Shown: piece by piece, positions 1-64,000 of the stretch
Numbering within the stretch: position 1 is the stretch's first letter
Layout: every line of letters begins with the position of its first letter
Virus record (IMG/VR): IMGVR_UViG_3300020172_003394
Location: 1 to 64,000 of that record
Strand: one strand, 5' to 3'
Length of the DNA: 64,000 bases
Origin: a virus
Made by a program: the position numbers and the translations under genes
The notes under the pieces: model-generated
What the model was told of the DNA's origin: nothing
Database searches by the model: none
What the model saw: only the letters and a program-made list of their open reading frames with translations

Positions 1-95
1 TCGGGAAGAGTCTCTGCCCACTCACGCTGCATATCGTAATAAGTATTCTCTAAATCATCTTGACTGACCACATCTAACAGCTTCTCTGCAATCAA
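1..95 (-). CDS. Hypothetical protein, partial at left edge
   Basis: An open frame runs off the left end of the window with 31 codons visible. The best start is TTG at position 95; it overlaps the TGA stop of the gene upstream (TTGA), and a GAGG lies five bases before it on the minus strand. This tight coupling suggests translational coupling with the upstream gene. The visible part is acidic and helical in character with no recognised motif. No function can be given. Confidence 0.5.
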   Translation of the reverse strand, partial: MIAEKLLDVVSQDDLENTYYDMQREWAETLP

Positions 96-343
96 GTGTC
101 CTCTTCTTCGTCATCAGCGGGGTCATAGGGTTCACCGCTAATGCACCAACCCAGTTCGTCCAATGCGGCGAACACGGCATCGTACACATTTGTTGCCTCC
201 ACTTCGAAGCTGTCGTTCGGGTCGTGGTCATTCCAAACTAGATAATGCATATTTGCTTCGTGAGACTTGACCACGAACTTGCCACGGCTATGCAACTCGT
301 TGATGAGTGCTTGGGTCGGGGTGTCCTCAATCGCATCAAACAT
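92..343 (-). CDS. Small acidic hypothetical protein (83 aa)
   Basis: The frame begins with ATG at 343 on the minus strand, after a GAGGAAG ribosome-binding site. The product is acidic, ends in a run of Asp and Glu, and has no signal peptide or membrane segment. It belongs to a string of small minus-strand genes (1-2.1 kb) typical of an early phage region. The family is not recognised. The stop overlaps the start of the next gene downstream. Confidence 0.6.
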   Translation of the reverse strand: MFDAIEDTPTQALINELHSRGKFVVKSHEANMHYLVWNDHDPNDSFEVEATNVYDAVFAALDELGWCISGEPYDPADDEEEDT

Positions 344-376
344 TATTCCACTTCCTCAGCAGGGGTGTATAGGTCA

Positions 377-664
377 TCATAGTGCCTCAAATGTCACAGT
401 GTCACGGTGTGTCGGGTATGGGACGCACACGACACTATCGGTGAACATATAGCGGCGCGAGTCAAGGTGCGCGGCGTTGCAGGCAAACCGAGCGTCCTGT
501 GAGCGCAACTCACCAACAGTCTCCACCGCGAACGCAGCGAAGAAGGCCGCGATATTTAGCAGGATGAAATGCATAATTAACTTCCATGGGTCTACTACTA
601 GCCTCTGCTCAAACTTCCACTCGATGCTGTCATGATACCAACGCTTCTTCTTTTGCTCATTCAT
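377..664 (-). CDS. Small membrane protein (95 aa)
   Basis: Starts with ATG at 664 after an AGAGAGG ribosome-binding site. A hydrophobic segment at about residues 29-46 (LIMHFILLNIAAFFAAFA) predicts one transmembrane helix with a basic N-terminal side (KKKR), so the N-terminus is probably cytoplasmic. The family is not recognised. It lies in the minus-strand early cluster, directly downstream of the two small YD-repeat genes. Confidence 0.55.
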   Translation of the reverse strand: MNEQKKKRWYHDSIEWKFEQRLVVDPWKLIMHFILLNIAAFFAAFAVETVGELRSQDARFACNAAHLDSRRYMFTDSVVCVPYPTHRDTVTFEAL

Positions 665-684
665 AAGTCGGCCTCTCTAGGTCT

Positions 685-816
685 TTAGTTGTATCGGTGT
701 CTGATGTGTGTTTGCTTTCCATTGGCATCATACTCACTCCACCACTCAAACCCAGTGGAATCTCGGAAGTGAATCAAGTTTCCATTGGTATCGTATTCTT
801 TGATTTCGTTAGTCAT
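685..816 (-). CDS. YD/RHS-like repeat micro-protein (43 aa)
   Basis: This short frame begins with ATG at 816 and encodes one and a half copies of a repeat of the form EYDxNGxxIHxRDSTGxEWW. That is the YD-repeat signature familiar from RHS proteins. It is a close paralogue of the gene just upstream (809-1003), whose stop overlaps its start by 8 bp. A duplication within the cluster is the simplest origin. The function of such free-standing YD repeats is unknown. Confidence 0.55.
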   Translation of the reverse strand: MTNEIKEYDTNGNLIHFRDSTGFEWWSEYDANGKQTHIRHRYN

Positions 817-1003
817 CGTTTGTCCGTGTGTGAATCATGTTTCCATTGGCATCATACTCACACCACCACTCGTACCCAGTGGAATCTCGGAAGTGAATCA
901 TTTTTCCGTTATCATCATACTCATACCACGCCTCGTGCCCATCTGAATTTCGGTAGTGAATCATTTTTCCGTTGGTATCATATTCTCTGATTTCGTCAGT
1001 CAT
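809..1003 (-). CDS. YD/RHS-like repeat micro-protein (64 aa)
   Basis: Encodes three tandem copies of a repeat of about 20 residues (EYDxNGKMIHxRxSxGxE), which is essentially the whole protein. The repeat matches the YD/RHS consensus, in which such repeats build a beta-strand-rich shell in large toxins; here only the bare repeats exist. A consensus-like promoter (TTGACG, 17 bp, TATATT) lies about 36 bp upstream at 1039-1067. The next gene downstream is a paralogue. Function unknown. Confidence 0.6.
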   Translation of the reverse strand: MTDEIREYDTNGKMIHYRNSDGHEAWYEYDDNGKMIHFRDSTGYEWWCEYDANGNMIHTRTNDD

Positions 1004-1038
1004 CTTGGTATCGGTTAAGCGGTTGAGTATATGATAGT

Positions 1039-1067
1039 AATATAACCTATTATTAAGGATACGTCAA
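1039..1067 (-). promoter_or_regulatory. Sigma70-like promoter for the YD-repeat genes
   Basis: Minus strand: TTGACG, a 17-base spacer, then TATATT. It is preceded by GGGC, as in several other promoters of this window, and sits just upstream of the 1003 start. Confidence 0.75.
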
Positions 1068-1070
1068 GCC

Positions 1071-1427
1071 CTACAACCAACGGGGGCAGTCATACGCCTC
1101 CTCCTCATACTCCCCATACTCATACTCCACACGGTAATCATTATTCTGCGCGTCCTCGCGCTGTTCCCACGCCTTCTCTTCGTACCATTCGTTCATGGTA
1201 TCAGTATATTCCTTCGAAGTCATTCCCGCCTCACACTGTCCACCACCACTCGGCTTGCGCTCGGGTTGTGTGTTGTTGGTGAACCACTCGTCATCACTTG
1301 CGAGAGATACCATTAGCTTTTCCATTGATTCCACCGTACCACCGAAGGCGCGAAGACCCTGAACCGTATCATAGACGGCGGGAAGGTTCTTGTGGGTACC
1401 AACGTAGTAGCGATTGCGATATAACAT
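1071..1427 (-). CDS. Hypothetical acidic protein (118 aa)
   Basis: The frame starts with ATG at 1427, about 100 bp downstream of a promoter at 1525-1553. The N-terminal half is mixed; the C-terminal part is rich in Tyr and Glu (residues about 100-113), giving an acidic tail. No signal peptide, membrane helix or known motif is visible. It is part of the minus-strand early cluster. The leader between promoter and start can fold into short hairpins, so post-transcriptional control is possible but unproven. Confidence 0.6.
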   Translation of the reverse strand: MLYRNRYYVGTHKNLPAVYDTVQGLRAFGGTVESMEKLMVSLASDDEWFTNNTQPERKPSGGGQCEAGMTSKEYTDTMNEWYEEKAWEQREDAQNNDYRVEYEYGEYEEEAYDCPRWL

Positions 1428-1524
1428 ATATTTCTATTGAAGGGGTAAACGTTCGGTTTTACTGAGGGCCGTTCCTCATTCGGTCTTTACGGTTCCGACA
1501 ACCTTTCTTTATCCTTACCTATGT

Positions 1525-1553
1525 AATATATCCTATATAACAGACAAATACAA
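1525..1553 (-). promoter_or_regulatory. Sigma70-like promoter
   Basis: Minus strand: TTGTAT, a 17-base spacer, then TATATT. It reads toward the gene starting at 1427. Confidence 0.65.
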
Positions 1554-1581
1554 GGGGCGGATTCATTCCGTTACACAACCG

Positions 1582-1734
1582 TTACATTACAACAACCCCA
1601 AGGGAAAGAAGGATAGAGGCCGTAACCAGACCCATCCAGAAGGCGACAATGATGGACAACGCCTTGTACCCCCGCTCGTTGTCGAGCTTGAAGGTGTGGT
1701 CGAGGTCAACGATAAGGGAACGATACTTGGTCAT
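1582..1734 (-). CDS. Small membrane protein (50 aa)
   Basis: The start at 1734 was chosen because an AGGAG lies seven bases upstream; a longer frame back to 1818 would run through the promoter. A single transmembrane helix spans about residues 27-48 (IIVAFWMGLVTASILLSLGV). The N-terminal half is soluble and contains VDLDHTF. The gene has its own promoter at 1790-1818. Function unknown. Confidence 0.6.
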   Translation of the reverse strand: MTKYRSLIVDLDHTFKLDNERGYKALSIIVAFWMGLVTASILLSLGVVVM

Positions 1735-1789
1735 AACTACTCCTAGAGAAAGAAACAGAAGATGATTATCTTCTTTTGAACTATACTGT

Positions 1790-1818
1790 AATATAACCCA
1801 TTTATTAGGTAGAGTCAA
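1790..1818 (-). promoter_or_regulatory. Sigma70-like promoter
   Basis: Minus strand: TTGACT, a 17-base spacer, then TATATT, about 55 bp upstream of the 1734 start. It confirms that the shorter start of that gene is the likely one. Confidence 0.75.
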
Positions 1819-1846
1819 TAGGGGCTAGCGGTTCGTTACACAATCG

Positions 1847-1921
1847 TTACAAACGGTCATAGAACGATTCTACCACCCACCACAACACTACCAGTACCCC
1901 CAACACCACGAATACACTCAT
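1847..1921 (-). CDS. Membrane micropeptide (24 aa)
   Basis: A very short frame, ATG at 1921 preceded by GAGG within the stop region of the upstream gene. Nearly all residues are hydrophobic (VFVVLGVLVVLWWVV), followed by a charged end, as expected for a single-span micropeptide. It lies three bases downstream of the 1925-2077 gene, so the two are probably co-translated. Recognised only by its composition and its ribosome-binding site. Confidence 0.4.
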   Translation of the reverse strand: MSVFVVLGVLVVLWWVVESFYDRL

Positions 1922-1924
1922 TGG

Positions 1925-2077
1925 TTACCTCGTGGTATGGGTAGGATACACGGGGTGGAATCCCATCATTTCCGCTACTTCACATTCAAGGAAAAACGAG
2001 TGGGCGGCTTTCATTTCCGCCTCCTGATGCTTTCGTTCCAGTGCATACTCATCGGACTGACTTAGCTCGCGCATCAT
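1925..2077 (-). CDS. Hypothetical protein (50 aa)
   Basis: ATG at 2077 follows AGGAG with good spacing, and a consensus-like promoter sits 27 bp further upstream (2104-2132). The protein is helical and rich in Glu, His and Met (ERKHQEAEMKAAHSFF). No known family. The stop is three bases before the next small gene. Confidence 0.55.
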   Translation of the reverse strand: MMRELSQSDEYALERKHQEAEMKAAHSFFLECEVAEMMGFHPVYPTHTTR

Positions 2078-2103
2078 TGGGCTACTCCTGTAAGGTTACT
2101 TGT

Positions 2104-2132
2104 AATATACCCGCGTATCGCGGTAGTATCAA
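2104..2132 (-). promoter_or_regulatory. Sigma70-like promoter
   Basis: Minus strand: TTGATA, a 17-base spacer, then TATATT, directly before the 2077 start. The 250 bp between this promoter and the end of the DUF262-HNH gene (2133-2327) hold a GC-rich, G-tract-bearing stretch with no gene that I can support. Confidence 0.7.
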
Positions 2133-2327
2133 GGGGTTAATTGTAACAGTTATGTAACGACTTTTTAGGGACTATAGGGGGCGGGGGTATGTCGAGGCGG
2201 GGCGGGTAGCCCGTTTTCGCATCGGGGTCAATTTTTTTCCCTATAGAGCGATTTATTATAAAGTAATTTCCCCAAGCCCTATATACTATAAGACTTGGGG
2301 AATACTTATTGGTTGTATATACTTGTA

Positions 2328-3746
2328 TTAATCATCACTCTTTCTAAGATTAGCGTTCTTGTAGACCAACTGCAGGTTCTCCCGTGTAGTCTTACCACCC
2401 TTGGAGTGGGCGATAATGTGGTCTAGATGGGTCTTATTGCCGTCCAGAACGGCTGACCACGGGATAATCTTACCCGTCAAGGGGCAACTATGTTCCTGCG
2501 TAGTCCAACACGAAATACGGTCGGTCCAATCCCCAAACCGCTTCTTGTCCTTTTGCACGCTCAACGTCCCCTCAGGCAACGTATCCAGTCGAGCAATCAA
2601 CTGCGAAAGTCTAGCCTCACGGACCTCAGCGGTGGTATTACGCTGTGCACCGTAGTAGGTACGTCCGTCCTTACCAAAGGTAATAAAGGTCTTAGTGTCC
2701 TCACGCAGCCTATTGATATTTTCAACGAACCAATCAAAGAACGTTGAATCATCCATAATAGAGATGTTCTGGTTTTGGAGATAGTCAAGGAGCATCACCA
2801 AGTCAAAGAGGGACGCCTTCGACGGAATACCACGCGTCTTACCCGTCTTGGACTCGTATTGAATAATAGCGTCCAAATCCTTTAGGACTTCCTTAAGCTT
2901 CCCAATCTTCTTGGTTTCTGCAGAAGCATCGTTATATGCCGCGTCCTTGTCCTCACGCATGATGTTCGTATCGAATCCATAAGTGATATGCACCAGCGCC
3001 GCCACCAAGAATTCCTCGTGGATACGCCGCTGACAGTTAGGGTCACTAAAGTACAAACGAAGCATCTTCTTGTACTTGTCCCCAAGTAGACGGATGGCAT
3101 CGGCTACCTTACAGACGATAGCGTTACGCTTCTCCTGCGGATTAAGAGACACACCATTGTTAACTGCGATAAACATATCGTGAAGTTCCTGGCGAGTTGC
3201 GGAATTGACCACAAACACAGGGATTTCAATGTTTCTAACATGCTCCTTCAACTTATCGGGTAGACCCTTGTAACCAACAGAATTAGTCGGTTTAAAATTC
3301 ATATACTCAGGAATCGTCATCCCCGACATACGATATTCGTTGTTTTCCTTAAGCTGAAGAATGTTATTGAAGAGGCGCATGAGGGTACGGGTGCGGTTAT
3401 TGCCGTCCACACTAATATACTTGACACCCTCCGAATGGAGCTTAGCGTAGTACTTATAGTCCTCACTATCCTTACCCAAGACCTCCTCGCAATAGTTCAT
3501 GCAAGAAGTGACATCGGCAAGAATGATAGGATTGGGAGTGAATCCGCTAAAGACGGAATTAAGATAGGCAAGTTGACTTACCTTTGACCATCGCTCGGTG
3601 GACTGGAATGCAAGGTCGAGGAAAATCTCGTCCTCATCCTGTCGTGTAGCGAGGTCGTGAATGGTCCACGTGGTTGACACAGTGGTACTGCGCTGCATGA
3701 ACCTCATAAGTTTCTCCTTTGATTCCCGCTTAAATTGTGGAATCAT
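2328..3746 (-). CDS. DUF262-HNH endonuclease (GmrSD-like)
   Basis: A 472-aa protein with an N-terminal DUF262 (ParB/Srx-like) domain. The DGxxR nucleotide-sensing motif is at residues 114-118 (DGNNR), and the FIAVNNGVSLNPQEKRNA block typical of the family lies near residue 195. The last 60 residues form an HNH nuclease: Cys near 421, HLDH near 440-443 and a following Asn near 457. Related DUF262 nucleases (GmrSD, BrxU, SspE) restrict modified or foreign DNA in a nucleotide-dependent way; here the C-terminus looks like a standard HNH rather than DUF1524. The gene stands alone with its own promoter and a palindrome in the leader. In a phage it may attack rival phage or host DNA. Confidence 0.8.
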   Translation of the reverse strand: MIPQFKRESKEKLMRFMQRSTTVSTTWTIHDLATRQDEDEIFLDLAFQSTERWSKVSQLAYLNSVFSGFTPNPIILADVTSCMNYCEEVLGKDSEDYKYYAKLHSEGVKYISVDGNNRTRTLMRLFNNILQLKENNEYRMSGMTIPEYMNFKPTNSVGYKGLPDKLKEHVRNIEIPVFVVNSATRQELHDMFIAVNNGVSLNPQEKRNAIVCKVADAIRLLGDKYKKMLRLYFSDPNCQRRIHEEFLVAALVHITYGFDTNIMREDKDAAYNDASAETKKIGKLKEVLKDLDAIIQYESKTGKTRGIPSKASLFDLVMLLDYLQNQNISIMDDSTFFDWFVENINRLREDTKTFITFGKDGRTYYGAQRNTTAEVREARLSQLIARLDTLPEGTLSVQKDKKRFGDWTDRISCWTTQEHSCPLTGKIIPWSAVLDGNKTHLDHIIAHSKGGKTTRENLQLVYKNANLRKSDD

Positions 3747-3787
3747 TTAGGTATGTGTACGTCACAAGCTCAAATTGTCGTGACATA

Positions 3788-3804
3788 GTTGATAAAGTAT
3801 CAAC
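3788..3804. promoter_or_regulatory. Palindromic operator upstream of the DUF262-HNH gene
   Basis: A perfect inverted repeat, GTTGATA-AAG-TATCAAC, lies in the leader just downstream of the -10 element of the promoter at 3811-3839. Its position is that of a repressor-binding site. A second, looser repeat (GTCAC...GTGAC, about 3760-3784) lies closer to the start codon. Confidence 0.5.
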
Positions 3805-3810
3805 AACTTA

Positions 3811-3839
3811 AAGATATTATACTTCACCACGATTGTCAA
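3811..3839 (-). promoter_or_regulatory. Promoter of the DUF262-HNH gene
   Basis: Minus strand: TTGACA, a 17-base spacer, then TATCTT; a TATAAT also lies inside the spacer region. It is about 65 bp upstream of the ATG. Confidence 0.65.
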
Positions 3840-3876
3840 CAACCCTAAAAAGATTGTTGGGTAGTATACAATAATA

Positions 3877-3915
3877 AAACCCCGAACCAATAGAGATTCT
3901 AGAGATTCAGGGTTT
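3877..3915 (-). terminator. Hairpin terminator of the 2OG oxygenase gene
   Basis: AAACCC(c)GAA pairs with TTC(a)GGGTTT around a loop that itself repeats AGAGATTC twice. On the minus strand the stem is followed by TTTTATTATT. It lies between the oxygenase gene (ends 3975) and the next minus-strand promoter. Confidence 0.55.
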
Positions 3916-3974
3916 AATAGTATTTATTTTGATACGGTTAGGGTTCCAGGGATCTAAAACGGTACGTATATCAA

Positions 3975-4505
3975 TTACATAAGAAATAATTTAAATGCGA
4001 CCGACATACGTAATTGTTTTGTCCATTTGTTCGGCCCTACTCCACGATGCCAGATTCGTCCATCAAAAATGACCGCGGTGTTGGTGAATGGATACACGTG
4101 ATATAATTCTCCGTCATCCTGTAAGAATTGTGTTTCTCCACCATATTCGTATACATCTACTGGGTCAAGTTCCGTTGGATAATACAAGAACGTATGTGCC
4201 TTCGGGTCGGCTTCATCTGTATGGAATACTCCGTCTTGACCAAAGGATTGTCCATTTCCATAAATACGGTCAGCACGATATTTATTACCTGTTAATTCTT
4301 CAATTCGTTTTAGTAACGTACTATTGAAGAATTCTCGTTTTTCCAACTCCCACATAGACCAACATAAAATACCTTTCTCGGCATCGAGTGATGACCAATT
4401 ATCAAAACTCCACTTGCGCTCCGACAATACAGCTAAAATGTTTTTGTGTTGTTCTGAAGTGAATACGTTATTAAATTTTCTAAAATATTTATTTCCAAAG
4501 TTCAT
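3975..4505 (-). CDS. 2OG-Fe(II) oxygenase
   Basis: A 176-aa protein with the Fe-binding HxD at residues 95-97 (HTD), a distal His at 153 (IWHRGV) and the 2-oxoglutarate-binding Arg at 166. It belongs to the prolyl-4-hydroxylase-like oxygenases common in large phages, where the substrate is rarely known. The start at 4505 was chosen for its GAGG site; a longer frame to 4565 would run into the promoter. It is transcribed alone from 4537-4565 and ends before a hairpin at 3877-3915. Confidence 0.75.
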   Translation of the reverse strand: MNFGNKYFRKFNNVFTSEQHKNILAVLSERKWSFDNWSSLDAEKGILCWSMWELEKREFFNSTLLKRIEELTGNKYRADRIYGNGQSFGQDGVFHTDEADPKAHTFLYYPTELDPVDVYEYGGETQFLQDDGELYHVYPFTNTAVIFDGRIWHRGVGPNKWTKQLRMSVAFKLFLM

Positions 4506-4536
4506 AGAAACCTCATTAAAAAACAATGTAATATGA

Positions 4537-4565
4537 AAAATAATAAACTGATGCGATAATGTCAA
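4537..4565 (-). promoter_or_regulatory. Sigma70-like promoter of the 2OG oxygenase gene
   Basis: Minus strand: AGGGC TTGACA, a 17-base spacer, then TATTTT. The GGGC in front of the -35 is shared with other promoters here. Confidence 0.65.
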
Positions 4566-4619
4566 GCCCTTCTTATATGTATATATGTTAACACAAACAC
4601 CTAATTATTGGAGATAGGT

Positions 4620-5444
4620 ATGTTACTCAAAGTCGGTTCAAAAGGTGATGATGTAAAGAAGTTACAAGAAAAACTCGGCTTAACCGCCGATGGTTCCTTT
4701 GGTACTGGCACTGAGAAGGCTGTTAAAGAATGGCAAAGTAAGAATGGGTTGACCGCAGATGGTATCGTTGGTGAAGGAACGTGGTCAAAGATGATGGGTG
4801 CAGCACCAGTCGCTGCAGCAGCTCCAGTCCCATCGGGTGGTCCTATGAATATTAGTAAGTTAAAAGGACACGTGCCTGATGCAGTTATCACACAACTTCC
4901 AGAAGTAATGGAAAAGTTCCAAATCAATACCCCATTACGTATCGCACACTTTTTGTCACAATGCGGACACGAAAGTGGAAACTTCAAGGTTGTTAACGAA
5001 AACTTGAACTATGGTGCAAAGGGCTTGTTAGGATTATTCAAGAAGTATTTTCCAACCGAAGCAAAAGCTTTAGAATACGAACGCAAACCAGAAAAGATTG
5101 CAAATCTTATCTATGGTGGTCGTATGGGTAATGGTCCAGAAGCAAGTGGTGAAGGATTTAAGTTCCGTGGTCGTGGATATATCCAACTTACAGGTAAGGA
5201 CAACTATTCTGCATTTGACAAGGTTGTTGCAGAAGATATCGTAACAACTCCAGATTTAGTTGCAACTAAGTATCCATTACTTTCGGCAGCATGGTATTGG
5301 AACTCACGTAAGATTAACGCAGTATGTGACCAAGGTGCAACTGAAGAAGTGGTAAAGAAGGTTACCAAGTTAGTAAATGGTGGTGATATTGGATTAGCTG
5401 ACAGATTAAAGCACTTCAAGGAATTCCACTCACTCTTGGCATAA
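4620..5444 (+). CDS. Endolysin: peptidoglycan-binding domain plus GH19 catalytic domain
   Basis: A 274-aa protein. Residues 1-60 form a peptidoglycan-binding domain (GSKGDDVKKLQ, TADGIVGEGTW). A short Ala/Pro linker leads to a GH19 chitinase-like lysozyme domain at about 78-274. The catalytic Glu is in CGHESGNF (Glu118), and the GRGYIQLTG signature is at about 180. It should cut the glycan strands of host murein from inside the cell; no signal peptide is present, so it needs a holin. Three small membrane proteins 3 kb downstream are candidates. ATG at 4620 follows TTGGAG. Confidence 0.88.
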   Translation: MLLKVGSKGDDVKKLQEKLGLTADGSFGTGTEKAVKEWQSKNGLTADGIVGEGTWSKMMGAAPVAAAAPVPSGGPMNISKLKGHVPDAVITQLPEVMEKFQINTPLRIAHFLSQCGHESGNFKVVNENLNYGAKGLLGLFKKYFPTEAKALEYERKPEKIANLIYGGRMGNGPEASGEGFKFRGRGYIQLTGKDNYSAFDKVVAEDIVTTPDLVATKYPLLSAAWYWNSRKINAVCDQGATEEVVKKVTKLVNGGDIGLADRLKHFKEFHSLLA

Positions 5445-5451
5445 TTTAGTC

Positions 5452-5459
5452 TATTTATA
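5452..5459 (+). promoter_or_regulatory. TATTTATA motif (candidate late -10 element)
   Basis: One of a set of similar intergenic octamers; 60 bp before the next gene start. See the finding on this motif. Confidence 0.3.
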
Positions 5460-5519
5460 ATATTGAAGGGTTCTTTATAAAGGTCTGTGTAATGGTATTC
5501 GTCATTAAACGGAGAATTT

Positions 5520-6008
5520 ATGAAGAACTCTTTTTATGCTGCGGTGTGGGGTGCATTTTGGCTCCTTGCTAATCCAGCACAAGCACAAGATAAATCCATC
5601 TTTGTAGAAAAGGTAACCAACTCTGTTGTGATTGGGCCTGTTGCAGGAAATCGTGGGCTGGAATTTGGGGTGAAAAACATCCTAGAAGAATTGTTACTCG
5701 AAAAAGAGTATGACTTAATACCAAATTCCACAACTAGATTACAAGTAGAAATTATATTTCTGGATGTTTTAACTACAAAGAAAAATGTCTCCGTATTCCA
5801 CTCAAACGCCGAAACAGTGGTTATTCGTATGCGTGGAACAATGGTTGTTAATGGTAAAAAAGGGAAACCTGTTATTGTTGAAGAAGGTTCCTCGGAAATT
5901 TCAATGTCTACATTATTAATTGATGCAGGCGGAAAATTTAACCAAACAAGTCTTTCAAATGCACTAAAAAAGGCAGCAGAAAGTCTAATTAACAAACTTA
6001 CGGAGTAA
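5520..6008 (+). CDS. Exported protein of unknown function (162 aa)
   Basis: A signal peptide at residues 1-22 ends in AQA; the mature part should be periplasmic or at the outer membrane. The body has alternating beta-strand and helix pattern (TRLQVEIIFLDV, ETVVIRMRGTMVV). That recalls small lipoproteins that work with curli-type secretion, but no family can be assigned. It is the first gene of a tight run of exported proteins (5520-8099) and is two bases upstream of the next. Confidence 0.6.
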   Translation: MKNSFYAAVWGAFWLLANPAQAQDKSIFVEKVTNSVVIGPVAGNRGLEFGVKNILEELLLEKEYDLIPNSTTRLQVEIIFLDVLTTKKNVSVFHSNAETVVIRMRGTMVVNGKKGKPVIVEEGSSEISMSTLLIDAGGKFNQTSLSNALKKAAESLINKLTE

Positions 6009-6009
6009 T

Positions 6010-7725
6010 ATGAAAAAAATATTAGTTGCAGTAATGCTTTTACTTGCGATGAAAGTAGAAGCACAACCTAGTCTGTGGTTCGGTAGTAACGTAATAGACA
6101 AAAACATCAATGGTGGTGTTATCGTAAAAAATGACACCATTGAATTGGAAGTGAAAATTAATCCGAACATGTCCAACGTGCGTTCGGTGTATTTTGATTT
6201 TCAACATCAAAAAGATGCCATCACCTTGTTGAGTATTACACGAGGGCCGGCAATCCCCACAAATGCCTCAGTTACCATTGACAACTATTATTATCCCAAT
6301 TGTAAATTTAACAAGAATGCACAAAACACAACCAGTGACGGTTGGGTGAATTGGCAGTTTGCAAGCTATGAATGTAATTCATCTACTGTACCCTATGCCG
6401 CAATTAACCGTGTAATGGTCAATGTGTCTAGTACGCAAAATCTTGAACAAGCAACGTATGTGAAATTACGTTTTCGTGTAACCAACGTGGATGCTGGATT
6501 CCCATATGATTCCGTTTACATGAACTTTGCCGTTGCCTATGCAGCAACAGGTGCAGACATGCGACCAACGGGTAATACTACACCAACTCGTGCATGGGTT
6601 CAATTGCAACCTGGTGCCAACAACTTAGTTACAGGACAAATCAAACACAGTGAAAACGTGTCGGGGGCTGTTAAGTCAGCGTTGATGTTATCGGTGACAA
6701 ACACAGAAACACCGCCCGTGCAAATCACTAGTATGGTGTTAGGAACCGCAGGTACGTTTGGATTTGCACAACAACTACAAACAAATACCCCATACAGATT
6801 ACGATTGAACATTCCTTCTGAACAATTGTCACCGTTAAGTTTATCGGCAACCACGGTGTCTGATTACACCATGGCATTCCAAGAATTTTTGACACAAAAT
6901 CTTGACGGAACATTCAAAAACAACAACATTACTCGTGGCATCAAGTATTGGGCAGCTGATGTAAACAACAATGGTAATTTAGATGGGGGTGACTTGCAAT
7001 TGTTATTCAATGCGGTAACAGGATTGGATACCATTATGAAACCTGCACCTCAGTGTGGAGCAAATTGTTTCATGTCACTTCCAATCATGACTACATCGGC
7101 GTTTGATGGGTTAACATTGACTTCGTGGAAGAACCTTACGTTGGGAAGTACATCATTTATTCCCCTTACAACCACAACGGCAGACCAACAACTATCTATG
7201 AATTATGTGTTGAAAGGAGATGTGAATTTATCTCATTCATCTCCTGTAACTGCACAACAAGCAGCAGCAATGCGCATGGGGTCATTGGTAGTTCCTGGGG
7301 CAAGTAGCATTGATGTCAATGTCAATAACATAGTAGTAACAACAAACACCATCAATATTCCCTTCACCATTGACACACGTGGAAACAAACTCACGGCGTT
7401 GCAATTTGAAGTAAAATATGATGCAACAAAAGTAAAGTTTGAAAAAATGGAAGTAAACACACCTAGCTGGATTTCATTTGTTAACCCAACAGGTAATGTA
7501 ATTCGTTTCGGCGCACTTGATCGTGAATTGAAAAATACATTGTCGGGCACTAACTTAGTTCCATTTAGATTACATTTTTCAGCACTACAAGCAGGTGTTG
7601 ATTTGAACACCAGCATTGAAATTGTTCCTGTAATGGATGCCGCCAATGATAAAGGTAATCAACTCGGCATCAACTTCAATACTAACGTCATCAAGTTAAT
7701 TGGTGCAAACTTCTTCAGAAACTAA
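6010..7725 (+). CDS. Exported cohesin/dockerin-like protein
   Basis: A 571-aa protein with a signal peptide (residues 1-19). Two beta-sandwich regions, about 20-170 and 435-565, look like cohesin-type folds (LTALQFEVKYDATKVKF in the second). At about residues 313-340 sits a dockerin-like calcium motif with DVNNNGNLDGGD. Cohesin-dockerin pairs hold together extracellular complexes; one chain bearing both could self-associate on the cell surface. It is joined to the genes on both sides with almost no gap (ATG shares a base with the next start at 7725). The assignment rests on motif reading only. Confidence 0.6.
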   Translation: MKKILVAVMLLLAMKVEAQPSLWFGSNVIDKNINGGVIVKNDTIELEVKINPNMSNVRSVYFDFQHQKDAITLLSITRGPAIPTNASVTIDNYYYPNCKFNKNAQNTTSDGWVNWQFASYECNSSTVPYAAINRVMVNVSSTQNLEQATYVKLRFRVTNVDAGFPYDSVYMNFAVAYAATGADMRPTGNTTPTRAWVQLQPGANNLVTGQIKHSENVSGAVKSALMLSVTNTETPPVQITSMVLGTAGTFGFAQQLQTNTPYRLRLNIPSEQLSPLSLSATTVSDYTMAFQEFLTQNLDGTFKNNNITRGIKYWAADVNNNGNLDGGDLQLLFNAVTGLDTIMKPAPQCGANCFMSLPIMTTSAFDGLTLTSWKNLTLGSTSFIPLTTTTADQQLSMNYVLKGDVNLSHSSPVTAQQAAAMRMGSLVVPGASSIDVNVNNIVVTTNTINIPFTIDTRGNKLTALQFEVKYDATKVKFEKMEVNTPSWISFVNPTGNVIRFGALDRELKNTLSGTNLVPFRLHFSALQAGVDLNTSIEIVPVMDAANDKGNQLGINFNTNVIKLIGANFFRN

Positions 7726-8099
7726 TGAAAAACTTTCTTACTTATTCAACATTGGCGGTAATTTTGCTTGGATGTTCTGACAACATACCAATGGCGCCGA
7801 CATCAACGTACCCGATTGACTTGGGGGTTCCCTCAGTATCAATGAACGTTGTCTCAACATCAGGTCTTACAGTAAATAACACATACACACTTACTATGAA
7901 CGTGACCCAAGGGGCAATGTATAGTTTACAACTCACACATATCAATGGAAACATTGTACATAATCATCCATTCGTCGCACAAACAGATCAGGTAACGGTT
8001 ACATTGAATTACGGAAATGTTCCTTCTGGAGCATATGACTTGTATCTTATGAACACCTCAGGACAAGAACTTAAGGTACCCGTTATCATTAAACATTAA
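7725..8099 (+). CDS. Lipoprotein (124 aa)
   Basis: The N-terminus is a lipoprotein signal with the lipobox LLGC, so Cys17 should be acylated. The mature part is Thr-rich and ends in a beta-sandwich-like stretch with GAYDLYLMNTSGQELKVPVII, which resembles a secretion-sorting or Ig-like domain. It begins at the stop of the cohesin-like gene, so the two probably act together at the host envelope. Confidence 0.65.
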   Translation: MKNFLTYSTLAVILLGCSDNIPMAPTSTYPIDLGVPSVSMNVVSTSGLTVNNTYTLTMNVTQGAMYSLQLTHINGNIVHNHPFVAQTDQVTVTLNYGNVPSGAYDLYLMNTSGQELKVPVIIKH

Positions 8100-8112
8100 T
8101 AAGGAGAACAAT

Positions 8113-8388
8113 ATGTCAGAAGAATCAGGAAGTGGTGGATTAAAAAATGCCATCATCGGTCTAGTCACAATTATCGTAACGGCAATTGCAGGTGTTGTTG
8201 GTAAGAAAATGATGGGTGACGATGAAGCGTCAGCACCTGCCCCGGCGGTTGCCCCTGCTCCAATCATCAACTTAAACTTGGAAAATAACAACACAGTTTC
8301 AGGTGGTGGTAATGGTGCAGCAGCAACCCCTGCTCCCAAAGCAGCACCCAAGAAGGACGACCACTTAAAGAAAGAACCCCTCTGGTAA
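8113..8388 (+). CDS. Small membrane protein with Pro/Ala tail (91 aa)
   Basis: ATG follows AAGGAG. One transmembrane helix at about residues 12-29 (AIIGLVTIIVTAIAGVVG), then an Ala/Pro-rich tail ending in basic residues. This is the shape of a holin or membrane anchor. It is the first of three adjacent small membrane proteins downstream of the endolysin, but no family match is recognised. Confidence 0.55.
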   Translation: MSEESGSGGLKNAIIGLVTIIVTAIAGVVGKKMMGDDEASAPAPAVAPAPIINLNLENNNTVSGGGNGAAATPAPKAAPKKDDHLKKEPLW

Positions 8389-8392
8389 CCCC

Positions 8393-8716
8393 GTGACAGA
8401 ACAAAAAAAAACATCTAACTTGGATAGCAAATTTCAAGAATTATTAAACAAAACTATGACACGCCGTTGGAACATCACGGCAATAGTATTACTCACATTT
8501 TTATTCATTGCGGTTGGTATCACAACAGCAGTAAAAAGTGGAACGCTTCTTGACCAAGAATGGAAAGAAATTCTTCTGTTGATGCTTGGTGCGTTCATTG
8601 GGTCATACAGTAAAATTATTGATTATTGGTTCTCAGATACAGATAAAGACAAAATGTTAGTACAAAAGATGGATGAAGAAGATGGACAATCGTTCTCAAA
8701 CACTTTAGGAGGATAA
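8393..8716 (+). CDS. Small membrane protein, holin-like (107 aa)
   Basis: GTG start; the frame is tightly packed between neighbours. Two transmembrane helices at about residues 28-47 and 60-76 are flanked by charged ends. Two-helix proteins next to an endolysin and amidase are candidate holins. The assignment is by shape and position only. Confidence 0.5.
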   Translation: MTEQKKTSNLDSKFQELLNKTMTRRWNITAIVLLTFLFIAVGITTAVKSGTLLDQEWKEILLLMLGAFIGSYSKIIDYWFSDTDKDKMLVQKMDEEDGQSFSNTLGG

Positions 8717-8717
8717 C

Positions 8718-9011
8718 ATGGACGCAAAACAAATTCAAAAAGGATTGTTATCAAAGTTTTCACAAATCTTTCAAGATAACAATGAATATAACGAAAAAAC
8801 TGTAATTGGTTTCTTATCATTTGCAGTTATGACTTTATATTCTTTGGTAGACCTCGTAACAGGTGTTATGGGAATGCCATTAGAAATTCACGAATTCGTG
8901 TATAACTCATTTATGATTATTACATTAGGTTCGTTCGGTATTGCAGGATTGGAAAAGTTTTCACCAACAGCAGTTAAACAAGCAAAAAGTACAGATGAAA
9001 CCGATGCGTAA
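8718..9011 (+). CDS. Small membrane protein, holin-like (97 aa)
   Basis: ATG follows AGGAGG. Two hydrophobic segments at about residues 29-48 and 62-78. The 3' end overlaps the CsgG-like gene by 8 bp. It may be a holin or an accessory of the exported cluster; the sequence does not decide. Confidence 0.5.
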   Translation: MDAKQIQKGLLSKFSQIFQDNNEYNEKTVIGFLSFAVMTLYSLVDLVTGVMGMPLEIHEFVYNSFMIITLGSFGIAGLEKFSPTAVKQAKSTDETDA

Positions 9012-9723
9012 TGTTATACTCGCACTTGGTGTGTTTCTATTACCTGAGGTGTTGTCCGCTCAGGTAATAGGGAAAACACAAACAGAACAATACAAGGCAG
9101 CATTTGAAACAGGTGTAGACCCCACCATCTTCCGTGATTATCGCGGCAAGACTATTCCTATTCAAGTGTTGCAACTTGGCATTAACGAAGAAGTGTATGC
9201 CATGTATCCTGAATTGAAAGATAATCGTGTTGGGTTGGGGGTTTCTAACATTGTTATTGAATTCATGGAAGAAACCAATCGCTTCACATTCACAGAAGAA
9301 AAAACAGAAATCAAAAACAGAATGGTGAAGCAATTTCAAGCATCACAATCAGGCATCACTGCCAATCAATTAGATGGGCGTGGCAAGATTATGTTGGCTC
9401 GGTACTTTGCCTACATTGAAGTGTATGATTTTTCGGTGTCAGAAGATGAAACCATTAACATGAAAGACGGTGTGAAGAATACCGTTGTAACTCGTTTAGG
9501 ATTACAAGTACGTTTTGTAGATGCCGAGACGGGACAATTCTTCACCGGGTCAGGATTGGGAGAAGCAAAAACAGTTCGTGAACTCACCCTTATGAATGAT
9601 GATAACTTTGGTGAAGTAAAGTTTAATCAAAGTACCATCGGTATTGCCACGAAAAAAGCATTGGAAATTGCCACATCAAAAATTGTCACCCGGATGATTA
9701 ATCGCGGTATCTACGAAAAATAA
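9004..9723 (+). CDS. CsgG-like outer-membrane secretion protein
   Basis: A 239-aa protein with a signal peptide ending in LSAQ (about residue 20). The body has the CsgG-family pattern: a conserved central stretch on acting as a family member (GRGKIMLARYFAYIEVYDFS), a second strand pair with GLQVRFVDAETGQFFTGSGLGEA, and a C-terminal helix (ATKKALEIATSKIVTRMI). CsgG forms the outer-membrane channel that exports curli subunits, and CsgG-like genes are known in some marine T4-like phages. No lipobox Cys is visible. ATG at 9004 overlaps the previous gene. The surface and exported genes around it could be its cargo. Confidence 0.6.
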   Translation: MRNVILALGVFLLPEVLSAQVIGKTQTEQYKAAFETGVDPTIFRDYRGKTIPIQVLQLGINEEVYAMYPELKDNRVGLGVSNIVIEFMEETNRFTFTEEKTEIKNRMVKQFQASQSGITANQLDGRGKIMLARYFAYIEVYDFSVSEDETINMKDGVKNTVVTRLGLQVRFVDAETGQFFTGSGLGEAKTVRELTLMNDDNFGEVKFNQSTIGIATKKALEIATSKIVTRMINRGIYEK

Positions 9724-9726
9724 CCT

Positions 9727-10341
9727 ATGAAAAAATTATTATTGTTATTGTTGGTTGCACTGCCATTAGAAGCACAAGATACAGTTCGTATTAAACACAG
9801 TAATTATGAAACTGTGTTTTCCAAGAGCAAAAAATATCCTGTGCTTGTGGAATGGTGGGTGACAACAAATAAAATTAAATGCACAAACCCTGTCAAACGA
9901 AATGATAAGTTTATTCCTGACCCCAAGCTCCCCGTAGAAAGCAATGTGGGTGCCGAGTATGTGGGGTCAGGGTTTGACAGAGGACATCTTGCCCCAGCAG
10001 CCGACCAACAATGTTTGGGTGATGCTGTAATGGCGGAAAGTTTCTATTTCACAAACATGGTGCCACAATATCCTGGATTAAATCGTGGGCAATGGAAAGC
10101 ATTGGAGGACCATATACGTAAGTTGGCATTACAACATGATAGTGTGTTTGTACAAGCAGGATGTGTGGGAGAAAAACAAAAAGTGAAATCACTCTCGGTT
10201 CCTACTCATTGTTGGAAAACCGTATATGTACAGGCTACAAAAGAAACAACATATTACGTATTTGAAAATGTTCCACAAAAAACCATTTCGTTTACTACGC
10301 ACATAGTTTCTAAAGACAGTGTAGTGAATCTACGTAGATGA
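9727..10341 (+). CDS. Exported non-specific DNA/RNA endonuclease (NUC1 family)
   Basis: A 204-aa protein with a signal peptide (residues 1-16, ending LEAQ). The catalytic DRGH motif is at residues 84-87, followed by FTNMVPQYPGLNRGQW with the metal-binding Asn (about 119). These are the hallmarks of the Serratia-nuclease family, which cuts DNA and RNA without sequence preference. Export would place it in the periplasm or outside, so it would spare phage DNA in the cytoplasm. It overlaps the next start (ATGA). Confidence 0.85.
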   Translation: MKKLLLLLLVALPLEAQDTVRIKHSNYETVFSKSKKYPVLVEWWVTTNKIKCTNPVKRNDKFIPDPKLPVESNVGAEYVGSGFDRGHLAPAADQQCLGDAVMAESFYFTNMVPQYPGLNRGQWKALEDHIRKLALQHDSVFVQAGCVGEKQKVKSLSVPTHCWKTVYVQATKETTYYVFENVPQKTISFTTHIVSKDSVVNLRR

Positions 10342-11564
10342 AATTTATAAAAATATTAGTTACGAGTTTGATAGGAATATTAATATACTCGTCAAATGTA
10401 AAAGCACAATCTATTGTACAAACCTGGATAGACCCGTGTACAGGTACAATGCAAACGGCCACATTTCCAATAAGTAATATAGGAGTGGTCATTATGTATC
10501 GCGGTGCCTCAAAAATATTTACGGCACAACAAGCCGCTGCGGGTGAATTGCAGGCATGGATTAATCAAGTTACTGTTGTTATCCCATGTTCAATTGTAAA
10601 TACTCCAGTAATTACGCAAACCGCAGCACAAGCGGCAACACAAGCGGCAAGTGCAGCAGCATCCGCCGCGGCATCGTCGGCAGCATCGTCAGCGGCATCA
10701 GGTGCAGCATCAGAAGCCGCATCATCCGCGGCATCAAGTGCCGCAAGTGGTTCGGTGAGTGCCGGTGCCACCTCATCTCCACCAACAACAAGTTCTTCAT
10801 CATCCGGCAGTAGCACGTCAAGTTCTAGTAGTTCAAGTAGTTCATCAGAATCAAAATCAGAATCAAAATCAGAGAGTAGTGAAAGTAAAGAAGAAAAGAA
10901 AGAAGAAAAGAAAAGTAGCGGCGCCAATAATCCTATCATGGTGGCATCGGACTTTACGGCAGGACAGAATGCCGACGGGAGTGTGGCGGGATTGTTTACG
11001 GTAGGGATATCGCAAAGTAGTTTGGCTGGCGATAAAAGTTATGGGGCAACAGCAATCGTTTGGACATCATTTGACCAAGCCGCCTTATCGGCAAGTTATA
11101 CCAAGATGGCGTTTAAGACAGGTAAATTACATGCGGTTCATAACTATTCATCAACCTATGCCTATTTGAACGGCATTCATATGACGTTGGTGGGATATAC
11201 GTGGGTAAAACCTGATGAAAAATGGGGTGTGTATGGGGTGAATGCAGGTATGATTACGTTGTTTATGCCTGATGGGGGTGGGGTCAACTATTCAACAAGC
11301 TTGGTTGGGTTCTGGATGTATAAACCTATTGAGCTAACGAAAAGAGCAAAAATATCACCACAGATGTTTGTGATAGGAAGTCCTATGAGTTACAATGAAA
11401 TTACTAAACTTACCACAAGTGCCGTAGGAAGTGTGATGATAGGTAACAGTATGGATTATATGATTACCCGACGATTTGGTGCCACAGCAGCCCATCGTAT
11501 GTTGATATCACCCAGTCAAAAACCCTTAAATTTCTTATTAATTGGCGGTCGTATGATATTGTAG
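10338..11564 (+). CDS. Exported Ala/Ser-rich surface protein with beta-rich C-terminus
   Basis: A 408-aa protein with a signal peptide (1-24, ending VKAQ). After a short globular start, about residues 94-170 consist of Ala/Ser repeats (AASAAAS), then a Ser tract, then Lys/Glu repeats to about 197. The last 200 residues are Tyr- and Gly-rich beta strands, like an outer-membrane beta-barrel or adhesin head. The low-complexity stalk between exported N- and C-terminal parts suggests a surface fibre or tethered barrel. The repeats are encoded by mixed codons, so this is not simple slippage. Confidence 0.6.
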   Translation: MKFIKILVTSLIGILIYSSNVKAQSIVQTWIDPCTGTMQTATFPISNIGVVIMYRGASKIFTAQQAAAGELQAWINQVTVVIPCSIVNTPVITQTAAQAATQAASAAASAAASSAASSAASGAASEAASSAASSAASGSVSAGATSSPPTTSSSSSGSSTSSSSSSSSSSESKSESKSESSESKEEKKEEKKSSGANNPIMVASDFTAGQNADGSVAGLFTVGISQSSLAGDKSYGATAIVWTSFDQAALSASYTKMAFKTGKLHAVHNYSSTYAYLNGIHMTLVGYTWVKPDEKWGVYGVNAGMITLFMPDGGGVNYSTSLVGFWMYKPIELTKRAKISPQMFVIGSPMSYNEITKLTTSAVGSVMIGNSMDYMITRRFGATAAHRMLISPSQKPLNFLLIGGRMIL

Positions 11565-11565
11565 T

Positions 11566-11573
11566 TATAAATA
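11566..11573 (+). promoter_or_regulatory. TATAAATA motif (T4 late-promoter-like)
   Basis: An exact match to the T4 late promoter octamer, 75 bp before the start at 11648. A gp55-like sigma factor is encoded in this window. Confidence 0.35.
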
Positions 11574-11647
11574 CAACATAATCAAACTAGGTTCACCTAA
11601 TTATATAAGCAGGTATGTAATTAATTTACTTATTTTTGGAGGTATGT

Positions 11648-12001
11648 ATGCTACGATTTGTTTTAGTATTAGTATTGAGTGTTGTAATCAATTCCACACT
11701 TACAGCACAGGGTCGTGAATCAATGGGTTCGATACCACAACGTGGAAATGCACCACGCGAGAATAGTATTATTCTTGAATGTCAACCAGTACGAGTAAGT
11801 CCACAACGTGGTGGTTCGGGTACTGAACTTCGTTGTCACCGCATTCCATCACCTCCAATGTTTCGTGGTAATCCCGCATCAAATACCCCACGTGGTTCTA
11901 TAAACCCAGCACCTCCAATAACAGTTGAACAACGTAACGCGATTGAGTTGGCACAAAAACACTTTCAACAAACCGTTGACAGTATTCTTCGTCGGAAATA
12001 A
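11648..12001 (+). CDS. Small exported protein (117 aa)
   Basis: ATG at 11648 was chosen because GGAGG lies seven bases upstream. A signal peptide (1-22, ending LTAQ) is followed by a mature part rich in Arg, Pro, Gly and Asn with repeated PQRG and PRG motifs (about residues 33-86). The low-complexity, basic middle could bind nucleic acid or cell wall. No family is recognised. Confidence 0.55.
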   Translation: MLRFVLVLVLSVVINSTLTAQGRESMGSIPQRGNAPRENSIILECQPVRVSPQRGGSGTELRCHRIPSPPMFRGNPASNTPRGSINPAPPITVEQRNAIELAQKHFQQTVDSILRRK

Positions 12002-12019
12002 TGTCAGAGAGGAGAAGTT

Positions 12020-12793
12020 ATGATTAAAAATTTAAGTTTTGCAGAACAAAGTGCGTTGTTTGCACGTTTTAGTAATTTAGCATATAAAACCCCAAAAGAA
12101 GCAGAAAAATTATTTAAGAAAGCAGGATTTGAACAAGTAGTATACTATGGAAACAAAGGTAGTAACGCATATGTAATTGAAAGTGAACATGATGTAGTAG
12201 TTGTATGTCGTGGTACCGAAGTCCAAGAATGGAATGATGTCAAGGCTGACCTTAGTATTGCATTAACACCTTCTCGTTCGGGTATTGGTAAAGTTCATCG
12301 TGGATTTCGTACTTACACTGATAAGATATGGGAACCAATTAAGTCACATATCAGTCCAATTAAAAATAAGGATATTTGGTTTACTGGACATAGTTTAGGT
12401 GCAGCAATGGCAACCTTGATGGCTCGTCGTTGTGCACTCGACATTAGTGTGAGAGTTCCAACCCTATTTACGTATGGAAGTCCACGTGTTGGCAATCGTG
12501 CATATATCAATGAATTTAATGGACGCATCACACATCATCGTTGGGTCAATGATGGAGACATCGTAACAAAAGTTCCATTTGCTCCGATTTACTATCACTG
12601 CGGCACCATGCATCATATTAGTAAAAATGGTAAAGTGACTGTAGAGTACGATAGAAAAATTAGTTGGACTCGTGTTTTATCATTATTCTTACCGCATGGT
12701 ATCTTTAAGTTAATCTCTGGTGATACGAAAGACCACTCATCAGTTGAGTATAGTGAAAAACTGTTATTCTGGTCGCTTAACGATATATCATAA
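12020..12793 (+). CDS. Class 3 lipase
   Basis: A 257-aa alpha/beta hydrolase. The nucleophile elbow GHSLGAA is near residue 124, with the VVVCRGTE stretch near residue 65 typical of class 3 lipases and LFTYGSPRVGN following. Asp and His of the triad are plausible at NDGDIVTKVPF and in the region after GTMHHIS. No signal peptide, so it would act in the cytoplasm on host membrane lipids, perhaps during lysis. It sits between the exported cluster and the amidase. Confidence 0.85.
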   Translation: MIKNLSFAEQSALFARFSNLAYKTPKEAEKLFKKAGFEQVVYYGNKGSNAYVIESEHDVVVVCRGTEVQEWNDVKADLSIALTPSRSGIGKVHRGFRTYTDKIWEPIKSHISPIKNKDIWFTGHSLGAAMATLMARRCALDISVRVPTLFTYGSPRVGNRAYINEFNGRITHHRWVNDGDIVTKVPFAPIYYHCGTMHHISKNGKVTVEYDRKISWTRVLSLFLPHGIFKLISGDTKDHSSVEYSEKLLFWSLNDIS

Positions 12794-12814
12794 TATCTAT
12801 TATTAACTATTAAG

Positions 12815-12845
12815 ACGGGGGTTGACATTCGTTGACCTCCGTTTT
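12815..12845 (+). terminator. Terminator hairpin overlapping a promoter
   Basis: ACGGGGGT pairs with ACCTCCGT (one G-U pair) around a 12-base loop and is followed by TTTT. The -35 element of the next promoter lies partly in this stem and loop. Confidence 0.6.
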
Positions 12846-12850
12846 ACTTT
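12822..12850 (+). promoter_or_regulatory. Promoter of the amidase gene
   Basis: TTGACA, 17-base spacer, TACTTT; ATG at 12868 follows at a short distance. Confidence 0.6.
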
Positions 12851-12867
12851 TATGTAGGAGGTGTAAT

Positions 12868-13383
12868 ATGCCAAACCCTGTTATTATGCTATCGTTGTTG
12901 GTGTCACTACAACAACTAAAAATTAATAAGATGCCACTTCCAGCACGAGGGATACGGGACAGTACACAAAACTATATTGTGTTACACAACGATGGTTCAA
13001 ATATGACTGCAAGACAAACGCATGGTGTTTTAAGCAGTCGCGGATTGTCGTATCATTATTTCGTGGCACGTGATGGAAAAATATATGAATATGTAAATCC
13101 AAAATACATCGCGCGTCATACAGGTGTGTCTTTTCACAAGGGAATGTTAAACTGGAATAATTTTAGTATAGGTATTTGTTTACAAGGTATGAATGGTTTG
13201 ATATATAGCAACCAACAATACGAAAGTTTAGGTAGGTTGATACAGCAATTACACAACAGATACCCAGACAGTAAATCTCGACCAATACTGACACACGCAG
13301 AAGTTGCATTTCCACCTGGACGTAAAAAAGATCCTGGTGAAACATTTGATTTAACTAAAATAAAATTAGATAGTATACAATAG
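12868..13383 (+). CDS. N-acetylmuramoyl-L-alanine amidase (type 2)
   Basis: A 171-aa enzyme that cuts the bond between muramic acid and the stem peptide. NYIVLHNDG supplies the first zinc-binding His near residue 38. LSYHYFVARDGKIYE and ARHTGVS follow, and THAEVAFPPGRKKDPGE holds the last ligands. ATG at 12868 follows TAGGAGG; a longer frame upstream would cross the promoter. Together with the GH19 endolysin the phage has two different murein cleavage activities. Confidence 0.85.
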   Translation: MPNPVIMLSLLVSLQQLKINKMPLPARGIRDSTQNYIVLHNDGSNMTARQTHGVLSSRGLSYHYFVARDGKIYEYVNPKYIARHTGVSFHKGMLNWNNFSIGICLQGMNGLIYSNQQYESLGRLIQQLHNRYPDSKSRPILTHAEVAFPPGRKKDPGETFDLTKIKLDSIQ

Positions 13384-13395
13384 GGGATAAAGGTT

Positions 13396-14409
13396 ATGAT
13401 TAGATACGCTGATGTAATTGTAGATTTACAGGCAGGTGATACGGGGAAAGGGAAGGTTGCTCACGCACTTGCAAATGAGTATGACCTTATCATTCGTTAT
13501 AATGGTGGATCAAACGCTGGTCATACTGTGTATCACGATGGAAAGAAAGTTGTGACGCATCTTGTTCCTATTGGTGTATTGTTCGGTATTCCAAGTGTGA
13601 TTGGATTTGGATGTGTAGTAAATATAAAAAAGTTGGAAGAAGAAATTAAAGATTTAAATAACATTGGTTTTAAGACCGATGGACTTATCTTCGTTGATGA
13701 ACGTTGTCACTTGGTATTGGGCAAACACATCGAAGAAGATAGCTCGGATAACAAGATTGGAACAACCAGACAAGGAATTGGCCCAACGTATCGTGATAAG
13801 TATAACCGCACGGGTATACGGATGAAGGACTTGGGTATCCAACCTTCATTATTATTTTCCGTAATTGATACTTATGAGTTATTCCACAATAAACATAACG
13901 ACTGGCGTATCTTATGTGAAGGTGCGCAAGGTTTCCAAATTGATATTGATTGGGGTGATTATCCATATGTTACCAGCTCGCATTGCACGATTGGGTCAGC
14001 GGTTCTGAATGGAATTCCTCCACAGAAAATACAGAAGGTCATCGGTACTATGAAAGCATACGAAACTTATTCTGGATTTAAAACCACGTTCCAAGATGAA
14101 AACGACCCTATCTTACAAAAGATACAAGAAGTTGGTGGGGAAGTCGGAGCCACCACAGGTCGTAAGCGTAAAGTTCGTTGGTTAGACCTTGATGGTGTTA
14201 TTAAAGCAATCAACATTAATGGAGTCACGGACCTTATCATTAATAAAGCAGATATATTAAAGGAAGTAGGTATATTTAATTATGTATACAAAAATGAATT
14301 ACATAAATGTTATATACTAGATGATATGATTTCAGAAATAGATTGTATATTATATGATAACACCGAAGTAAAAAATATTATTTGGTCAATGACGCCTAAT
14401 GGAATTTAA
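13396..14409 (+). CDS. purA: Adenylosuccinate synthetase family (PurA / PurZ-like)
   Basis: A 337-aa enzyme. The phosphate-binding GDTGKGK is at residues 14-20 and the catalytic His at NAGHT (40-44). GTTRQGIGPTY is near 120, EGAQGFQIDIDWG near 175, GATTGRKRKV near 255 and the base-recognition NKAD near 280. PurA joins IMP and aspartate to adenylosuccinate. The protein is about 90 residues shorter than bacterial PurA and closer in size to archaeal PurA and to phage PurZ, which acts on dGMP to make the precursor of 2-aminoadenine. The Asp that PurZ is reported to lack is kept here (GD), with Thr after it instead of Glu. PurA or a PurZ0-like enzyme are both possible. Confidence 0.8.
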   Translation: MIRYADVIVDLQAGDTGKGKVAHALANEYDLIIRYNGGSNAGHTVYHDGKKVVTHLVPIGVLFGIPSVIGFGCVVNIKKLEEEIKDLNNIGFKTDGLIFVDERCHLVLGKHIEEDSSDNKIGTTRQGIGPTYRDKYNRTGIRMKDLGIQPSLLFSVIDTYELFHNKHNDWRILCEGAQGFQIDIDWGDYPYVTSSHCTIGSAVLNGIPPQKIQKVIGTMKAYETYSGFKTTFQDENDPILQKIQEVGGEVGATTGRKRKVRWLDLDGVIKAININGVTDLIINKADILKEVGIFNYVYKNELHKCYILDDMISEIDCILYDNTEVKNIIWSMTPNGI

Positions 14410-14430
14410 TTACTATTTACTAATAGTGGG

Positions 14431-14459
14431 TTGACAAAATTTCACCTGAGGGTTAAGTT
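14431..14459 (+). promoter_or_regulatory. Possible promoter with near-leaderless transcript
   Basis: GGG TTGACA, 17-base spacer, TAAGTT. The ATG at 14463 lies only three bases after the -10, so a transcript from here would begin inside the gene; the match may be partly fortuitous. Confidence 0.35.
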
Positions 14460-14462
14460 AAT

Positions 14463-14675
14463 ATGAAGAAGTTACAAAAATATGTTGTACCTGTAAACAT
14501 TATAGTTTATGGTGAAGATGAGATGGACGCAGTATCATATGTAGAAGAAGCATTAGACAGTAGTTCTATTATCACAGAAGATGGTCTAATCGGAGCAGAG
14601 GTTATGACCGATGATGTCGAACTTTTTGACGAGGGTTACGAAGATGATGATGGATCGTATGAGGACGAAGATTAA
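14463..14675 (+). CDS. Small acidic protein (70 aa)
   Basis: The N-terminal half has a short beta-alpha pattern (KYVVPVNIIVYGEDEMDAVSYVEEAL), and the last 18 residues are almost all Asp, Glu, Gly and Tyr. Such acidic small proteins are frequent in T4-like early regions. No family is recognised. The 3' end overlaps the next frame. Confidence 0.6.
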   Translation: MKKLQKYVVPVNIIVYGEDEMDAVSYVEEALDSSSIITEDGLIGAEVMTDDVELFDEGYEDDDGSYEDED

Positions 14676-14883
14676 TTGGACGAATGTAAAGTTTTGGGTA
14701 CTGATAGTAGCGATTGGTATATTTACGTTGTGGAGTGTTGACAACAACGCAAAGTTTACTCAAACGTATAAAAGTGTGGCATGCCCATCACTATTTAGTA
14801 TCGCACGTTCTTCTCGTGACACACTTATTGTGATGAAAAATGTAGATGTGTGTAATAACTATATAATGGATAACTTGAAGTGA
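14659..14883 (+). CDS. Small membrane-anchored protein (74 aa)
   Basis: The frame is open from 14611, but overlaps the previous gene; ATG at 14659 is the most plausible start (GGA eight bases upstream). A hydrophobic segment follows the basic N-terminus (FWVLIVAIGIFTLW), giving an N-terminal anchor with a periplasmic remainder that contains two Cys. Start uncertain. Confidence 0.45.
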   Translation: MRTKINWTNVKFWVLIVAIGIFTLWSVDNNAKFTQTYKSVACPSLFSIARSSRDTLIVMKNVDVCNNYIMDNLK

Positions 14884-14890
14884 GGTTATT

Positions 14891-15088
14891 ATGGACGCAA
14901 TAGAATACGAACAGAAAGGATTTTTTAAAGGTGTTAACGCTACCATTAAAGATACTGGTTTAAGAGTTGTATTGGTGTCTAACCCAAAAACCGATGAGGT
15001 GGATGCAAAAACTCGTGTATGGGTTGCTATGGAGTTTGACACGCATGTTAGATATTTAGCTATGTTGGAAGATTTACAACTAATTTAA
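14891..15088 (+). CDS. Hypothetical protein (65 aa)
   Basis: ATG follows GAGG with good spacing. The sequence alternates short strands and turns with no signal peptide, membrane helix or recognised motif. Part of a run of small plus-strand genes (14.4-17.4 kb). Confidence 0.6.
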   Translation: MDAIEYEQKGFFKGVNATIKDTGLRVVLVSNPKTDEVDAKTRVWVAMEFDTHVRYLAMLEDLQLI

Positions 15089-15120
15089 TGAGTTATATAA
15101 ACTAATTACGTAGAAGTATT

Positions 15121-15324
15121 ATGAAACACAATATAGAAGTAAATACTTTTTGTACCATCGTATTTGTATTTGGTGTGTTAGTTGGAACGTTTATGCATGG
15201 ACATATAATGTGGCACGATGTATTTGCCGCTATACTAGCAGGTATAATGTTCAGTGTTATTCGAATCACCCAATTTAGACTACTTATTAAAAAGGTTCTG
15301 GGTAAACTTAGCAAGAAACAATAA
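15121..15324 (+). CDS. Small membrane protein (67 aa)
   Basis: Two hydrophobic segments at about residues 11-27 and 33-50 separated by HGH, with a basic C-terminus. The stop overlaps the next start by one base, so the two are probably co-translated. Confidence 0.5.
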   Translation: MKHNIEVNTFCTIVFVFGVLVGTFMHGHIMWHDVFAAILAGIMFSVIRITQFRLLIKKVLGKLSKKQ

Positions 15325-15653
15325 TGCCAGAACTAAATATTTTTTCACCAGAGGTAACCGCCGCAGGTGGAGCAGCTATCATAGGTGGTATAGTTTTAAA
15401 ATTGATTGAGAAACTATGGTTAAGTAAAACCGTGGTGGACGAACATGCCGTTCTTAGAAAAGAATTACGTGAAGAGTTGGATGCGGTCAAAGAAGAAATC
15501 GCATGTCTCCGTGATGAAGTTGACGAATGGCGTGAAAAGTATTATAGTCAAGTAGAGACAACAAACGAATTGCTGTTCGAAGTAAGTGTATTAAAAACTC
15601 GTCTACGTAAATATGAATCAGATTCAGGCGAGTTTTCTACTGATGATTACTAG
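15324..15653 (+). CDS. Membrane-anchored coiled-coil protein (109 aa)
   Basis: A short hydrophobic stretch at about residues 14-27 (GGAAIIGGIVLKL) is followed by a long helical region rich in Glu, Leu and Lys (about 40-95) with heptad-like spacing. This resembles spanin or holin-accessory proteins, but without further evidence I leave the role open. Confidence 0.5.
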   Translation: MPELNIFSPEVTAAGGAAIIGGIVLKLIEKLWLSKTVVDEHAVLRKELREELDAVKEEIACLRDEVDEWREKYYSQVETTNELLFEVSVLKTRLRKYESDSGEFSTDDY

Positions 15654-15960
15654 TGTAGTTTATACCGTAACGGTAGTTGACCTAAGAAACTTACTTCCGT
15701 TGGGAATAAGAAGAACACCGTTGATTTGCACAGATTTAGAGGATGCAATCTACGCAGTAAAAAATAATTTAAGAGATTTAGCTGATGGGGCAACCTATCA
15801 ATATGCAGTAATAGAACGTAGTGTATTAAACGAAGTTCGTCCCAATCTCGAACAACAAAGTATGAGATTGTGGTATAAATACAATTCCGTGATTGATGAA
15901 TTTGAGGCATGTGAAGTTCCACAAGCATTACGAAATCAAACAGGATTTGGAATTGGTTAA
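15613..15960 (+). CDS. Hypothetical protein (115 aa, start uncertain)
   Basis: The frame opens inside the previous gene; ATG at 15613 lacks a clear ribosome-binding site, whereas ATG at 15643 has GGCGAG upstream and would give 105 aa. The N-terminus is hydrophobic (SFLLMITSVVYTVTVV), possibly a signal anchor. The rest contains a helix pair and no known motif. Confidence 0.5.
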   Translation: MNQIQASFLLMITSVVYTVTVVDLRNLLPLGIRRTPLICTDLEDAIYAVKNNLRDLADGATYQYAVIERSVLNEVRPNLEQQSMRLWYKYNSVIDEFEACEVPQALRNQTGFGIG

Positions 15961-15973
15961 CTAAGAGGTGAAC

Positions 15974-16435
15974 GTGCAAAATTTTATATTGGGTTTACTT
16001 GCAGGTGGTTTCATAATTGGGACTATAGTATTGATTGTTATGATGGTAAAAGCTATCGCAATCTTAGCAGAATCATTGACCATCATTAAAACCATTTATA
16101 TTGAAGGAAACAAAACACAGCAAATGGTTCACGCTACTATGGAAGCGTCTGAAAACTTTGTTGATGCTTTAAATTCTGCAACTGTTGAAATGGAACGTGC
16201 ACAGCAACAGCAGTCTCAACAGGGATTTTTTCAAGTATTTAAAACACAAGATGGTAAGCATGTTGCACCATCATTTGAGAAATTAATTGAGAAGATGAAA
16301 AACGATCCTGATTACAGTAAAATTACTGAAAGGGATATGGAAGAACTTCGTCGATTATTCGAAGATAATTCAAGTGACGATGAAGATGATATTGATGAAG
16401 AACCCAAAGAACCCTGGAAAGGGGAGGATGAATGA
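15974..16435 (+). CDS. Membrane-anchored acidic protein (153 aa)
   Basis: GTG at 15974 was chosen because AGAGG lies five bases upstream (GTG at 15968 is possible). One transmembrane helix at about residues 4-30 (FILGLLAGGFIIGTIVLIVMM), then a helical stretch and a strongly acidic end (DDEDDIDEEPKEP). The next gene starts in the stop (ATGA). Confidence 0.55.
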   Translation: MQNFILGLLAGGFIIGTIVLIVMMVKAIAILAESLTIIKTIYIEGNKTQQMVHATMEASENFVDALNSATVEMERAQQQQSQQGFFQVFKTQDGKHVAPSFEKLIEKMKNDPDYSKITERDMEELRRLFEDNSSDDEDDIDEEPKEPWKGEDE

Positions 16436-16602
16436 TTCCATCGGATAAAGAAATTGCACGCTTGGTGAAGAAACTAAGTGGAAAGCATCCACCAAAACAA
16501 CAAAAAGTAAAGATAGAAAAAGAGGAACACGATGAGGAAGTTCGTCGTGCATCAGCAGACGACATTTTTCGTGAAATGAAGAAGCTGCCGTTTTCTGGCT
16601 GA
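16432..16602 (+). CDS. Small charged hypothetical protein (56 aa)
   Basis: ATG overlaps the previous stop (ATGA), with GGGGAGG upstream. Lys/Glu-rich and helical, ending in FREMKKLPFSG. No recognised family. Confidence 0.5.
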   Translation: MIPSDKEIARLVKKLSGKHPPKQQKVKIEKEEHDEEVRRASADDIFREMKKLPFSG

Positions 16603-16695
16603 ACCTTACTACATATAATACACATCCCGCATGAGCTCGTGTGGGCAATCAAATACAATTTAAAAACTGCATACTAAGTTTTTAGGGGATATCTC

Positions 16696-16767
16696 TTGCC
16701 CGTATACTTTTCTAAGAAAGAAAAGAAAAAGAAGCAAAAAGAAAAGAAAGAAAAAAATATAAAATAA
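16696..16767 (+). CDS. Possible lysine-rich micropeptide (23 aa)
   Basis: A TTG start six bases after AGGGG opens a short frame in which more than half the residues are Lys. It lies in a 169-bp gap (16603-16771) that also contains an imperfect palindrome near 16625-16645. The DNA is very A-rich, so the frame could be accidental. Confidence 0.2.
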   Translation: MPVYFSKKEKKKKQKEKKEKNIK

Positions 16768-16771
16768 AAAA

Positions 16772-17131
16772 ATGAATATAGAAGAAGCTAAAGTACAGGT
16801 GAAGTCAGGATGGCATAAACTAATAGATAAAGTTTATGCTATAACTGACATATTATCTTTTGCTAAAATAAAATCTATTACTTTACGACATTCGATGTTG
16901 CAAATTAATTTTGAATCATCCCTTGACAAATCACAGCAGTATGTGTTAGATTCTATATCGTACAAGATTGAAAGAGAATCTGCAAAACTGTGTGAAGAAT
17001 GTGGTCTGAGTGGTATCAGAAGAAAAGATATAGCAAATTCTCCCTGTCTTTGTATAACATGTTATACATTACAGTATAACGTAATGATGGAATCCGCGTC
17101 ACCACAGGTGACAAATCAAAAACCTCAATAA
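16772..17131 (+). CDS. Zinc-binding hypothetical protein (119 aa)
   Basis: The C-terminal part has CEECG (about residues 74-78) and CLCITC (about 92-97), a typical four-Cys zinc knuckle, with IRRKDIANSP between. The N-terminal 70 residues are helical. It could bind nucleic acid; no family name is justified. Confidence 0.6.
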   Translation: MNIEEAKVQVKSGWHKLIDKVYAITDILSFAKIKSITLRHSMLQINFESSLDKSQQYVLDSISYKIERESAKLCEECGLSGIRRKDIANSPCLCITCYTLQYNVMMESASPQVTNQKPQ

Positions 17132-17141
17132 CGAGGCATTT

Positions 17142-17396
17142 ATGTTTTGGCAAGCAGAGGATGTACAACCCGCAGTAAACGTAACGGTCAAGATGTTCGG
17201 TCCACAGGGGACTATGGAATTTGGGAAAAACGTTATCTACAATGCGTCTATCTTCACCAGAGAATTTGGGAAGTTGTGGTATGGTGACCTTAACACAGAT
17301 GGTCTTTCCAATCGACTCAAATCTCTTTCGTCGGTAATTAATATGACCGTTTATATAGTAGATGACAATTTTGATACGCACGTTATCCCTAATTAA
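17142..17396 (+). CDS. Hypothetical protein (84 aa)
   Basis: A small soluble protein starting ten bases after the previous stop. It reads as a compact alpha/beta fold with no known motif. It ends the small-gene run; a strong promoter for the next gene follows. Confidence 0.55.
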   Translation: MFWQAEDVQPAVNVTVKMFGPQGTMEFGKNVIYNASIFTREFGKLWYGDLNTDGLSNRLKSLSSVINMTVYIVDDNFDTHVIPN

Positions 17397-17430
17397 AAAT
17401 ATTTAATACTCAACAATCTTTTTTAGGGGC

Positions 17431-17459
17431 TTGACATTAGTGGTGAGGCAGTATATTAT
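17431..17459 (+). promoter_or_regulatory. Strong sigma70-like promoter
   Basis: GGGGC TTGACA, 17-base spacer, TATTAT. About 100 bp of leader follow before the ATG at 17560; the leader contains short hairpins and no other frame. Confidence 0.75.
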
Positions 17460-17559
17460 TAATGTATACTGAGTGAGACAGTTCCGAAGCTCGCTATCGT
17501 GGTGACGCTCTTACAAATATCGGATATCTTACAAAACTTTTTATAAAGAGGTTATTTTT

Positions 17560-17880
17560 ATGGCAAAGCGCAATCGTAGTACCCGTAACGACTTCTCGAA
17601 GAACCGTTACTTCAACACGACTGAGTTCGAGGCTACTGCTCGTCGGATGACTTCGTACCTCCGTTCACTCTCCAATCGTCGTTCGTCTGGTGTTGTCACC
17701 GCCGACGATGTGAACGCGTACCTCACCCGTGAAGGTGTTCATCAGAAGCAGGTTCGTACTCGCCTTTCGTTCATCAACTCTGTCCTCGCTGGCAGTGGTG
17801 AGTTCGAGCAGAATGGCATGGTCGCTTCGACCCGCCCACAGGCAAAGGGTCGTTCCATCACCGCTTGGATGGCTGCGTAA
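17560..17880 (+). CDS. Small basic protein, probably highly expressed (106 aa)
   Basis: An independent transcription unit with a near-consensus promoter and a strong terminator. Codons are mostly C- or G-ending, unlike neighbouring AT-ending genes, as expected for a very abundant product. The protein is rich in Arg, Asn and Ser, helical, without Cys, signal peptide or membrane helix. The basic N-terminus (MAKRNRSTRNDFSKNR) and the helix set ADDVNAYLTREGVHQKQVRTRLSF suggest RNA or DNA binding. The family is not recognised. Confidence 0.75.
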   Translation: MAKRNRSTRNDFSKNRYFNTTEFEATARRMTSYLRSLSNRRSSGVVTADDVNAYLTREGVHQKQVRTRLSFINSVLAGSGEFEQNGMVASTRPQAKGRSITAWMAA

Positions 17881-17905
17881 TCTACGTTAAATCCAAGAAA
17901 CTTAA

Positions 17906-17935
17906 ACGGGAGAGCTAAAAACTCTCCCGTTTTTG
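17906..17935 (+). terminator. Rho-independent terminator
   Basis: A perfect 9-bp stem (ACGGGAGAG with CTCTCCCGT), 7-base loop, then TTTTTG. It closes the unit of the basic protein. Confidence 0.9.
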
Positions 17936-17986
17936 TTTTTATGCTACATATGTATATTAGTACGGTTATTCATAAGGAGTTAGGTT

Positions 17987-18133
17987 ATGGCATCGCAATT
18001 TCATGGTAATGAAGTATTTCTACGCTCGTTGACCCCCACGCAACTAGAGCAAATCAGACAAGAAGCTGCAAATTTATCTAGTGGACACGAAGCGGCTCTT
18101 AAAGAACAATTACAACGTTTGAGTATTAAGTAA
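17987..18133 (+). CDS. Hypothetical protein (48 aa)
   Basis: ATG follows AAGGAG at good spacing. The protein is short and helical (LTPTQLEQIRQEAANLSS). It lies two bases upstream of the glycosyltransferase gene and is probably translated with it. Confidence 0.6.
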   Translation: MASQFHGNEVFLRSLTPTQLEQIRQEAANLSSGHEAALKEQLQRLSIK

Positions 18134-18135
18134 TT

Positions 18136-19272
18136 ATGCGGTTACATTTATTAGGTATTCCACATACCCAAACTACATACGAATTTAGCCACTGTGCTTT
18201 TACTGGTAAAGTGAAACGATTTGCACCTATGATGCAATCCGTTGGATATGATGTTATCCATTACGGAGTAGAAGGTGCACATAGTGGTGCTACATATGAT
18301 GTTAATTTAATGTCGTTTGATGAATGGACTGGAATTCGTACTAAATTATTTAAAGAAATTTATGGTGATCGTAATGTCATGCCAACAGATTTTATTGGTG
18401 ATTTAGCAAATACAGGAAATGAACTGTATCAAACATTCAACGCACGCTTGAAAATTCAATTAGGTAGAAATCTAGACAAACACGACATTATTTGCTTACC
18501 GTTTGGATTTGCACATGATACGGCAATTAAAGACTTCTCAAATCCAAAAGTAGAAACTGGTATTGGGTATCCAAATTCATATCAAGATTTTAGAATATTT
18601 GAAAGTAATGCATGGTATCATTATGAGATTGGTAGAGAAGGTCGTAGTGGTCACGACTATCACTGGGTTATCCCAAATTATTTTAAGGTAGATGATTGGG
18701 ACTTTAATCCCACACCAGAACGATATGTGGCATATTTCGGTAGATTATCGCACATTAAGGGTGTAAATATTGTTAGCGAAATAGCACAGGCACGTCCTGA
18801 CTTACAATTCAAGATTTGTGGTCAAGGTGACCCAACACCATTCTTAACCTCACCAAATATTGAATATGTTCCACCAATTCATGGGAGAGAACGTTCTAAA
18901 TTCTTAGGTAACGCAATGGCAGTTATCATGCCAACACGTTATGTAGAACCATTTGGTGGAGTAACAGTAGAAGCAGAACTTTGTGGAACACCAGTGTTGG
19001 GTTCCTCATTCGGAAGCTTTACCGAAACTGTTGAACATGGAAAAACTGGATATCAATGCCGCACTCTTGGTGATTTCTTAGCAGGATTGGAGCAAGTCGA
19101 AAACGGCGCAATTGACAGAGCATATGTCCGCAATTTTGCAGTAGAACATTTTGATATGTACAAGTTAGCTCACAAATATGATGGTGTATTTAGACAAATT
19201 AATGATATATCAACTGATAAGGGATGGTATAGTAAACGTTCAATGATTGGACCAGTTACGGGGGTCGTATGA
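18136..19272 (+). CDS. Glycosyltransferase, GT-B fold (group 1)
   Basis: A 378-aa protein. The C-terminal half has the group 1 pattern: YVAYFGRLSHIKGVNIV near 195-211, FKICGQGDP near 230 and the nucleotide-sugar site MPTRYVEPFGGVTVEAELCGTPVLGS near 265-290. It should transfer a sugar from a nucleotide donor to glycan, protein or DNA. The stop overlaps the next gene (a UDP-sugar dehydrogenase) by 4 bp. Confidence 0.8.
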   Translation: MRLHLLGIPHTQTTYEFSHCAFTGKVKRFAPMMQSVGYDVIHYGVEGAHSGATYDVNLMSFDEWTGIRTKLFKEIYGDRNVMPTDFIGDLANTGNELYQTFNARLKIQLGRNLDKHDIICLPFGFAHDTAIKDFSNPKVETGIGYPNSYQDFRIFESNAWYHYEIGREGRSGHDYHWVIPNYFKVDDWDFNPTPERYVAYFGRLSHIKGVNIVSEIAQARPDLQFKICGQGDPTPFLTSPNIEYVPPIHGRERSKFLGNAMAVIMPTRYVEPFGGVTVEAELCGTPVLGSSFGSFTETVEHGKTGYQCRTLGDFLAGLEQVENGAIDRAYVRNFAVEHFDMYKLAHKYDGVFRQINDISTDKGWYSKRSMIGPVTGVV

Positions 19273-20114
19273 ATAAAATTGGTGTAATAGGGTTGGGTTA
19301 TGTGGGAACAGCCGTGCAGAAAGGTTTTGAATCTACACACACCGTCCTAACATACGATATTGCAAAAGAATGTACGGAAGATTCTGTTTCTAGTTTAGCA
19401 AACAAAGTTGGTATTATTTTCATATGTGTTCCGACACCAATGAATCTAGATGGAACATGTAATACGGATATAGTAGAATTTGTATTAAACGAAATATCAA
19501 CACGTAACGAATCCGAAAGTTCGGTACCAATATGTGTTATCAAATCTACAGTCACACCAGGAACAACAAACAAACTAGTAGAAAAGTTTTCAAATCTGAC
19601 GATTTGCTTTAATCCAGAGTTTCTGACTGAAAAAAACTATATCAATGATTTCATATCACAAGTAGATATCATAGTGGGATATACACATAATCGCAGACAA
19701 GTAAAGATGGTTGCTGACGCATATTTGGAACGTTTTCCAAACTGCAATATAAGATATACAACAGCAAAAGAAGCGGAAATGATTAAATATGTTGCAAATA
19801 CGATGTTGTCTGCAAAGGTTGCATACCTCAACGAAATATATCAGATATGTCAAAAGGTTGGCATAGAGTATAACAACATCGCAAAAACTTTAAAGTGTGA
19901 TATACGACTAGGAACATCACATTGGGAAGTTCCAGGACCAGACGGACACTTTGGTTTTGGGGGAACGTGTTTTCCAAAAGATATAAATGCTTTGATTCAA
20001 TTTGCAAAGGAAAATGGTCAAGACGTTCCTTTACTAGAAGCGGTATGGAACAAAAATTTAGAAGTCAGACCCCAACGAGATTGGGAACTTGATAAAGGTA
20101 GAGCAGTAGTATAA
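19269..20114 (+). CDS. UDP-glucose/GDP-mannose dehydrogenase, short form
   Basis: A 281-aa protein with an N-terminal NAD-binding GxGYVG (residues 7-12), FICVPTPMN near 50, KSTVTPGTT near 92 and FNPEFL near 110. The catalytic Cys sits in FGGTCFPKD near residue 237. These enzymes oxidise UDP-glucose to UDP-glucuronate. The usual C-terminal UDP-binding domain (about 100 residues) is missing, so activity or substrate binding may be altered. It is coupled to the glycosyltransferase upstream. Confidence 0.8.
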   Translation: MNKIGVIGLGYVGTAVQKGFESTHTVLTYDIAKECTEDSVSSLANKVGIIFICVPTPMNLDGTCNTDIVEFVLNEISTRNESESSVPICVIKSTVTPGTTNKLVEKFSNLTICFNPEFLTEKNYINDFISQVDIIVGYTHNRRQVKMVADAYLERFPNCNIRYTTAKEAEMIKYVANTMLSAKVAYLNEIYQICQKVGIEYNNIAKTLKCDIRLGTSHWEVPGPDGHFGFGGTCFPKDINALIQFAKENGQDVPLLEAVWNKNLEVRPQRDWELDKGRAVV

Positions 20115-20137
20115 AATATTATTGAATACTATATATT

Positions 20138-20170
20138 AAGACCGACTTGACAAATCAATTCGGTCTTTTT
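20138..20170 (+). terminator. Terminator hairpin overlapping the tmRNA promoter
   Basis: AAGACCGA pairs with TCGGTCTT, followed by TTT. The TTGACA of the tmRNA promoter lies in the loop. Confidence 0.65.
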
Positions 20171-20175
20171 ATATT
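20147..20175 (+). promoter_or_regulatory. Promoter of the tmRNA gene
   Basis: TTGACA, 17-base spacer, TATATT, about 28 bp upstream of the mature tmRNA 5' end. Confidence 0.8.
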
Positions 20176-20203
20176 TAAGTGTAGATATGTATGATAGTTA
20201 CAC

Positions 20204-20555
20204 GGGCCCGCCTGGTTTCGACAGGATGTGGATGACTGAACTTTGTGTCCAGCTTGGTAAATCTGGTAAAACAGACCGAAAAATATTAACTGGCAACTAT
20301 AACAGTCCAGCCCTCGCCCTCGCTGCGTAAGCAGTAGAGCCGAAGGACCGAATATCTGACCCACATAAGGGTATTCGGAATCATTATGTGGTGTAGTGTT
20401 AGTGACGGTTCGTATCTAACACCAAACACTTCGATCCTATGTTCAATGTATGTTTGTTCCGTGTCACGCATTGAATGAAATCAAACAAGGAACTACACAC
20501 ATAAATGTTTAGTAGGAAGCAGTCTTGGACGAGGGTTCGACTCCCTCCGGGTCCA
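20204..20555 (+). ncRNA. ssrA: Transfer-messenger RNA (tmRNA)
   Basis: A complete one-piece tmRNA of about 352 nt. GGGCCCG at the 5' end pairs with CGGGTCC at the 3' end, and the universal TGGTTTCGACAGG follows the 5' stem. The T arm GAGGGTTCGACTCCCTC precedes the 3' end, with A as discriminator; CCA is not encoded. The tag frame, 20292-20330, reads GNYNSPALALAA and then TAA, with a resume codon GGC. Two pseudoknots are visible: CCGAATA/TATTCGG with CCACATAA/TTATGTGG, and TTCAATG/CATTGAA with GTTCC/GGAAC. It rescues stalled ribosomes with SmpB, presumably supplied by the host. Confidence 0.95.
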
Positions 20556-20596
20556 CTTAAATTGATGGTTGTGTTAATAATTTTATGGAGACAGTA

Positions 20597-20872
20597 ATGT
20601 ATGTGTTTAAAATTATTCAACGCATCTTCAATCGTATGTTCCCTCCGATGTCAGTAGAAACTACAACTTTATTGTTAGACGAAGCAGACACATTGATGAA
20701 GGACATTAAGAAAGCAAGAACGTTGGCAGAGTTGCTACGAGTTAAAACAGTACTACAAAAGTTTCGTGGTGCAGTAGAGTTAGCAGGTTCACCACGAGAA
20801 CCCAAACAAAAATTGGTTTTCTTGGAAGCGCAGTGGAACAAGCAATTTAGAATTTGGAAAACAAAAGGATAG
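20597..20872 (+). CDS. Hypothetical helical protein (91 aa)
   Basis: ATG at 20597 was chosen because ATGGAG provides a GGAG seven bases upstream. The protein is basic, helical and Lys/Arg-rich (LLLDEADTLMKDIKKARTLAELLRVK). No known family. It is the first gene after the tmRNA and ends four bases before the sulfotransferase-like gene. Confidence 0.55.
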   Translation: MYVFKIIQRIFNRMFPPMSVETTTLLLDEADTLMKDIKKARTLAELLRVKTVLQKFRGAVELAGSPREPKQKLVFLEAQWNKQFRIWKTKG

Positions 20873-20875
20873 TTT

Positions 20876-21505
20876 ATGTTGATTCAGTCTAAGGTGTCCG
20901 ATGAAAAATATATTTGGATAAGGATACCAAGAACTGCATCAAAAACGTATGGTAAAATATTTTTTCCTGATGGTAATTACGAACACAGACACAATAACTA
21001 TTATCACGAAACTTACACTCACGGTGAAATAAACGCATTTTCTGTTGTCAGACATCCCTATACTAGATTTATATCTTCAATAAAGTATATGATAAAACAG
21101 CAGAACTTAAGAGGAAAACTTGATAGATTTAATTTCACACTACCATACGAAAACACAGAAGTTTTATGTGAGTTTTTTAACAACAACTTAGAAAAATTAA
21201 AAGATTGTTTTTCCAACACATCGTATCACGAAGTATTTAAAACCACAGACGTAAGTTTTGTAAAATTATTTTTTATACCACAACACCACTATGCAGGGTT
21301 TACACCAGTAAAAATTTTTAGATACGAATCACTAAATAATTTTAATGAATGGATTGAAACAACTTTGGGGTACGACACATCAAAAATAGAGGTGTTTAAC
21401 AGTTCAGCTGATGAGCTTCAACACATAGATTTTGAAAACCCAAAGTTGATAAGTATTGTACAACGGTTATTTGAAGAAGATTATAAATTTTTCGGTTATG
21501 TTTAA
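20876..21505 (+). CDS. Sulfotransferase-like protein
   Basis: A 209-aa protein with a 5'-phosphosulfate-binding-like loop IPRTASKTY (about residues 17-25) and a 3'-phosphate-binding-like stretch VVRHPYTRFISSIKYM (about 57-72), the two sites that hold PAPS in sulfotransferases. The C-terminus (RLFEEDYKFFGY) fits the family. It should move a sulfate group to a sugar or protein. A homologue lies at 23405-24100 and a more distant one at 34510-35196. Confidence 0.7.
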   Translation: MLIQSKVSDEKYIWIRIPRTASKTYGKIFFPDGNYEHRHNNYYHETYTHGEINAFSVVRHPYTRFISSIKYMIKQQNLRGKLDRFNFTLPYENTEVLCEFFNNNLEKLKDCFSNTSYHEVFKTTDVSFVKLFFIPQHHYAGFTPVKIFRYESLNNFNEWIETTLGYDTSKIEVFNSSADELQHIDFENPKLISIVQRLFEEDYKFFGYV

Positions 21506-21524
21506 CCTTAACTCAGGAGGCACT

Positions 21525-21698
21525 GTGAACGAAAATACTCAGGAAGGTATTATCGAAGGTACAGGACCACGACCAGGTGAAGAGCACTTACCAGCAGAAT
21601 TAAGAACGTATGGTATCATGGAGTCAAATGGATACAAGATTCTTACTGGTATGGGTATGCATGGTGGTGGTGGTATCACATCAGAAGGATTCGATTGA
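21525..21698 (+). CDS. Hypothetical Gly-rich protein (57 aa)
   Basis: The GTG at 21525 has a perfect CAGGAGG just upstream; longer starts would overlap the sulfotransferase-like gene. The protein is small, with two Gly-rich stretches (GTGPRPGEE and GMHGGGGITSEGFD). No family is recognised. The next start lies four bases downstream. Confidence 0.55.
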   Translation: MNENTQEGIIEGTGPRPGEEHLPAELRTYGIMESNGYKILTGMGMHGGGGITSEGFD

Positions 21699-21701
21699 CC
21701 G

Positions 21702-22127
21702 ATGTTGCGTAATTGGGTAGTTCAGTTTGGACACGCCCCGGGAATTCGCGCAGGAGATGAGAGACTTACACCAGCGGAACGAGGAAAGTACATAGACCAA
21801 ATCGGCCGATTTTATGGATGGAACCCTCCGCCAACTATGAGTTGGGTGGTGGAGATTACCAAAGATTTAAACGGTAAACACCCTGGAAGATATGTCGCTT
21901 GTTTTATGCGTTACGTAACAGATGATGAAGCAGAAAAACTTTTAGGTAATAGATATGATGATTATTCACATCTTAATCCACAATATGAACATCTTGCTGC
22001 AGAAATAGTAGCACAGCAGAATGGATGTGGTGCAAGTTGTGGAGTACCTGAAGTAGTAAACACAACTGAAGAACAATCTACGACTACTGAAGATATCTTT
22101 AGTTTATTAAACATCAAACAAATTTAA
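21702..22127 (+). CDS. Hypothetical protein (141 aa)
   Basis: A soluble mixed alpha/beta protein with a Thr/Glu-rich C-terminus. Two Cys in GCGASCG (near residue 110) could bind metal. No recognised family. Its neighbours carry zinc-binding and UVR-type motifs. Confidence 0.55.
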   Translation: MLRNWVVQFGHAPGIRAGDERLTPAERGKYIDQIGRFYGWNPPPTMSWVVEITKDLNGKHPGRYVACFMRYVTDDEAEKLLGNRYDDYSHLNPQYEHLAAEIVAQQNGCGASCGVPEVVNTTEEQSTTTEDIFSLLNIKQI

Positions 22128-22146
22128 TATACCCCACGAGGTTTGT

Positions 22147-22530
22147 ATGTTGAAGAAAAAAAAGGTTACAAAAAATATAACAAATAAGACAAAGAAAACG
22201 GTCGCAACAAACGCAGATAGTAGACTGAAATCATTGGAACGTAAAACTCTTATATGTAAAGAGTGTAATATTGTCACAGTTGTTGTTTCACACGACATCG
22301 GTGCAGTAGTCTGTGCATATTGTGTTCAACAGCAAGTTGGTCCACCGGAAAACAGTAAACCAAAGAATCCCGGTGAAAAGTTTCCCCGTGGGTGGCATTT
22401 TAAACAACGATATGTACACACCGATGGTCGTGTGTTTTGTAAAGGTGTAGAAACTAGTGAGACGGATACACCACCATCAACAAAGAAAAAGATTGTCGAG
22501 AAAAAGACAATCAAAAAGAAGAGGAAATAA
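22147..22530 (+). CDS. Basic zinc-binding protein (127 aa)
   Basis: Lys/Thr-rich ends flank a central LICKECNIVTVVVSHD...CAYC zinc knuckle (about residues 36-59). The basic tails suggest nucleic-acid binding. The stop overlaps the next start by one base (AATAATG). Function not known. Confidence 0.55.
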   Translation: MLKKKKVTKNITNKTKKTVATNADSRLKSLERKTLICKECNIVTVVVSHDIGAVVCAYCVQQQVGPPENSKPKNPGEKFPRGWHFKQRYVHTDGRVFCKGVETSETDTPPSTKKKIVEKKTIKKKRK

Positions 22531-22865
22531 TGCTAAATTTACCACCGAAACCATTTCCAGTAATACAAAAGTTTTTGCATGAAAATAAGTTAACTGTTTA
22601 CAAATATCTTGTAAAACAAATACGGAAAGGTATTCGGGAAGATTTAGAAAAAGTAGAATTGTTTCAAATTAATACTATTCATAGTAGTCAAAAACATACT
22701 GCAATAATTAAACAAAAAGATTACGAAGTGGTTCTACAAGATGCTATGCAGTACGCGGTTAACGAAGAAGATTATGAAACAGCGGCAAAAGTTAGGGATA
22801 CTCTACAGTTATATAAATACAAAAATATCAATAAACTATTAAATGATATCAAATCCGAGGAGTAA
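22530..22865 (+). CDS. Protein with UVR-like motif (111 aa)
   Basis: The second half contains LQDAMQYAVNEEDYETAAKVRD, matching the UvrB/UvrC-interaction (UVR) motif. In bacteria this motif links the nucleotide-excision proteins. The first half is basic and helical. With the UvdE gene at 38765 it hints at phage interest in UV-damage repair. Confidence 0.6.
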   Translation: MLNLPPKPFPVIQKFLHENKLTVYKYLVKQIRKGIREDLEKVELFQINTIHSSQKHTAIIKQKDYEVVLQDAMQYAVNEEDYETAAKVRDTLQLYKYKNINKLLNDIKSEE

Positions 22866-22868
22866 TTT

Positions 22869-23402
22869 ATGGTTATGGCGTTAGATTCGACTAAATGTGT
22901 TGTTCTGAATGCCACGTATGAGCCCATAACAGTCGTGACTTCGAAGCGAGCACTATTGTTATTTTTAGAAGGAAAAGCTATCATAGTCGAGGAACATCCA
23001 GAGCTTGTGGTACGGTCACCAAGACAGACATTCCCTGTACCGTTGATGATTGCGTTAGTACGCTATATCAAGGGCCGCCGTGTATTTAAGACACCAGCTT
23101 TACTCACACAGAAAAACCTATTTGTTCGTGATGCATATACTTGCCAATATTGTAATCGGCATAAAAGTGCGTTCCGTCCTAGTGAATTTTTAACTCGTGA
23201 CCACGTACATCCTGTTGCAAAGGGTGGTCAAGACAAGTGGGAAAATGTAGTCACAAGTTGTAGTACGTGTAATAATAAAAAAGCAGATAAGTTATTAGAG
23301 ATGACTACAATGAAACTAGCAAAATTACCTGTCACCCCCACTATTTTTGAGTTGTGGACAAAGCAACAGGCACGAACTAACAGAGTAATAATGGTTGCAT
23401 AA
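22869..23402 (+). CDS. HNH endonuclease
   Basis: A 177-aa protein. The HNH core begins with YTCQYC (Cys92, Cys95), followed by RDHVHP (Asp111, His112, His114) and SCSTCNNKKAD with Cys131 and Cys134. Such enzymes are homing or packaging-related nucleases in phages. It follows the UVR-like gene by three bases and is part of the same run, which argues for a resident role rather than a recent homing insertion. Confidence 0.85.
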   Translation: MVMALDSTKCVVLNATYEPITVVTSKRALLLFLEGKAIIVEEHPELVVRSPRQTFPVPLMIALVRYIKGRRVFKTPALLTQKNLFVRDAYTCQYCNRHKSAFRPSEFLTRDHVHPVAKGGQDKWENVVTSCSTCNNKKADKLLEMTTMKLAKLPVTPTIFELWTKQQARTNRVIMVA

Positions 23403-23404
23403 CT

Positions 23405-24100
23405 ATGCTGATAACATCTAAAATTGATGGTAAAAAATGGTTATGGGTCAACGTTCCCAAAACTGCTTCGACCGCAGTTATGAGAACGTTTTTCCCATCT
23501 ATGCAAGTAAATGACCAACAACATCAAACATACAATCACCTTATAGAAATGTATGGTGAGTTAGATGCATTTACTACAATACGAAATCCTATAACACGAT
23601 TTAAATCTGCATTAAATCATACGTTAAATGTATGTGCGTGTGGTAAATGTAAAATAGTAGATGGTCCCGTAGATAAATTAGATGTCATACGTTTTTTAGG
23701 TGACATGCTAAAATTAAAAGGTAGTCGTAAAGACTTTTTTCGAGCAGTATATATGAACGGATTAAGTAATTACGAAATGAATGTAGCAAATAGCATGAAC
23801 GAACGATTTAATAAATACTTGATACCAAATGGTATAATGTGTCTACGAATCCCAGCTTATGTTTCACAAACTTTTATATTAGAAGGACCGCAAGAAAAAC
23901 TTCGTATATTTAGGTATGAAAACCTACAAGAATTGTCGGGATTCATTAAGAACACATTAGGATACGATATGGATAATACTTTATATCGAAAATATCCTAA
24001 TAAATTGGGGGTTGACTTTTATGACCCTACCCTGTTAGATTTAGTCCACGAGCTATATTATGAAGATTTCACTAACTTTAACTACGGAAAACGGTTATGA
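23405..24100 (+). CDS. Sulfotransferase-like protein
   Basis: A 231-aa relative of the 20876 gene: VPKTASTAVMRTFF (about residues 17-30) matches the phosphosulfate loop, and IRNPITRFKSALNH (about 58-71) the 3'-phosphate site. The C-terminus ends in LYYEDFTNFNYG, as in the other copy. A CACGKCK insertion near residue 77 could bind metal. It overlaps the HD gene by 4 bp. Confidence 0.7.
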   Translation: MLITSKIDGKKWLWVNVPKTASTAVMRTFFPSMQVNDQQHQTYNHLIEMYGELDAFTTIRNPITRFKSALNHTLNVCACGKCKIVDGPVDKLDVIRFLGDMLKLKGSRKDFFRAVYMNGLSNYEMNVANSMNERFNKYLIPNGIMCLRIPAYVSQTFILEGPQEKLRIFRYENLQELSGFIKNTLGYDMDNTLYRKYPNKLGVDFYDPTLLDLVHELYYEDFTNFNYGKRL

Positions 24101-24720
24101 TTGATTATGAAGAGAAGGCAAAAAAGAACTTAGAGAAGTTCAACGCATTTCTTGCTGAAGATCCTCGTGTTGAAAAGTTGAATGAGATGTATGAGGTGTT
24201 CGGTGAGCAGTTGCTTTCCGCACCCGCATCTGGTAAGATTCATTACCACAACGCATTTCCTGGTGGGTATCTTGACCACGTAGTACACGTTGCGGAAACC
24301 TCTATGAAGGTGGCAACCGTGTACAAGGCTATCGGTGGGCAGATTGACTTTACTAAGCAGGAGATGATTTTTACGGCTCTTCATCACGACTTGGGTAAGT
24401 TGGGTAATGAGGCTGGTGCCTACTACCTTGACCAAGACAGTGATTGGCATCGTAAACGTGGTGAGATGTACACGTATAACGACAATATTCAGTTTATGAC
24501 GGTCACGGATAGAGCACTGTATCTTTTACAAAAGTTTGATATCAAGATTACAGAGAAGGAGTGGCTAGCAATCAAGATGTCAGATGGTTTATATGACGAA
24601 GGAAACAAACCATACTACAAGCCGTATCAGAAGTATGCGATGAAAACGAATCTTCCGTATGTTATCCACTGGTCAGACCATATGGCTTGTACTGCGGAAC
24701 GTGACGAAGGGATGTTCTAG
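24097..24720 (+). CDS. HD-domain phosphohydrolase
   Basis: A 207-aa protein with the HD metal centre: His61 (GGYLDHVVHV), His97-Asp98 (LHHDLGK) and Asp194 (HWSDHMA). The pattern GGYLDHV resembles HD hydrolases such as YhaM-type exoribonucleases. Phage HD enzymes also include dATP triphosphohydrolases (DatZ). The codon use is GC-richer than in its neighbours. In the same window as a PurA/PurZ-like enzyme and an IMPDH/GMPR, a role on purine nucleotides is possible but unproven. Confidence 0.75.
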   Translation: MIDYEEKAKKNLEKFNAFLAEDPRVEKLNEMYEVFGEQLLSAPASGKIHYHNAFPGGYLDHVVHVAETSMKVATVYKAIGGQIDFTKQEMIFTALHHDLGKLGNEAGAYYLDQDSDWHRKRGEMYTYNDNIQFMTVTDRALYLLQKFDIKITEKEWLAIKMSDGLYDEGNKPYYKPYQKYAMKTNLPYVIHWSDHMACTAERDEGMF

Positions 24721-24728
24721 TAGTTGAT

Positions 24729-24810
24729 GCACTCGTGGCGTAATTGGAAGCCGCGCAGGTCTTAGGAACCTGTGCCGTAAGGCGTGTGGGTTCGACCCCC
24801 ACCGAGTGCA
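24729..24810 (+). tRNA. trnL-uag: tRNA-Leu (UAG)
   Basis: Acceptor GCACTCG/CGAGTGC, loop CTTAGGA, long variable arm (GCCGTAAGGC), T loop TTCGACC. No encoded CCA. Confidence 0.95.
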
Positions 24811-24813
24811 TTT

Positions 24814-25029
24814 ATGACGATACTCAAATGTAAAAACTGTGGAGAAACCCAAAATCTACATACCAACTACGCGTATCATTTACCCGATACGCCTGTAGAA
24901 AGTATTTTGTGTAATGAATGTGGGGAGATTACCGAAGTAACGCATGGTGATAGAAGCTTAACTAGCATAAGCACCGGCTTGTGGCGCCGGGGACAGCGGG
25001 GGCAGCACCCGTCTATCACCCTGTGGTAA
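24814..25029 (+). CDS. Zinc-ribbon protein whose 3' end overlaps tRNA-His
   Basis: A frame of 71 codons begins with ATG three bases after tRNA-Leu. The first 40 residues contain CKNCG and CNECG, a convincing zinc ribbon. After residue 44 the frame reads through the tRNA-His gene and ends after it, giving a basic, Gly/Arg-rich tail. Either the gene genuinely overlaps the tRNA, or the original stop was lost. No ribosome-binding site is visible. Confidence 0.35.
   Translation: MTILKCKNCGETQNLHTNYAYHLPDTPVESILCNECGEITEVTHGDRSLTSISTGLWRRGQRGQHPSITLW
24946..25020 (+). tRNA. trnH-gug: tRNA-His (GUG), atypical T loop
   Basis: GGTGATAG pairs with CTATCACC over 8 bp (the extra G-1:C73 pair of tRNA-His). 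Anticodon stem CCGGC/GCCGG holds TTGTGGC. The T stem GCGGG/CCCGT encloses GGCAGCA instead of TTCRANY, and the D loop lacks the usual GG. A second 3' half follows at 25021-25059. Confidence 0.7.
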
Positions 25030-25059
25030 ATACGCGGGTTCAAGTCCCGTCATTCACCC
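25021..25059 (+). pseudogene. Detached tRNA 3' half
   Basis: A canonical T arm (GCGGG TTCAAGT CCCGT) and an acceptor 3' strand ending CATTCACC, with no 5' partner in place. It directly abuts tRNA-His and could pair with GGTGA of that gene. A 5'-half-like remnant (CCTATAGTTCAATTG, about 25069) follows before tRNA-Cys. Confidence 0.5.
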
Positions 25060-25115
25060 TAGTACGCCCCTATAGTTCAATTGAAAGCGCATGAATTTAA
25101 GAGTATTAATAAGTT

Positions 25116-25190
25116 GGATGAGTGGCAGAGAGGTCCAATGCAAGAGTCTGCAAAACTCTAAAGCCGCCGGTTCGAATCCGGCCTCGTCCT
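25116..25190 (+). tRNA. trnC-gca: tRNA-Cys (GCA)
   Basis: Acceptor GGATGAG/CTCGTCC with discriminator T, anticodon loop CTGCAAA, short variable loop, T loop TTCGAAT. Confidence 0.93.
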
Positions 25191-25191
25191 T

Positions 25192-25208
25192 GCCGAATTT
25201 GATTCGGC
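25192..25208 (+). terminator. Hairpin after tRNA-Cys
   Basis: GCCGAAT-TTG-ATTCGGC, a perfect 7-bp stem followed by only a short T run. A second perfect hairpin (AATATAAC/GTTATATT) lies at 25218-25238 in the leader of the next gene. Confidence 0.4.
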
Positions 25209-25265
25209 TGTTTCAGAAATATAACACTCTGTTATATTCAACACTCGTATAGTTAGGAGTATTCT

Positions 25266-26381
25266 ATGAAAAAACTTATGTTAGCAACGCTGTTATTTAG
25301 TGTTGTTGCATGTGATACTTCAACTGAACCTTCGCCAACACCCGTAGCAACACAGGTTGCTATTTCTCCGGCGGCAGGACAAGTTGAAGTGGGTCGCACG
25401 GCTACACTCACAGCAACAGTATCAGACCAACTGGGTCGCCCCCTTACTTCACCTGTTACTTGGAGTTCTTTGAACCCTACAGTAGCAACGGTTTCATCCG
25501 CAGGTGTCATCACGGGGGTTGCACGTGGACAAGCATCAATTCGTGCAACATCGGGAGATGTGCAAGCAACAGTAACGGTATTCGTTATTGACCCAACGGT
25601 GGCAACAGTCACCATCACAGGTGCACCCACATCTACGTTTTTTGTGGGACAAACCTTCCAAGCAACAGCAACAGCACGTGATGCTTCAAACAATGTTTTA
25701 ACATCATTTGTGACCACTTGGACATCAGGTACGCCTGCAGTAGCAACCGTTTCACCGTCAGGATTGGTTACTGCTGTTTCCGCAGGAACATCAATCATCA
25801 CTATTTCGGTGGGTGGAAGAACATCAACAATTACTGTGACAGTTTCATTAGTCCCTGTGAATACTGTAACATTGTCATTGCCGTCACCTGCACGAGTAGG
25901 TCGAGATGTAGCGATTACGTCTGTGCTACGTAATGCAACAGGAGCAACACTAACATCAGCACAACGAAATTTTGTGTGGGCAAGCACAGACACAACGGTT
26001 GCCACTGTTTCTTCTGCTGGTGTTGTTCGCGGTGTTTCTGTGGGCAATACCACCATCACTGCAATTGTTGAAGGAAAGGTGGGTATTCTTTCTGTATCAG
26101 TAACCGAAGTTGCAATTGACCGTATTGTTGTCACACCTGATAGTGCCAATGTTAAGGTTGGCGCAACTAGACAATACGTTGCTCAAGCGTTTGACGCAGA
26201 TAGTGTTTCACTTTCTACGGCAGCACTAAATAGTCGTGTGTTCACATGGACGAGTAGCAACACAGTCAAGTTTGTTGTATCTAATTCAGGACTTGTTACT
26301 GGTGTGGCAGTTGGCTCGGAAACCGTAACAGCAACAATTGGCAATAAATCCGGGACATCACAAGTTATTATCGTCCCATAA
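25266..26381 (+). CDS. Lipoprotein with four Ig-like (Big_2) domains
   Basis: A 371-aa protein with a lipoprotein signal (lipobox VVAC, Cys16) and then about four repeats of roughly 85 residues. Each contains the Big_2 pattern VxVGxTxxxTAxxxD...TVATVSxxGxVTGVxxGxxxI. Such domains are common in surface adhesins. The closest style is that of Ig-like lipoproteins of Gemmatimonadota and related bacteria, which suggests transfer from a host. It is flanked by tRNA genes and could alter surface adhesion or block other phages. Confidence 0.85.
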   Translation: MKKLMLATLLFSVVACDTSTEPSPTPVATQVAISPAAGQVEVGRTATLTATVSDQLGRPLTSPVTWSSLNPTVATVSSAGVITGVARGQASIRATSGDVQATVTVFVIDPTVATVTITGAPTSTFFVGQTFQATATARDASNNVLTSFVTTWTSGTPAVATVSPSGLVTAVSAGTSIITISVGGRTSTITVTVSLVPVNTVTLSLPSPARVGRDVAITSVLRNATGATLTSAQRNFVWASTDTTVATVSSAGVVRGVSVGNTTITAIVEGKVGILSVSVTEVAIDRIVVTPDSANVKVGATRQYVAQAFDADSVSLSTAALNSRVFTWTSSNTVKFVVSNSGLVTGVAVGSETVTATIGNKSGTSQVIIVP

Positions 26382-26396
26382 CATTTATACAAGTAG

Positions 26397-26475
26397 TTTC
26401 AGGGGGTGTGTTGGTATGAGAAAGTCTATGAATATTGAAAAGATTTTAAAATACATCAATCAACACCCCCTGAAA
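26397..26475. repeat. 15-bp inverted repeat around a 47-bp core
   Basis: TTTCAGGGGGTGTGTTG (26397-26413) and CAACACCCCCTGAAA (26461-26475) are nearly perfect complements. A 41-codon frame (26416-26541) begins inside and runs into tRNA-Thr; it has no ribosome-binding site and I do not call it as a gene. Confidence 0.55.
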
Positions 26476-26526
26476 GCTGTGTGTATTTGTGAGAAAACTC
26501 AGACGGAAACCTCGGAAAGAGATACC

Positions 26527-26607
26527 GCTACCTTCGCATAGTGGGATTGCACTTTCTTGGTAAGAAAGAGCCGTAAGGCAGAGTGAGTTCGATTCTCACA
26601 GGTAGCT
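26527..26607 (+). tRNA. trnT-ggu: tRNA-Thr (GGU) with long variable arm
   Basis: Acceptor GCTACCT/AGGTAGC, anticodon stem CTTTC/GAAAG with loop TTGGTAA, T loop TTCGATT. The variable region is an arm, AGCCGTAAGGCA, unlike normal tRNA-Thr. Confidence 0.75.
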
Positions 26608-26614
26608 TTACACT

Positions 26615-26686
26615 GCCCTGATAGTGTAATGGAGAGCACGATTGTCTTCGGAACAATTAGTAAAAGTTCGAATCTTTTTCGGGGCA
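26615..26686 (+). tRNA. trnR-ucg: tRNA-Arg (UCG)
   Basis: Acceptor GCCCTGA/TCGGGGC, anticodon loop CTTCGGA, T stem AAAAG/CTTTT with loop TTCGAAT. Confidence 0.9.
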
Positions 26687-26691
26687 CTTAT

Positions 26692-26765
26692 ACCCTCGTA
26701 GCTCAGCTGGATAGAGCATCAGACTTCTAATCTGAGGGTCAGAGGTTCGAATCCTCTCGGGGGTG
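26692..26765 (+). tRNA. trnR-ucu: tRNA-Arg (UCU)
   Basis: Acceptor ACCCTCG/CGGGGGT, anticodon loop CTTCTAA, T loop TTCGAAT. Confidence 0.95.
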
Positions 26766-26769
26766 TTTT

Positions 26770-26856
26770 GGTGCGGTGGTAGAGAGGTTGAATGCACGGG
26801 ATTGCAAATCCTGCTAGTGGAAACACTACACGCCGGTTCGAATCCGGCCCGCACCT
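26770..26856 (+). tRNA. trnC2-gca: tRNA-Cys-like (GCA), class II with long variable arm
   Basis: Acceptor GGTGCGG/CCGCACC, discriminator T. The anticodon stem CGGGA/TCCTG carries TTGCAAA. A 5-bp variable arm (TAGTG GAAA CACTA) makes it a class II tRNA like tRNA-Ser or tRNA-Leu, while the GCA anticodon and T73 are cysteine identity elements. Confidence 0.8.
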
Positions 26857-26872
26857 CTAACAAGGAGAAAAT

Positions 26873-27478
26873 ATGTCGTTTCGGATAACAACACGAGTAC
26901 ATAGTGTAAAAAAAGATATACTACCATTTGCATACGTGGATGATATTTTTACTCCAGAAGAGTTGCAACGGGTCGTTGATTACTGTGATAATTTACAATT
27001 GATAGATGCTACGATTGGGCAAGGAAAATTAGCACCACAATATAGAAAATCAAAAGTTAATCAATTTAAGGTGAATAAAGAAAACGAGTGGATATTTGAA
27101 AGGTTGCAAATAGCCACCGAATATATGAATAATGAGTTTTTTAGATTTGATTTAATTGGGTTCGACCAAATACAGTATACTGAGTATAGAGATGACAACA
27201 ACCTATATGATTTTCACGTAGACTGCTATATGGGACACGATGTTCCATTAGATCATTCATATCCAAGAAAGCTTTCATTCAGCTTAATACTTTCTGACAA
27301 TACCGAATACACGGGTGGTAAATTTGAAGTGATGTACTCCAAAGTACCGGAAGAAGTAACACAAAAAAAAGGCAGACTTCTAGCATTTCCGTCTCATATG
27401 TTGCATAGAGTTACACCTGTAATAAAAGGAACTAGAAAATCTCTTGTGTTTTGGGTGATAGGACCAAAGTTCAAATAG
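26873..27478 (+). CDS. 2OG-Fe(II) oxygenase (PKHD type)
   Basis: A 201-aa protein with YDFHVD (His115, Asp117), a distal HRVTPV (His178) and TRKSLVFWV, in which Arg188 binds 2-oxoglutarate. This is the prolyl-4-hydroxylase-like family common in T4-like phages. It differs from the 3975 gene in length and motif context. ATG follows AAGGAG after tRNA-Cys2. Substrate unknown; protein or nucleic-acid hydroxylation are both possible. Confidence 0.85.
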   Translation: MSFRITTRVHSVKKDILPFAYVDDIFTPEELQRVVDYCDNLQLIDATIGQGKLAPQYRKSKVNQFKVNKENEWIFERLQIATEYMNNEFFRFDLIGFDQIQYTEYRDDNNLYDFHVDCYMGHDVPLDHSYPRKLSFSLILSDNTEYTGGKFEVMYSKVPEEVTQKKGRLLAFPSHMLHRVTPVIKGTRKSLVFWVIGPKFK

Positions 27479-27487
27479 GAATACTAT

Positions 27488-27697
27488 ATGAAAAAAATAA
27501 ATATTGAAGTTATCAAAAATATAATATCGATTATAATCGCATATGGTGCACTAATTATTGTAGCCGCGGTATTACTTTTTACTGCAATAAATAAAACAAC
27601 TAACGACAGCAAAGAACATGACAGTAAAACGCAAGTAGAAAATACGGTGTTGGAAAGTGGTAACATTGAGAATGCTATAAAAACCAATCAATACTGA
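27488..27697 (+). CDS. Small membrane protein (69 aa)
   Basis: One transmembrane helix at about residues 9-35 (IISIIIAYGALIIVAAVLLFTA), then a polar tail rich in Asn, Thr and Glu. The stop overlaps the next start (TGATGA). No family recognised. Confidence 0.55.
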   Translation: MKKINIEVIKNIISIIIAYGALIIVAAVLLFTAINKTTNDSKEHDSKTQVENTVLESGNIENAIKTNQY

Positions 27698-27978
27698 TGA
27701 AAAAAATTTTATTTACAAAACCAATTACACTATCCGAAACTGCAGAACACAGAGTCCATACACGTAAGTGGTGGGCAATTCTTATCTTGATTATTGGTGG
27801 TCTTTTATTGGCAGGACGAGCACCAGTTCCGATGTCGTTAAGTTATACTCTTTTGTTCTTTGGCCACGCAGGAATGTTGCATAGTTTTTGGGAAAAACGG
27901 GATTACCCTATGGTTATCGTCAATCTTGTTTGGCTTGGTGTTGATGCCTTGGGGTTCATACGATGGTGGAATATGTAG
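27697..27978 (+). CDS. Small membrane protein (93 aa)
   Basis: Three hydrophobic segments at about residues 26-42, 48-60 and 72-88 predict an integral membrane protein. The 3' end overlaps the DUF1289 gene by 16 bp. Confidence 0.5.
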   Translation: MKKILFTKPITLSETAEHRVHTRKWWAILILIIGGLLLAGRAPVPMSLSYTLLFFGHAGMLHSFWEKRDYPMVIVNLVWLGVDALGFIRWWNM

Positions 27979-28160
27979 TCAAATCTCCATGCATAAAAGT
28001 ATGTAAATTACATAAAAATTCATGCATAGGGTGTCATAGGACTGTAGAAGAAATCAAAAAATGGAATAAATATTCAAACTTGACAAAAGTTTGGGTATGG
28101 GTTAAATTATATATAAGACGATATGACCAGAACTTGTGGAACCTGTACAAAATGTTGTGA
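27963..28160 (+). CDS. DUF1289-like Cys-rich protein (65 aa)
   Basis: Matches the DUF1289 signature: SPCIKVC (about residues 8-14), HKNSCIGCHRTVEEIKKW (about 17-34). Four Cys can hold metal, often iron. The Trp-rich C-terminus is unusual. It overlaps the YkgJ-like gene by 38 bp, so the two are likely made together. Confidence 0.75.
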   Translation: MVEYVVKSPCIKVCKLHKNSCIGCHRTVEEIKKWNKYSNLTKVWVWVKLYIRRYDQNLWNLYKML

Positions 28161-28542
28161 TGGGTGGTTATCTGTTGAAGTATACGGTAATAAAGTAAAT
28201 GTTGGCAATCCGTGTATCTTCAAAAAAGAAAGTTGTGGATGCTCTATATATCAAGACAGACCTATCACATGTAAAGAATTTTTGTGTGGGTGGATCAGAG
28301 ATGATGGTACGCTGTTTGAAGAATGGATGAAACCAGATGTAGTTAATTTTATTCTAGTGTACTATAAAGTAGAAGAACTTAATTGGTATAAATTAGTTCA
28401 AGCAGGTGAAGATATAAACACGTTGATGTTAAGTTACGTTATACAAAAAGCACTTCGACAAAATATTAATTTGGAATACTGGATCGGTAATACACAATTT
28501 TTAATTGGGTCGGAAGAGTTTAAAAAATACGTAAAGCATTAG
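28123..28542 (+). CDS. YkgJ-like metal-chelating protein (139 aa)
   Basis: The N-terminus has CGTCTKCC (residues 5-12), and CSIYQDRPITCKEFLC follows near residue 41. These Cys clusters are the zinc/iron-chelating motif of the YkgJ (UPF0153) family. The C-terminal half is helical. In some bacteria the family acts in metal handling of flagellar or biofilm proteins. It lies directly before tRNA-Met. Confidence 0.75.
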   Translation: MTRTCGTCTKCCDGWLSVEVYGNKVNVGNPCIFKKESCGCSIYQDRPITCKEFLCGWIRDDGTLFEEWMKPDVVNFILVYYKVEELNWYKLVQAGEDINTLMLSYVIQKALRQNINLEYWIGNTQFLIGSEEFKKYVKH

Positions 28543-28544
28543 TC

Positions 28545-28618
28545 GGCAGGGTAGCTCAGTTGGTGAGAGCGCACGACTCATAATCGTGAGGTCGAGGGTT
28601 CGAATCCCTCCCCCGCTA
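28545..28618 (+). tRNA. trnM-cau: tRNA-Met (CAU), elongator or Ile-type
   Basis: Anticodon stem CACGA/TCGTG with loop CTCATAA, T loop TTCGAAT. The acceptor GGCAGGG/CCCCGCT carries one A-C mismatch. The CAU anticodon could be methionine or lysidine-modified isoleucine; the sequence does not decide. Confidence 0.85.
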
Positions 28619-28622
28619 TCAA

Positions 28623-28704
28623 GGGAGTGTTGCAGAGCGGCCAAATGCAGTTGACTGTAAATCAACCGTCTTAGACTTCGGTGGTTCGAATCCACCCGCT
28701 CCCA
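28623..28704 (+). tRNA. trnY-gua: tRNA-Tyr (GUA)
   Basis: Acceptor GGGAGTG/CGCTCCC, anticodon loop CTGTAAA, long variable arm, T loop TTCGAAT. Confidence 0.95.
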
Positions 28705-28707
28705 TAT

Positions 28708-28781
28708 AGGCGCGTAGCTCAGGTGGTTAGAGCACTGACCTGATAAGTCAGGGGTCGCTGGTTCAACTCCAGCCGTGCCTA
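28708..28781 (+). tRNA. trnI-gau: tRNA-Ile (GAU)
   Basis: Acceptor AGGCGCG/CGTGCCT, anticodon loop CTGATAA, T loop TTCAACT. Confidence 0.95.
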
Positions 28782-28786
28782 TTTTA

Positions 28787-28858
28787 GCCCCGATAGCTCA
28801 ATGGTAGAGCATGTGACTCTTAATCACCAGGTTGTAGGTTCGAGTCCTACTCGGGGCA
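28787..28858 (+). tRNA. trnK-cuu: tRNA-Lys (CUU)
   Basis: Acceptor GCCCCGA/TCGGGGC, anticodon loop CTCTTAA, T loop TTCGAGT. Confidence 0.95.
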
Positions 28859-28861
28859 TAC

Positions 28862-28934
28862 GCCAAGATAGCTCAGTTGGTAGAGCAGCGGACTGAAGCT
28901 CCGCGTGTCGGGGGTTCGACTCCCTCTCTTGGCA
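28862..28934 (+). tRNA. trnF-gaa: tRNA-Phe (GAA)
   Basis: Acceptor GCCAAGA/TCTTGGC, anticodon loop CTGAAGC, T loop TTCGACT. Confidence 0.95.
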
Positions 28935-28940
28935 CTAAGG

Positions 28941-29312
28941 TTAAAGTGGTAATTCAGTAAGATTATTCTCTCGGTCTAAATACTTCATTTCGACCTTAAC
29001 AGGATTAAATTCCTGAATGGCATTTACCACAAGTTGTGGGTCAAGTGTACCGCAGGTATATACATCAAGTTGTAATAAACCAGGTGAGACTTCATCCCAC
29101 ACGTGAAGTGCGATGTGACTTGTTTCGATGATGGCAACAGCAGTAAGACCACGATTACCAGCGACATCAAGATAGTTCGCAAATGGTCCCATCATAACTT
29201 TCATACCAATGGAAGAAATAAGTGTTTCCATCCAATGTATTGTAGTTTGTTTGTCTGTTGGTGGATTGGTGACTTCGGCACGAACGATAAGATGTTTATG
29301 AACGAGTGGCAT
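28941..29312 (-). CDS. speD: S-adenosylmethionine decarboxylase-like protein (SpeD)
   Basis: A 123-aa protein. The processing site is ETSHIALHVW with Ser65 as the residue expected to become the pyruvoyl group, and YTCG (about residues 85-88) supplies the catalytic Cys. SpeD makes decarboxylated SAM for spermidine synthesis; speD is a known auxiliary gene of marine T4-like phages. It is the only minus-strand gene between 4.6 and 64 kb and lies directly beside tRNA-Phe, which suggests separate acquisition. Confidence 0.8.
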   Translation of the reverse strand: MPLVHKHLIVRAEVTNPPTDKQTTIHWMETLISSIGMKVMMGPFANYLDVAGNRGLTAVAIIETSHIALHVWDEVSPGLLQLDVYTCGTLDPQLVVNAIQEFNPVKVEMKYLDRENNLTELPL

Positions 29313-29381
29313 ATTACATATCCTTTGTTATAATGTTGTTAGTAAATATATAAGTATTAACGGTATATAAGGAAAATTATA

Positions 29382-29477
29382 ATGAAAGCAGCAGTTATTA
29401 CATTTTTAATAATAGCTATTAGTATAAGCTTGACAACCGCGTGGATAGCTATTATATTAGAAAGGGACGAGTTTTAG
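29382..29477 (+). CDS. Membrane micropeptide (31 aa)
   Basis: ATG follows AAGGAAA. Nearly the whole peptide is one transmembrane helix (VITFLIIAISISLTTAWIAII), with a short acidic end. The last bases of the stop codon are the first bases of tRNA-Trp. Confidence 0.5.
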   Translation: MKAAVITFLIIAISISLTTAWIAIILERDEF

Positions 29478-29547
29478 GTCCATAGTGTAATTGGCAACAC
29501 AACAGTCTCCAAAACTGTTTTTCAAGGTTCGAGTCCTTGTGGGCCTG
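29476..29547 (+). tRNA. trnW-cca: tRNA-Trp (CCA)
   Basis: Acceptor AGGTCCA/TGGGCCT, discriminator G, anticodon loop CTCCAAA, T loop TTCGAGT. Its 5' end overlaps the TAG of the micropeptide. Confidence 0.93.
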
Positions 29548-29553
29548 TTTCAT

Positions 29554-29627
29554 TCCCAGGTAGCTCAGTTGGTAGTAGCAGCGCACTGTTAATGCGCGGG
29601 TCGGGGGTTCAAGTCCCTCCCTGGGAG
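29554..29627 (+). tRNA. trnN-guu: tRNA-Asn (GUU)
   Basis: Acceptor TCCCAGG/CCTGGGA, anticodon loop CTGTTAA, T loop TTCAAGT. Confidence 0.95.
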
Positions 29628-29661
29628 CTTGTCGTATTTATTTTTCACAAACGAGGTTATT

Positions 29662-29919
29662 ATGAATTTGACACCGAATGATAAGTTGAAGTTGGAAGCA
29701 GCACTGAAGGATATGGCTACGTCTATGACACGGGTAGCAGCAGAACGCGACCTACAGAAGAATGTGATTGGAGACATCTGTGAAGAACTCCAACTCAATA
29801 AGAAGGTGTTCCGTAAGTTGGCACGTGTGTATTACAAGCAAAACTTTGATGACGAAGTTGCAACGCATCAAGAGTTTGAAACCCTTTACGAGACTGTAAC
29901 GCAAACTACTAAGCCCTAA
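29662..29919 (+). CDS. DsbA-like double-stranded DNA-binding protein (85 aa)
   Basis: ATG at 29662 follows GAGG. The C-terminal part, IGDICEELQLNKKVFRKLARVYYKQNFDDEV, resembles the conserved block of T4 DsbA, which binds DNA near late promoters, and of its cyanophage relatives. The N-terminal half is an amphipathic helix pair. In a genome with a gp55-type sigma, a role in late transcription is reasonable, but the match is by motif only. Confidence 0.55.
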   Translation: MNLTPNDKLKLEAALKDMATSMTRVAAERDLQKNVIGDICEELQLNKKVFRKLARVYYKQNFDDEVATHQEFETLYETVTQTTKP

Positions 29920-29929
29920 GAGGTGACGT

Positions 29930-30373
29930 ATGAATCGGTTATGGATGTTGTTGTTCGTTTTCGGATGTACGGCACCAACCGAACCGCAGGTTACAAACTA
30001 TCAATTAAATTTTGTAAAAGATGTAGATACAATTTTTGTTGATACCACGGCAATACAAATCACAAAGCATATTGGAGCGGTCACTAATATTCACGGCAGA
30101 CGAATGGTATTGATAACAGGAAATATTTACATCCAAGCAACTCCTGGATTTGGACATGTAGATACTCTACCTACGGTTAATCCAATATCGTATACCAACA
30201 ACGGGTATGTAGGCACTGTATTTGGTGCCTTTCCAAGTATGGTAGGAATGACTGCAACCATTATTGCAAAAGTTGTAGATGATATACGAACACCTGAAGA
30301 ATATAGGTATCCGCAACTTCGGCAAGTATTGGCAGTGGATACGATGAAGATGGTTATTCTCCCACGCAAATAG
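29930..30373 (+). CDS. Lipoprotein (147 aa)
   Basis: An N-terminal lipoprotein signal with lipobox VFGC (Cys13). The mature part is beta-rich with a central proline-rich loop and ends in a basic tail. No family is recognised. It lies between DsbA-like and tRNA-Asp. Confidence 0.6.
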   Translation: MNRLWMLLFVFGCTAPTEPQVTNYQLNFVKDVDTIFVDTTAIQITKHIGAVTNIHGRRMVLITGNIYIQATPGFGHVDTLPTVNPISYTNNGYVGTVFGAFPSMVGMTATIIAKVVDDIRTPEEYRYPQLRQVLAVDTMKMVILPRK

Positions 30374-30378
30374 TAGTT

Positions 30379-30452
30379 GGGGTGGTAGCTCAATTGGTTA
30401 GAGCACTGCACTGTCACTGCAGAGGTTGCGGGTTCGATTCCCGTCCATCCCG
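30379..30452 (+). tRNA. trnD-guc: tRNA-Asp (GUC)
   Basis: Acceptor GGGGTGG/CCATCCC, anticodon loop CTGTCAC, T loop TTCGATT. Confidence 0.95.
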
Positions 30453-30476
30453 TTTTACACCACCAAGGAGTATTTT

Positions 30477-30671
30477 ATGAAACGTGTGTATTTGAGTAAT
30501 ACTGAAAACAAAATTGCTGGAGTATGTGGTGGATTTGCAGAATCATTAGGAATTGACCCCACACTCATCAGATTACTTTTTGTTGCAGCGTTTTTTTCAC
30601 CACTTCCTGCAGTAATTTTTTATCTGCTGTGTTGGATAGTTATTCCACGAAATCCTGGATATAAGTCATAA
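30477..30671 (+). CDS. PspC-domain protein (64 aa)
   Basis: ATG at 30477 follows AAGGAG (longer starts lie in tRNA-Asp). The sequence NKIAGVCGGFAESLGIDPTLIR followed by a hydrophobic helix (LLFVAAFFSPLPAVIFYLLCWIVIP) is a PspC domain. PspC proteins sense membrane stress. The gene overlaps the next start by one base. Confidence 0.85.
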   Translation: MKRVYLSNTENKIAGVCGGFAESLGIDPTLIRLLFVAAFFSPLPAVIFYLLCWIVIPRNPGYKS

Positions 30672-31795
30672 TGAAATTATTATTGTTATCAACGTGTGGC
30701 AGAACAAAAGAAGCAGAAGATGTAAGTTACATTAATTTATATCTTGCGTCTCTGAAAAAGCATGTTGTTCCTCATTACAATGTTAAAGTTATTTTGTTCA
30801 ACAATGCATTAAATCAAAATTCTAATGAAAGTTTGACTTGGCAAAGAGTTCAAGAGTTTGGATTAGAAAATATTGTTGAAGTAAAAAACATGTATGAAAT
30901 GGGACTACCGCAAAAATCGTTAGAGTTTCTTGATAATATGCACTGGTTTTCCAAGATTGGAATAAATATGAATATGTTATTTGATTATTCAAGAAACCAT
31001 AATTTCTTTGATGCAGATTGGGTTTTTCACTTTGACACGGATTTAGAATTTTTACCAAACTTTCAATCGGTGTTTTCTAAAATTCATCCTATGGTGGAAG
31101 TAAATCCAGAAGTTATGATAACTGCGGCGGGTGACACATACCCATACAACATACGTTATCAGGACACAGAATTTATTTTTGATGAACCTGAACGGGTATA
31201 CATGTACGACGAATCAACAGTTCATCACAATTTTACTTTACGGCAATTGACAGTAAACCGTAGAGACGCCGACGCAACAGATGCAACTAGATATTCTGGT
31301 AGTGAAAAGTTATTTTTTAACTTACAACAACAAAAAATAAGAAATGATTTTGTTGGATACTCCAGACAAGCGGCAAATCAACATACGTTCAACTGGATTT
31401 CGTGCCACTATCCAAACAATTATGAAGCAATTGGTAAATTAAAAGATAACGAAGATGCACATTTGTTGAAAAAATTGTGGGATGAAAAAACTAGTCCTAA
31501 TTTTGAATTGTTTGTGAATCACGATAAAGGGTCACTACCACAATTCTTTTTACAAGGGTCGTCACATAATGTCGTAAAGGTACAACTTCGTGGTTATTTG
31601 GATATGGCAAGACATTATAGTTCTGGTTGGTATGCCGAAACACCGTTTGGGGCATACGCACAACAACGACTAAAAGAAGATTACACCGATACCCAGCATA
31701 TTTGGGAAAAGGATTATTTGACAAGAGAAGAAATTGAATCTAGAATTTCTAATTTACAAAATGAAATTCAAAGATTACAAAATATGTTAAATTAG
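30671..31795 (+). CDS. Putative glycosyltransferase, GT-A-like, with coiled-coil end
   Basis: A 374-aa protein. FHFDTDLEF contains a DxD-type metal site (Asp122, Asp124) placed as in GT-A enzymes. The last 30 residues (REEIESRISNLQNEIQRLQNML) form a coiled coil. No signal peptide or membrane helix. The acceptor is unknown; it lies in a genome with other glycosyltransferases and a UDP-sugar dehydrogenase. Confidence 0.5.
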   Translation: MKLLLLSTCGRTKEAEDVSYINLYLASLKKHVVPHYNVKVILFNNALNQNSNESLTWQRVQEFGLENIVEVKNMYEMGLPQKSLEFLDNMHWFSKIGINMNMLFDYSRNHNFFDADWVFHFDTDLEFLPNFQSVFSKIHPMVEVNPEVMITAAGDTYPYNIRYQDTEFIFDEPERVYMYDESTVHHNFTLRQLTVNRRDADATDATRYSGSEKLFFNLQQQKIRNDFVGYSRQAANQHTFNWISCHYPNNYEAIGKLKDNEDAHLLKKLWDEKTSPNFELFVNHDKGSLPQFFLQGSSHNVVKVQLRGYLDMARHYSSGWYAETPFGAYAQQRLKEDYTDTQHIWEKDYLTREEIESRISNLQNEIQRLQNMLN

Positions 31796-31801
31796 TAGTT
31801 G

Positions 31802-31886
31802 GGACAGTTGGCTGAGTGGTCTAAAGCAGGAGATTACTAATCTCTCGTACTGAAAGGTACCGTGGGTTCGAATCCTACACTGTCCG
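31802..31886 (+). tRNA. trnS-acu: tRNA-Ser (ACU anticodon)
   Basis: Acceptor GGACAGT/ACTGTCC, discriminator G, long variable arm, T loop TTCGAAT. The anticodon stem GGAGA/TCTCT holds TTACTAA, so position 34 is A, where bacteria normally have G (GCU). Confidence 0.85.
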
Positions 31887-31902
31887 TTTAATGGAGATTG
31901 TT

Positions 31903-32013
31903 ATGGCAACACATAAAAGAAAAGGACATACTAGAAAGCCAAGAAAATCTTGGCAAGCTAGTATAAAAGTAAAATCAACAACTGTTAAAAATCCGCGCAA
32001 AAAACGTAAATAA
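31903..32013 (+). CDS. Small very basic protein (36 aa)
   Basis: ATG at 31903 follows GGAG. More than a third of the residues are Lys or Arg (MATHKRKGHTRKPRKSW start, NPRKKRK end). It resembles in style the basic protein at 35631. A nucleic-acid or ribosome role is plausible; no family is recognised. Confidence 0.55.
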   Translation: MATHKRKGHTRKPRKSWQASIKVKSTTVKNPRKKRK

Positions 32014-32036
32014 TTAGTATTTATTTAGGAGAGGGC

Positions 32037-32065
32037 TTGACAATCGGCAGTCCACTAGTTATATT
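32037..32065 (+). promoter_or_regulatory. Strong sigma70-like promoter inside the tRNA array
   Basis: AGGGC TTGACA, 17-base spacer, TATATT, 18 bp before tRNA-Lys(UUU). Confidence 0.85.
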
Positions 32066-32082
32066 ACTGGTGTAGGGTAAAC

Positions 32083-32156
32083 GCCTCCATAACTCAATTG
32101 GTCAGAGTAGCTGGCTTTTAACCAGTAAGTTCTAGGTTCGAGTCCTAGTGGGGGCA
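32083..32156 (+). tRNA. trnK-uuu: tRNA-Lys (UUU)
   Basis: Acceptor GCCTCCA/TGGGGGC, anticodon loop CTTTTAA, T loop TTCGAGT. Confidence 0.95.
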
Positions 32157-32387
32157 CTGTTGATTAACAATAGAAGGTCAGTTGTAGAGCTTACCCGTGG
32201 TAGGAGAATCCCCACGCTACACGATTCATCCAAGCGACCCTTACGTGAAGTATCACTACAACGATACAGGGGAAGTATCCGTAAGTAGTAGTCCTCGTGT
32301 TTAGACAAACGTTCGGTGAGGATGGCACCAACGATAATAGGTAAGTTCTTCTCTATAAAATGAGAGGATACAATAAGTCATCCATAC
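32157..32387 (+). ncRNA. Unassigned structured RNA (about 230 nt)
   Basis: A gene-free stretch between tRNA-Lys and tRNA-Leu, transcribed from the 32037 promoter. Helices visible: AAGGTC/GACCCTT enclosing TGTAG/CTACA and CGTGG/CCACG; CTTACG/CGTAAG enclosing GTATC/GATAC; CTCT/AGAG near the 3' end. No protein frame, no RNase P, 6S or SRP signature. Confidence 0.5.
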
Positions 32388-32470
32388 GCCCTGGTGGTGG
32401 AATGGCATACACAGAGCACTTAAAATGCTCCGGTCTTACGACCTTGCGAGTTCGAGTCTCGCCCTGGGCA
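32388..32470 (+). tRNA. trnL-uaa: tRNA-Leu (UAA)
   Basis: Acceptor GCCCTGG/CCTGGGC with one U-U mismatch, anticodon loop CTTAAAA, long variable arm, T loop TTCGAGT. Confidence 0.93.
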
Positions 32471-32486
32471 TCAGCAGGAGAACAAT

Positions 32487-32651
32487 ATGATTAAGTATTT
32501 GGTAAAAATATATTTTGTAGGTGGGGTCACATCGTTTATATATTACGCAGCAGAAGCAACCGAGGCTATTACACAGTTTCGTAATGACCCGGATGCACAA
32601 AAGTTGTTAGAAGGAAAAGTATTGACACATTATGAGGTAGGACCTGTATGA
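32487..32651 (+). CDS. Hypothetical protein (54 aa)
   Basis: ATG follows CAGGAG six bases upstream. A short beta-helix-beta-like protein with a Tyr-rich first strand; no membrane helix is certain. It overlaps the next start (ATGA). Confidence 0.55.
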   Translation: MIKYLVKIYFVGGVTSFIYYAAEATEAITQFRNDPDAQKLLEGKVLTHYEVGPV

Positions 32652-32746
32652 GTAATATAATTTTAGGTGGTATCTGTATATTGTTTGTATTACTCAGTAT
32701 ATGGTTTTCTCTTGTAGTACATCATCGTTGGGGACGTAAGAAATAA
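32648..32746 (+). CDS. Membrane micropeptide (32 aa)
   Basis: Begins within the previous stop (ATGA). One transmembrane helix (IILGGICILFVLLSIWFSLVV) followed by a basic end (HHRWGRKK). Function unknown. Confidence 0.45.
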   Translation: MSNIILGGICILFVLLSIWFSLVVHHRWGRKK

Positions 32747-32752
32747 ATTGTT

Positions 32753-32824
32753 GCGGGTGTAGCTCAGTGGTAGAGTCCGTGCTTGCCAAGCACGTTGTCG
32801 TGGGTTCGAATCCCATCGCCCGCT
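32753..32824 (+). tRNA. trnG-gcc: tRNA-Gly (GCC)
   Basis: Acceptor GCGGGTG/CGCCCGC, discriminator T, anticodon loop TTGCCAA, T loop TTCGAAT. Confidence 0.95.
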
Positions 32825-32836
32825 CTTGGAGAATTT

Positions 32837-33412
32837 ATGTTTGATATGTTTAATAGAGTAATCTCACAACGAGGTTACACAAGATACTTGGAAATCGGTG
32901 TTAGTAATGGTGGAACATTCTATAATATAGAATGTCAAGTAAAGCATGGTGTGGATCCTAACAACAAGGATATACTTTACCCCATTACCTCCGATGAGTT
33001 TTTTGAAAACTGTAATCAAACATATGATTTAGTTTTTATTGATGGTGACCACGAGTGTAATCAAGTGTTACGAGATATTAATAATAGCATCCAACACTTG
33101 TCACCAAATGGTATCATTTTTATTCACGATACAAAACCGCACACCGAATTGATGCAACGGTCACCAATGCCACCTTCGGAAAAATTGTGTGAACGTGGGT
33201 TGTGGACTGGTGATGTGTGGAAAGCTATCGCAAAATTTAGAAGTACAAGAACAGATTTTACAGTTAGAACATTTAATATAGAACTTGGTTTAACTATACT
33301 AGAAAGAGGTGAGGAGACGCTGATAGAAATACCAGAAGAACTCACTTACGAGTGGTACTTGACAAACCAAGATTACGTGTTAAATTTAATTCCGTACAAT
33401 ACGGGCCTGTAG
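32837..33412 (+). CDS. Class I SAM-dependent methyltransferase
   Basis: A 191-aa protein; ATG at 32837 follows TTGGAG. YLEIGVSNGGTF (residues 17-28) is the SAM-binding loop, DPNNKD follows, and VFIDGDHECNQVLRDI near residue 61 fits the Methyltransf_24 type often found beside glycan-modifying genes. The last 10 bp of the gene overlap tRNA-Ala. Substrate unknown; sugar or glycan methylation is plausible. Confidence 0.75.
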   Translation: MFDMFNRVISQRGYTRYLEIGVSNGGTFYNIECQVKHGVDPNNKDILYPITSDEFFENCNQTYDLVFIDGDHECNQVLRDINNSIQHLSPNGIIFIHDTKPHTELMQRSPMPPSEKLCERGLWTGDVWKAIAKFRSTRTDFTVRTFNIELGLTILERGEETLIEIPEELTYEWYLTNQDYVLNLIPYNTGL

Positions 33413-33475
33413 CTCAGCTGGGAGAGCGCCTGATTTGCATTCAGGAGGTCATCGGTTCGATCCCGTTCAGGTCCA
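33403..33475 (+). tRNA. trnA-ugc: tRNA-Ala (UGC)
   Basis: Acceptor GGGCCTG/CAGGTCC, anticodon loop TTTGCAT, T loop TTCGATC. Overlaps the end of the methyltransferase gene. Confidence 0.95.
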
Positions 33476-33479
33476 TTTT

Positions 33480-33562
33480 AGTCGGTCATTGAGGGTGTAG
33501 TCACTCAGTCCTATGTCAGAGAAATCTGTTATGTCTGAACCTACAAGCGACCTGAGCCGACT
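33480..33562 (+). ncRNA. Unassigned structured RNA (83 nt)
   Basis: AGTCGG and CCGACT close the element. Inside, TGTAG pairs with CTACA and CAGA with TCTG. It starts with GGTCA and ends with GCGACC, like the RNA at 32157. It fills the space between tRNA-Ala and tRNA-Val exactly and lacks a TTCGA T loop. Confidence 0.5.
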
Positions 33563-33566
33563 ATCT

Positions 33567-33640
33567 GGGTGGTTAGCTCAGCTGGTTAGAGCATCGCTTT
33601 TACACAGCGAGGGTCGGGGGTTCGAGTCCCTCACTACCCA
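33567..33640 (+). tRNA. trnV-uac: tRNA-Val (UAC)
   Basis: Acceptor GGGTGGT/ACTACCC, anticodon loop TTTACAC, T loop TTCGAGT. Confidence 0.95.
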
Positions 33641-33659
33641 TTCACCATAAGGAGGTTAT

Positions 33660-33866
33660 ATGAGACAACGTGTTATTGAAATGTTACGGTCACAAGCAGA
33701 AGCAGAACGTCAGAAGGCATTACTTTCACTTGACCTTTTGATGGAACGTTCGGTTGGTATTGGTGACCATTCCACAGGTGATTTTTATAAGAACGCTGAA
33801 GAAGCATTACAGATGCTTGTTGACGCTGACGATAAGATTGAAGCATTAAACAAGTATTTTAATTAA
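33660..33866 (+). CDS. Small helical protein (68 aa)
   Basis: ATG follows AAGGAGG. Almost entirely helical with heptad-like Leu spacing (about residues 1-30 and 44-66), so it may form a coiled coil. No family is recognised. Confidence 0.6.
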   Translation: MRQRVIEMLRSQAEAERQKALLSLDLLMERSVGIGDHSTGDFYKNAEEALQMLVDADDKIEALNKYFN

Positions 33867-33873
33867 GTTTGTC

Positions 33874-33945
33874 GCGGGTGTCGTATAACGGCTATTACCC
33901 CAGCCTTCCAAGCTGGTGACGAGGGTTCGACTCCCTCTACCCGCT
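33874..33945 (+). tRNA. trnG-ucc: tRNA-Gly (UCC)
   Basis: Acceptor GCGGGTG/TACCCGC, discriminator T, anticodon loop CTTCCAA, T loop TTCGACT. Confidence 0.95.
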
Positions 33946-33949
33946 CTTT

Positions 33950-34033
33950 GCTCTTGTGACGGAACCGGCAGACGTAGCGGACTCAAAATCCGCCGCCCTC
34001 AAAGGCGTGTGGGTTCGACTCCCACCGAGAGCA
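33950..34033 (+). tRNA. trnL-caa: tRNA-Leu (CAA)
   Basis: Acceptor GCTCTTG/CGAGAGC, anticodon loop CTCAAAA, long variable arm, T loop TTCGACT. Confidence 0.95.
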
Positions 34034-34036
34034 TAA

Positions 34037-34109
34037 CGGGGAGTAGCTCAGTTGGTAGAGTGCACGCTTTGGGAGCGTGATGTCGCAGGTTCGAGTCCTG
34101 TCTCCCCGA
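34037..34109 (+). tRNA. trnP-ugg: tRNA-Pro (UGG)
   Basis: Acceptor CGGGGAG/CTCCCCG, anticodon loop TTTGGGA, T loop TTCGAGT. Confidence 0.95.
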
Positions 34110-34127
34110 CTCAATAGGAGAATAGTT

Positions 34128-34451
34128 ATGGAAAAAATTATAGAAGAATATTTTGATGCTTTTGTTAACAAAGATTTGCAAAAGTTATCGTCGCTGTATG
34201 ATGACAATATTGTGTTGTCTGAATGGGATGAAAACATCTTTACTGGAAAGGAAGCTGTTTTAAAAGCGAATGAAGAACTATTTAATAAGTTCAAGGATAT
34301 TGGTGTTGTGGTGAAAGCACGTGCATCACAAAATAATCGTTCGTTGAATGAAATAGTGGTACACCTAGACGATGTTGAAGTCAAGGTAGTTGATAGCATT
34401 ACTGTGGTAGATGGAAAAATTATCGGTATAATGGCATATCGTGGATTCTAA
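34128..34451 (+). CDS. SnoaL/NTF2-like protein (107 aa)
   Basis: ATG at 34128 follows AGGAG. The sequence IEEYFDAFVNKDLQKLSSLYDDNIVLSEW and the later strands ending in DGKIIGIMAYRGF are characteristic of the NTF2-like (SnoaL) cone fold. Members include small isomerases and ligand-binding proteins; the role in a phage cannot be told. Confidence 0.75.
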   Translation: MEKIIEEYFDAFVNKDLQKLSSLYDDNIVLSEWDENIFTGKEAVLKANEELFNKFKDIGVVVKARASQNNRSLNEIVVHLDDVEVKVVDSITVVDGKIIGIMAYRGF

Positions 34452-34461
34452 TATTAAACGA

Positions 34462-34469
34462 TATTTATA
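34462..34469 (+). promoter_or_regulatory. TATTTATA motif (candidate late -10 element)
   Basis: Lies 40 bp before the start at 34510; context GATATTTATATTG is nearly identical at 42876 and 60841. Confidence 0.3.
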
Positions 34470-34509
34470 TTGTAATACGGTTCTGTAAATTTACACTAGA
34501 GAAAAATAT

Positions 34510-35196
34510 ATGAAATACGCAGTATTTTCAACTTATAGAACAGCCAGTACTTTATTGCATGATATGGTACGAAACCATTTCGACCTTACGGGTTTAGGAG
34601 AGTTAACAGGGCAATCACCGTTAGATATACGATTAGATGATGCGTTACGTCATCAATATATCAACGAAAAAATTGCAGAAGATAACTACGTTGTAAAATT
34701 ATTTTCGTCTGATTTTACACCAAACAATTATTGGTTTAATAAAGAAACGTTTGACTGGTCAAGATTTGAAAAAATAATAATCAGTACACGAGCAAACGTA
34801 ACAAACCAATTAGCAAGTGTGTATTATATGAAAGTTTATAATACAGGAGAACAAGAACTATTTCCGATAAATACAACTCCTGAAGCTATAGATTTTTCAA
34901 ATGAACATTGGATGAAAATTATGGAGTTTATGAGAAAATCATTACTACGACTTCATAGTATCAAAGATGAGTTATTAACGCAATATCCAACAAAGGTATC
35001 GGTGGTACCATCGGAAATTTTCCGTGATGAACCATCAGAGTTTTTACCAATAGTAAATTCATTAACTGGTATTAATTTTGTAGAAGCTAATTTAACACCA
35101 ACAAATTCGTTTGTTACAGGACTAAACTACTCCGAAAAATATACTAATTATAATGATTTAAAAGCAATAGTAGATTCGTGGGGAATTCCAAATTAG
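34510..35196 (+). CDS. Sulfotransferase-like protein, divergent
   Basis: A 228-aa protein. The N-terminus FSTYRTASTLLHDMV (residues 5-19) matches a phosphosulfate-binding loop, and ISTRANVTNQLASVYYM near residue 96 sits where the 3'-phosphate site is expected. It is more distant from the two sulfotransferase-like genes at 20876 and 23405. No signal peptide. Acceptor unknown. Confidence 0.6.
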   Translation: MKYAVFSTYRTASTLLHDMVRNHFDLTGLGELTGQSPLDIRLDDALRHQYINEKIAEDNYVVKLFSSDFTPNNYWFNKETFDWSRFEKIIISTRANVTNQLASVYYMKVYNTGEQELFPINTTPEAIDFSNEHWMKIMEFMRKSLLRLHSIKDELLTQYPTKVSVVPSEIFRDEPSEFLPIVNSLTGINFVEANLTPTNSFVTGLNYSEKYTNYNDLKAIVDSWGIPN

Positions 35197-35199
35197 GGC

Positions 35200-35228
35200 T
35201 TGACATTTGAGTAGAAGTTAGGTATATT
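35200..35228 (+). promoter_or_regulatory. Strong promoter of a structured RNA
   Basis: AGGGC TTGACA, 17-base spacer, TATATT; six bases later the structured RNA begins. Confidence 0.85.
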
Positions 35229-35233
35229 ACTTG

Positions 35234-35342
35234 TGTGGTCAGCAAGAGAGCGGTAACGACTAACAGGTTTCACAGCGATACTCGATATCGCAGACGAGTT
35301 ATAAGTGCACTTAGGAACTCGTCGGCTGAGTTGGTGACCACA
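35234..35342 (+). ncRNA. Unassigned structured RNA with its own promoter (109 nt)
   Basis: Closed by an 8-bp stem, TGTGGTCA/TGACCACA. Inside are CAGC/GCTG, a hairpin GCGAT/ATCGC and a perfect 8-bp stem GACGAGTT/AACTCGTC capped by AAGTGCACTT. No frame, no TTCGA T loop and no known family. It directly precedes tRNA-Glu, so it may be processed from the same transcript. Confidence 0.65.
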
Positions 35343-35348
35343 CATTAC

Positions 35349-35420
35349 GCCGCTTTCGTCTATCGGTTAGGACATAGCCCTTTCAAGGCTAGAAGGCGGG
35401 TTCGATTCCCGCAAGCGGTA
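35349..35420 (+). tRNA. trnE-uuc: tRNA-Glu (UUC)
   Basis: Acceptor GCCGCTT/AAGCGGT, anticodon loop CTTTCAA, T loop TTCGATT. Confidence 0.95.
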
Positions 35421-35436
35421 CTACAACAAAAAATAT

Positions 35437-35510
35437 CCGCCAGTGGCCAAATGGTGAAGGCAGCGGTCTTATATACCGAAGATGTGTAGGTTCAAGTCCT
35501 ACCTGGCGGA
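35437..35510 (+). tRNA. trnI-uau: tRNA-Ile (UAU)
   Basis: Acceptor CCGCCAG/CTGGCGG, T stem GTAGG/CCTAC with TTCAAGT. The anticodon loop CTTATAT gives UAU, which reads AUA directly; most bacteria use lysidine-modified CAU instead. The first anticodon-stem pair is a G-A mismatch. Confidence 0.8.
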
Positions 35511-35533
35511 CTTGGTTATTGTGGTGGGTAGTA

Positions 35534-35607
35534 GGGCCGTTAGCTCAGTCGGTTAGAGCACGCGACTCATAATCGTGCGGTCCTGGGTTCAAGTCCCAGA
35601 CGGCCCA
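35534..35607 (+). tRNA. trnM2-cau: tRNA-Met (CAU)
   Basis: Acceptor GGGCCGT/ACGGCCC (paired first position, so not an initiator), anticodon loop CTCATAA, T loop TTCAAGT. Confidence 0.92.
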
Positions 35608-35630
35608 TTTTAAATTAGGAGATACCGTAA

Positions 35631-35723
35631 ATGCCACATCCAAAAAAGTGCGGAAAGGGTCGTCGTAAGATTGGCTCGAAGAAACGCAACAATCGTTGGA
35701 AAAATAGAAAGCGTAAGCATTAA
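35631..35723 (+). CDS. Small very basic protein (30 aa)
   Basis: ATG follows TTAGGAG. Half of the residues are Lys or Arg, with a single Cys (MPHPKKCGKGRRKIGSKK). It resembles the 31903 product in composition and in its place within the tRNA array. An RNA-binding role is possible. Confidence 0.55.
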   Translation: MPHPKKCGKGRRKIGSKKRNNRWKNRKRKH

Positions 35724-35947
35724 TATCTATCCGAGGCCTTTACCCTACCTTTCACCTCGTTAACAGCCTTCGGGCGAATGGAAAGTCTTTAAAATGATAG
35801 GGCGGGGCTGGAGTCGTTATGACCAGACACGTTTGACTAGTTTGGTGTATGGATAAACTAGTAGGCGGTTGGGGAAACTTGACGGAGTTGTGTGTCCGCC
35901 TAAATACTTGTAATAAGTGAGTTGATATCTCACAACACATCCCCCAT
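35724..35947 (+). ncRNA. Unassigned structured region (about 220 nt)
   Basis: Between the basic-protein gene and tRNA-Gln there is no frame I can support. Perfect helices: CGAGG/CCTCG (35732-35759), ACTAGTTT/AAACTAGT (35836-35862), TAGGCGG/CCGCCTA (35862-35902) and GTGAG/CTCAC (35917-35933). Boundaries are not certain. Confidence 0.4.
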
Positions 35948-36018
35948 TGCCCCTTCGTCTAACGGCAAGACGCTAGGCTTTGGACCTAGCTATCGTGGTT
36001 CGAATCCACGGGGGGCAA
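35948..36018 (+). tRNA. trnQ-uug: tRNA-Gln (UUG)
   Basis: Acceptor TGCCCCT/GGGGGCA, anticodon loop CTTTGGA, T loop TTCGAAT. Confidence 0.95.
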
Positions 36019-36062
36019 TTGTAGTAAATGGTTATTTAATTTTAATTTAATGGAGTATTATA

Positions 36063-36239
36063 ATGTACAAGTTCATTCTTGCAGTAGCAGTAGTTGCGTT
36101 GGCCGCATGTGGTTCGGTAAAGACCGAAGAAGCTTCAACAACGGATAGTACCGCAGTTGCTGCACCAGTATTAGACACCGTAGTAGTTGCGGATTCAACC
36201 GTAGTCACCGCACCAGTTGACGGTCCTGCTCAAAAGTAA
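36063..36239 (+). CDS. Small lipoprotein (58 aa)
   Basis: ATG follows TGGAG. Lipobox LAAC (Cys16), then a Thr/Val/Ala-rich mature part of about 42 residues with repeated STVV and DTVV. It looks like a short surface lipoprotein of Gemmatimonadota or Bacteroidota type; such lipoproteins could act in superinfection exclusion, but there is no direct evidence. Confidence 0.65.
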   Translation: MYKFILAVAVVALAACGSVKTEEASTTDSTAVAAPVLDTVVVADSTVVTAPVDGPAQK

Positions 36240-36251
36240 TCAATAGTATTT

Positions 36252-36322
36252 GCGGTTCTAGTGTAATAGATAGCACGGTAGGCGTCCAGTCTACAAGTCC
36301 GGTGCAACTCCGTGGAACCGCT
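36252..36322 (+). tRNA. tRNA-Gly-like RNA (UCC), degenerate
   Basis: Acceptor GCGGTTC/GAACCGC, anticodon stem GTAGG/TCTAC. The anticodon loop CGTCCAG has G instead of T at position 33, and the T loop is TGCAACT instead of TTCRANY. A canonical tRNA-Gly(UCC) exists at 33874. It may be a decaying duplicate or a non-canonical RNA. Confidence 0.5.
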
Positions 36323-36329
36323 CTAATTT

Positions 36330-36416
36330 GTAAGAACAATCTCATGCGAGGTGTGGCGCACTCGTTGTGGTGGCGGGAAGAGTAGTATTAACTACTTGAA
36401 AGGGATTTGTTCTTAC
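36330..36416 (+). ncRNA. Unassigned structured RNA (87 nt)
   Basis: GTAAGAACAA at the 5' end pairs perfectly with TTGTTCTTAC at the 3' end. Inside lie GCGAG/CTCGT and AGTAGT/ACTACT hairpins. It fills the gap between the Gly-like tRNA and tRNA-Ser and has no frame or T loop. Confidence 0.55.
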
Positions 36417-36427
36417 TTTTACTTTCT

Positions 36428-36512
36428 GGACAGGTGGCAGAGTGGTCTATTGCAACGGTCTTGAAAACCGTCGAGCTGAGAGGCTCCGAGAGTTCGAATC
36501 CCTCCCTGTCCG
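36428..36512 (+). tRNA. trnS-uga: tRNA-Ser (UGA)
   Basis: Acceptor GGACAGG/CCTGTCC, discriminator G, anticodon loop CTTGAAA, long variable arm, T loop TTCGAAT. Confidence 0.95.
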
Positions 36513-36527
36513 CTTAACGAGGTTATT

Positions 36528-36728
36528 ATGATACACGAATTCAAAACACCGTTTGATGTAAAAACCCCGCATGGAGATGGCCGAGCAATCTTATTGATTG
36601 ATTATGGTATTGATGTAAATACTGTTTGGGTCGTTAAACTTGACGGTGGAATCGTGAAGCATTACTATTCGGATGATATTCGTATTTACGACAACCCTAT
36701 GAATGGTAAGGGTTGGAACGTAGAATAA
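36528..36728 (+). CDS. Hypothetical protein (66 aa)
   Basis: ATG follows GAGG. A compact beta-rich protein (GRAILLIDYGIDVNTVWVVKLDGG) resembling small SH3-like barrels, but no family can be named. It lies between tRNA-Ser and tRNA-Thr. Confidence 0.6.
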   Translation: MIHEFKTPFDVKTPHGDGRAILLIDYGIDVNTVWVVKLDGGIVKHYYSDDIRIYDNPMNGKGWNVE

Positions 36729-36737
36729 TAAATATCT

Positions 36738-36809
36738 GCCACAATAGCTCAGCGGTAGAGCACTCGATTTGTAATCGAGCGGTCGTCGGTTCAATCCCGA
36801 CTTGTGGCT
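36738..36809 (+). tRNA. trnT-ugu: tRNA-Thr (UGU)
   Basis: Acceptor GCCACAA/TTGTGGC, discriminator T, anticodon loop TTTGTAA, T loop TTCAATC. Last gene of the tRNA array. Confidence 0.95.
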
Positions 36810-36834
36810 CTTAAATAAAACCAAACATACTTGA

Positions 36835-36842
36835 TATTTATA
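36835..36842 (+). promoter_or_regulatory. TATTTATA motif
   Basis: Lies just before the array terminator and 80 bp before hsp20; context GATATTTATATAG as at other sites. Confidence 0.25.
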
Positions 36843-36843
36843 T

Positions 36844-36875
36844 AGGACTCGCACCGCAGTGGTGGAGTCCTTTTT
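36844..36875 (+). terminator. Rho-independent terminator closing the tRNA array
   Basis: AGGACTC/GAGTCCT with an inner CACC/GGTG, then TTTTT. Confidence 0.9.
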
Positions 36876-36921
36876 ACCGTGACGCTCAATAGTGAGGTCA
36901 CATAACATAGGAGGTCATTTT

Positions 36922-37401
36922 ATGACTCATTTAGTATTTCGCCCATTCGGGTCAACGGTTTTGAACAATCGGGATAACTTCATCAGCACATTTGATAAGA
37001 TGTTTGATGAATTTGCCAGAAAAGATTTCCCTGAGTTTTTCCAACACTTCGGGGCAGAGCCTTTTGGAAAGGCAGCATATCCAAAGGTTAATGTAATTAC
37101 AAATGACGAGGCTGTAGTTATTGAAGCAGAACTCGCTGGTTACAAGAAGGATGAAATTGATATTGAGGTCAAGGAAGGGGTCTTGACCATTTCGGGTGGT
37201 ACATCACAATTGAACGAGCAAACTGATAAAGTAGTTTATCTTCTACGAGAATTGAAGCGAAGCTCATTCTCTCGATCCTTTAAGCTCGGTGACCAATTGG
37301 ATGCATCAGAAGTAAATGCAAAGTTTGATAATGGGTTACTTACAATCACAATCCAAAAATTGCAAAAGGAGCCAGAGTCGAAAAAGGTTACGATTAAGTA
37401 A
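36922..37401 (+). CDS. Hsp20-type small heat-shock protein
   Basis: A 159-aa protein; ATG at 36922 follows GGAGG. The alpha-crystallin domain spans about 55-145 (YPKVNVITNDEAVVIEAELAG..., VLTISGG, FSRSFKLGD, FDNGLLTI). It ends in a basic tail. Small heat-shock proteins hold unfolding proteins; hsp20 genes are common in T4-like cyanophages and may help virion assembly. A Cys-rich micropeptide follows directly. Confidence 0.92.
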   Translation: MTHLVFRPFGSTVLNNRDNFISTFDKMFDEFARKDFPEFFQHFGAEPFGKAAYPKVNVITNDEAVVIEAELAGYKKDEIDIEVKEGVLTISGGTSQLNEQTDKVVYLLRELKRSSFSRSFKLGDQLDASEVNAKFDNGLLTITIQKLQKEPESKKVTIK

Positions 37402-37424
37402 TAACACTCAACGCAGGAGAGTAT

Positions 37425-37505
37425 ATGTGCAGTTGTAATAGTGGTGTCTGTACGTGTGGCACCGGATGTACTTGTAGTTGTTGCTTAACCCTCATAGCCG
37501 ATTAA
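37425..37505 (+). CDS. Metallothionein-like Cys-rich micropeptide (26 aa)
   Basis: ATG follows CAGGAGAG with ideal spacing. Eight of the first 20 residues are Cys, arranged as CSC, CTC, CTC and CSCC, the pattern of metallothioneins that bind Zn, Cu or Cd. The last six residues are hydrophobic. It sits 23 bp after hsp20 and before a strong terminator, so it likely belongs to a short stress operon. No homologue can be named. Confidence 0.55.
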   Translation: MCSCNSGVCTCGTGCTCSCCLTLIAD

Positions 37506-37569
37506 CAGGAGGTGATCTACATCGGTTATGTCTGACTCAAAACCCTAAATATTTAGGAGACATTTATAA

Positions 37570-37603
37570 ACGGGCCGGTCCTATAAAAGCCGGCCCGTTT
37601 TTT
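37570..37603 (+). terminator. Strong rho-independent terminator
   Basis: ACGGGCCGG pairs perfectly with CCGGCCCGT, followed by TTTTTT. It ends the hsp20/micropeptide unit. Confidence 0.9.
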
Positions 37604-37616
37604 CTTGGAGTATATA

Positions 37617-38695
37617 TGAGTAAATTTTTTAATTTCAAAACACTCGTTTCGTTGACAGCACTAACGATTGCAGCAACTGCAGCATTATTTTCAATTACAG
37701 GTATTGGAACATTATTTGCTGGTGCGGCATTGTCTGCGATGGTAATGGCCGGCGCTTTAGAATTAGGTAAACTGGTAGGTATTTCGTTTTTATATAGATA
37801 CTGGAAAGAACTTCCATTTACATTAAAAAGTTATATGTCAATAGCCAGTATCGTATTAATTATTATTACATCGGCGGGCATTTACGGATATCTATCATCC
37901 GCATATGCAAAAGTTGCAGCCGACCCGCTTCGTATGAACGCAGAAGTGCAAATCTTGAATTCGCAAGCGGCAACACTTGATGAAGAAATCAAACGAAAAA
38001 CTACTCGCTTAGACCAAATTATTACATTGCGTGGGCAGCAAGAAAATCGTATTGATAGTTTAATCGTGAGAAGTACAACAGGCAATACCACAACAATCCG
38101 TAATGCACAAAATCAATTAACAGAATTAAGCAGAACGGCAACAACCCTCCAACGTGAAATCAATCAATCCTCCGCTCAACGAGACAGTTTAAAAGCTAAA
38201 AGTTTGACTACAGACGTTGCAATCACTACTAATTCAGATATCGGAACCTTCGTATATATTTCCCGTGCAATCGGAGTGGAACTTGATACCGTAGTTAAAT
38301 GGTTTATATTAGTCATTGTATTGGTGTTTGACCCACTTTCTATCTGTCTTGTATTAGCATATAATTTTTTACAGAAGCGTGGTGACGTTGTACAAGAACC
38401 TAAAAAATTATCTATTTTTAACGAAGCCCCACCAGAACCTACCCCCGAGGTGGCGGAGGAAAAGATAATCGTTCCTGAACCAATTGTGCAAGAAGAAACG
38501 ATGATAAAACGTGAAGAAACGGAACTAGTTCAACCAGTTGAACCAGAAGAGCCCGTTGTGGAAGAACGTAGAGTAATACCATTTAATAATGGTGATTTTA
38601 ATGAAGATGACCCATTCCCACAATATATGACGAAGGCCGAAACAGAAGAAGTTTTAGAAAATTGGTGGGCAAAAAGAAATGGTCTTAAAAAATAA
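37617..38695 (+). CDS. Membrane protein with periplasmic or cytoplasmic coiled coil (359 aa)
   Basis: ATG at 37617 follows TTGGAG. Three hydrophobic segments at about residues 10-55 and 68-85, a coiled-coil region at about 95-200 (LNSQAATLDEEIKRKTTRLDQI and following), a further membrane segment at about 220-245, and a long acidic, Glu/Pro-rich tail. Such coil-containing membrane proteins are widespread in uncultured T4-like phages without known function. Confidence 0.6.
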
Positions 38696-38710
38696 TATTT
38701 AATACGGGAC

Positions 38711-38739
38711 TTGACAAATATAGAAATTAGTGTTATTAT
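38711..38739 (+). promoter_or_regulatory. Promoter of the UV-damage endonuclease gene
   Basis: GGGAC TTGACA, 17-base spacer, TATTAT, 26 bp before the ATG at 38765. Confidence 0.75.
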
Positions 38740-38764
38740 TATACATCTCTAACAAGGGTATAAT

Positions 38765-39661
38765 ATGCCGCATCAAGTCGGTTATTGTTGTATCAATCTT
38801 ACACTACAAAAAACTCGTAAGATTACTACTAATCGCGGTATGATACAGCGCACCTTTTTGGAGCGTGGTGTCAAATATGCGTCAGAACTGGCATTGCAGA
38901 ACGCCAAAGACTTAGTGGAGATTATCAAGTGGAACGCACAGAATGGTGTCAAAGTGTTCCGACTATCCTCCGATTTATTTCCGTGGAACTCCAAATACAA
39001 ACTCGTAGACCTTCCAGACTACGACAAGATTAGTCAATATTTACTTGCCGCTGGTGCGATGGCGTATAACACTGGTCAGCGTATCACTGCACATCCTGAT
39101 CACTTTGTTAAGTTGGGTTCACTCAAACCCGAAGTTGTTGACAATGCTATTCACGACCTTGAACATCATTCCGAGGTGTTTGACTTGATGGGGTTGGCGG
39201 TGTCACATTACAACTGCCTTAATATCCACGTTGGTATGAACTACGACACCGATACGATTGACCGATGGGTTCGTGCATTTGATAGACTTTCTGACAACTG
39301 CAAAAAGCGATTGGTGGTCGAGAACGACGATAAGGGAAACGCATTCTCTGTTAAGCAGCTCCATCGTGAGATTACTTCTCGTACTGGAGTCCCCTTGACT
39401 TTTGACTATTTTCACCATACATTTCATCAAGATGGAATGTCCTCTACCGATGCCGCGCACCTTGCTGCATCTACGTGGGACACCAAACCACTATTTCATT
39501 ATAGCGAGTCTAAGAATTTGAACGAGAGTGTTTCTGGTAATCCACGGGCACACGCTGATTATGTATTTCGTAGTATTGATGACTACGGACTTGATATTGA
39601 CATTGACTTAGAAGCTAAGGCTAAAGAACTTGCATTACTCAAATATCGGGAGTTGTTATGA
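38765..39661 (+). CDS. uvsE: UV-damage endonuclease (UvdE/UvsE)
   Basis: A 298-aa TIM-barrel enzyme. VGYCCINLTL at the start, FRLSSDLFPW near residue 60, TAHPDHFVKLGS near 101, NIHVG near 155, VVENDDKG near 180 and LTFDYFHH near 215 are family hallmarks, including the metal-binding His and Glu. It nicks DNA 5' of UV photoproducts. The codon use is GC-richer than that of its neighbours. It has its own promoter and overlaps the next gene (ATGATA). Confidence 0.9.
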   Translation: MPHQVGYCCINLTLQKTRKITTNRGMIQRTFLERGVKYASELALQNAKDLVEIIKWNAQNGVKVFRLSSDLFPWNSKYKLVDLPDYDKISQYLLAAGAMAYNTGQRITAHPDHFVKLGSLKPEVVDNAIHDLEHHSEVFDLMGLAVSHYNCLNIHVGMNYDTDTIDRWVRAFDRLSDNCKKRLVVENDDKGNAFSVKQLHREITSRTGVPLTFDYFHHTFHQDGMSSTDAAHLAASTWDTKPLFHYSESKNLNESVSGNPRAHADYVFRSIDDYGLDIDIDLEAKAKELALLKYRELL

Positions 39662-40284
39662 TAAGTTTCGCAATCACAACACACAATGAAGGACACTATA
39701 TTCAGCACCTACTGGACCAGCTCGTTCCCCACTGTGAAAAGACAGGGGATGAGATTGTTGTGGTGGATGATCATTCTACAGATTCATTTACCTCACAGAT
39801 ATTATATGGGTATGAAGAGCAGGATAAAATTAAATTGTATAGTCATGCACTAAACAACGATTTTGCCGCACATAAAAATTATCTCAATTCTGTGTGTGAT
39901 GGAGACTATATTTTCCAAGTAGATGCGGATGAAAAATTTCACGATAATCTCTTGACTTATTTACATGATATCGTGTATAATAATACTAACGTAGATTTGT
40001 TTTTAATTCCTCGTATTAATGTTGTTGCTGGTTTGACCGACGACGATATGCGTAGATGGGGATGGGTTATAGATGAAAAGGGTTGGGTAATGTTCCCAGA
40101 CTATCAGACTCGTTTATATAGAAACGTAGAAAATATTAAGTGGGAAGGAAAGGTGCATGAACGGATTGTAGGATACCAAACACACGCACCACTTCCAGCA
40201 GAAGAAGAATGGAGTTTGTATCATATCAAGGACATCAAGAGACAGCGGGAGCAAAACGCATATTATGACACAATTACACGGTAA
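39658..40284 (+). CDS. Family 2 glycosyltransferase
   Basis: A 208-aa GT-A protein: FAITTHNEGHYI at residues 4-15 and EIVVVDDHSTDS near 33-44 are typical of the GT2 family, and VDADEKF near residue 87 supplies the DxD metal site. It is short and ends inside the start of the next gene (20-bp overlap), so the extreme C-terminus may be missing compared with longer relatives. Acceptor unknown. Confidence 0.85.
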   Translation: MISFAITTHNEGHYIQHLLDQLVPHCEKTGDEIVVVDDHSTDSFTSQILYGYEEQDKIKLYSHALNNDFAAHKNYLNSVCDGDYIFQVDADEKFHDNLLTYLHDIVYNNTNVDLFLIPRINVVAGLTDDDMRRWGWVIDEKGWVMFPDYQTRLYRNVENIKWEGKVHERIVGYQTHAPLPAEEEWSLYHIKDIKRQREQNAYYDTITR

Positions 40285-41317
40285 GCAAGCACTCACCTAC
40301 GATGATATAAATTTAATTCCATCGTTTTCGAGTATTGAATCACGTAACACAATTGACCTATCTACACAACTTACGACTAATTATAAGATCAGAATTCCAT
40401 TAATTGCGTCACCAATGGATACGGTATGTGATAGTGAAATGGCAATCGCAATGGAAGAACTTGGTGGAGTTGGTATTATCCACAGATTTATGTCTATTGA
40501 AGAACAATCCAAGGAAGTTAGTAGGGTGTTTCTACATACGCATATCATTGGTAGATGGGTCTTTAACGGAATTCCACAGAGAGTTCCCGTATCTGCCGCA
40601 ATCGGAGCAAACGGTGACTATCTAGAACGAGCACAGGAGTTGACAAAGCAAGGTGCTAATGTTATACTAATAGATGTGGCTCATGGATATCATAAGTTTG
40701 TGATGGAGGCAATTCGTAATTTGAAGAAAACACTTCCGTCACACGTTGATATCATCGCAGGAAATGTGGCAACGGGAGACGCAGCATATAACTTACAGGA
40801 TGCAGGAGCAGATGCAATCCGTGTTGGTATCGGTGGTGGGTCACTTTGCACTACTCGTATTAAGACTGGTTTTGGTGTTCCAAATGTGACTTCACTCCAA
40901 GATTGTGCACAAGATGTGAGTGTTCCTATTATCGCATGTGGTGGTATTCGGTCAAGTGGTGATATTGCAAAAGCGTTGGGAGTTGGAGCAAGTTCAGTAA
41001 TCCTTGGGTCACTCATCGCAGGAACGAAAGAAGCGCCTGGAGCAATTCTTGAAAAGAACAATGGGTTGTATAAGCGGTATCGTGGAGCCGCATCGTTGGA
41101 AACGAAGAGTATTCACGGTCAAGCAAAGAGAAATGTGGAAGGAGAATCCACAGTTGTTCCGTTTAAGGGTGGTGTAAAGTTCATCGTAGAGGGTTTGTTG
41201 GATGGAGTACGGTCAGCATTGTCGTATGCAGGAGCAAACAATCTCGGTGAATATTTCCCAGAATATGTTGTCGTGACTCAAGCTGGAGTAAATGAGGCAA
41301 GACCACATATTCTCTAA
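40265..41317 (+). CDS. IMP dehydrogenase / GMP reductase family protein
   Basis: A 350-aa TIM barrel without CBS domains. LTYDDINLIPSFSSI opens the protein, SPMDTV follows, and the catalytic Cys195 lies in GGGSLCTTR. IIACGGIRSSGDIAKALG is near 223, and YKRYRGAAS carries the mobile-flap Arg-Tyr dyad. IMPDH makes XMP; GMP reductase returns GMP to IMP. The NVEGE and C-terminal SYAGA blocks resemble GuaC, the flap resembles IMPDH, so the direction is open. It would act on the same pool as the PurA-like enzyme. Confidence 0.85.
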   Translation: MTQLHGKQALTYDDINLIPSFSSIESRNTIDLSTQLTTNYKIRIPLIASPMDTVCDSEMAIAMEELGGVGIIHRFMSIEEQSKEVSRVFLHTHIIGRWVFNGIPQRVPVSAAIGANGDYLERAQELTKQGANVILIDVAHGYHKFVMEAIRNLKKTLPSHVDIIAGNVATGDAAYNLQDAGADAIRVGIGGGSLCTTRIKTGFGVPNVTSLQDCAQDVSVPIIACGGIRSSGDIAKALGVGASSVILGSLIAGTKEAPGAILEKNNGLYKRYRGAASLETKSIHGQAKRNVEGESTVVPFKGGVKFIVEGLLDGVRSALSYAGANNLGEYFPEYVVVTQAGVNEARPHIL

Positions 41318-41330
41318 ACAGGAGAATAGT

Positions 41331-41855
41331 ATGAAAAACTTAATAACCGTTTTCGCTACACTAACGATTCTTTTGATGTTAAAAGTAAACGAAGATGTCC
41401 ATATACCTAACCGAATTGTTCGGTCAGAACCAACCGAATTAGAAAAGTTTCTTACCCATATGGCACAACGGGAAAGTGATAACACTCTGCATGTGGTCAA
41501 TAGATTTGGAATGCTGGGAAAATATCAATTTCATCCCAATACTATTAAAGGTCTTGGATTTAATGTCACACAAAAAGAGTTTCTATCTAATGCAGAATTG
41601 CAAGATTCTGTGATGGTGGCGTATCTACGAGCAAATAATGAAGAATTAAAAACACTAATCACTAAATACGAAAATAAAATTATTAAGGGTGTGAAAGTTA
41701 CACGGTCAGGTGTATTGGCAGCTGCGCATTTGGCGGGTTCTACAAATGTGAAGCTATATTTCCAAAACTCGGATTTGAATGGACGAACAGATGCAAACGG
41801 TACGAGTATTCGTGAGTATATGCAGACATTTTCAATGTACATTCTAAATTTATAA
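41331..41855 (+). CDS. Lytic transglycosylase-like protein (174 aa)
   Basis: ATG at 41331 follows CAGGAG. An N-terminal hydrophobic stretch (LITVFATLTILLMLKV) acts as signal or anchor. MAQRESDNTLHVVNRFGMLGKYQFHPNTIKGLGF holds the Glu and GKYQF pattern of SLT/lysozyme-like domains. It would locally open the cell wall, perhaps as a tail-associated murein enzyme. Confidence 0.7.
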   Translation: MKNLITVFATLTILLMLKVNEDVHIPNRIVRSEPTELEKFLTHMAQRESDNTLHVVNRFGMLGKYQFHPNTIKGLGFNVTQKEFLSNAELQDSVMVAYLRANNEELKTLITKYENKIIKGVKVTRSGVLAAAHLAGSTNVKLYFQNSDLNGRTDANGTSIREYMQTFSMYILNL

Positions 41856-41870
41856 CTTAAAAACAATACG

Positions 41871-42149
41871 ATGATATTAATATTAGTAATCAGTATTTCA
41901 TTAAATTTGGCGTTCGGTTATGCAAGTTGGAATCTTTTGCGTAAGAACGAAGTTATGGAAGATGCCATTGATATCTTTTACACCCGTTTGGACAAGACAC
42001 TACAAACTATGCGGGCTATCGATACACGACAAATTTTTGAAAAGGACGACGAAGTGGGGTCAGTTTTTCAACAAATTGTTGATACAGTAAATGATTTACG
42101 CCCGCTCCTATATGGGAGTAATATAGAAAATGGGAAGAACGAAAGTTAA
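41871..42149 (+). CDS. Small membrane-anchored protein (92 aa)
   Basis: An N-terminal transmembrane helix (ILILVISISLNLAFGYASWNLL) is followed by a helical soluble part. Similar small proteins sit upstream of the late sigma gene in other T4-like phages. It overlaps the sigma gene by 20 bp, which suggests coupled translation. Confidence 0.6.
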   Translation: MILILVISISLNLAFGYASWNLLRKNEVMEDAIDIFYTRLDKTLQTMRAIDTRQIFEKDDEVGSVFQQIVDTVNDLRPLLYGSNIENGKNES

Positions 42150-42867
42150 GTTAGGTAAAGTCTACTTTACGCAAGAAACAGAAGATGCAATTATCAAATA
42201 CAACCAAAGTGATGATGTGGAAGAAAGAGAATATCTATATCGTGAGTATATTTGGGCACCATTCGATAAATTGGCAGAAAATGTAATCAACAGATTTAAG
42301 TTCCCATATATGGAAGGCTCTTTTGACGATATTAAGTCAGAAGTAGTCTCCTTTTTGGTTATCAATCTGCATAAATTTGCTAGTGGGAAAGGAAAAGCAT
42401 TCTCATACTTTAGTGTGATTGCAAAAAATTATCTTATATTACATAATAACAACGCATACAAAGAAGAAAAGAGGTCAGTGTATCTTGGTGATAAGACCGA
42501 TGAGACATTTTCATTAGAAGAAATCCTTGTATCAGAACCAGAAGAGCACGAAATTAAGAGTGACATGCGAGATTTTATTCATCTCCTTGTGCAATATTGG
42601 GACTTCAATACCACTAAGATTTTTAAGAAGAAGCGAGATATAGAAATCGCTAATGCAGTGGTTGAACTTCTTCGTAGAGTTGATAATATCGACAATTTTA
42701 ACAAAAAAGCTCTCTACTTAATGATTAGAGAGATGACGAATCACAAAACATCCCATATCACTAAGGTTATCAATAAGATGCGGGCACACGTTTTGGTCCA
42801 AATGAACGAATTTAGACGAACAGGACATATTTCCGACCCATCCGCATATTTTACGTATAAAAAATAG
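42130..42867 (+). CDS. Late sigma factor, T4 gp55-like
   Basis: A 245-aa protein. The block FDKLAENVINRFKF ... VVSFLVINLHKFASGKGKAFSYFSVIAKNYLI corresponds to sigma region 2 (core-polymerase and -10 binding) of gp55-type factors. A C-terminal helical region contains a helix-turn-helix-like stretch (MTNHKTSHITKVINKMRAHV). It should redirect host RNA polymerase to late promoters, possibly with the DsbA-like protein. It opens the structural gene block. Confidence 0.85.
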   Translation: MGRTKVKLGKVYFTQETEDAIIKYNQSDDVEEREYLYREYIWAPFDKLAENVINRFKFPYMEGSFDDIKSEVVSFLVINLHKFASGKGKAFSYFSVIAKNYLILHNNNAYKEEKRSVYLGDKTDETFSLEEILVSEPEEHEIKSDMRDFIHLLVQYWDFNTTKIFKKKRDIEIANAVVELLRRVDNIDNFNKKALYLMIREMTNHKTSHITKVINKMRAHVLVQMNEFRRTGHISDPSAYFTYKK

Positions 42868-42875
42868 CCTCTAAC

Positions 42876-42883
42876 TATTTATA
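42876..42883 (+). promoter_or_regulatory. TATTTATA motif (candidate late -10 element)
   Basis: Sits in the 38-bp gap after the sigma gene and 23 bp before the next start at 42906. Confidence 0.35.
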
Positions 42884-42905
42884 TTGTAGTAACTTGGAGG
42901 TTATA

Positions 42906-43301
42906 ATGAGTTTAGACAAGGAAATATTTGACGGAAAGACCCTTTCGGACCTCTTTTCGGAAATCTACAAAAATTCAGACTCTAAAAGACAACAAATCAA
43001 TCAGTATGTGTCTAGTATGGTGAAGCTTATTCGTACACCAGAAGACGCCGCGATTATTGGTCCTGTAATCAAGGACTTTATTGAGGTGAACGTCAAAAAT
43101 GACGAACACCTCATTCGCATTGCCCAAATCGCACAACGATTGGTTGGTGCTGTAACTAAGGGTGAATCAATTGATGGATTGTTGTCCGAAGCTGAAAAAC
43201 AAGCACTCTTGGGTGACTTGAAAATGGAAGTAGAAAAGATGGAAGATGAAGGTAAAGAAATAGAAGAGGACATCTTCGCAATATCCACGAGAATCAAGTA
43301 A
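42906..43301 (+). CDS. Conserved-type phage protein, helical (131 aa)
   Basis: ATG at 42906 follows GGAGG. A helical protein with a Glu/Lys-rich C-terminal coiled coil (KMEVEKMEDEGKEIEEDIF). Unnamed proteins of this size usually precede the baseplate hub gene in T4-like phages. No function is known. Confidence 0.6.
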   Translation: MSLDKEIFDGKTLSDLFSEIYKNSDSKRQQINQYVSSMVKLIRTPEDAAIIGPVIKDFIEVNVKNDEHLIRIAQIAQRLVGAVTKGESIDGLLSEAEKQALLGDLKMEVEKMEDEGKEIEEDIFAISTRIK

Positions 43302-44821
43302 TGCCAGGCATAGGATTTAGAACATCTGTTAGTAATAAAGCAGCAACGTTGTTACCTGGAGGACCAGGTTCACAACCAATGCCAACTACAGATTTCTTTA
43401 TCTATGAAGCGGCACAAGTTGAAGAAATCGTACAAAACGAAGCTAGTAATTTGTCATCAACAACTAGCACTACAGCTAATACAGGAAGAGTAAAAATACG
43501 GTTTATTAATACGGGTAAAGGTACCAATAGTAGTGAACTTGATTGGGCTGATCCACTACTACCGCATCAAACTATGCCACCATTGATTGGTGAATATGTT
43601 CTTGTATTTAAAATGTTGGGAACATATTTTTATGTCGGACCAATTAACACCAAACGACAAATTACAGAAAATGCACATCCACTACTTGGTTTGGCAGCTA
43701 GTCAACCAACCAATCAACTATTCAAAAATCAAAGAAAAACAGCACTTGGTGTATTAACACAAGCAACACCAAATATTAATAAAGTTGGTACAAATTTTAA
43801 AAAACAAAAGATTAATCCATTAAAGTCATTCGAAGGTGATATTATTTACCAAGGACGATACGGACAATCCATTCGGTTTGGTAGCAGCCAGATGGTTGGC
43901 TCTTCGTTGGGTGAACAATTTCCAAATATTATTCTTCGTGCAGGACAAGGACCAGATACAGCAAAAACAACGGATGATAAAGGTGAATCCTCGTTAACAA
44001 ACGAGTCTATCAACCAAGATGCTAGTTCAATTTATCTAGTCGCAAAACAAATTTTAGGATTGATACCCGCGACATACGGAACTAATATTCATCTCAGTTC
44101 TTTGCTAGAAAAACCATTTGCATTTGATGGTGCGTCTATATTGTTGAATTCTGATAGAGTGATACTTAACTCCAAAGCAACATCAATTTTTATGTTTGCT
44201 AGAAAAGGTATTCATCTTAATTCCTTAGAAGATGGTGTCACGGTAGACACTGCCGGCCCGATTCTATTTAAGACACCAAACAACATATCGATTTTTGGTG
44301 AAAAAACAGTAGACGTTACAAGTAAAGAAGATGGATTATTTATTGCTAAACGAGATGTTAATATTAGTGGTGATAGAAACGTTACACTATATGGTAATGA
44401 AATTTTCTTAGGTGGTAGAAGTGCACAAGCATCACCGATTGTTATGGCAAAACCATTGAAGTTATTTCTATTGGAATTGTTGAGAACGTTAATGTCAACG
44501 TCACCTCTAGTGGTGGGACCATTTGGATTAATAAATCCAGCATTAATTGCAAGATTGTTGATAGTATACTCAAAGTATATGGTATTTCCTGACCCATTCA
44601 ATCCGTTGTGGGCATCAAATGATAATTTCGTGATGAAAACCAACGAACAAACAATGAGTGGACCAACATACCTACCAGCAAATCAATCATTTAAGCAGGT
44701 TAGTGGATTGGGCACTCGTAGTTCGGCTGATGCAGCAAGATTCGCTAGAAACGAAGTAGATAACGCGGGATTACAGCAAGCACGTAAATTATTTGATGAT
44801 GAACTCGTAGCGAAGTTATAA
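43301..44821 (+). CDS. Baseplate hub/spike-type structural protein
   Basis: A 506-aa protein. An N-terminal OB-fold-like part (about 50-125: GRVKIRFINTGKGTN...IGEYVLVFKM) recalls gp5 and VgrG. Residues about 185-200 (YQGRYGQSIRFGS) and the repeat strands at about 270-370 (ASILLNSDRVILNSKATSIFMF...) form a beta-helix-like spike. It could be the central puncturing device or a hub protein. It overlaps the previous stop by one base. Confidence 0.65.
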   Translation: MPGIGFRTSVSNKAATLLPGGPGSQPMPTTDFFIYEAAQVEEIVQNEASNLSSTTSTTANTGRVKIRFINTGKGTNSSELDWADPLLPHQTMPPLIGEYVLVFKMLGTYFYVGPINTKRQITENAHPLLGLAASQPTNQLFKNQRKTALGVLTQATPNINKVGTNFKKQKINPLKSFEGDIIYQGRYGQSIRFGSSQMVGSSLGEQFPNIILRAGQGPDTAKTTDDKGESSLTNESINQDASSIYLVAKQILGLIPATYGTNIHLSSLLEKPFAFDGASILLNSDRVILNSKATSIFMFARKGIHLNSLEDGVTVDTAGPILFKTPNNISIFGEKTVDVTSKEDGLFIAKRDVNISGDRNVTLYGNEIFLGGRSAQASPIVMAKPLKLFLLELLRTLMSTSPLVVGPFGLINPALIARLLIVYSKYMVFPDPFNPLWASNDNFVMKTNEQTMSGPTYLPANQSFKQVSGLGTRSSADAARFARNEVDNAGLQQARKLFDDELVAKL

Positions 44822-44822
44822 T

Positions 44823-46484
44823 ATGTCATTTTTTAAAGAAGAGTATTTTCAATCGTATATAAAAAGTGCTACCAATTCTCTAAGTGGTAATATAACTTCC
44901 ATTGCCCAAATTCCACGAGATGTTCCACTAGAAACTTTAATAGCACTCACGGCATACCGACCACAAATTATACAAGGAACAGTATTACAAAAAAACACAC
45001 AAACTAGCGAAGCGGTCAGCAAAGCAACAGAACTACGACTTCAACAAACTGGTTTGTTTACAAATAATTTACAAAATTTTAGACCTTCTATTTCTCGACG
45101 AGCTATACAACGTAGACGAGGTAACGGTCAACGTGTACCATTAAATCCAAGAGAACGGATATTACGTGGATTAGACCCAAGAACTAGACAATTGGTTCGA
45201 GAGTTAGAAGATTTACGTATATTAAAACAATTGCAAGATAGATTACAACAGCAAACAGATAGATTAGAGCAACAAATTAACAAATACACATCTATATTTA
45301 ATGCTCTAGTAAATGCACCCGATGCGCTGGTATCTGCGGGACTTACATTTTTAATCAACAAAATAGATCAATTAGAACAACTGTATAATGCGGCAAAAGC
45401 TGTATTTGAGTTAGTTAAGAAAGCTGCCGAAAATACCAAAAAAGCTATTCTCAAAGCTTTGTTTAAAGACATTCCACAATTTAGAAAAAACGTGAGAAAA
45501 GCAATTGATGTATTGCGAAGAATTTTGAAATTACGAGAAATTCCCAGAATAGTAAAATTTCCAAAATTTCCAAAACTACCAACAATAAATCTAACGTTCT
45601 CTAATTTTTACGCAAAATATAAATTAGCGTTAAATAGTTTAAAAAATAAAAACAGTTTATTTTATGATAGAGCATATTCGACTGCATTACAACAATCTGG
45701 TTTTGAAATTTTTGATCCAAACAAAGATAAAATTCAACGCGGATTAGCAAAAGCAAGAAATTCATTACGTCAAGTACGAGCAGATTTTCAAGCTAAGCAA
45801 GCGATACGAACTGCCGCCGTGGACCGCGCAAGAAATCAACTTATTGATAATGTAAGACAAACAAATAGAACTGTTGAACGTGAACGTCAAAATATATTAA
45901 AACAATATCAAAATGCAAAAACTGCAGGACAACGTGCAGGTGATCGCGCACGATCAACAGTTGATCGCACACGTGATAACATTGCTGACTTAGCAAATAG
46001 AACTACTGCGCGAGTAACCGCAAATCTTGGTGGAATAGTATCCGCAGTGAATACAGCAAACAATTTGTTTACTTCGGCTGGGACGTTGGTTGGTGGACTT
46101 AATAACGATGTAATTAAACTTGAATTAACAAGAAATTTGGTACAAGAAGCACAAACAGCCAATCAAATTGCACAACAAGTACAACAAACACCACCGCAAA
46201 TTTCGTCACTATCCACAATACAACAAACCGAAGTCTTCGTTAATGAACAAACTAAAACAATCACTACAGTCTCACGCAGATTACGTCCAAGTGATGCAGT
46301 AAATGAAGTAGAGTTATTAAACAGACGACGAGCACAACAAATTGGATATGTTGGACAACTGAGTGTAGATGGTACTCAACCTATACCAAAACGTCTTAAT
46401 GGACAAACCTTCTTTGAAGCAAGACTTACAATAACCTACGAATCGCAAGTTACGGTACCAACAGGCAGTGCAGTTATTGTATAA
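44823..46484 (+). CDS. Structural coiled-coil protein, Gln/Arg-rich
   Basis: A 553-aa protein. Helical regions at about 115-160 and 310-400 are rich in Arg, Gln and Asn with heptad-like spacing (REDVRILKQLQDRLQQQ type, QTNRTVERERQNILKQYQ). The C-terminal 80 residues are beta-rich. It lies between the hub/spike gene and the gp25-like region, so it is likely a baseplate or tail-tube-associated protein. No known family. Confidence 0.5.
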   Translation: MSFFKEEYFQSYIKSATNSLSGNITSIAQIPRDVPLETLIALTAYRPQIIQGTVLQKNTQTSEAVSKATELRLQQTGLFTNNLQNFRPSISRRAIQRRRGNGQRVPLNPRERILRGLDPRTRQLVRELEDLRILKQLQDRLQQQTDRLEQQINKYTSIFNALVNAPDALVSAGLTFLINKIDQLEQLYNAAKAVFELVKKAAENTKKAILKALFKDIPQFRKNVRKAIDVLRRILKLREIPRIVKFPKFPKLPTINLTFSNFYAKYKLALNSLKNKNSLFYDRAYSTALQQSGFEIFDPNKDKIQRGLAKARNSLRQVRADFQAKQAIRTAAVDRARNQLIDNVRQTNRTVERERQNILKQYQNAKTAGQRAGDRARSTVDRTRDNIADLANRTTARVTANLGGIVSAVNTANNLFTSAGTLVGGLNNDVIKLELTRNLVQEAQTANQIAQQVQQTPPQISSLSTIQQTEVFVNEQTKTITTVSRRLRPSDAVNEVELLNRRRAQQIGYVGQLSVDGTQPIPKRLNGQTFFEARLTITYESQVTVPTGSAVIV

Positions 46485-46510
46485 AACTGGTTTAAATCAT
46501 AGTTTTTTGA

Positions 46511-46520
46511 TATTTAAATA
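46511..46520 (+). promoter_or_regulatory. TATTTAAATA motif (candidate late -10 element)
   Basis: Variant of the TATTTATA motif, in a 115-bp gap before the gene at 46600; the direct repeat at 46525 follows. Confidence 0.25.
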
Positions 46521-46524
46521 GAGG

Positions 46525-46543
46525 GGCAAAAACGGTTACTTTT
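46525..46543. repeat. 19-bp direct repeat, copy 1
   Basis: GGCAAAAACGGTTACTTTT, identical to 47194-47212. It flanks the 46600-47169 gene. Confidence 0.85.
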
Positions 46544-46599
46544 GAATGAAATGGTGGCACTTACGTGCAAACTATTAACCTATTAATTAAGGATTTAGT

Positions 46600-47169
46600 A
46601 TGAAGATTATCCGATTAGAACAACTTATTCGTGAAGTTGTCGAAGAAACCTTGCAGAACAAATCTAAAGCAGGTGAAGAAGCAAAGCGTCAAGGACTTAC
46701 AAATTTAAAATTTGGTAGGTGGGGTAAAGAAATTGATGGTAAAATGACAACAACGCACGTGTCACAGAACGGAAAATTGGTTGCTGTTAAAAAATCCGCA
46801 CCCACCGCAAAAGGTAAAGTATCAACTGGTGCAAATCCGACACGCCAAGCCACCAAAACCGTCGCAGCCAAAAAAATAGATTCTGTAGCCAACAAATTAT
46901 ATAGACAATATGACCGTGATGGTGACCACGATGATAGATATAGTGGTGTACACGCCGCCACGACAGTTATTACACACAAAAATCCATCTAATGCAGAGGA
47001 ACTATACAAATTGATTGATGCAATGGTAACTGCTACAGAAAAAAGAGATGATAAAGACGGAACAATTACTCCGGATGAGTGGTTTCAAGGCGTATATGAT
47101 TTTCGAGATAAATACCAAAAAACTCTTAATGACCCCACATCAACGCGCATTAAAGATGGGACTAACTGA
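46600..47169 (+). CDS. Structural-region protein with FGRWGK module (189 aa)
   Basis: Starts with an IREVVEET-type helix (LEQLIREVVEETLQ) shared with the next gene, then EAKRQGLTNLKFGRWGKE, a motif repeated in the remnant downstream. The middle is Lys/Ala/Thr-rich; the end carries DRDGDHDDR and DDKDGTITPDEW, two loops of EF-hand style that could bind calcium. Virion or assembly protein is likely; no named family. Confidence 0.55.
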   Translation: MKIIRLEQLIREVVEETLQNKSKAGEEAKRQGLTNLKFGRWGKEIDGKMTTTHVSQNGKLVAVKKSAPTAKGKVSTGANPTRQATKTVAAKKIDSVANKLYRQYDRDGDHDDRYSGVHAATTVITHKNPSNAEELYKLIDAMVTATEKRDDKDGTITPDEWFQGVYDFRDKYQKTLNDPTSTRIKDGTN

Positions 47170-47226
47170 TATGCGTTTTGGTCGATATGGAAAGGCAAAA
47201 ACGGTTACTTTTATTCGGAGAGACAA
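47147..47226 (+). pseudogene. Remnant of a paralogue (LTDMRFGRYGK module)
   Basis: An out-of-frame stretch across and after the 46600 stop encodes KMGLTDMRFGRYGKAKTVTF, paralogous to LTNLKFGRWGK in that gene. It contains the second copy of the 19-bp repeat. Confidence 0.45.
47194..47212. repeat. 19-bp direct repeat, copy 2
   Basis: Identical to 46525-46543; lies between the 46600 gene and the 47227 gene. Confidence 0.85.
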
Positions 47227-47574
47227 ATGGACAAGACATTATTAAAAGCATACATCAGAACCATCGTAGAAGAAGAAGTTACCAGAATTCTTCCTAATCT
47301 TCTAGGTGAAGCTGTGGCACAAATCAAAGGGACACAACAAGTTAACGAAACTGTCGTTACCCCAAGTAAGCCAAAGCTTGACCGTTCAAAGTTAGCAGCG
47401 ATGATGGGATTGGAACGTCACGGAGACACCATAACCGCTACCACAAAGAATATGGTTCTCCCAGAAAATATTCCACACGGGGTTAACTTAAATGACCCAT
47501 CGGTAAAACCAGCGGTGGACGCTATCACCAAGGATTATAGTGCTTTGATGAAAAAGATGGGATTAAGTAAATAA
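47227..47574 (+). CDS. Hypothetical structural-region protein (115 aa)
   Basis: ATG follows CGGAGAG. The N-terminus (LLKAYIRTIVEEEVTRILPNLL) resembles that of the 46600 gene. Polar, helical at both ends. It sits one base upstream of the gp25-like gene and is probably co-translated. Role unknown. Confidence 0.55.
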   Translation: MDKTLLKAYIRTIVEEEVTRILPNLLGEAVAQIKGTQQVNETVVTPSKPKLDRSKLAAMMGLERHGDTITATTKNMVLPENIPHGVNLNDPSVKPAVDAITKDYSALMKKMGLSK

Positions 47575-47575
47575 T

Positions 47576-48019
47576 ATGTCAACTACCATCTATTTAGGTC
47601 AAACACTTCCGTTAAATAGAGGCACTCGTGGATTTTTTCAATCCACGACAAACGCACTGGAAAATGAAAAATCAAAGTTCATTAACTTAATTTTGACTAA
47701 AAAGGGAGAACGTGTAGCAAATCCAGATTTCGGGTGTGACTTATGGCGTTTATTGTTTGAACAAAAGGATGGTGAAATACAAGAGTTGGCACAACAATTT
47801 GTAATTGAAGCTGTACAACGTTTCATGCCATATTTATCACTTCAAAGTATAGAAATTACAAATTTTTCAACATTTCTAAATGATAACAGTATAAATCTAT
47901 ACGTCAAATATGGATTTACAAATAACCCACTCGTGTCAGATGAAGTTCAATTACAATTAAATACAAATCTCGCTGGTGGATTGGTTGTTTCTGGAAGAAC
48001 AACCACTAGAAATTTTTAA
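47576..48019 (+). CDS. Baseplate wedge protein, T4 gp25-like
   Basis: A 147-aa protein. The core NLILTKKGERVANPDFGCDLWRLLFEQ is the gp25/GPW family signature (the ERxxxPxFG block), a lysozyme-like fold without the active site. Gp25 initiates sheath assembly and holds the wedge around the hub. It lies just before the gp6-like gene, as in T4-like phages. Confidence 0.9.
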   Translation: MSTTIYLGQTLPLNRGTRGFFQSTTNALENEKSKFINLILTKKGERVANPDFGCDLWRLLFEQKDGEIQELAQQFVIEAVQRFMPYLSLQSIEITNFSTFLNDNSINLYVKYGFTNNPLVSDEVQLQLNTNLAGGLVVSGRTTTRNF

Positions 48020-48031
48020 TAGAGAACCATA

Positions 48032-49975
48032 ATGGCTACAACCAATAACGTATTAAATAAACTAAGTGTAACACCAAAGGAAGTAAGTTATCTCAACAAA
48101 TCTTTCGTAGATTTTAAAGGTGACTTAATTACCTTTATTAAAACGTACTATCCTACAACCTGGACAGACTTCAACGAAGCAAATCCAGGAATGATTATGT
48201 TGGAATTGGCCGCTTATGTAGGTGATGTATTATCTTTCTATGTAGATAATTCGTTTAAAGAAAATTTATTGGCATATGCAGAACAAGAAGGAAATATTAT
48301 TACTATTGCGCAAGCTATGGGATATAAACCAAAAACTATAATTCCAGCAACAGCAGAAGTATTAATTTCACAAGCGGTTCCGGCACTTGGTGCGGAGGAC
48401 GGATATATTCCCGACCCAAATTATTTTCTAAAAATCGACAGAAATTCAACGATGTCTACATTAGCACCAAATGTAGTAACATTCAGAACAACAGAAATTG
48501 TAGATTTTGCAGATCCAACGGACAGAATTGTTGCTCCACGACAATTGGATTCTGTAACGTTGTTACCCATAACTTATTTGGTTACCAAAAAAGTTAAAGT
48601 TATTGCAGGTGATATTAGACAAGAAACATTTACCTTTGGTGACCCGGAAAAATTTTCTACAATTACAATTGGGGATATTAACATAACCACAATTAGTGAA
48701 GTAGTTGATGCGGACGGATATAAGTGGAATGAAGTTGAATATCTAGCACAAGATACAATTATAGACGACAAAGAGGTGTCTTACACCGCGTCGGTAAGTG
48801 AATCCATAAGTCCTTCATACGCAATTAAATTTAGAACAGTTCCGCGTAGATTTGTTACACGACTTACACCAGACAAAAGAACACAATTGATATTTGGTTC
48901 TGGTAGAGGTAATGCCTCCGAAGATATTGTCTATCTTGACTCACAACAAGTAGCAAATACAGAATATGGTACACGGCTAGCAAGTGTGTCACTAAGCAAT
49001 ACCGATTTGTTAAATACGGATAACTTTGGATTGGCACCAGCAAATACGACCATCACTGTTACGTATTTTACTGGTGGTGGAGTAGATAGTAACGTATCAT
49101 CAGGAACTATTTTACAAACGGGACAATTAAACATCTTAAATAGAACCACGGAATTTAATCAAACAGAACTTGATTTATTTAATGATATCGTAAGCACAAT
49201 AACCGTATTTAATGAAATGCCAGCGAGAGGTGGGCAAGATGGTGAAAGTGTTGAAGAAATTCGGCAACGTGCATTAGCAAGTTATAGTGCGCAAAATCGT
49301 GTTGTAACTCGTAGAGATTACGAAGCAAGAACCTTGGCAATGCCAGCACAATTTGGAGCAATTGCAAAGGTATTTGCTATCTCCGACAGTTTACAAAGTA
49401 AAATTCAAGAAGAAACAACACCACAACAGCAAGATGATACTATTCGACAATATGTTGAAAATTATCCAAAACCAAATGCAATAAATTTGTATGTGTTGGG
49501 ATATAATCAAAGTAAAAAAATTACCACACTAAATAGTTTGGTCAAGTCAAATCTGCAACAATATCTTTCACAATATAGAATGTTAACAGATCAAGTAAAT
49601 ATTCTTGACGCATTTGTAGTGAATATTGGTGTAAATTTTGACATTACTGTGTTCAAAAATTACAATATGTCTGACGTTATAGCTGTATGTCTTGGTACCA
49701 TCAAAGATTATTTTGATATTGATAAGTGGAATATTAATCAACCACTTCGTTTAGGTGACTTATCATTATTATTAAATGCACAAGATGGTGTGCAAAGTGT
49801 TAATAGTGTCGAAATTGTTAACAAATATTTCTTTAAGAATGGTAGAGATTATCAACTATATCGTTATGACATCGCAGAAGCAACCGTTGATGGAGTTATC
49901 TATCCATCACTTGACCCGTGTATCTTTGAAATTAGATATCCAGAAGATGATATCGTAGGAAGTGCAAGACAATGA
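48032..49975 (+). CDS. Baseplate wedge protein, T4 gp6/baseplate J-like
   Basis: A 647-aa protein. The N-terminal LKTYYPTTWTDFNEANPGMIMLELAAYVGDVLSFYVDNSFKENLLAYAEQ-type block is characteristic of T4 gp6, with RQRALASYSAQNRVVTRRDYEA near residue 410 (baseplate J-like domain). Gp6 forms the inner ring of the baseplate with gp7. It starts 12 bp after the gp25-like gene and overlaps the next gene by 4 bp. Confidence 0.9.
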   Translation: MATTNNVLNKLSVTPKEVSYLNKSFVDFKGDLITFIKTYYPTTWTDFNEANPGMIMLELAAYVGDVLSFYVDNSFKENLLAYAEQEGNIITIAQAMGYKPKTIIPATAEVLISQAVPALGAEDGYIPDPNYFLKIDRNSTMSTLAPNVVTFRTTEIVDFADPTDRIVAPRQLDSVTLLPITYLVTKKVKVIAGDIRQETFTFGDPEKFSTITIGDINITTISEVVDADGYKWNEVEYLAQDTIIDDKEVSYTASVSESISPSYAIKFRTVPRRFVTRLTPDKRTQLIFGSGRGNASEDIVYLDSQQVANTEYGTRLASVSLSNTDLLNTDNFGLAPANTTITVTYFTGGGVDSNVSSGTILQTGQLNILNRTTEFNQTELDLFNDIVSTITVFNEMPARGGQDGESVEEIRQRALASYSAQNRVVTRRDYEARTLAMPAQFGAIAKVFAISDSLQSKIQEETTPQQQDDTIRQYVENYPKPNAINLYVLGYNQSKKITTLNSLVKSNLQQYLSQYRMLTDQVNILDAFVVNIGVNFDITVFKNYNMSDVIAVCLGTIKDYFDIDKWNINQPLRLGDLSLLLNAQDGVQSVNSVEIVNKYFFKNGRDYQLYRYDIAEATVDGVIYPSLDPCIFEIRYPEDDIVGSARQ

Positions 49976-51003
49976 GATTATTCCTAACTGCCTCCGCAGA
50001 TAATACGTTATATCAACGTAATCCAACAAGAAATGCTGGCTTAGATGAAATTCTTGAAGTGGGCAAAGTAGCAAATCCAGAAGATTTAGAACTGGCGTAT
50101 ACAGGAAGTTCTGCACGAGCACTTGTAAACTTTAATATTACAAACAGTGGATCGTTTCCATCAACTGCGTCGTATTATTTAAATTTAAAAATTGCTAACG
50201 CAACTAAGTTGCCATTTTCACAAGAACTTATTATTAATAAAATATCAGCTTCTTGGACAGAAGGTAGTGGATATTATATCCAACAAACTGTGAATCCTGG
50301 TGACGGTTCAACCTGGAGACAATCTAACACATCCGTGTCTTGGAGTATTGCGGGGGGTGATTATTACACAACACCATCACAAAGTGTGTTACTAAATGAA
50401 TATCCATTACAAGATTTACGAATTGATGTGTCGGCAATACTACAGCCAGTTGTATCTCAATCATTACCTTGGTACGGACTGGCAATAGCATTTCCAAGTT
50501 CCTCCGAAATAGATTCTGTAAATGAAGGTAATATTAAATTTTTCTCTAGACAAACACATACAATTCACCAACCAACGTTGGAAATCGTGTGGGATTCATC
50601 AACATTTGTCACTGGTTCACTTAAACAAATTCCAAATACCTACGATATTCAGGTTGTTCCTAAAAACGTAAAGGAAACATATGTTCGTGGGTCAAAAGAA
50701 AAAATAAGATTGGTAGTACGTGACAAATATCCACAAAAGAACTTTAATACAGAATTACGATACAAAAACGTGTATTATTTACCAACATCATCGTATTTTA
50801 GTATAATTGATAGACAATCGGGAACTGTAGTATCACCGGCGGATGAATTTGCAAAGTTAAATTGCGATGCAACAGGATCACACTTTATACTTGATACATC
50901 AAATCTTTACAGAAACAGATACTACGCAGTTAATATTGATATTAATAATGGTGATTCCGACACCAATATACTTTCGGAAATATTTACATTCTTGGTGAAG
51001 TAA
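49972..51003 (+). CDS. Tail or baseplate protein, DNRLRE-like (343 aa)
   Basis: Beta-rich protein with MRLFLTASADNTLYQ at its start and LVNFNITN near 45, reminiscent of DNRLRE-type repeats that occur in surface and tail proteins. The C-terminal part (about 225-343) forms another beta domain. It overlaps the genes on both sides and belongs to the baseplate operon. Exact role unknown. Confidence 0.6.
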   Translation: MRLFLTASADNTLYQRNPTRNAGLDEILEVGKVANPEDLELAYTGSSARALVNFNITNSGSFPSTASYYLNLKIANATKLPFSQELIINKISASWTEGSGYYIQQTVNPGDGSTWRQSNTSVSWSIAGGDYYTTPSQSVLLNEYPLQDLRIDVSAILQPVVSQSLPWYGLAIAFPSSSEIDSVNEGNIKFFSRQTHTIHQPTLEIVWDSSTFVTGSLKQIPNTYDIQVVPKNVKETYVRGSKEKIRLVVRDKYPQKNFNTELRYKNVYYLPTSSYFSIIDRQSGTVVSPADEFAKLNCDATGSHFILDTSNLYRNRYYAVNIDINNGDSDTNILSEIFTFLVK

Positions 51004-51728
51004 TGACATTTGATGATTTGATTAAAACATTTAAGGTGCAACCAGAGTTGAATAGACAATTTTGGACATCCGATAATAAACTTAATCCAACTATTCGTAA
51101 GGCTCTTATGAAAATTGCAAAAGAGTTTTACGATAGTATTGAGTTGGAAAACAAACCCAAGGTTAAAGATATTGTTTTTACTGGAAGTTTAGCAAACTAT
51201 AACTACTCAGAGTATTCTGATGTTGATTTACACTTATTATTTAATTTTGGTAAAGATAAAGAAGTATTATCACAATTGTTTTTGTTAGCAAAGTCAAAAT
51301 GGAATGATAAGCACGATATTACTATCAAGGGATATGATGTAGAAGTATACGCTGAAGATGAAAGTTCACCACACGTAGCAACTGGGTTGTATAGTGTGTT
51401 AAAGGATACGTGGATTAAAGAACCAACGAAAGATACACCAGTATATGATGAACAAGACGTAATAACCAAGGTGCGATATTTTGTTGGTATGTTTGATCAA
51501 TTAGTAAATCAATACAAGGCTGGTCAATTGGATGGTCTTGATAAAAAAATAGAAAAATTTAGAGACAAGTTGGGTAAGTTTAGACAATCTGGATTAGAAA
51601 AAGGTGGAGAATTTTCCACCGAAAATCTTGCATTTAAGTTATTACGACGAGCAGGATATATGGAAAAATTGGCAAATTTACAAAATATGACGATAGATAA
51701 ACAACTCTCAGTAGCGGAAACAAAGTAA
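51003..51728 (+). CDS. Nucleotidyltransferase-like protein
   Basis: A 241-aa protein. FTGSLANYNYSEYSDVDLHLLF (near 59-80) is the GS-x9-11-DxD signature of pol-beta-type nucleotidyltransferases. YDVEVYAED near 115 may supply the third Asp. These enzymes transfer nucleotides to RNA, protein or small molecules. Its place inside the baseplate operon is unusual but recurs in related phages; the role is unknown. Confidence 0.75.
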   Translation: MTFDDLIKTFKVQPELNRQFWTSDNKLNPTIRKALMKIAKEFYDSIELENKPKVKDIVFTGSLANYNYSEYSDVDLHLLFNFGKDKEVLSQLFLLAKSKWNDKHDITIKGYDVEVYAEDESSPHVATGLYSVLKDTWIKEPTKDTPVYDEQDVITKVRYFVGMFDQLVNQYKAGQLDGLDKKIEKFRDKLGKFRQSGLEKGGEFSTENLAFKLLRRAGYMEKLANLQNMTIDKQLSVAETK

Positions 51729-51729
51729 T

Positions 51730-52944
51730 ATGTCACTTCTCAGTGCTATAAACACCACAATAGTTCGAGTTACAGAATTTACAACAGGTTCATCTGACCT
51801 GGTATTAACTATACCATTAACTTCTGGTGAAACCGTTCAATTTACTGCAGAAACACAATTTTTTACTCCACGACAAATTGCAACAAGTCGTTCTGATGTG
51901 TTGGGGTTACCAAGTCAAAGTGTTGTCGAATACACAGCAAATAATATTCCTGTAATTAAATTACCAATTGGTGCAGTGGATATTACAACACCACAATTCT
52001 ATCCAGTTTCTATTGTAAGTGATGTATATCAAGGAATTGACGGAGTTGCTGGATTCGGTAATATAGATAATTTTTTTCAAGAACTTACGGATGACTTGGA
52101 AGTACCTGATGACGAATTAACAAATTTGCGTGCACAACGTGATGCGGCAATGCAAGCTGCACTAGCACTTGATGACTTAGCAGCAGCATCCGATAGTGGT
52201 AACTCAGCGGCAATTGAAGAAGCAAACCAAGCTATCGATGAAGGATTGGCATCGGCAATCGTGGAAGAAGAACCAGACCCATCAACTATATTAACAGCTG
52301 AAGAAGCAGACGAATTGGGTGCACTGGATTTGGTTGGGTTAACCGACGATTTTGGAACCACAGATGGGGCAGACGATATTATCGACCCAACACCAGAGGT
52401 ATTAGAAGAAGATTTAATTGAAAAACTTCCATTATTACCTGGTAACAAAAAGCTCAGAGGCATTGATACGATTAATCAAGCTATCACACTTCTTAATAGT
52501 GGTATCCAAGCAGTAGAAGAATCTTCCCAATCGGGTACAGACGAAGATGGTAAATGTAAATTTATCAAGGTAGCAAAGGGTAAAAAAGGATTTTTGGGAG
52601 TTGGTAAAAGGAAAGAACGTAAAGTATCTCGGGAAGATACACAAAAAAAACTTGACTTAGTAAAACAAGATATAGAAGCACAGCGAGCAAGCAACGTAAC
52701 TATTATTGCTACAAAAAGTGGTGTACCAACCTACGTGTCTACAGCAAAATTAGCCACATTTGGTAGGGCAATCGAATCAACTAAAGTGGGAGCTTTGGGA
52801 GCTATAGCAGCAGTAACGCGTACCGGTGCAGGTAGAACAACGGTACCAAGAGGTTCTACACCAATGAGAAGAAATTCAGCGCTCAAACTTCTAGAATCAA
52901 CAGCAAAAGAATTACAAAAAATATTAGATAAAGAGTGTAATTAA
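51730..52944 (+). CDS. Structural protein (404 aa), acidic middle
   Basis: The first 110 residues are a beta-rich domain. Residues about 120-225 are helical and acidic (Ala/Asp/Glu-rich), and the C-terminal third is basic and helical. KGKKGFLGVGKRKERK near 285 is a basic patch. Likely a baseplate or tail component; no family is recognised. Confidence 0.5.
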   Translation: MSLLSAINTTIVRVTEFTTGSSDLVLTIPLTSGETVQFTAETQFFTPRQIATSRSDVLGLPSQSVVEYTANNIPVIKLPIGAVDITTPQFYPVSIVSDVYQGIDGVAGFGNIDNFFQELTDDLEVPDDELTNLRAQRDAAMQAALALDDLAAASDSGNSAAIEEANQAIDEGLASAIVEEEPDPSTILTAEEADELGALDLVGLTDDFGTTDGADDIIDPTPEVLEEDLIEKLPLLPGNKKLRGIDTINQAITLLNSGIQAVEESSQSGTDEDGKCKFIKVAKGKKGFLGVGKRKERKVSREDTQKKLDLVKQDIEAQRASNVTIIATKSGVPTYVSTAKLATFGRAIESTKVGALGAIAAVTRTGAGRTTVPRGSTPMRRNSALKLLESTAKELQKILDKECN

Positions 52945-52946
52945 TA

Positions 52947-53837
52947 ATGGCAAATCAAGAAAATTATGTTGAAGTAATACCAAGTAATCCACAAGCATTT
53001 CCTGTTTCACGTATAGCAGAATCGGGAAACGATATAGATATCATTCAAGGTAGAATACCAGGACAGTTTGGATTCGACGTAGACGATAATATTGAAATGC
53101 ATTTCTACGATACCGCAAATCGATTGGTTGGGTCAGTAGTCGTACCCATATCCACAGGAATAATATCTGCAAGAACGATATTACTGCCTGACGGAATTAC
53201 AGACGAAAAGGTAGTTATTGATATGACCCGTGTTCAAAAAGAACTTGGTTTATTAATACCACCAGGAACATACTCCGTAACATTAAACTTATTTTCTGAT
53301 GAAATTGGGTCATATACAAATCCAAAAATGATTATCGAAGAAGTTTCACCTTCAAGAACAGAATTACGATTGGGTTTTACAAATACGTTTACACAAACAG
53401 AACAAAGTGAATTATTTGAGTTTGTAGAACCCTCGGTTCCACGTGTAGTCGCCGCTGGATTTGTAGCTGGAACCATTGGAGTAGAATCTGCGGATGTTAT
53501 AGATACAAGTGAATTGGGTGTAGCAACGGGACAAATACAAATACAACAATTCATAGATGCAGTATTGAATGAATTACAAGTACGACAACCAGATTTATTC
53601 TTTAATTTATTTGATATAGAACCAGACGCACCAGAAAATCTTAGTTTAACAATAGAATATTTATCTAGTGTTATTTATGAAGAGTTCGTGTCGTTGTTAG
53701 AAGTAACAAGAAATACAAAACAGTTTGATAGATTGCAAGAAAGTGAAGTAGCAGTATTAATTGAACGCGCGGTAGACAACGTATTAGTTAATAATAATAT
53801 CAATCTGTTTACACAAAATACAATTCGATATATTTGA
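52947..53837 (+). CDS. Structural protein (296 aa)
   Basis: The N-terminal half is a beta-sandwich-like domain (about 20-135), followed by a helical C-terminal half (about 190-290). It starts two bases after the preceding gene. It may be a baseplate wedge partner. No named family. Confidence 0.5.
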   Translation: MANQENYVEVIPSNPQAFPVSRIAESGNDIDIIQGRIPGQFGFDVDDNIEMHFYDTANRLVGSVVVPISTGIISARTILLPDGITDEKVVIDMTRVQKELGLLIPPGTYSVTLNLFSDEIGSYTNPKMIIEEVSPSRTELRLGFTNTFTQTEQSELFEFVEPSVPRVVAAGFVAGTIGVESADVIDTSELGVATGQIQIQQFIDAVLNELQVRQPDLFFNLFDIEPDAPENLSLTIEYLSSVIYEEFVSLLEVTRNTKQFDRLQESEVAVLIERAVDNVLVNNNINLFTQNTIRYI

Positions 53838-53845
53838 GGTAATGT

Positions 53846-55651
53846 ATGGCTAATGCAGCAGATTATTTACGGTTAGATACAACACAACTTCTTAACACGT
53901 ATAAATTACGAACTCGTAATATTACTCCCAGTAGTTTTGTTGCAACAAATATTGCACCAAATTACAGATTGTCTGTAACGATAATACCAACACTTGATTC
54001 GGTATTAGTCACACCATCGGCATTCACATTAGAACCAAACACATCAATTACAGTAACAGTTGCATATAATACTGCAGAACTGGAATTGTTATCTGCGGGT
54101 ACGCTGATCGGTGCATTAGATATGTCGGTATCGGCAATTGCAACTATAATTCCAGAAACTCCAGCGGCACCACCACCACCACCACTACCTCCAGCACCAC
54201 GACAAATTATATCACGAGTACAAATCACACCAACAAATTTCACATTCAACGAAGTAAACGAATCTCGGCAAATTACTGCACAATTGTTTGTAGATGATGT
54301 TGTAGTTCCTGATCCAACATTTAGATGGTCGTTGGAAAATGACACTGGGCAGGCATTTAGGATTGATGAAACTAGTGGTATAGTACGTGCATTGAAAACT
54401 GGAATAAATATTGCACAGGTAAAAGCACGAGTTGTAACACCGGTCCAATATTCACAAACTGTTGGGATATCTAACGTTGCAACAAACATTCCAGTTGTGG
54501 GGGGTGTAACAGGAAATCTTGTTGTTACAGTACTTGGACTTCCACCAAATATTGACGCTAGGGTGTCAATCAGTGATCTTGCCGAGGACAATTTTGTTCT
54601 CCAGGTGGGAAGAAGTCAAACATTTACTAATGTTCCTGTAGGAACATATACTATCACACCATCTGTTGTTACATCCGGTGGAGAAAATTATAATCCATCC
54701 GGCGGTGGCCGAATTGATGTTAGACCTGGTACCAACGAATTTATTATCACATATACACGACAAGAAATAAGTGAATACACCATTAACATTGTTGCATTAC
54801 TTGATAGTGTAGGTAGACCGATTCCACCTAACGCAACATTGAACATAGGTGATAGATTCACCGTTCGAGCAGAAACATTGCGAAATAATAGATTATCTTT
54901 TGTGGGACCAATACAATTCAATGCCACAAATACAACGGAAGCAAGTATACGAAGTGAAGGAGCGGGGGGTGGTGCTGGCGAACCGACAATAGTTGCGGAA
55001 TCCGGAGCCGTCTCGTTCCAACAAGGAGTAGCAGAGGCAACATTTACTGTATCTAATTCTGGACAAGTGGTAATTAATGCTATAAACGCAACAGCAGGAT
55101 CTGCTACAAGAGTGTTACAAGTTAGACCTAGACAAAATACAATTCGTATGGTGTCATCACCAAATATTATTTCTGGGCAGTGTGTTGAATTATCCGCTAC
55201 CGTATTGGTGGATGGTAGACCAACAGGAATTCCCGTGGAACTTACTTTGTCCGGAACAGCACCTGCTACAATTAGTAATATTCCTTGTGATACGGGACCA
55301 ACAGGTCCACAAAGTGGTGGTGATAAGAAATATGTATCGGTCAATCTTTCATCATTGCTATTTTCGTTCCAACTGCCAAATACCCCAGGACCATTTGGTA
55401 CTCAATTTCCCGGGGAGTTTATTACACCGGCAACATTAAGCATTCAAGGAACCGACACTCAACCCGATGGAGTATTTACCAAATATGCAGTTGGGTCGTC
55501 GGTCACTGTGTCGGTCAATAACATTGATAGTCGAGTTCAATTCAATGGATGGACTAACAATGGACAATTGGTTTCTAACCCAACAACGTATACGTTCACG
55601 GTTCCAGACCAAAACGTAATTACTTTGACCCCCACGTTTGTTGCTCGTTAA
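53846..55651 (+). CDS. Tail-associated protein with Ig-like domains (601 aa)
   Basis: The N-terminal 100 residues are a beta dom., then a Pro-rich hinge (PPPPPLPPAP near 112) and a Big_2-like domain (about 122-210: ISRVQITPTNFTFNE...TSGIVRALKTGINIAQVKARV). Further beta-sandwich repeats run to the end. Ig-like domains on phage tails help weak surface binding. It ends the first structural run; small duplicated genes follow. Confidence 0.6.
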   Translation: MANAADYLRLDTTQLLNTYKLRTRNITPSSFVATNIAPNYRLSVTIIPTLDSVLVTPSAFTLEPNTSITVTVAYNTAELELLSAGTLIGALDMSVSAIATIIPETPAAPPPPPLPPAPRQIISRVQITPTNFTFNEVNESRQITAQLFVDDVVVPDPTFRWSLENDTGQAFRIDETSGIVRALKTGINIAQVKARVVTPVQYSQTVGISNVATNIPVVGGVTGNLVVTVLGLPPNIDARVSISDLAEDNFVLQVGRSQTFTNVPVGTYTITPSVVTSGGENYNPSGGGRIDVRPGTNEFIITYTRQEISEYTINIVALLDSVGRPIPPNATLNIGDRFTVRAETLRNNRLSFVGPIQFNATNTTEASIRSEGAGGGAGEPTIVAESGAVSFQQGVAEATFTVSNSGQVVINAINATAGSATRVLQVRPRQNTIRMVSSPNIISGQCVELSATVLVDGRPTGIPVELTLSGTAPATISNIPCDTGPTGPQSGGDKKYVSVNLSSLLFSFQLPNTPGPFGTQFPGEFITPATLSIQGTDTQPDGVFTKYAVGSSVTVSVNNIDSRVQFNGWTNNGQLVSNPTTYTFTVPDQNVITLTPTFVAR

Positions 55652-55772
55652 TATCCGTATATAACCTTCTACCACTTAAAATAGATTATAAAATGGTTAC
55701 CAAAAGAACAACGTAAGAAAATTCTTCTTCTCTCCAATGACATGCGGATTCATTCCGGCACCAGTCGAAGAA

Positions 55773-56129
55773 GAAGATATAAATCAATTCTTCCAAAGTA
55801 TTGAAATCAAACCGAAAACGAACAGCAACAGGGATAATTTATGACAACAACACAATATATACGAAGTCAGCAAGGAACAAGCGGTACTATAGTTGTTACT
55901 GCACGCGCAGTAGATCCTGACGGAAGTATTATCGTAGAAACGTATAACATTGCAGTTACTCCAGTACCAAGTGGAGGGCAAACATCTGGAGGCACAAACC
56001 CTCAAAGTGGAGGGCAAGGACCAGGTGAAGGAGAAGATATAAATCAAGTCTTCCAAAGTGGTGAAAATCAAAACTAAAGTGAACAGGAACAGGGATAATT
56101 TATGACAACAACACAATATATAAAAAGTC
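55773..56129. repeat. Tandem duplication, about 261-bp period
   Basis: The block around GAAGATATAAATCAA ... CAGGGATAATTTATGACAACAACACA occurs at 55773 and again at 56033. Each copy begins a small frame with MTTTQYI. The 5' part of copy 1 (55652-55840) has no intact frame. Confidence 0.75.
55841..56077 (+). CDS. Small Ig-like repeat protein (78 aa)
   Basis: ATG lies in the first copy of the duplication, after CAGGGAT. A single beta-rich part (residues 12-45) resembles one strand set of the preceding Ig-like protein, followed by a Gly/Gln-rich tail (PSGGQTSGGTNPQSGGQG). The upstream 55652-55840 region may be a decayed copy. Confidence 0.45.
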   Translation: MTTTQYIRSQQGTSGTIVVTARAVDPDGSIIVETYNIAVTPVPSGGQTSGGTNPQSGGQGPGEGEDINQVFQSGENQN

Positions 56130-56179
56130 AAAATGAAATTATTGCTTCTGGTGATAATCGTGACTTTCTTGTAAGATAG
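56102..56179 (+). CDS. Truncated duplicate of the 55841 gene (25 aa)
   Basis: Begins with the same MTTTQYI as the gene at 55841 but diverges and stops after 25 codons. It ends eight bases before the next large gene. It is probably a remnant rather than a functional gene. Confidence 0.3.
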   Translation: MTTTQYIKSQNEIIASGDNRDFLVR

Positions 56180-56187
56180 TAGAACTT

Positions 56188-59100
56188 ATGGCACTTAACT
56201 CTGGTACGAAATCACTACAGCTTGTAGTTGCTGTATTTGATGCCGATGTTGATCCTGGTGAACGTTCAGTATCACTTGGATTGCAGATTCAACCATACGA
56301 ACCAGTATCGGTTGGGCTTCGGGATGCGTTGATATCTGTATTGACAAATCAAATTAATTCTAAAGTTCGGTCGTATGTAGATAAAGACAGATTCTTAAAA
56401 ACATTAATTAATTTTGGTGAAGATACTCAACGCATTGTCACAAATTGGAAATTAGATCCGAACGACAATACTAAATTATTAATTAAGTTATTATCACCAC
56501 TCGATTTTGATTTGGATGTAGGTAACAGAGTATTCATTAGTCGTGAAGTAGTAAATTCTGTAGTAGATACAGTCAAATTAGAACTTATCCCTCAACCAGA
56601 CACATCCCTCTGGTTAAGACCAAAAAATACAGAAGTTAACAGCTTTAACAGTGATACAGAACTATTAAATATTCATGGGCGCAGAGTAGCCAACCAAACA
56701 CTATCCAGTATAGGAATAGATGTCACTGGATCAGAAGATCAATACGGTGGGTATACATTCAAAAATGATATCTTACGTAAATGGTTTACTGATGATTATA
56801 AGTCTGTAGAATTAAACATAGACTATTCCGATTATGCCAACTTTATAACATATAGTTCTGCAAAGTTACGCTTGGATGCATTTGAACAGAAAATTATAAA
56901 AATTGCAGAGTTGGAAGGTAAATCACGGTTTTATAATACCGATGCAGGTGGTTCTATTTTTGGACAATTCGAAACACTTATCTCTACACCGACAATCGTT
57001 CAATCTGGTGTCACTCAATCACTAGCAAGCCCTGTTGTTATTAATCAATCTGGGTCATTAAGTTTATTAACAGGGTCTTTAGTCAATGTTTTCTCGGTGC
57101 AAGCCCTTCCGTCGGCAGCATTATATTTGGTTGAAGGAGCAAAGGAAGCTGCACTTGAAATTGAAAATGTTATTCGTAGTTTTGATGGATACGAACGTCA
57201 TTTATTCTATAATTCTGGTAGTGCATATAGCGCAAGTGTATATTACCAATTAAACGGTACCGAATATAATCCAGATGGTACATGGCCAAAACAAGACCAA
57301 AATGGAACTTTATACCCACCAGGAAGTCCACAGGTTACTACGTGGTATAACTTACAATCCGCTATAGCACAACGATATGATGATAATAATGTAAATTTGT
57401 TATCAAATGCAATACCACAATATTTGCAAGACGATTTAAATTCACAAGATTTTATTAAATTTACAAAACTCATTGGGCATTTATTTGACTCAATTAAGCT
57501 ATATATTGACCAATTACCGTACATATATGATAGAAGAGTCAATGCTACTGAAGGATTATCGCAAGACTTGATATGGAATGTAGCAAAATCATTCGGATTA
57601 TCACTAACCAATCCAGACTCGGCAGCATCATTATATAGTTTCACAACCGATAATACGACAGTAAAGAAACGAGAACAAGTAACTGAACTGTATAAGAGAT
57701 TTTTACACAACGTACCTTATCTTAATAGAACCCGTGGAACTGCAAATTCATTAAAGGCGTTACTTGGTATTTTTGGTTTAAATGAACAAGTTGTTGGTAT
57801 TCGTGAAACAGAAACAACCTCAACTGGTAGTTTTGAAATATTTGATGAAGTCACCAACGCATTAAACTTTAATACAGGATCATATCTTGTATTGCCGATG
57901 ACGGGTTCTTCGCAACGTGAAACATATACGTTACAATTTAGATTTAATAATGCAACAGATGCAATAACAACACTGGGTGTTGGTGATACCGGAGCACCAT
58001 CTGGTTCGTGGGTTGTAGATTTAGTACCACACCCATCCGCATCGATGGGATCAACTTACGGACGTATTGAAATCAAAGATACTATCGGTGAAGTATTATT
58101 AAGTAGTAGTTATGCAGATATGTTTGATGACGAAGATTATTATGATGTAATGATTCGTTATGATGGGCCAACTGTAACATTAAATGTCGCTTACTCAGAC
58201 GGCGAAGAAATATTGTATTCTTCAAGTATGAGCACAACAGGTTCGTATCTTCGCGACGCTTGGAATGCAACACAAAACTTCTATTTGGGTGGGTCTGGTT
58301 CGCTAAGTACTAACACATTTAATGGATACGTAGATGAAGTTCGTGTTTGGGGAGAACGCGTTACAGACCAACGATTCTATGAACAAGTATTAGATCCAGG
58401 TAGTTTTGTTGGTAATAGTTATACATCACCTGTTGAAAATCTATGGATAAGATTATCATTCCACATTCCTAGAAACTTGGGGGTTGGAAGTATTTCAAAC
58501 GAATCACCGTACAGAAACAAAGATGGTGGTTCTGATCCGGGATTGCCACTTTTACCAAATCTTACAAATGTAATCGCAGTAGGATTTACAAATAAGACTG
58601 CATACCCACTCAGTATGACTCGTGTAAGTAGAAAGATTAAACAATACACGACAAATAATGGTGCATATTCATATGGAAGTAATTCAATTATTATCGCACC
58701 ACCTGCAGTATTTACAGAAGTTGGCACTGGGGGTGAATTAATACTACATAGAAATAAGAGTATTGTTAATAACGAAGCACGTAGACAGCAACAGCAAACG
58801 AAAAAATATCTTGGATTCTTTGTATCACCAACAGACGCCGTTAATAACTTACTTATTCGTTCACTTGGTAATATTGATGTAAAGGCATTGGTGGGAATCA
58901 ATAGTAGATATGAATCAAAATATTCGGAAATTGAACGTTTGCAAAATTATTATAAGCAATACTACAATGCATCGGTCAATATTCCGCAGTTCGTAAGATT
59001 CTTCGATGAATTAGCACCAACTTTATTTGAACAAGCAAGTCAGTTTGTTCCTGCAAAAACTATATTGGCAAGTGGTATAGTAATTGAACCAAATATTCTT

Positions 59101-60825
59101 GAACATAAGAAGTTAGTATTTGAAAAACCAGTTAAATTAAGTGGTGAAAATACTCGTAGAAATAATACATTTACAAGTACAGAAAGAACATATACTCGTG
59201 ATTTTGATATCACATTATCCACGGGAACTACAATTGATATCAGAAGTCGTGAAACGCAAAGTGCGTTCTATACAGATTACAATACTAAACTTAATTTAAC
59301 AGAAACTTCTACAATTCGTGGTGAATCTAATAACTATTTCACCACAACAATAGAAATGATGAGTGAGTCTGGTTCTGGTGAAAATGCAACATATAATGCA
59401 CAGACATTGTTCCTCACATCATCGATGCCAGAAGGGGAAATAAATACTGGATTATCGAACGGTGTAACCATAGAACATGGTGGTGGAACACCATTTGCAG
59501 ATTATCATTATTTTGAAGGAACTGGATTTAATACGATTAACGACAATGGTAGTTTACAAACAACATACGAAGTATTTGACTCCGATATTGATAAATTAAG
59601 TTATATTAAATATCTGCAAACCTATGCAGGATTATCTCCAGACGAAGCACGTGGTGCAGCAGTAGGATACAAACCAGGTAACATTATCAATATTGCTGAA
59701 TTAATTGGGTTGGATGATAGACTAACATATACAAGTGTTATTAATGTCATTCCACCACGAGCAGACCTTGAAGATTATGGTGTAATTAATTATTTTATTA
59801 AAAATAGTGCAATTTACACGTTTGAAACAGTTCGAAAAGAAATTATTGGTAGAAATCAACTTAATTTTCTAACGGGACCATCGGCAACCTGGTCATTTGG
59901 AACTCAATATAATAGAAATGATGTTGTGGTACAGTACGGAGCAACAGGATCGGCTAAAACATCAAACGGTAAACTATTTAGATATATCGCGCAAGATTCA
60001 CCGTCTGTATCATATAATTTTCCATCGCAAGATGGAAACAGATGGGCACCTGTTTTCTACCGTGGGCAAGCGGTTCAATCACCGTTTCGTGTTATCTTCG
60101 ATACAAATAAGTTACAAGGTGATGAATCGGTATTTACATTACCGATTACACGAGTTAATGTCGCTAGACCAACAGTAGCACCAAACAGATATACAACAAG
60201 ATTAACATTTAGAAATTTCTCGGCAAATTCCCGTCAAACTGGTATTATTCGTTTGCAAGCAATTGCCTCACTTCTTTCGGTTGGGATTGGTGTGGGTGAT
60301 ACACCGGCACCAAAAATAAGAGTTCGTTTATATGACAAGGCACAAACCCGTGACGCGGACTTAAATAGACCTTTTGGTATCGAACCAATCGGTGACCATG
60401 GGGTTCTATTAGACATGGAATTTGGAGCTGGTTCTGTTGGTAAAAATATAGGATTATACCCACCAGTTACGTTGATAAATAATGATACTGGTCAGGCATC
60501 TAGTCCAAATATTTATTATACTATAGATGAAGTAAATGGTGTTAATTACTCGGCAGGGTTTATTGTCACCTTTAGATATTTCGCTATCGAAGCACCTATC
60601 GACTTACCAATCGGATATCTACCAAGGCATTACAAGTTCTTCAGAGACACCTTATTAGCAACCAAGCGTAGAAATTCTATAGGATGTCTCCAAACCCAAG
60701 ATACTACAACAGACGGGCGTTCACCAGTAGAGGTCACGTTGACCGCGGGAACCACTCTCACAGTATCACCAAACATTTTACAGGATGAAGAAAACTTTGG
60801 TGGAATTAACTTAAATGTGAACTAA
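56188..60825 (+). CDS. Very large tail/baseplate protein with LamG-like domain (1545 aa)
   Basis: The N-terminal 500 residues form mixed domains with several helices (FIKFTKLIGHLFDSIKLYI). A LamG/concanavalin-like sandwich spans about 570-735 (ETYTLQFRFNNATD ... FNGYVDEVRVWGERVTDQRFYE), typical of sugar-binding modules. The remaining 800 residues are beta-rich with a few helices. Its size and place match the peripheral baseplate/tail-fibre attachment proteins (T4 gp7- or gp10-like role); I cannot assign homology. Confidence 0.6.
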   Translation: MALNSGTKSLQLVVAVFDADVDPGERSVSLGLQIQPYEPVSVGLRDALISVLTNQINSKVRSYVDKDRFLKTLINFGEDTQRIVTNWKLDPNDNTKLLIKLLSPLDFDLDVGNRVFISREVVNSVVDTVKLELIPQPDTSLWLRPKNTEVNSFNSDTELLNIHGRRVANQTLSSIGIDVTGSEDQYGGYTFKNDILRKWFTDDYKSVELNIDYSDYANFITYSSAKLRLDAFEQKIIKIAELEGKSRFYNTDAGGSIFGQFETLISTPTIVQSGVTQSLASPVVINQSGSLSLLTGSLVNVFSVQALPSAALYLVEGAKEAALEIENVIRSFDGYERHLFYNSGSAYSASVYYQLNGTEYNPDGTWPKQDQNGTLYPPGSPQVTTWYNLQSAIAQRYDDNNVNLLSNAIPQYLQDDLNSQDFIKFTKLIGHLFDSIKLYIDQLPYIYDRRVNATEGLSQDLIWNVAKSFGLSLTNPDSAASLYSFTTDNTTVKKREQVTELYKRFLHNVPYLNRTRGTANSLKALLGIFGLNEQVVGIRETETTSTGSFEIFDEVTNALNFNTGSYLVLPMTGSSQRETYTLQFRFNNATDAITTLGVGDTGAPSGSWVVDLVPHPSASMGSTYGRIEIKDTIGEVLLSSSYADMFDDEDYYDVMIRYDGPTVTLNVAYSDGEEILYSSSMSTTGSYLRDAWNATQNFYLGGSGSLSTNTFNGYVDEVRVWGERVTDQRFYEQVLDPGSFVGNSYTSPVENLWIRLSFHIPRNLGVGSISNESPYRNKDGGSDPGLPLLPNLTNVIAVGFTNKTAYPLSMTRVSRKIKQYTTNNGAYSYGSNSIIIAPPAVFTEVGTGGELILHRNKSIVNNEARRQQQQTKKYLGFFVSPTDAVNNLLIRSLGNIDVKALVGINSRYESKYSEIERLQNYYKQYYNASVNIPQFVRFFDELAPTLFEQASQFVPAKTILASGIVIEPNILEHKKLVFEKPVKLSGENTRRNNTFTSTERTYTRDFDITLSTGTTIDIRSRETQSAFYTDYNTKLNLTETSTIRGESNNYFTTTIEMMSESGSGENATYNAQTLFLTSSMPEGEINTGLSNGVTIEHGGGTPFADYHYFEGTGFNTINDNGSLQTTYEVFDSDIDKLSYIKYLQTYAGLSPDEARGAAVGYKPGNIINIAELIGLDDRLTYTSVINVIPPRADLEDYGVINYFIKNSAIYTFETVRKEIIGRNQLNFLTGPSATWSFGTQYNRNDVVVQYGATGSAKTSNGKLFRYIAQDSPSVSYNFPSQDGNRWAPVFYRGQAVQSPFRVIFDTNKLQGDESVFTLPITRVNVARPTVAPNRYTTRLTFRNFSANSRQTGIIRLQAIASLLSVGIGVGDTPAPKIRVRLYDKAQTRDADLNRPFGIEPIGDHGVLLDMEFGAGSVGKNIGLYPPVTLINNDTGQASSPNIYYTIDEVNGVNYSAGFIVTFRYFAIEAPIDLPIGYLPRHYKFFRDTLLATKRRNSIGCLQTQDTTTDGRSPVEVTLTAGTTLTVSPNILQDEENFGGINLNVN

Positions 60826-60840
60826 AACCAAAGTATAACA

Positions 60841-60848
60841 TATTTATA
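60841..60848 (+). promoter_or_regulatory. TATTTATA motif (candidate late -10 element)
   Basis: Lies in the 55-bp gap after the 1545-codon gene and 33 bp before the start at 60881. Confidence 0.35.
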
Positions 60849-60880
60849 TTAGACAACTTACGTCAGGAGAGGTACAAATT

Positions 60881-61507
60881 ATGGGATATTTAAACAAGTC
60901 AACGATTACAGTTGATGCGGTGTTAACAAAGAAAGGTAGAGAACTTCTATCGAAGGGCAGAAGTGAATTCGAAATCACTCAATTTGCTGTTGCTGATGAC
61001 GAAGTAGACTACACGTTGTACACCACAGCACATCCACTTGGTTCTGCATACTATGGGTCCATCATCGAAGCGATGCCAATTTTGGAAGCTTCTTCTGACG
61101 AAACCCAAGCAATGCGTTTTAAGTTAGTTTCCTTGGATAGAGGCACTAAAGAAATTCCAGTTATTTCTTTGGGTGTATCAGCATACGCACTCAACTATAA
61201 CGATTCGGTTGTTGTAAGTCCAACTACGACCGCAGAACTAGCAACCGCAGGGTATACAGCAATTCTTTATGATGGTAATGTAGCAACCTTGACAACCAGC
61301 CAACCATTGGCGGCAGGAACTACAGTACCATTCTTTAACGTCAACCAACCAACATCTGCAAATGCAGTTGTGGTTCAAGGATTTAGTTTCAATTTGACCT
61401 CGAAAGAACTAACTGTTGACCGTACAACACAATTATCAATTGTAAACAATCTTACTGGCGCAACCAAAACGGTCACCGTTTCTGTGGCTGCTAAGCCAAC
61501 AGTATAA
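60881..61507 (+). CDS. Phage structural protein (208 aa)
   Basis: ATG follows CAGGAGAGG. The N-terminus, GYLNKSTITVDAVLTKKGRELLSKG with FAVADDEVDYTLY, is a recognisable block found next to tail-fibre genes in T4-like phages. The second half is Thr/Val-rich and beta-like. Exact role unknown. Confidence 0.65.
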   Translation: MGYLNKSTITVDAVLTKKGRELLSKGRSEFEITQFAVADDEVDYTLYTTAHPLGSAYYGSIIEAMPILEASSDETQAMRFKLVSLDRGTKEIPVISLGVSAYALNYNDSVVVSPTTTAELATAGYTAILYDGNVATLTTSQPLAAGTTVPFFNVNQPTSANAVVVQGFSFNLTSKELTVDRTTQLSIVNNLTGATKTVTVSVAAKPTV

Positions 61508-61521
61508 CAGGGGTTTAATAT

Positions 61522-62646
61522 ATGGCAATTAGAACTTTCGTTCCATTTAATCTTGATGAAGATGTGGTACCAGCAAACCAAACCACAGTAACAACTGGCC
61601 TGTGGTCTGGTGATACTGGTAGTTTAACTACACTTTTTACATCAACCACACAGATTTCTGCAAGTGGTGAATACTACTTTGATGCATTCGATAAAAATCC
61701 AGCAACCGATACTACCGCAGAAGTTCAATTTGCTGTGGCATACGGTCACATTTCTGGTGGTGGTTCTCCAACATTGGCACAAGATGACTTGGCAACACTA
61801 GCAACCAGAGCAACATACTTACAGTATAAAAATATTTTGTTAGACCCATCCGATGATTTATTTACATTTGGCACAAATAGTACAGATCACGTTTACGTTA
61901 TCAATATCCAACGTGCACGTTTAAAGGAACAACTTGACCCAGGTAACTGGCTCTTGACTCTTTCTGGTTCCAACGGTAAGTTTACATTTATTGACGATAG
62001 TAACCAAACATTAAGTGCAAAGTCGAAAACCAGTAAATCTGGTCGTGTATTTAACGTAGCATCGGGTTCACTAACAGGTGTAAGTGGGAGTACCGTCTTA
62101 ACCAGTCAATCCGCAGCAGGTAAGGGATTTGGACTAGTGTTTCCGGATTTGGGTATTATCGTATTAAATCCTGACGCAATCATTCCAACTGTTGGTTTTA
62201 CATCGGCGTCCGGAGGATTTGGTTGTGGTTCAGAACAAGACTTTACGTATAGCACTACTAACCTCGTAGTTCCATTTGGACCATTTACTGGTTCATTAAC
62301 ATCAAACGGTGGTGAAGGTCGTGAACAACGTAACCACGATGGTTTATTACGTTCAATTAAGTTGGGTGGTGATTTCCAAGCACGTTCGGCAGAAACCATT
62401 TCGTCAACACATTATTTTGTTCGTTTAAGAAATAAGGATTTTAACTACACCAATAATCCAACATTCTATAACAATACCAACGGTCAAATCTTGAATGATG
62501 ACTTCGTAGAAGATCCAAGAGTATTTCCAACAAGTGTTGGGTTGTACAACAGTAGAAACGAATTGTTAGCAATAGCAAAACTCAGTCGTCCGTTAGAAAA
62601 GTCATTCGACAAGGAAGCATTAATTCGCGTTCGTCTTGACTTCTAA
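61522..62646 (+). CDS. Structural protein, paralogue pair member 1 (374 aa)
   Basis: Beta-rich with many Thr/Ser strands. The C-terminus, VGLYNSRNELLAIAKLSRPL, is shared with the next gene. QRNHDG and GGDFQARSAET in the middle are not shared. The pair arose by duplication; tail-fibre or baseplate role is likely. Confidence 0.6.
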   Translation: MAIRTFVPFNLDEDVVPANQTTVTTGLWSGDTGSLTTLFTSTTQISASGEYYFDAFDKNPATDTTAEVQFAVAYGHISGGGSPTLAQDDLATLATRATYLQYKNILLDPSDDLFTFGTNSTDHVYVINIQRARLKEQLDPGNWLLTLSGSNGKFTFIDDSNQTLSAKSKTSKSGRVFNVASGSLTGVSGSTVLTSQSAAGKGFGLVFPDLGIIVLNPDAIIPTVGFTSASGGFGCGSEQDFTYSTTNLVVPFGPFTGSLTSNGGEGREQRNHDGLLRSIKLGGDFQARSAETISSTHYFVRLRNKDFNYTNNPTFYNNTNGQILNDDFVEDPRVFPTSVGLYNSRNELLAIAKLSRPLEKSFDKEALIRVRLDF

Positions 62647-62664
62647 TGAACAAAGGGAGGTTCT

Positions 62665-63630
62665 ATGAGAGCAGTAAAACCTCTCGACGCAGATGGATAT
62701 ACTAAAAATGAATACGTAGCGTATGTGTCCCAGAGTTATACAATTACCTCTGGGTCACTTACGAATACGGAACTGGTTACAATAGATTTCGCAAACCAAC
62801 CACCTGATGACTGGAAATATCAACAAACCAGTGATTTTGATTTGGGAGCTTTGAATTCAGGTAGTGGAATATATTCGTATCCGTTATTTAGTTTATTAAA
62901 TCGTGCATTTTATTCTTCACAAGGATTGGTGGAATATGGTACGTCATCTGTAGCCGTCACACAATTTACACCAAGTCAATCGTTATATGTATTTAACATA
63001 GCAAACGCAGCAGTCGGAGAAGGAGTAGGACCGGGTAGTTTTAGCGTTAGAGTTTCAGGTTCTTCTCCAATTGTTGATGATGGGTATGGTCGTTTATATG
63101 TAAATAATACTGGTAGTGTGGTGGGTAATATTTTTTACAAGCATGGTATCGCTATAGTAAAAAATAACATATCAGCACCATCTCAGTCTGTTTCTACAAA
63201 TGGATTAAAACTATCACCGTTTTTGGATGTAACGGTGGCATTTAGTTCATCGTTTACAATTACAGAACACACAATAGTATGTAAATTACGTCCAACCGAA
63301 TTCAACGCATCGTTGTTAAATCATACGGTGGGATATTACAAAGCAGTAACAGGGTCATATGTGTCTGGTTCAGAAACAGTAACATATACAAATTATATAA
63401 CAAATGTTTCTTCATCTGCAAAAGCTTTGTCTGGACAATTAATAACAGAATTGTTTGATGTTGGATTGCAATATAAAAGTGATTCTGTGTCAGGTAGTTT
63501 AACACCATATGTAACAACAATAGGTTTATATAATAGAAATTATGAGTTACTTGCAATTGCAAAACTGGCAAACCCAGTTCCAAGAGCAAAGAACGTAGAC
63601 CAAACTTTTATCGTAAAGTTCGATACCTAA
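62665..63630 (+). CDS. Structural protein, paralogue pair member 2 (321 aa)
   Basis: ATG follows GGGAGG. The C-terminus, IGLYNRNYELLAIAKLANPV, matches that of the preceding gene, and SLYVFNIANAAVGEG near the middle parallels VYVINIQRARLKEQ. About 50 residues shorter overall. Likely a partner subunit in the same fibre or baseplate element. Confidence 0.6.
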   Translation: MRAVKPLDADGYTKNEYVAYVSQSYTITSGSLTNTELVTIDFANQPPDDWKYQQTSDFDLGALNSGSGIYSYPLFSLLNRAFYSSQGLVEYGTSSVAVTQFTPSQSLYVFNIANAAVGEGVGPGSFSVRVSGSSPIVDDGYGRLYVNNTGSVVGNIFYKHGIAIVKNNISAPSQSVSTNGLKLSPFLDVTVAFSSSFTITEHTIVCKLRPTEFNASLLNHTVGYYKAVTGSYVSGSETVTYTNYITNVSSSAKALSGQLITELFDVGLQYKSDSVSGSLTPYVTTIGLYNRNYELLAIAKLANPVPRAKNVDQTFIVKFDT

Positions 63631-63645
63631 TGTGGAGATGGTAAC

Positions 63646-64000
63646 ATGTCAAAGTTAAAAGAATTATTTGAGAGTTCACAATACGCACGATTGAACTCAA
63701 TTCCGGGTGGAAACAAGAATTTTAGTGTTCGTAATCAATCAAACACAGAACAAAGTATTCGACAAGGAAATGCCGTTGATTTCTTTCCAAACACATATCA
63801 AGATGGGTTTGATGTAAACAAACCAAGTCTAAGTGTTCAGGGATTTGCAAAGGCACCTGAAACGCAAACATCCGACTATACAGGTAACCCAACAGGTCAG
63901 GCAACAATTGAAAACAATGCATTTGATTCATACAATCGATTTGCATTAGATGCATTTCGTAATACATACAGTTCAAAGTTAGTTCATAAGTTTTTGGCAA
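63646..64000 (+). CDS. Hypothetical structural-region protein, partial
   Basis: ATG follows TGGAG; the frame is open for 118 codons to the right edge. Asn/Gln-rich and polar, with NPTGQATIENNAF. It continues the structural operon; no motif is recognised yet. Confidence 0.6.
   Translation, partial: MSKLKELFESSQYARLNSIPGGNKNFSVRNQSNTEQSIRQGNAVDFFPNTYQDGFDVNKPSLSVQGFAKAPETQTSDYTGNPTGQATIENNAFDSYNRFALDAFRNTYSSKLVHKFLA

What the first reader, a model, noticed from the sequence alone, without database searches (positions are those of the whole stretch)
20204..20555. Complete phage-encoded tmRNA with tag GNYNSPALALAA
All parts are visible: paired acceptor, UUCGAC core, T arm, tag frame with stop, and two classic pseudoknots, all behind its own consensus promoter. 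tmRNA is rarely found in phages. No smpB-like gene is seen here, so the phage probably uses host SmpB. The tag may differ from the host tag and so steer tagged proteins to another protease.
Basis: partly seen in the sequence, partly recalled or inferred. Interest (0 to 1): 0.8.

Follow-up and report, generated by a model that had tools for sequence, protein, structure and literature searches.

The report
Phage-encoded ribosome-rescue RNA (tmRNA)
This lake phage carries a complete, well-formed gene for tmRNA, the RNA that frees stalled ribosomes and marks unfinished proteins for destruction; phage tmRNAs are already known, so it is a solid new member of a known kind rather than a new system.

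Summary
Window 20204-20555 (+) is a standard one-piece tmRNA gene: Rfam RF00023 141.6 bits, E 2e-55, full model; ARAGORN gives the same span and the tag GNYNSPALALAA. It has G3.U70 and A73, the TTCGAC core, a tag frame with its stop in the P5 hairpin, and all four pseudoknots, not two, with strong covariation over 14 relatives.

The gene belongs to a group of T4-like phages. All 16 loci with enough sequence upstream of the same HNH gene carry it there. No SmpB was found in the 86-kb record or in relatives up to 167 kb, so host SmpB is the likely partner.

The protease-switch idea is not supported: the C-terminal ALAA degron is kept in every readable phage tag, as in most Bacteroidota tags sampled; only the N-terminal part and the length (8-12 aa) vary.

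The promoter is supported: the same TTGACA-N17-TATATT precedes two tRNA clusters. In many relatives tmRNA instead abuts the upstream gene.

Phage tmRNAs are known in about 2.3% of phage genomes (PMC9004378), including flavobacterial phages. New member of a known kind.

The parts
20204..20555 (+). tmRNA (ssrA) gene, mature part up to discriminator A73; first C of CCA at 20556, rest of CCA not encoded
   Evidence: ARAGORN; RF00023 141.6 bits, E 2e-55; sequence
20204..20210 (+). acceptor stem 5' strand GGGCCCG, pairs with 20548-20554 CGGGTCC; third pair is G.U, the alanine identity element
   Evidence: 98 of 98 cells paired in 14 relatives, G.U invariant
20531..20547 (+). T arm GAGGG-TTCGACT-CCCTC
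   Evidence: 70 of 70 cells paired, 2 covarying pairs
20249..20279 (+). pseudoknot 1: H3 20249-20252/20263-20266, H4 20254-20258/20275-20279
   Evidence: H3 100% and H4 98.6% of cells paired, H3 two covarying pairs
20292..20330 (+). tag reading frame GNYNSPALALAA plus stop TAA; resume codon GGC
20322..20335 (+). P5 hairpin GCTGC-GTAA-GCAGT holding the tag stop codon
   Evidence: same hairpin in all 14 relatives
20348..20390 (+). pseudoknot 2: H6 20348-20354/20372-20378, H7 20362-20368/20384-20390
   Evidence: H7 85.6% paired, 3 covarying pairs; H6 68% in this alignment register
20396..20437 (+). pseudoknot 3: H8 20396-20402/20416-20422, H9 20407-20412/20432-20437
   Evidence: 96.9% and 95.2% paired, 4 and 4 covarying pairs
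20442..20493 (+). pseudoknot 4: H10 20442-20448/20469-20475, H11 20456-20463/20486-20493
   Evidence: 92.6% and 98.2% paired, 6 and 3 covarying pairs
20147..20175 (+). sigma-70-type promoter TTGACA-N17-TATATT
   Evidence: 11 of 12 matches; same motif 44-45 nt before tRNA heads at 29475 and 32083; conserved in L105 and L107
20138..20170 (+). hairpin AAGACCGA..TCGGTCTT plus T run, probable terminator of the UDP-glucose dehydrogenase gene; overlaps the -35 box
   Evidence: z -5.45; conserved in L105 and L107
20585..20872 (+). small conserved gene of unknown function directly downstream; related genes follow the tmRNA in many relatives
   Evidence: no Pfam hit
22869..23402 (+). HNH endonuclease gene, syntenic marker of the tmRNA locus in this phage group

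Best explanation
It is a functional, phage-encoded one-piece tmRNA. Shown: complete tmRNA anatomy with covariation under selection, and stable inheritance at one locus of a phage group. Inferred: it is transcribed from its own sigma-70-type promoter (plus readthrough), trimmed at the 5' end by RNase P, given CCA by the host CCA-adding enzyme, charged with alanine by host AlaRS through G3.U70, carried to stalled ribosomes by host SmpB, and made to add A+GNYNSPALALAA to the stuck chain. The conserved ALAA end then hands the chain to the host's usual tag-directed proteolysis (ClpXP type). The likely benefit is extra ribosome recycling during infection, when mRNA decay and codon mismatch raise stalling; this fits a phage that also carries about 30 tRNA genes.
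For: ARAGORN and RF00023. Covariation: 91.0% of cells paired against 79.7% shuffled and 32-44% when slid; 31 pairs and 129 cells changed on both sides against 42 shuffled cells. Acceptor 98 of 98 cells paired, G3.U70 invariant. Synteny: all 16 loci with enough sequence upstream of the HNH gene carry a tmRNA there (13, three of them cut by the contig end, plus L253, L258 and L265, whose tmRNAs were seen). Of 43 related records the same four have the HNH gene and the tmRNA. ALAA in 22 of 22 readable phage tags. No SmpB in any phage record tested, while three candidate host-type genomes have it.
Against: No expression data. The host is unknown, so pairing with its SmpB and proteases is not tested. 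The hairpin that overlaps the -35 box could limit the promoter. H6 of PK2 is only 68% paired in the register used. The record is a fragment (linear, 86 kb), so an smpB elsewhere in this phage is not excluded, though larger relatives also lack it.
Confidence: 0.85

Rival explanations
1. The phage tag redirects tagged proteins to a different protease than the host tag.
For: The tag is longer than the 9-10 aa common in the Bacteroidota sampled, has a SPA insert relative to GNYNLALAA, and replaces the usual aromatic residue before ALAA by L. None of the 23 matches to the GNYN-type pattern in 84,980 genomes has L before ALAA or 12 aa.
Against: ALAA, the main ClpXP determinant in E. coli, is unchanged in all 22 readable phage tags; the N-terminal part varies freely even between near relatives (GNYNSPALALAA, GNSYSQPLALAA, GTQEFALAA), which does not look like a dedicated new signal.
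Confidence: 0.07
2. It is a decoy or inhibitor of host trans-translation, like the tag-less tmRNA form of mycobacteriophage DS6A, reported to inhibit the endogenous tmRNA in E. coli (cited in PMC11915505).
For: No phage SmpB, so it must compete with host tmRNA for SmpB.
Against: A full tag frame with stop, degron and P5 hairpin is kept throughout the group; a decoy would not need them.
Confidence: 0.06
3. It is an integration-site relic: a host ssrA copy or fragment carried because the phage inserts at ssrA.
For: tmRNA genes are common attachment sites (general knowledge; discussed in PMC9004378).
Against: No tyrosine integrase (PF00589) in this record or in four relatives of 131-167 kb; the gene is whole, covaries, lies in a fixed phage context, and phage copies form their own long-stemmed clade (support 0.997 for the close set). 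Serine integrases were not searched.
Confidence: 0.02

Closest known systems
Bacterial one-piece tmRNA, RF00023, Bacteroidota type (tags such as GNYNYALAA, GNYNVALAA, GENNYALAA)
   Same: Full covariance-model match, G3.U70, four pseudoknots, G-start tag ending in ALAA, CCA not encoded
   Different: GGGC instead of GGGG at the acceptor start; no aromatic residue before ALAA; 12-aa tag; long separate branch in the tree
tmRNAs of isolated phages (402 of 18,146 phage genomes, 133 distinct; PMC9004378)
   Same: Complete ssrA gene in a virulent-type phage, several with many tRNA genes
   Different: Melnitz and most aquatic ones listed there are two-piece permuted; this one is one-piece
tmRNAs of flavobacterial phages Calle (20 tRNAs, 1 tmRNA; PMC8776804) and Panino (tmRNA discussed, with an integrase; PMC11590407)
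   Same: Phages of aquatic Bacteroidota with a tmRNA; Calle also has many tRNAs
   Different: Sequences not compared here; nearest isolates by terminase, Flavobacterium phage immuto and Microcystis phage Mel-JY01, lack tmRNA
Huge-phage tmRNA and SmpB sets (PMC7162821)
   Same: Phage tmRNA as part of translation genes
   Different: No SmpB in this group

Membership tests
tmRNA (RF00023) | Covariance model match over the whole RNA | tested here: met
   141.6 bits, positions 1-374 of 374, E 2e-55
tmRNA (RF00023) | tRNA-like domain: acceptor with G3.U70, A73, T arm, D-like core TTCGAC | tested here: met
   sequence; acceptor 98/98 and T stem 70/70 cells paired, G.U invariant
tmRNA (RF00023) | Tag frame with resume codon, hydrophobic C-terminal degron and stop in P5 | tested here: met
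   GGC...ALAA-TAA, P5 in all 14
tmRNA (RF00023) | Four pseudoknots of the standard form | tested here: met
   H6 of PK2 the weakest
tmRNA (RF00023) | SmpB partner | tested here: inconclusive
   Not in the phage; host unknown, though three GNYN-tag Bacteroidota genomes have it
tmRNA (RF00023) | Transcript, alanylation, tagging | not testable with these tools
   needs infected cells or in vitro assay
Two-piece (permuted) tmRNA | 3' part of the tRNA-like domain placed before the 5' part, with an excised intervening segment | tested here: not met
   standard 5'-to-3' order over the whole model

The most novel reading that the evidence does not exclude
A phage lineage has kept its own tmRNA long enough to evolve a phage-specific tag in which only the last four residues (ALAA) are fixed while the N-terminal part drifts in sequence and length (8-12 aa); the phage tag would thus be an adaptor-independent degron that works in hosts with different tags and adaptors.
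Probability: 0.2. Interest if true: 0.5.

Novelty: new member of a known kind. Interest (0 to 1): 0.3.

Why it matters
It adds a well-supported group of one-piece phage tmRNAs (22 readable tags, fixed locus, covariation) to a small literature on phage ribosome rescue, and shows which part of the tag is under constraint in phages. It also shows that a standard tool misses or misreads some of these tags, so phage tmRNA counts are likely low.

Tried and rejected
DNA similarity search of the tmRNA in 50,697 phage records: no match, as for the 40-64 kb stretch. SmpB Pfam search of the record and 22 phage records: none. Protease-switch reading: rejected for lack of change in ALAA. Integration relic: no tyrosine integrase. 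Assigning the host from the tag: Bacteroidota suggested by GNYN tags, but rejected as a firm call because the phage has Shine-Dalgarno cores at 21 of 44 gene starts, against 2 of 58 in a Flavobacterium phage, and sigma-70-type promoters, while Bacteroidota lack Shine-Dalgarno sequences (PMC6847099 abstract). A tree of phage and bacterial tmRNAs did not place the phage clade inside any sampled host group: its link to a Chloroflexi sequence has support 0.45 only.

Full report
CHECK. ARAGORN finds one tmRNA in the window, 20204-20556 (+), with the tag GNYNSPALALAA. Rfam's tmRNA model matches the same place over its whole length with 141.6 bits, E 2e-55, three times the gathering score. The sequence shows GGGCCCG at the 5' end pairing with CGGGTCC, the third pair being G.U, then A73; only one C of CCA is encoded.

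STRUCTURE. I aligned 14 related phage tmRNAs and counted pairs for a structure written from the window sequence. 91.0% of cells pair, against 79.7% after shuffling and 32-44% when partners are slid; 31 of 71 pairs change on both sides somewhere, 129 cells against 42 shuffled. Eight of the nine stems of PK1-PK4 and the T arm pair in 86-100% of cells; H6 of PK2 is weaker (68%), and one internal P5 stem was misregistered in that alignment, but P5 with the tag stop in its loop is present in all 14. The acceptor, counted after moving one gap by hand, pairs in 98 of 98 cells with G3.U70 invariant. The structure was derived from one of these sequences, so cell pairing alone would be biased; the two-sided changes are the real evidence.

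WHERE IT LIVES. The window is part of an 86,228-base linear virus record. Terminase, primase, SbcCD-like and baseplate genes make it a T4-like phage; nearest isolates by terminase are Flavobacterium phage immuto (52.7%) and Microcystis phage Mel-JY01 (52.5%), both without tmRNA. A tag pattern found 14 viral contigs, all with tmRNA. Of 44 related records, most of them short, four have tmRNA; the HNH gene that lies 2.3 kb downstream in the window is found in exactly those four among the 43 tested. Starting instead from the HNH gene, all 16 loci with enough upstream sequence have a tmRNA there (with 16, 17). Upstream genes differ, downstream genes are kept. So it is a stably inherited phage gene.

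TAG. The 22 readable phage loci give GNYNLALAA (most), GNYTLALAA, GNEYLALAA, GNNQLALAA, GNQLALAA, GNYNAPLALAA, GNYNSPALALAA (window and L092), GNSYSQPLALAA and GTQEFALAA. ALAA is invariant, L before it nearly so. Bacteroidota tmRNAs sampled end mostly in ALAA, AMAA or RLAA with an aromatic residue before or near it. A scan of 84,980 species genomes for GNYN-type tags found 23 stretches, 22 with a tmRNA at the hit, tags GNYN[YVF]ALAA or GNYNQVALAA, none with the phage form; this scan fixed GGC as resume codon, so it is not exhaustive. In E. coli the C-terminal LAA is the ClpX signal and the N-terminal part binds the adaptor SspB (established knowledge). The phage tags keep the former and vary the latter. 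That argues for ordinary degradation, not a new protease.

PARTNER AND EXPRESSION. No SmpB was found in the record nor in 22 phage records, including tmRNA-bearing relatives of 146, 148 and 167 kb. Three bacterial genomes with GNYN tags do have it. TTGACA-N17-TATATT lies at 20147-20175; the same hexamers and spacing stand before tRNA heads at 29475 and 32083, rare in shuffled upstream sequence (simple base shuffles, so only a rough guide). The -35 box sits inside a hairpin followed by T, probably the terminator of the UDP-glucose dehydrogenase gene. The whole element is kept in L105 and L107, where the same gene lies upstream; in many other relatives tmRNA starts right after an upstream stop codon, so there it is probably co-transcribed.

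HOST. Unresolved. The tag looks like Bacteroidota tags and many lipoprotein-like genes look similar, but the phage uses Shine-Dalgarno sequences (21 of 44 starts; other ATGs 87 of 1156) where a Flavobacterium phage does not (2 of 58). The tree gives the phage tmRNAs their own clade, support 0.997 for 13 close members and 0.825 with L096, without a secure bacterial sister.

KNOWN OR NEW. Complete phage tmRNAs are established: 402 of 18,146 phage genomes, 133 distinct (PMC9004378, read); huge phages carry tmRNA and SmpB (PMC7162821); flavobacterial phages Calle (PMC8776804) and Panino (PMC11590407) have one. This is a new member of a known kind. Interest 0.3: solid and useful for the biology of phage tags, but not surprising.

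Noticed in passing
window 24947-25020 (+): A tRNA-His (GTG) that ARAGORN misses and Rfam scores at 35 bits. Its acceptor and anticodon stems are paired, with changes on both sides relative to relatives, but the T loop lacks the usual TTC (GCGGG-GGCAGCA-CCCGT). With it the phage would have tRNAs for all 20 amino acids.
   Followed up: partly
window gene starts; L250: Shine-Dalgarno cores at 21 of 44 gene starts against 2 of 58 in Flavobacterium phage immuto, although the tmRNA tag looks like Bacteroidota tags: host conflict.
   Followed up: partly
L107 1501-1855, L251 1872-2226, L092, L108, L255: ARAGORN gives a nonsense 29-aa tag for L107 and L251 and reports no tmRNA for L092, L108 and L255, though Rfam finds them; true tags are GNSYSQPLALAA, GNYNSPALALAA, GNQLALAA and GTQEFALAA.
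   Followed up: yes
window 13396-14409 and 40265-41317: An adenylosuccinate-synthetase-like gene matching PHROG 1211, the family named for an aminoadenine-type synthetase, plus a gene that reads like IMP dehydrogenase; altered purine metabolism or modified DNA is possible.
   Followed up: no
window 28941-29312 (-), 36892-37401 (+), 20876-21505 and 23405-24100 (+): S-adenosylmethionine decarboxylase, Hsp20 and two sulfotransferase-like genes.
   Followed up: no
window 31802-31886 (+): tRNA-Ser predicted with the unusual anticodon ACT.
   Followed up: no
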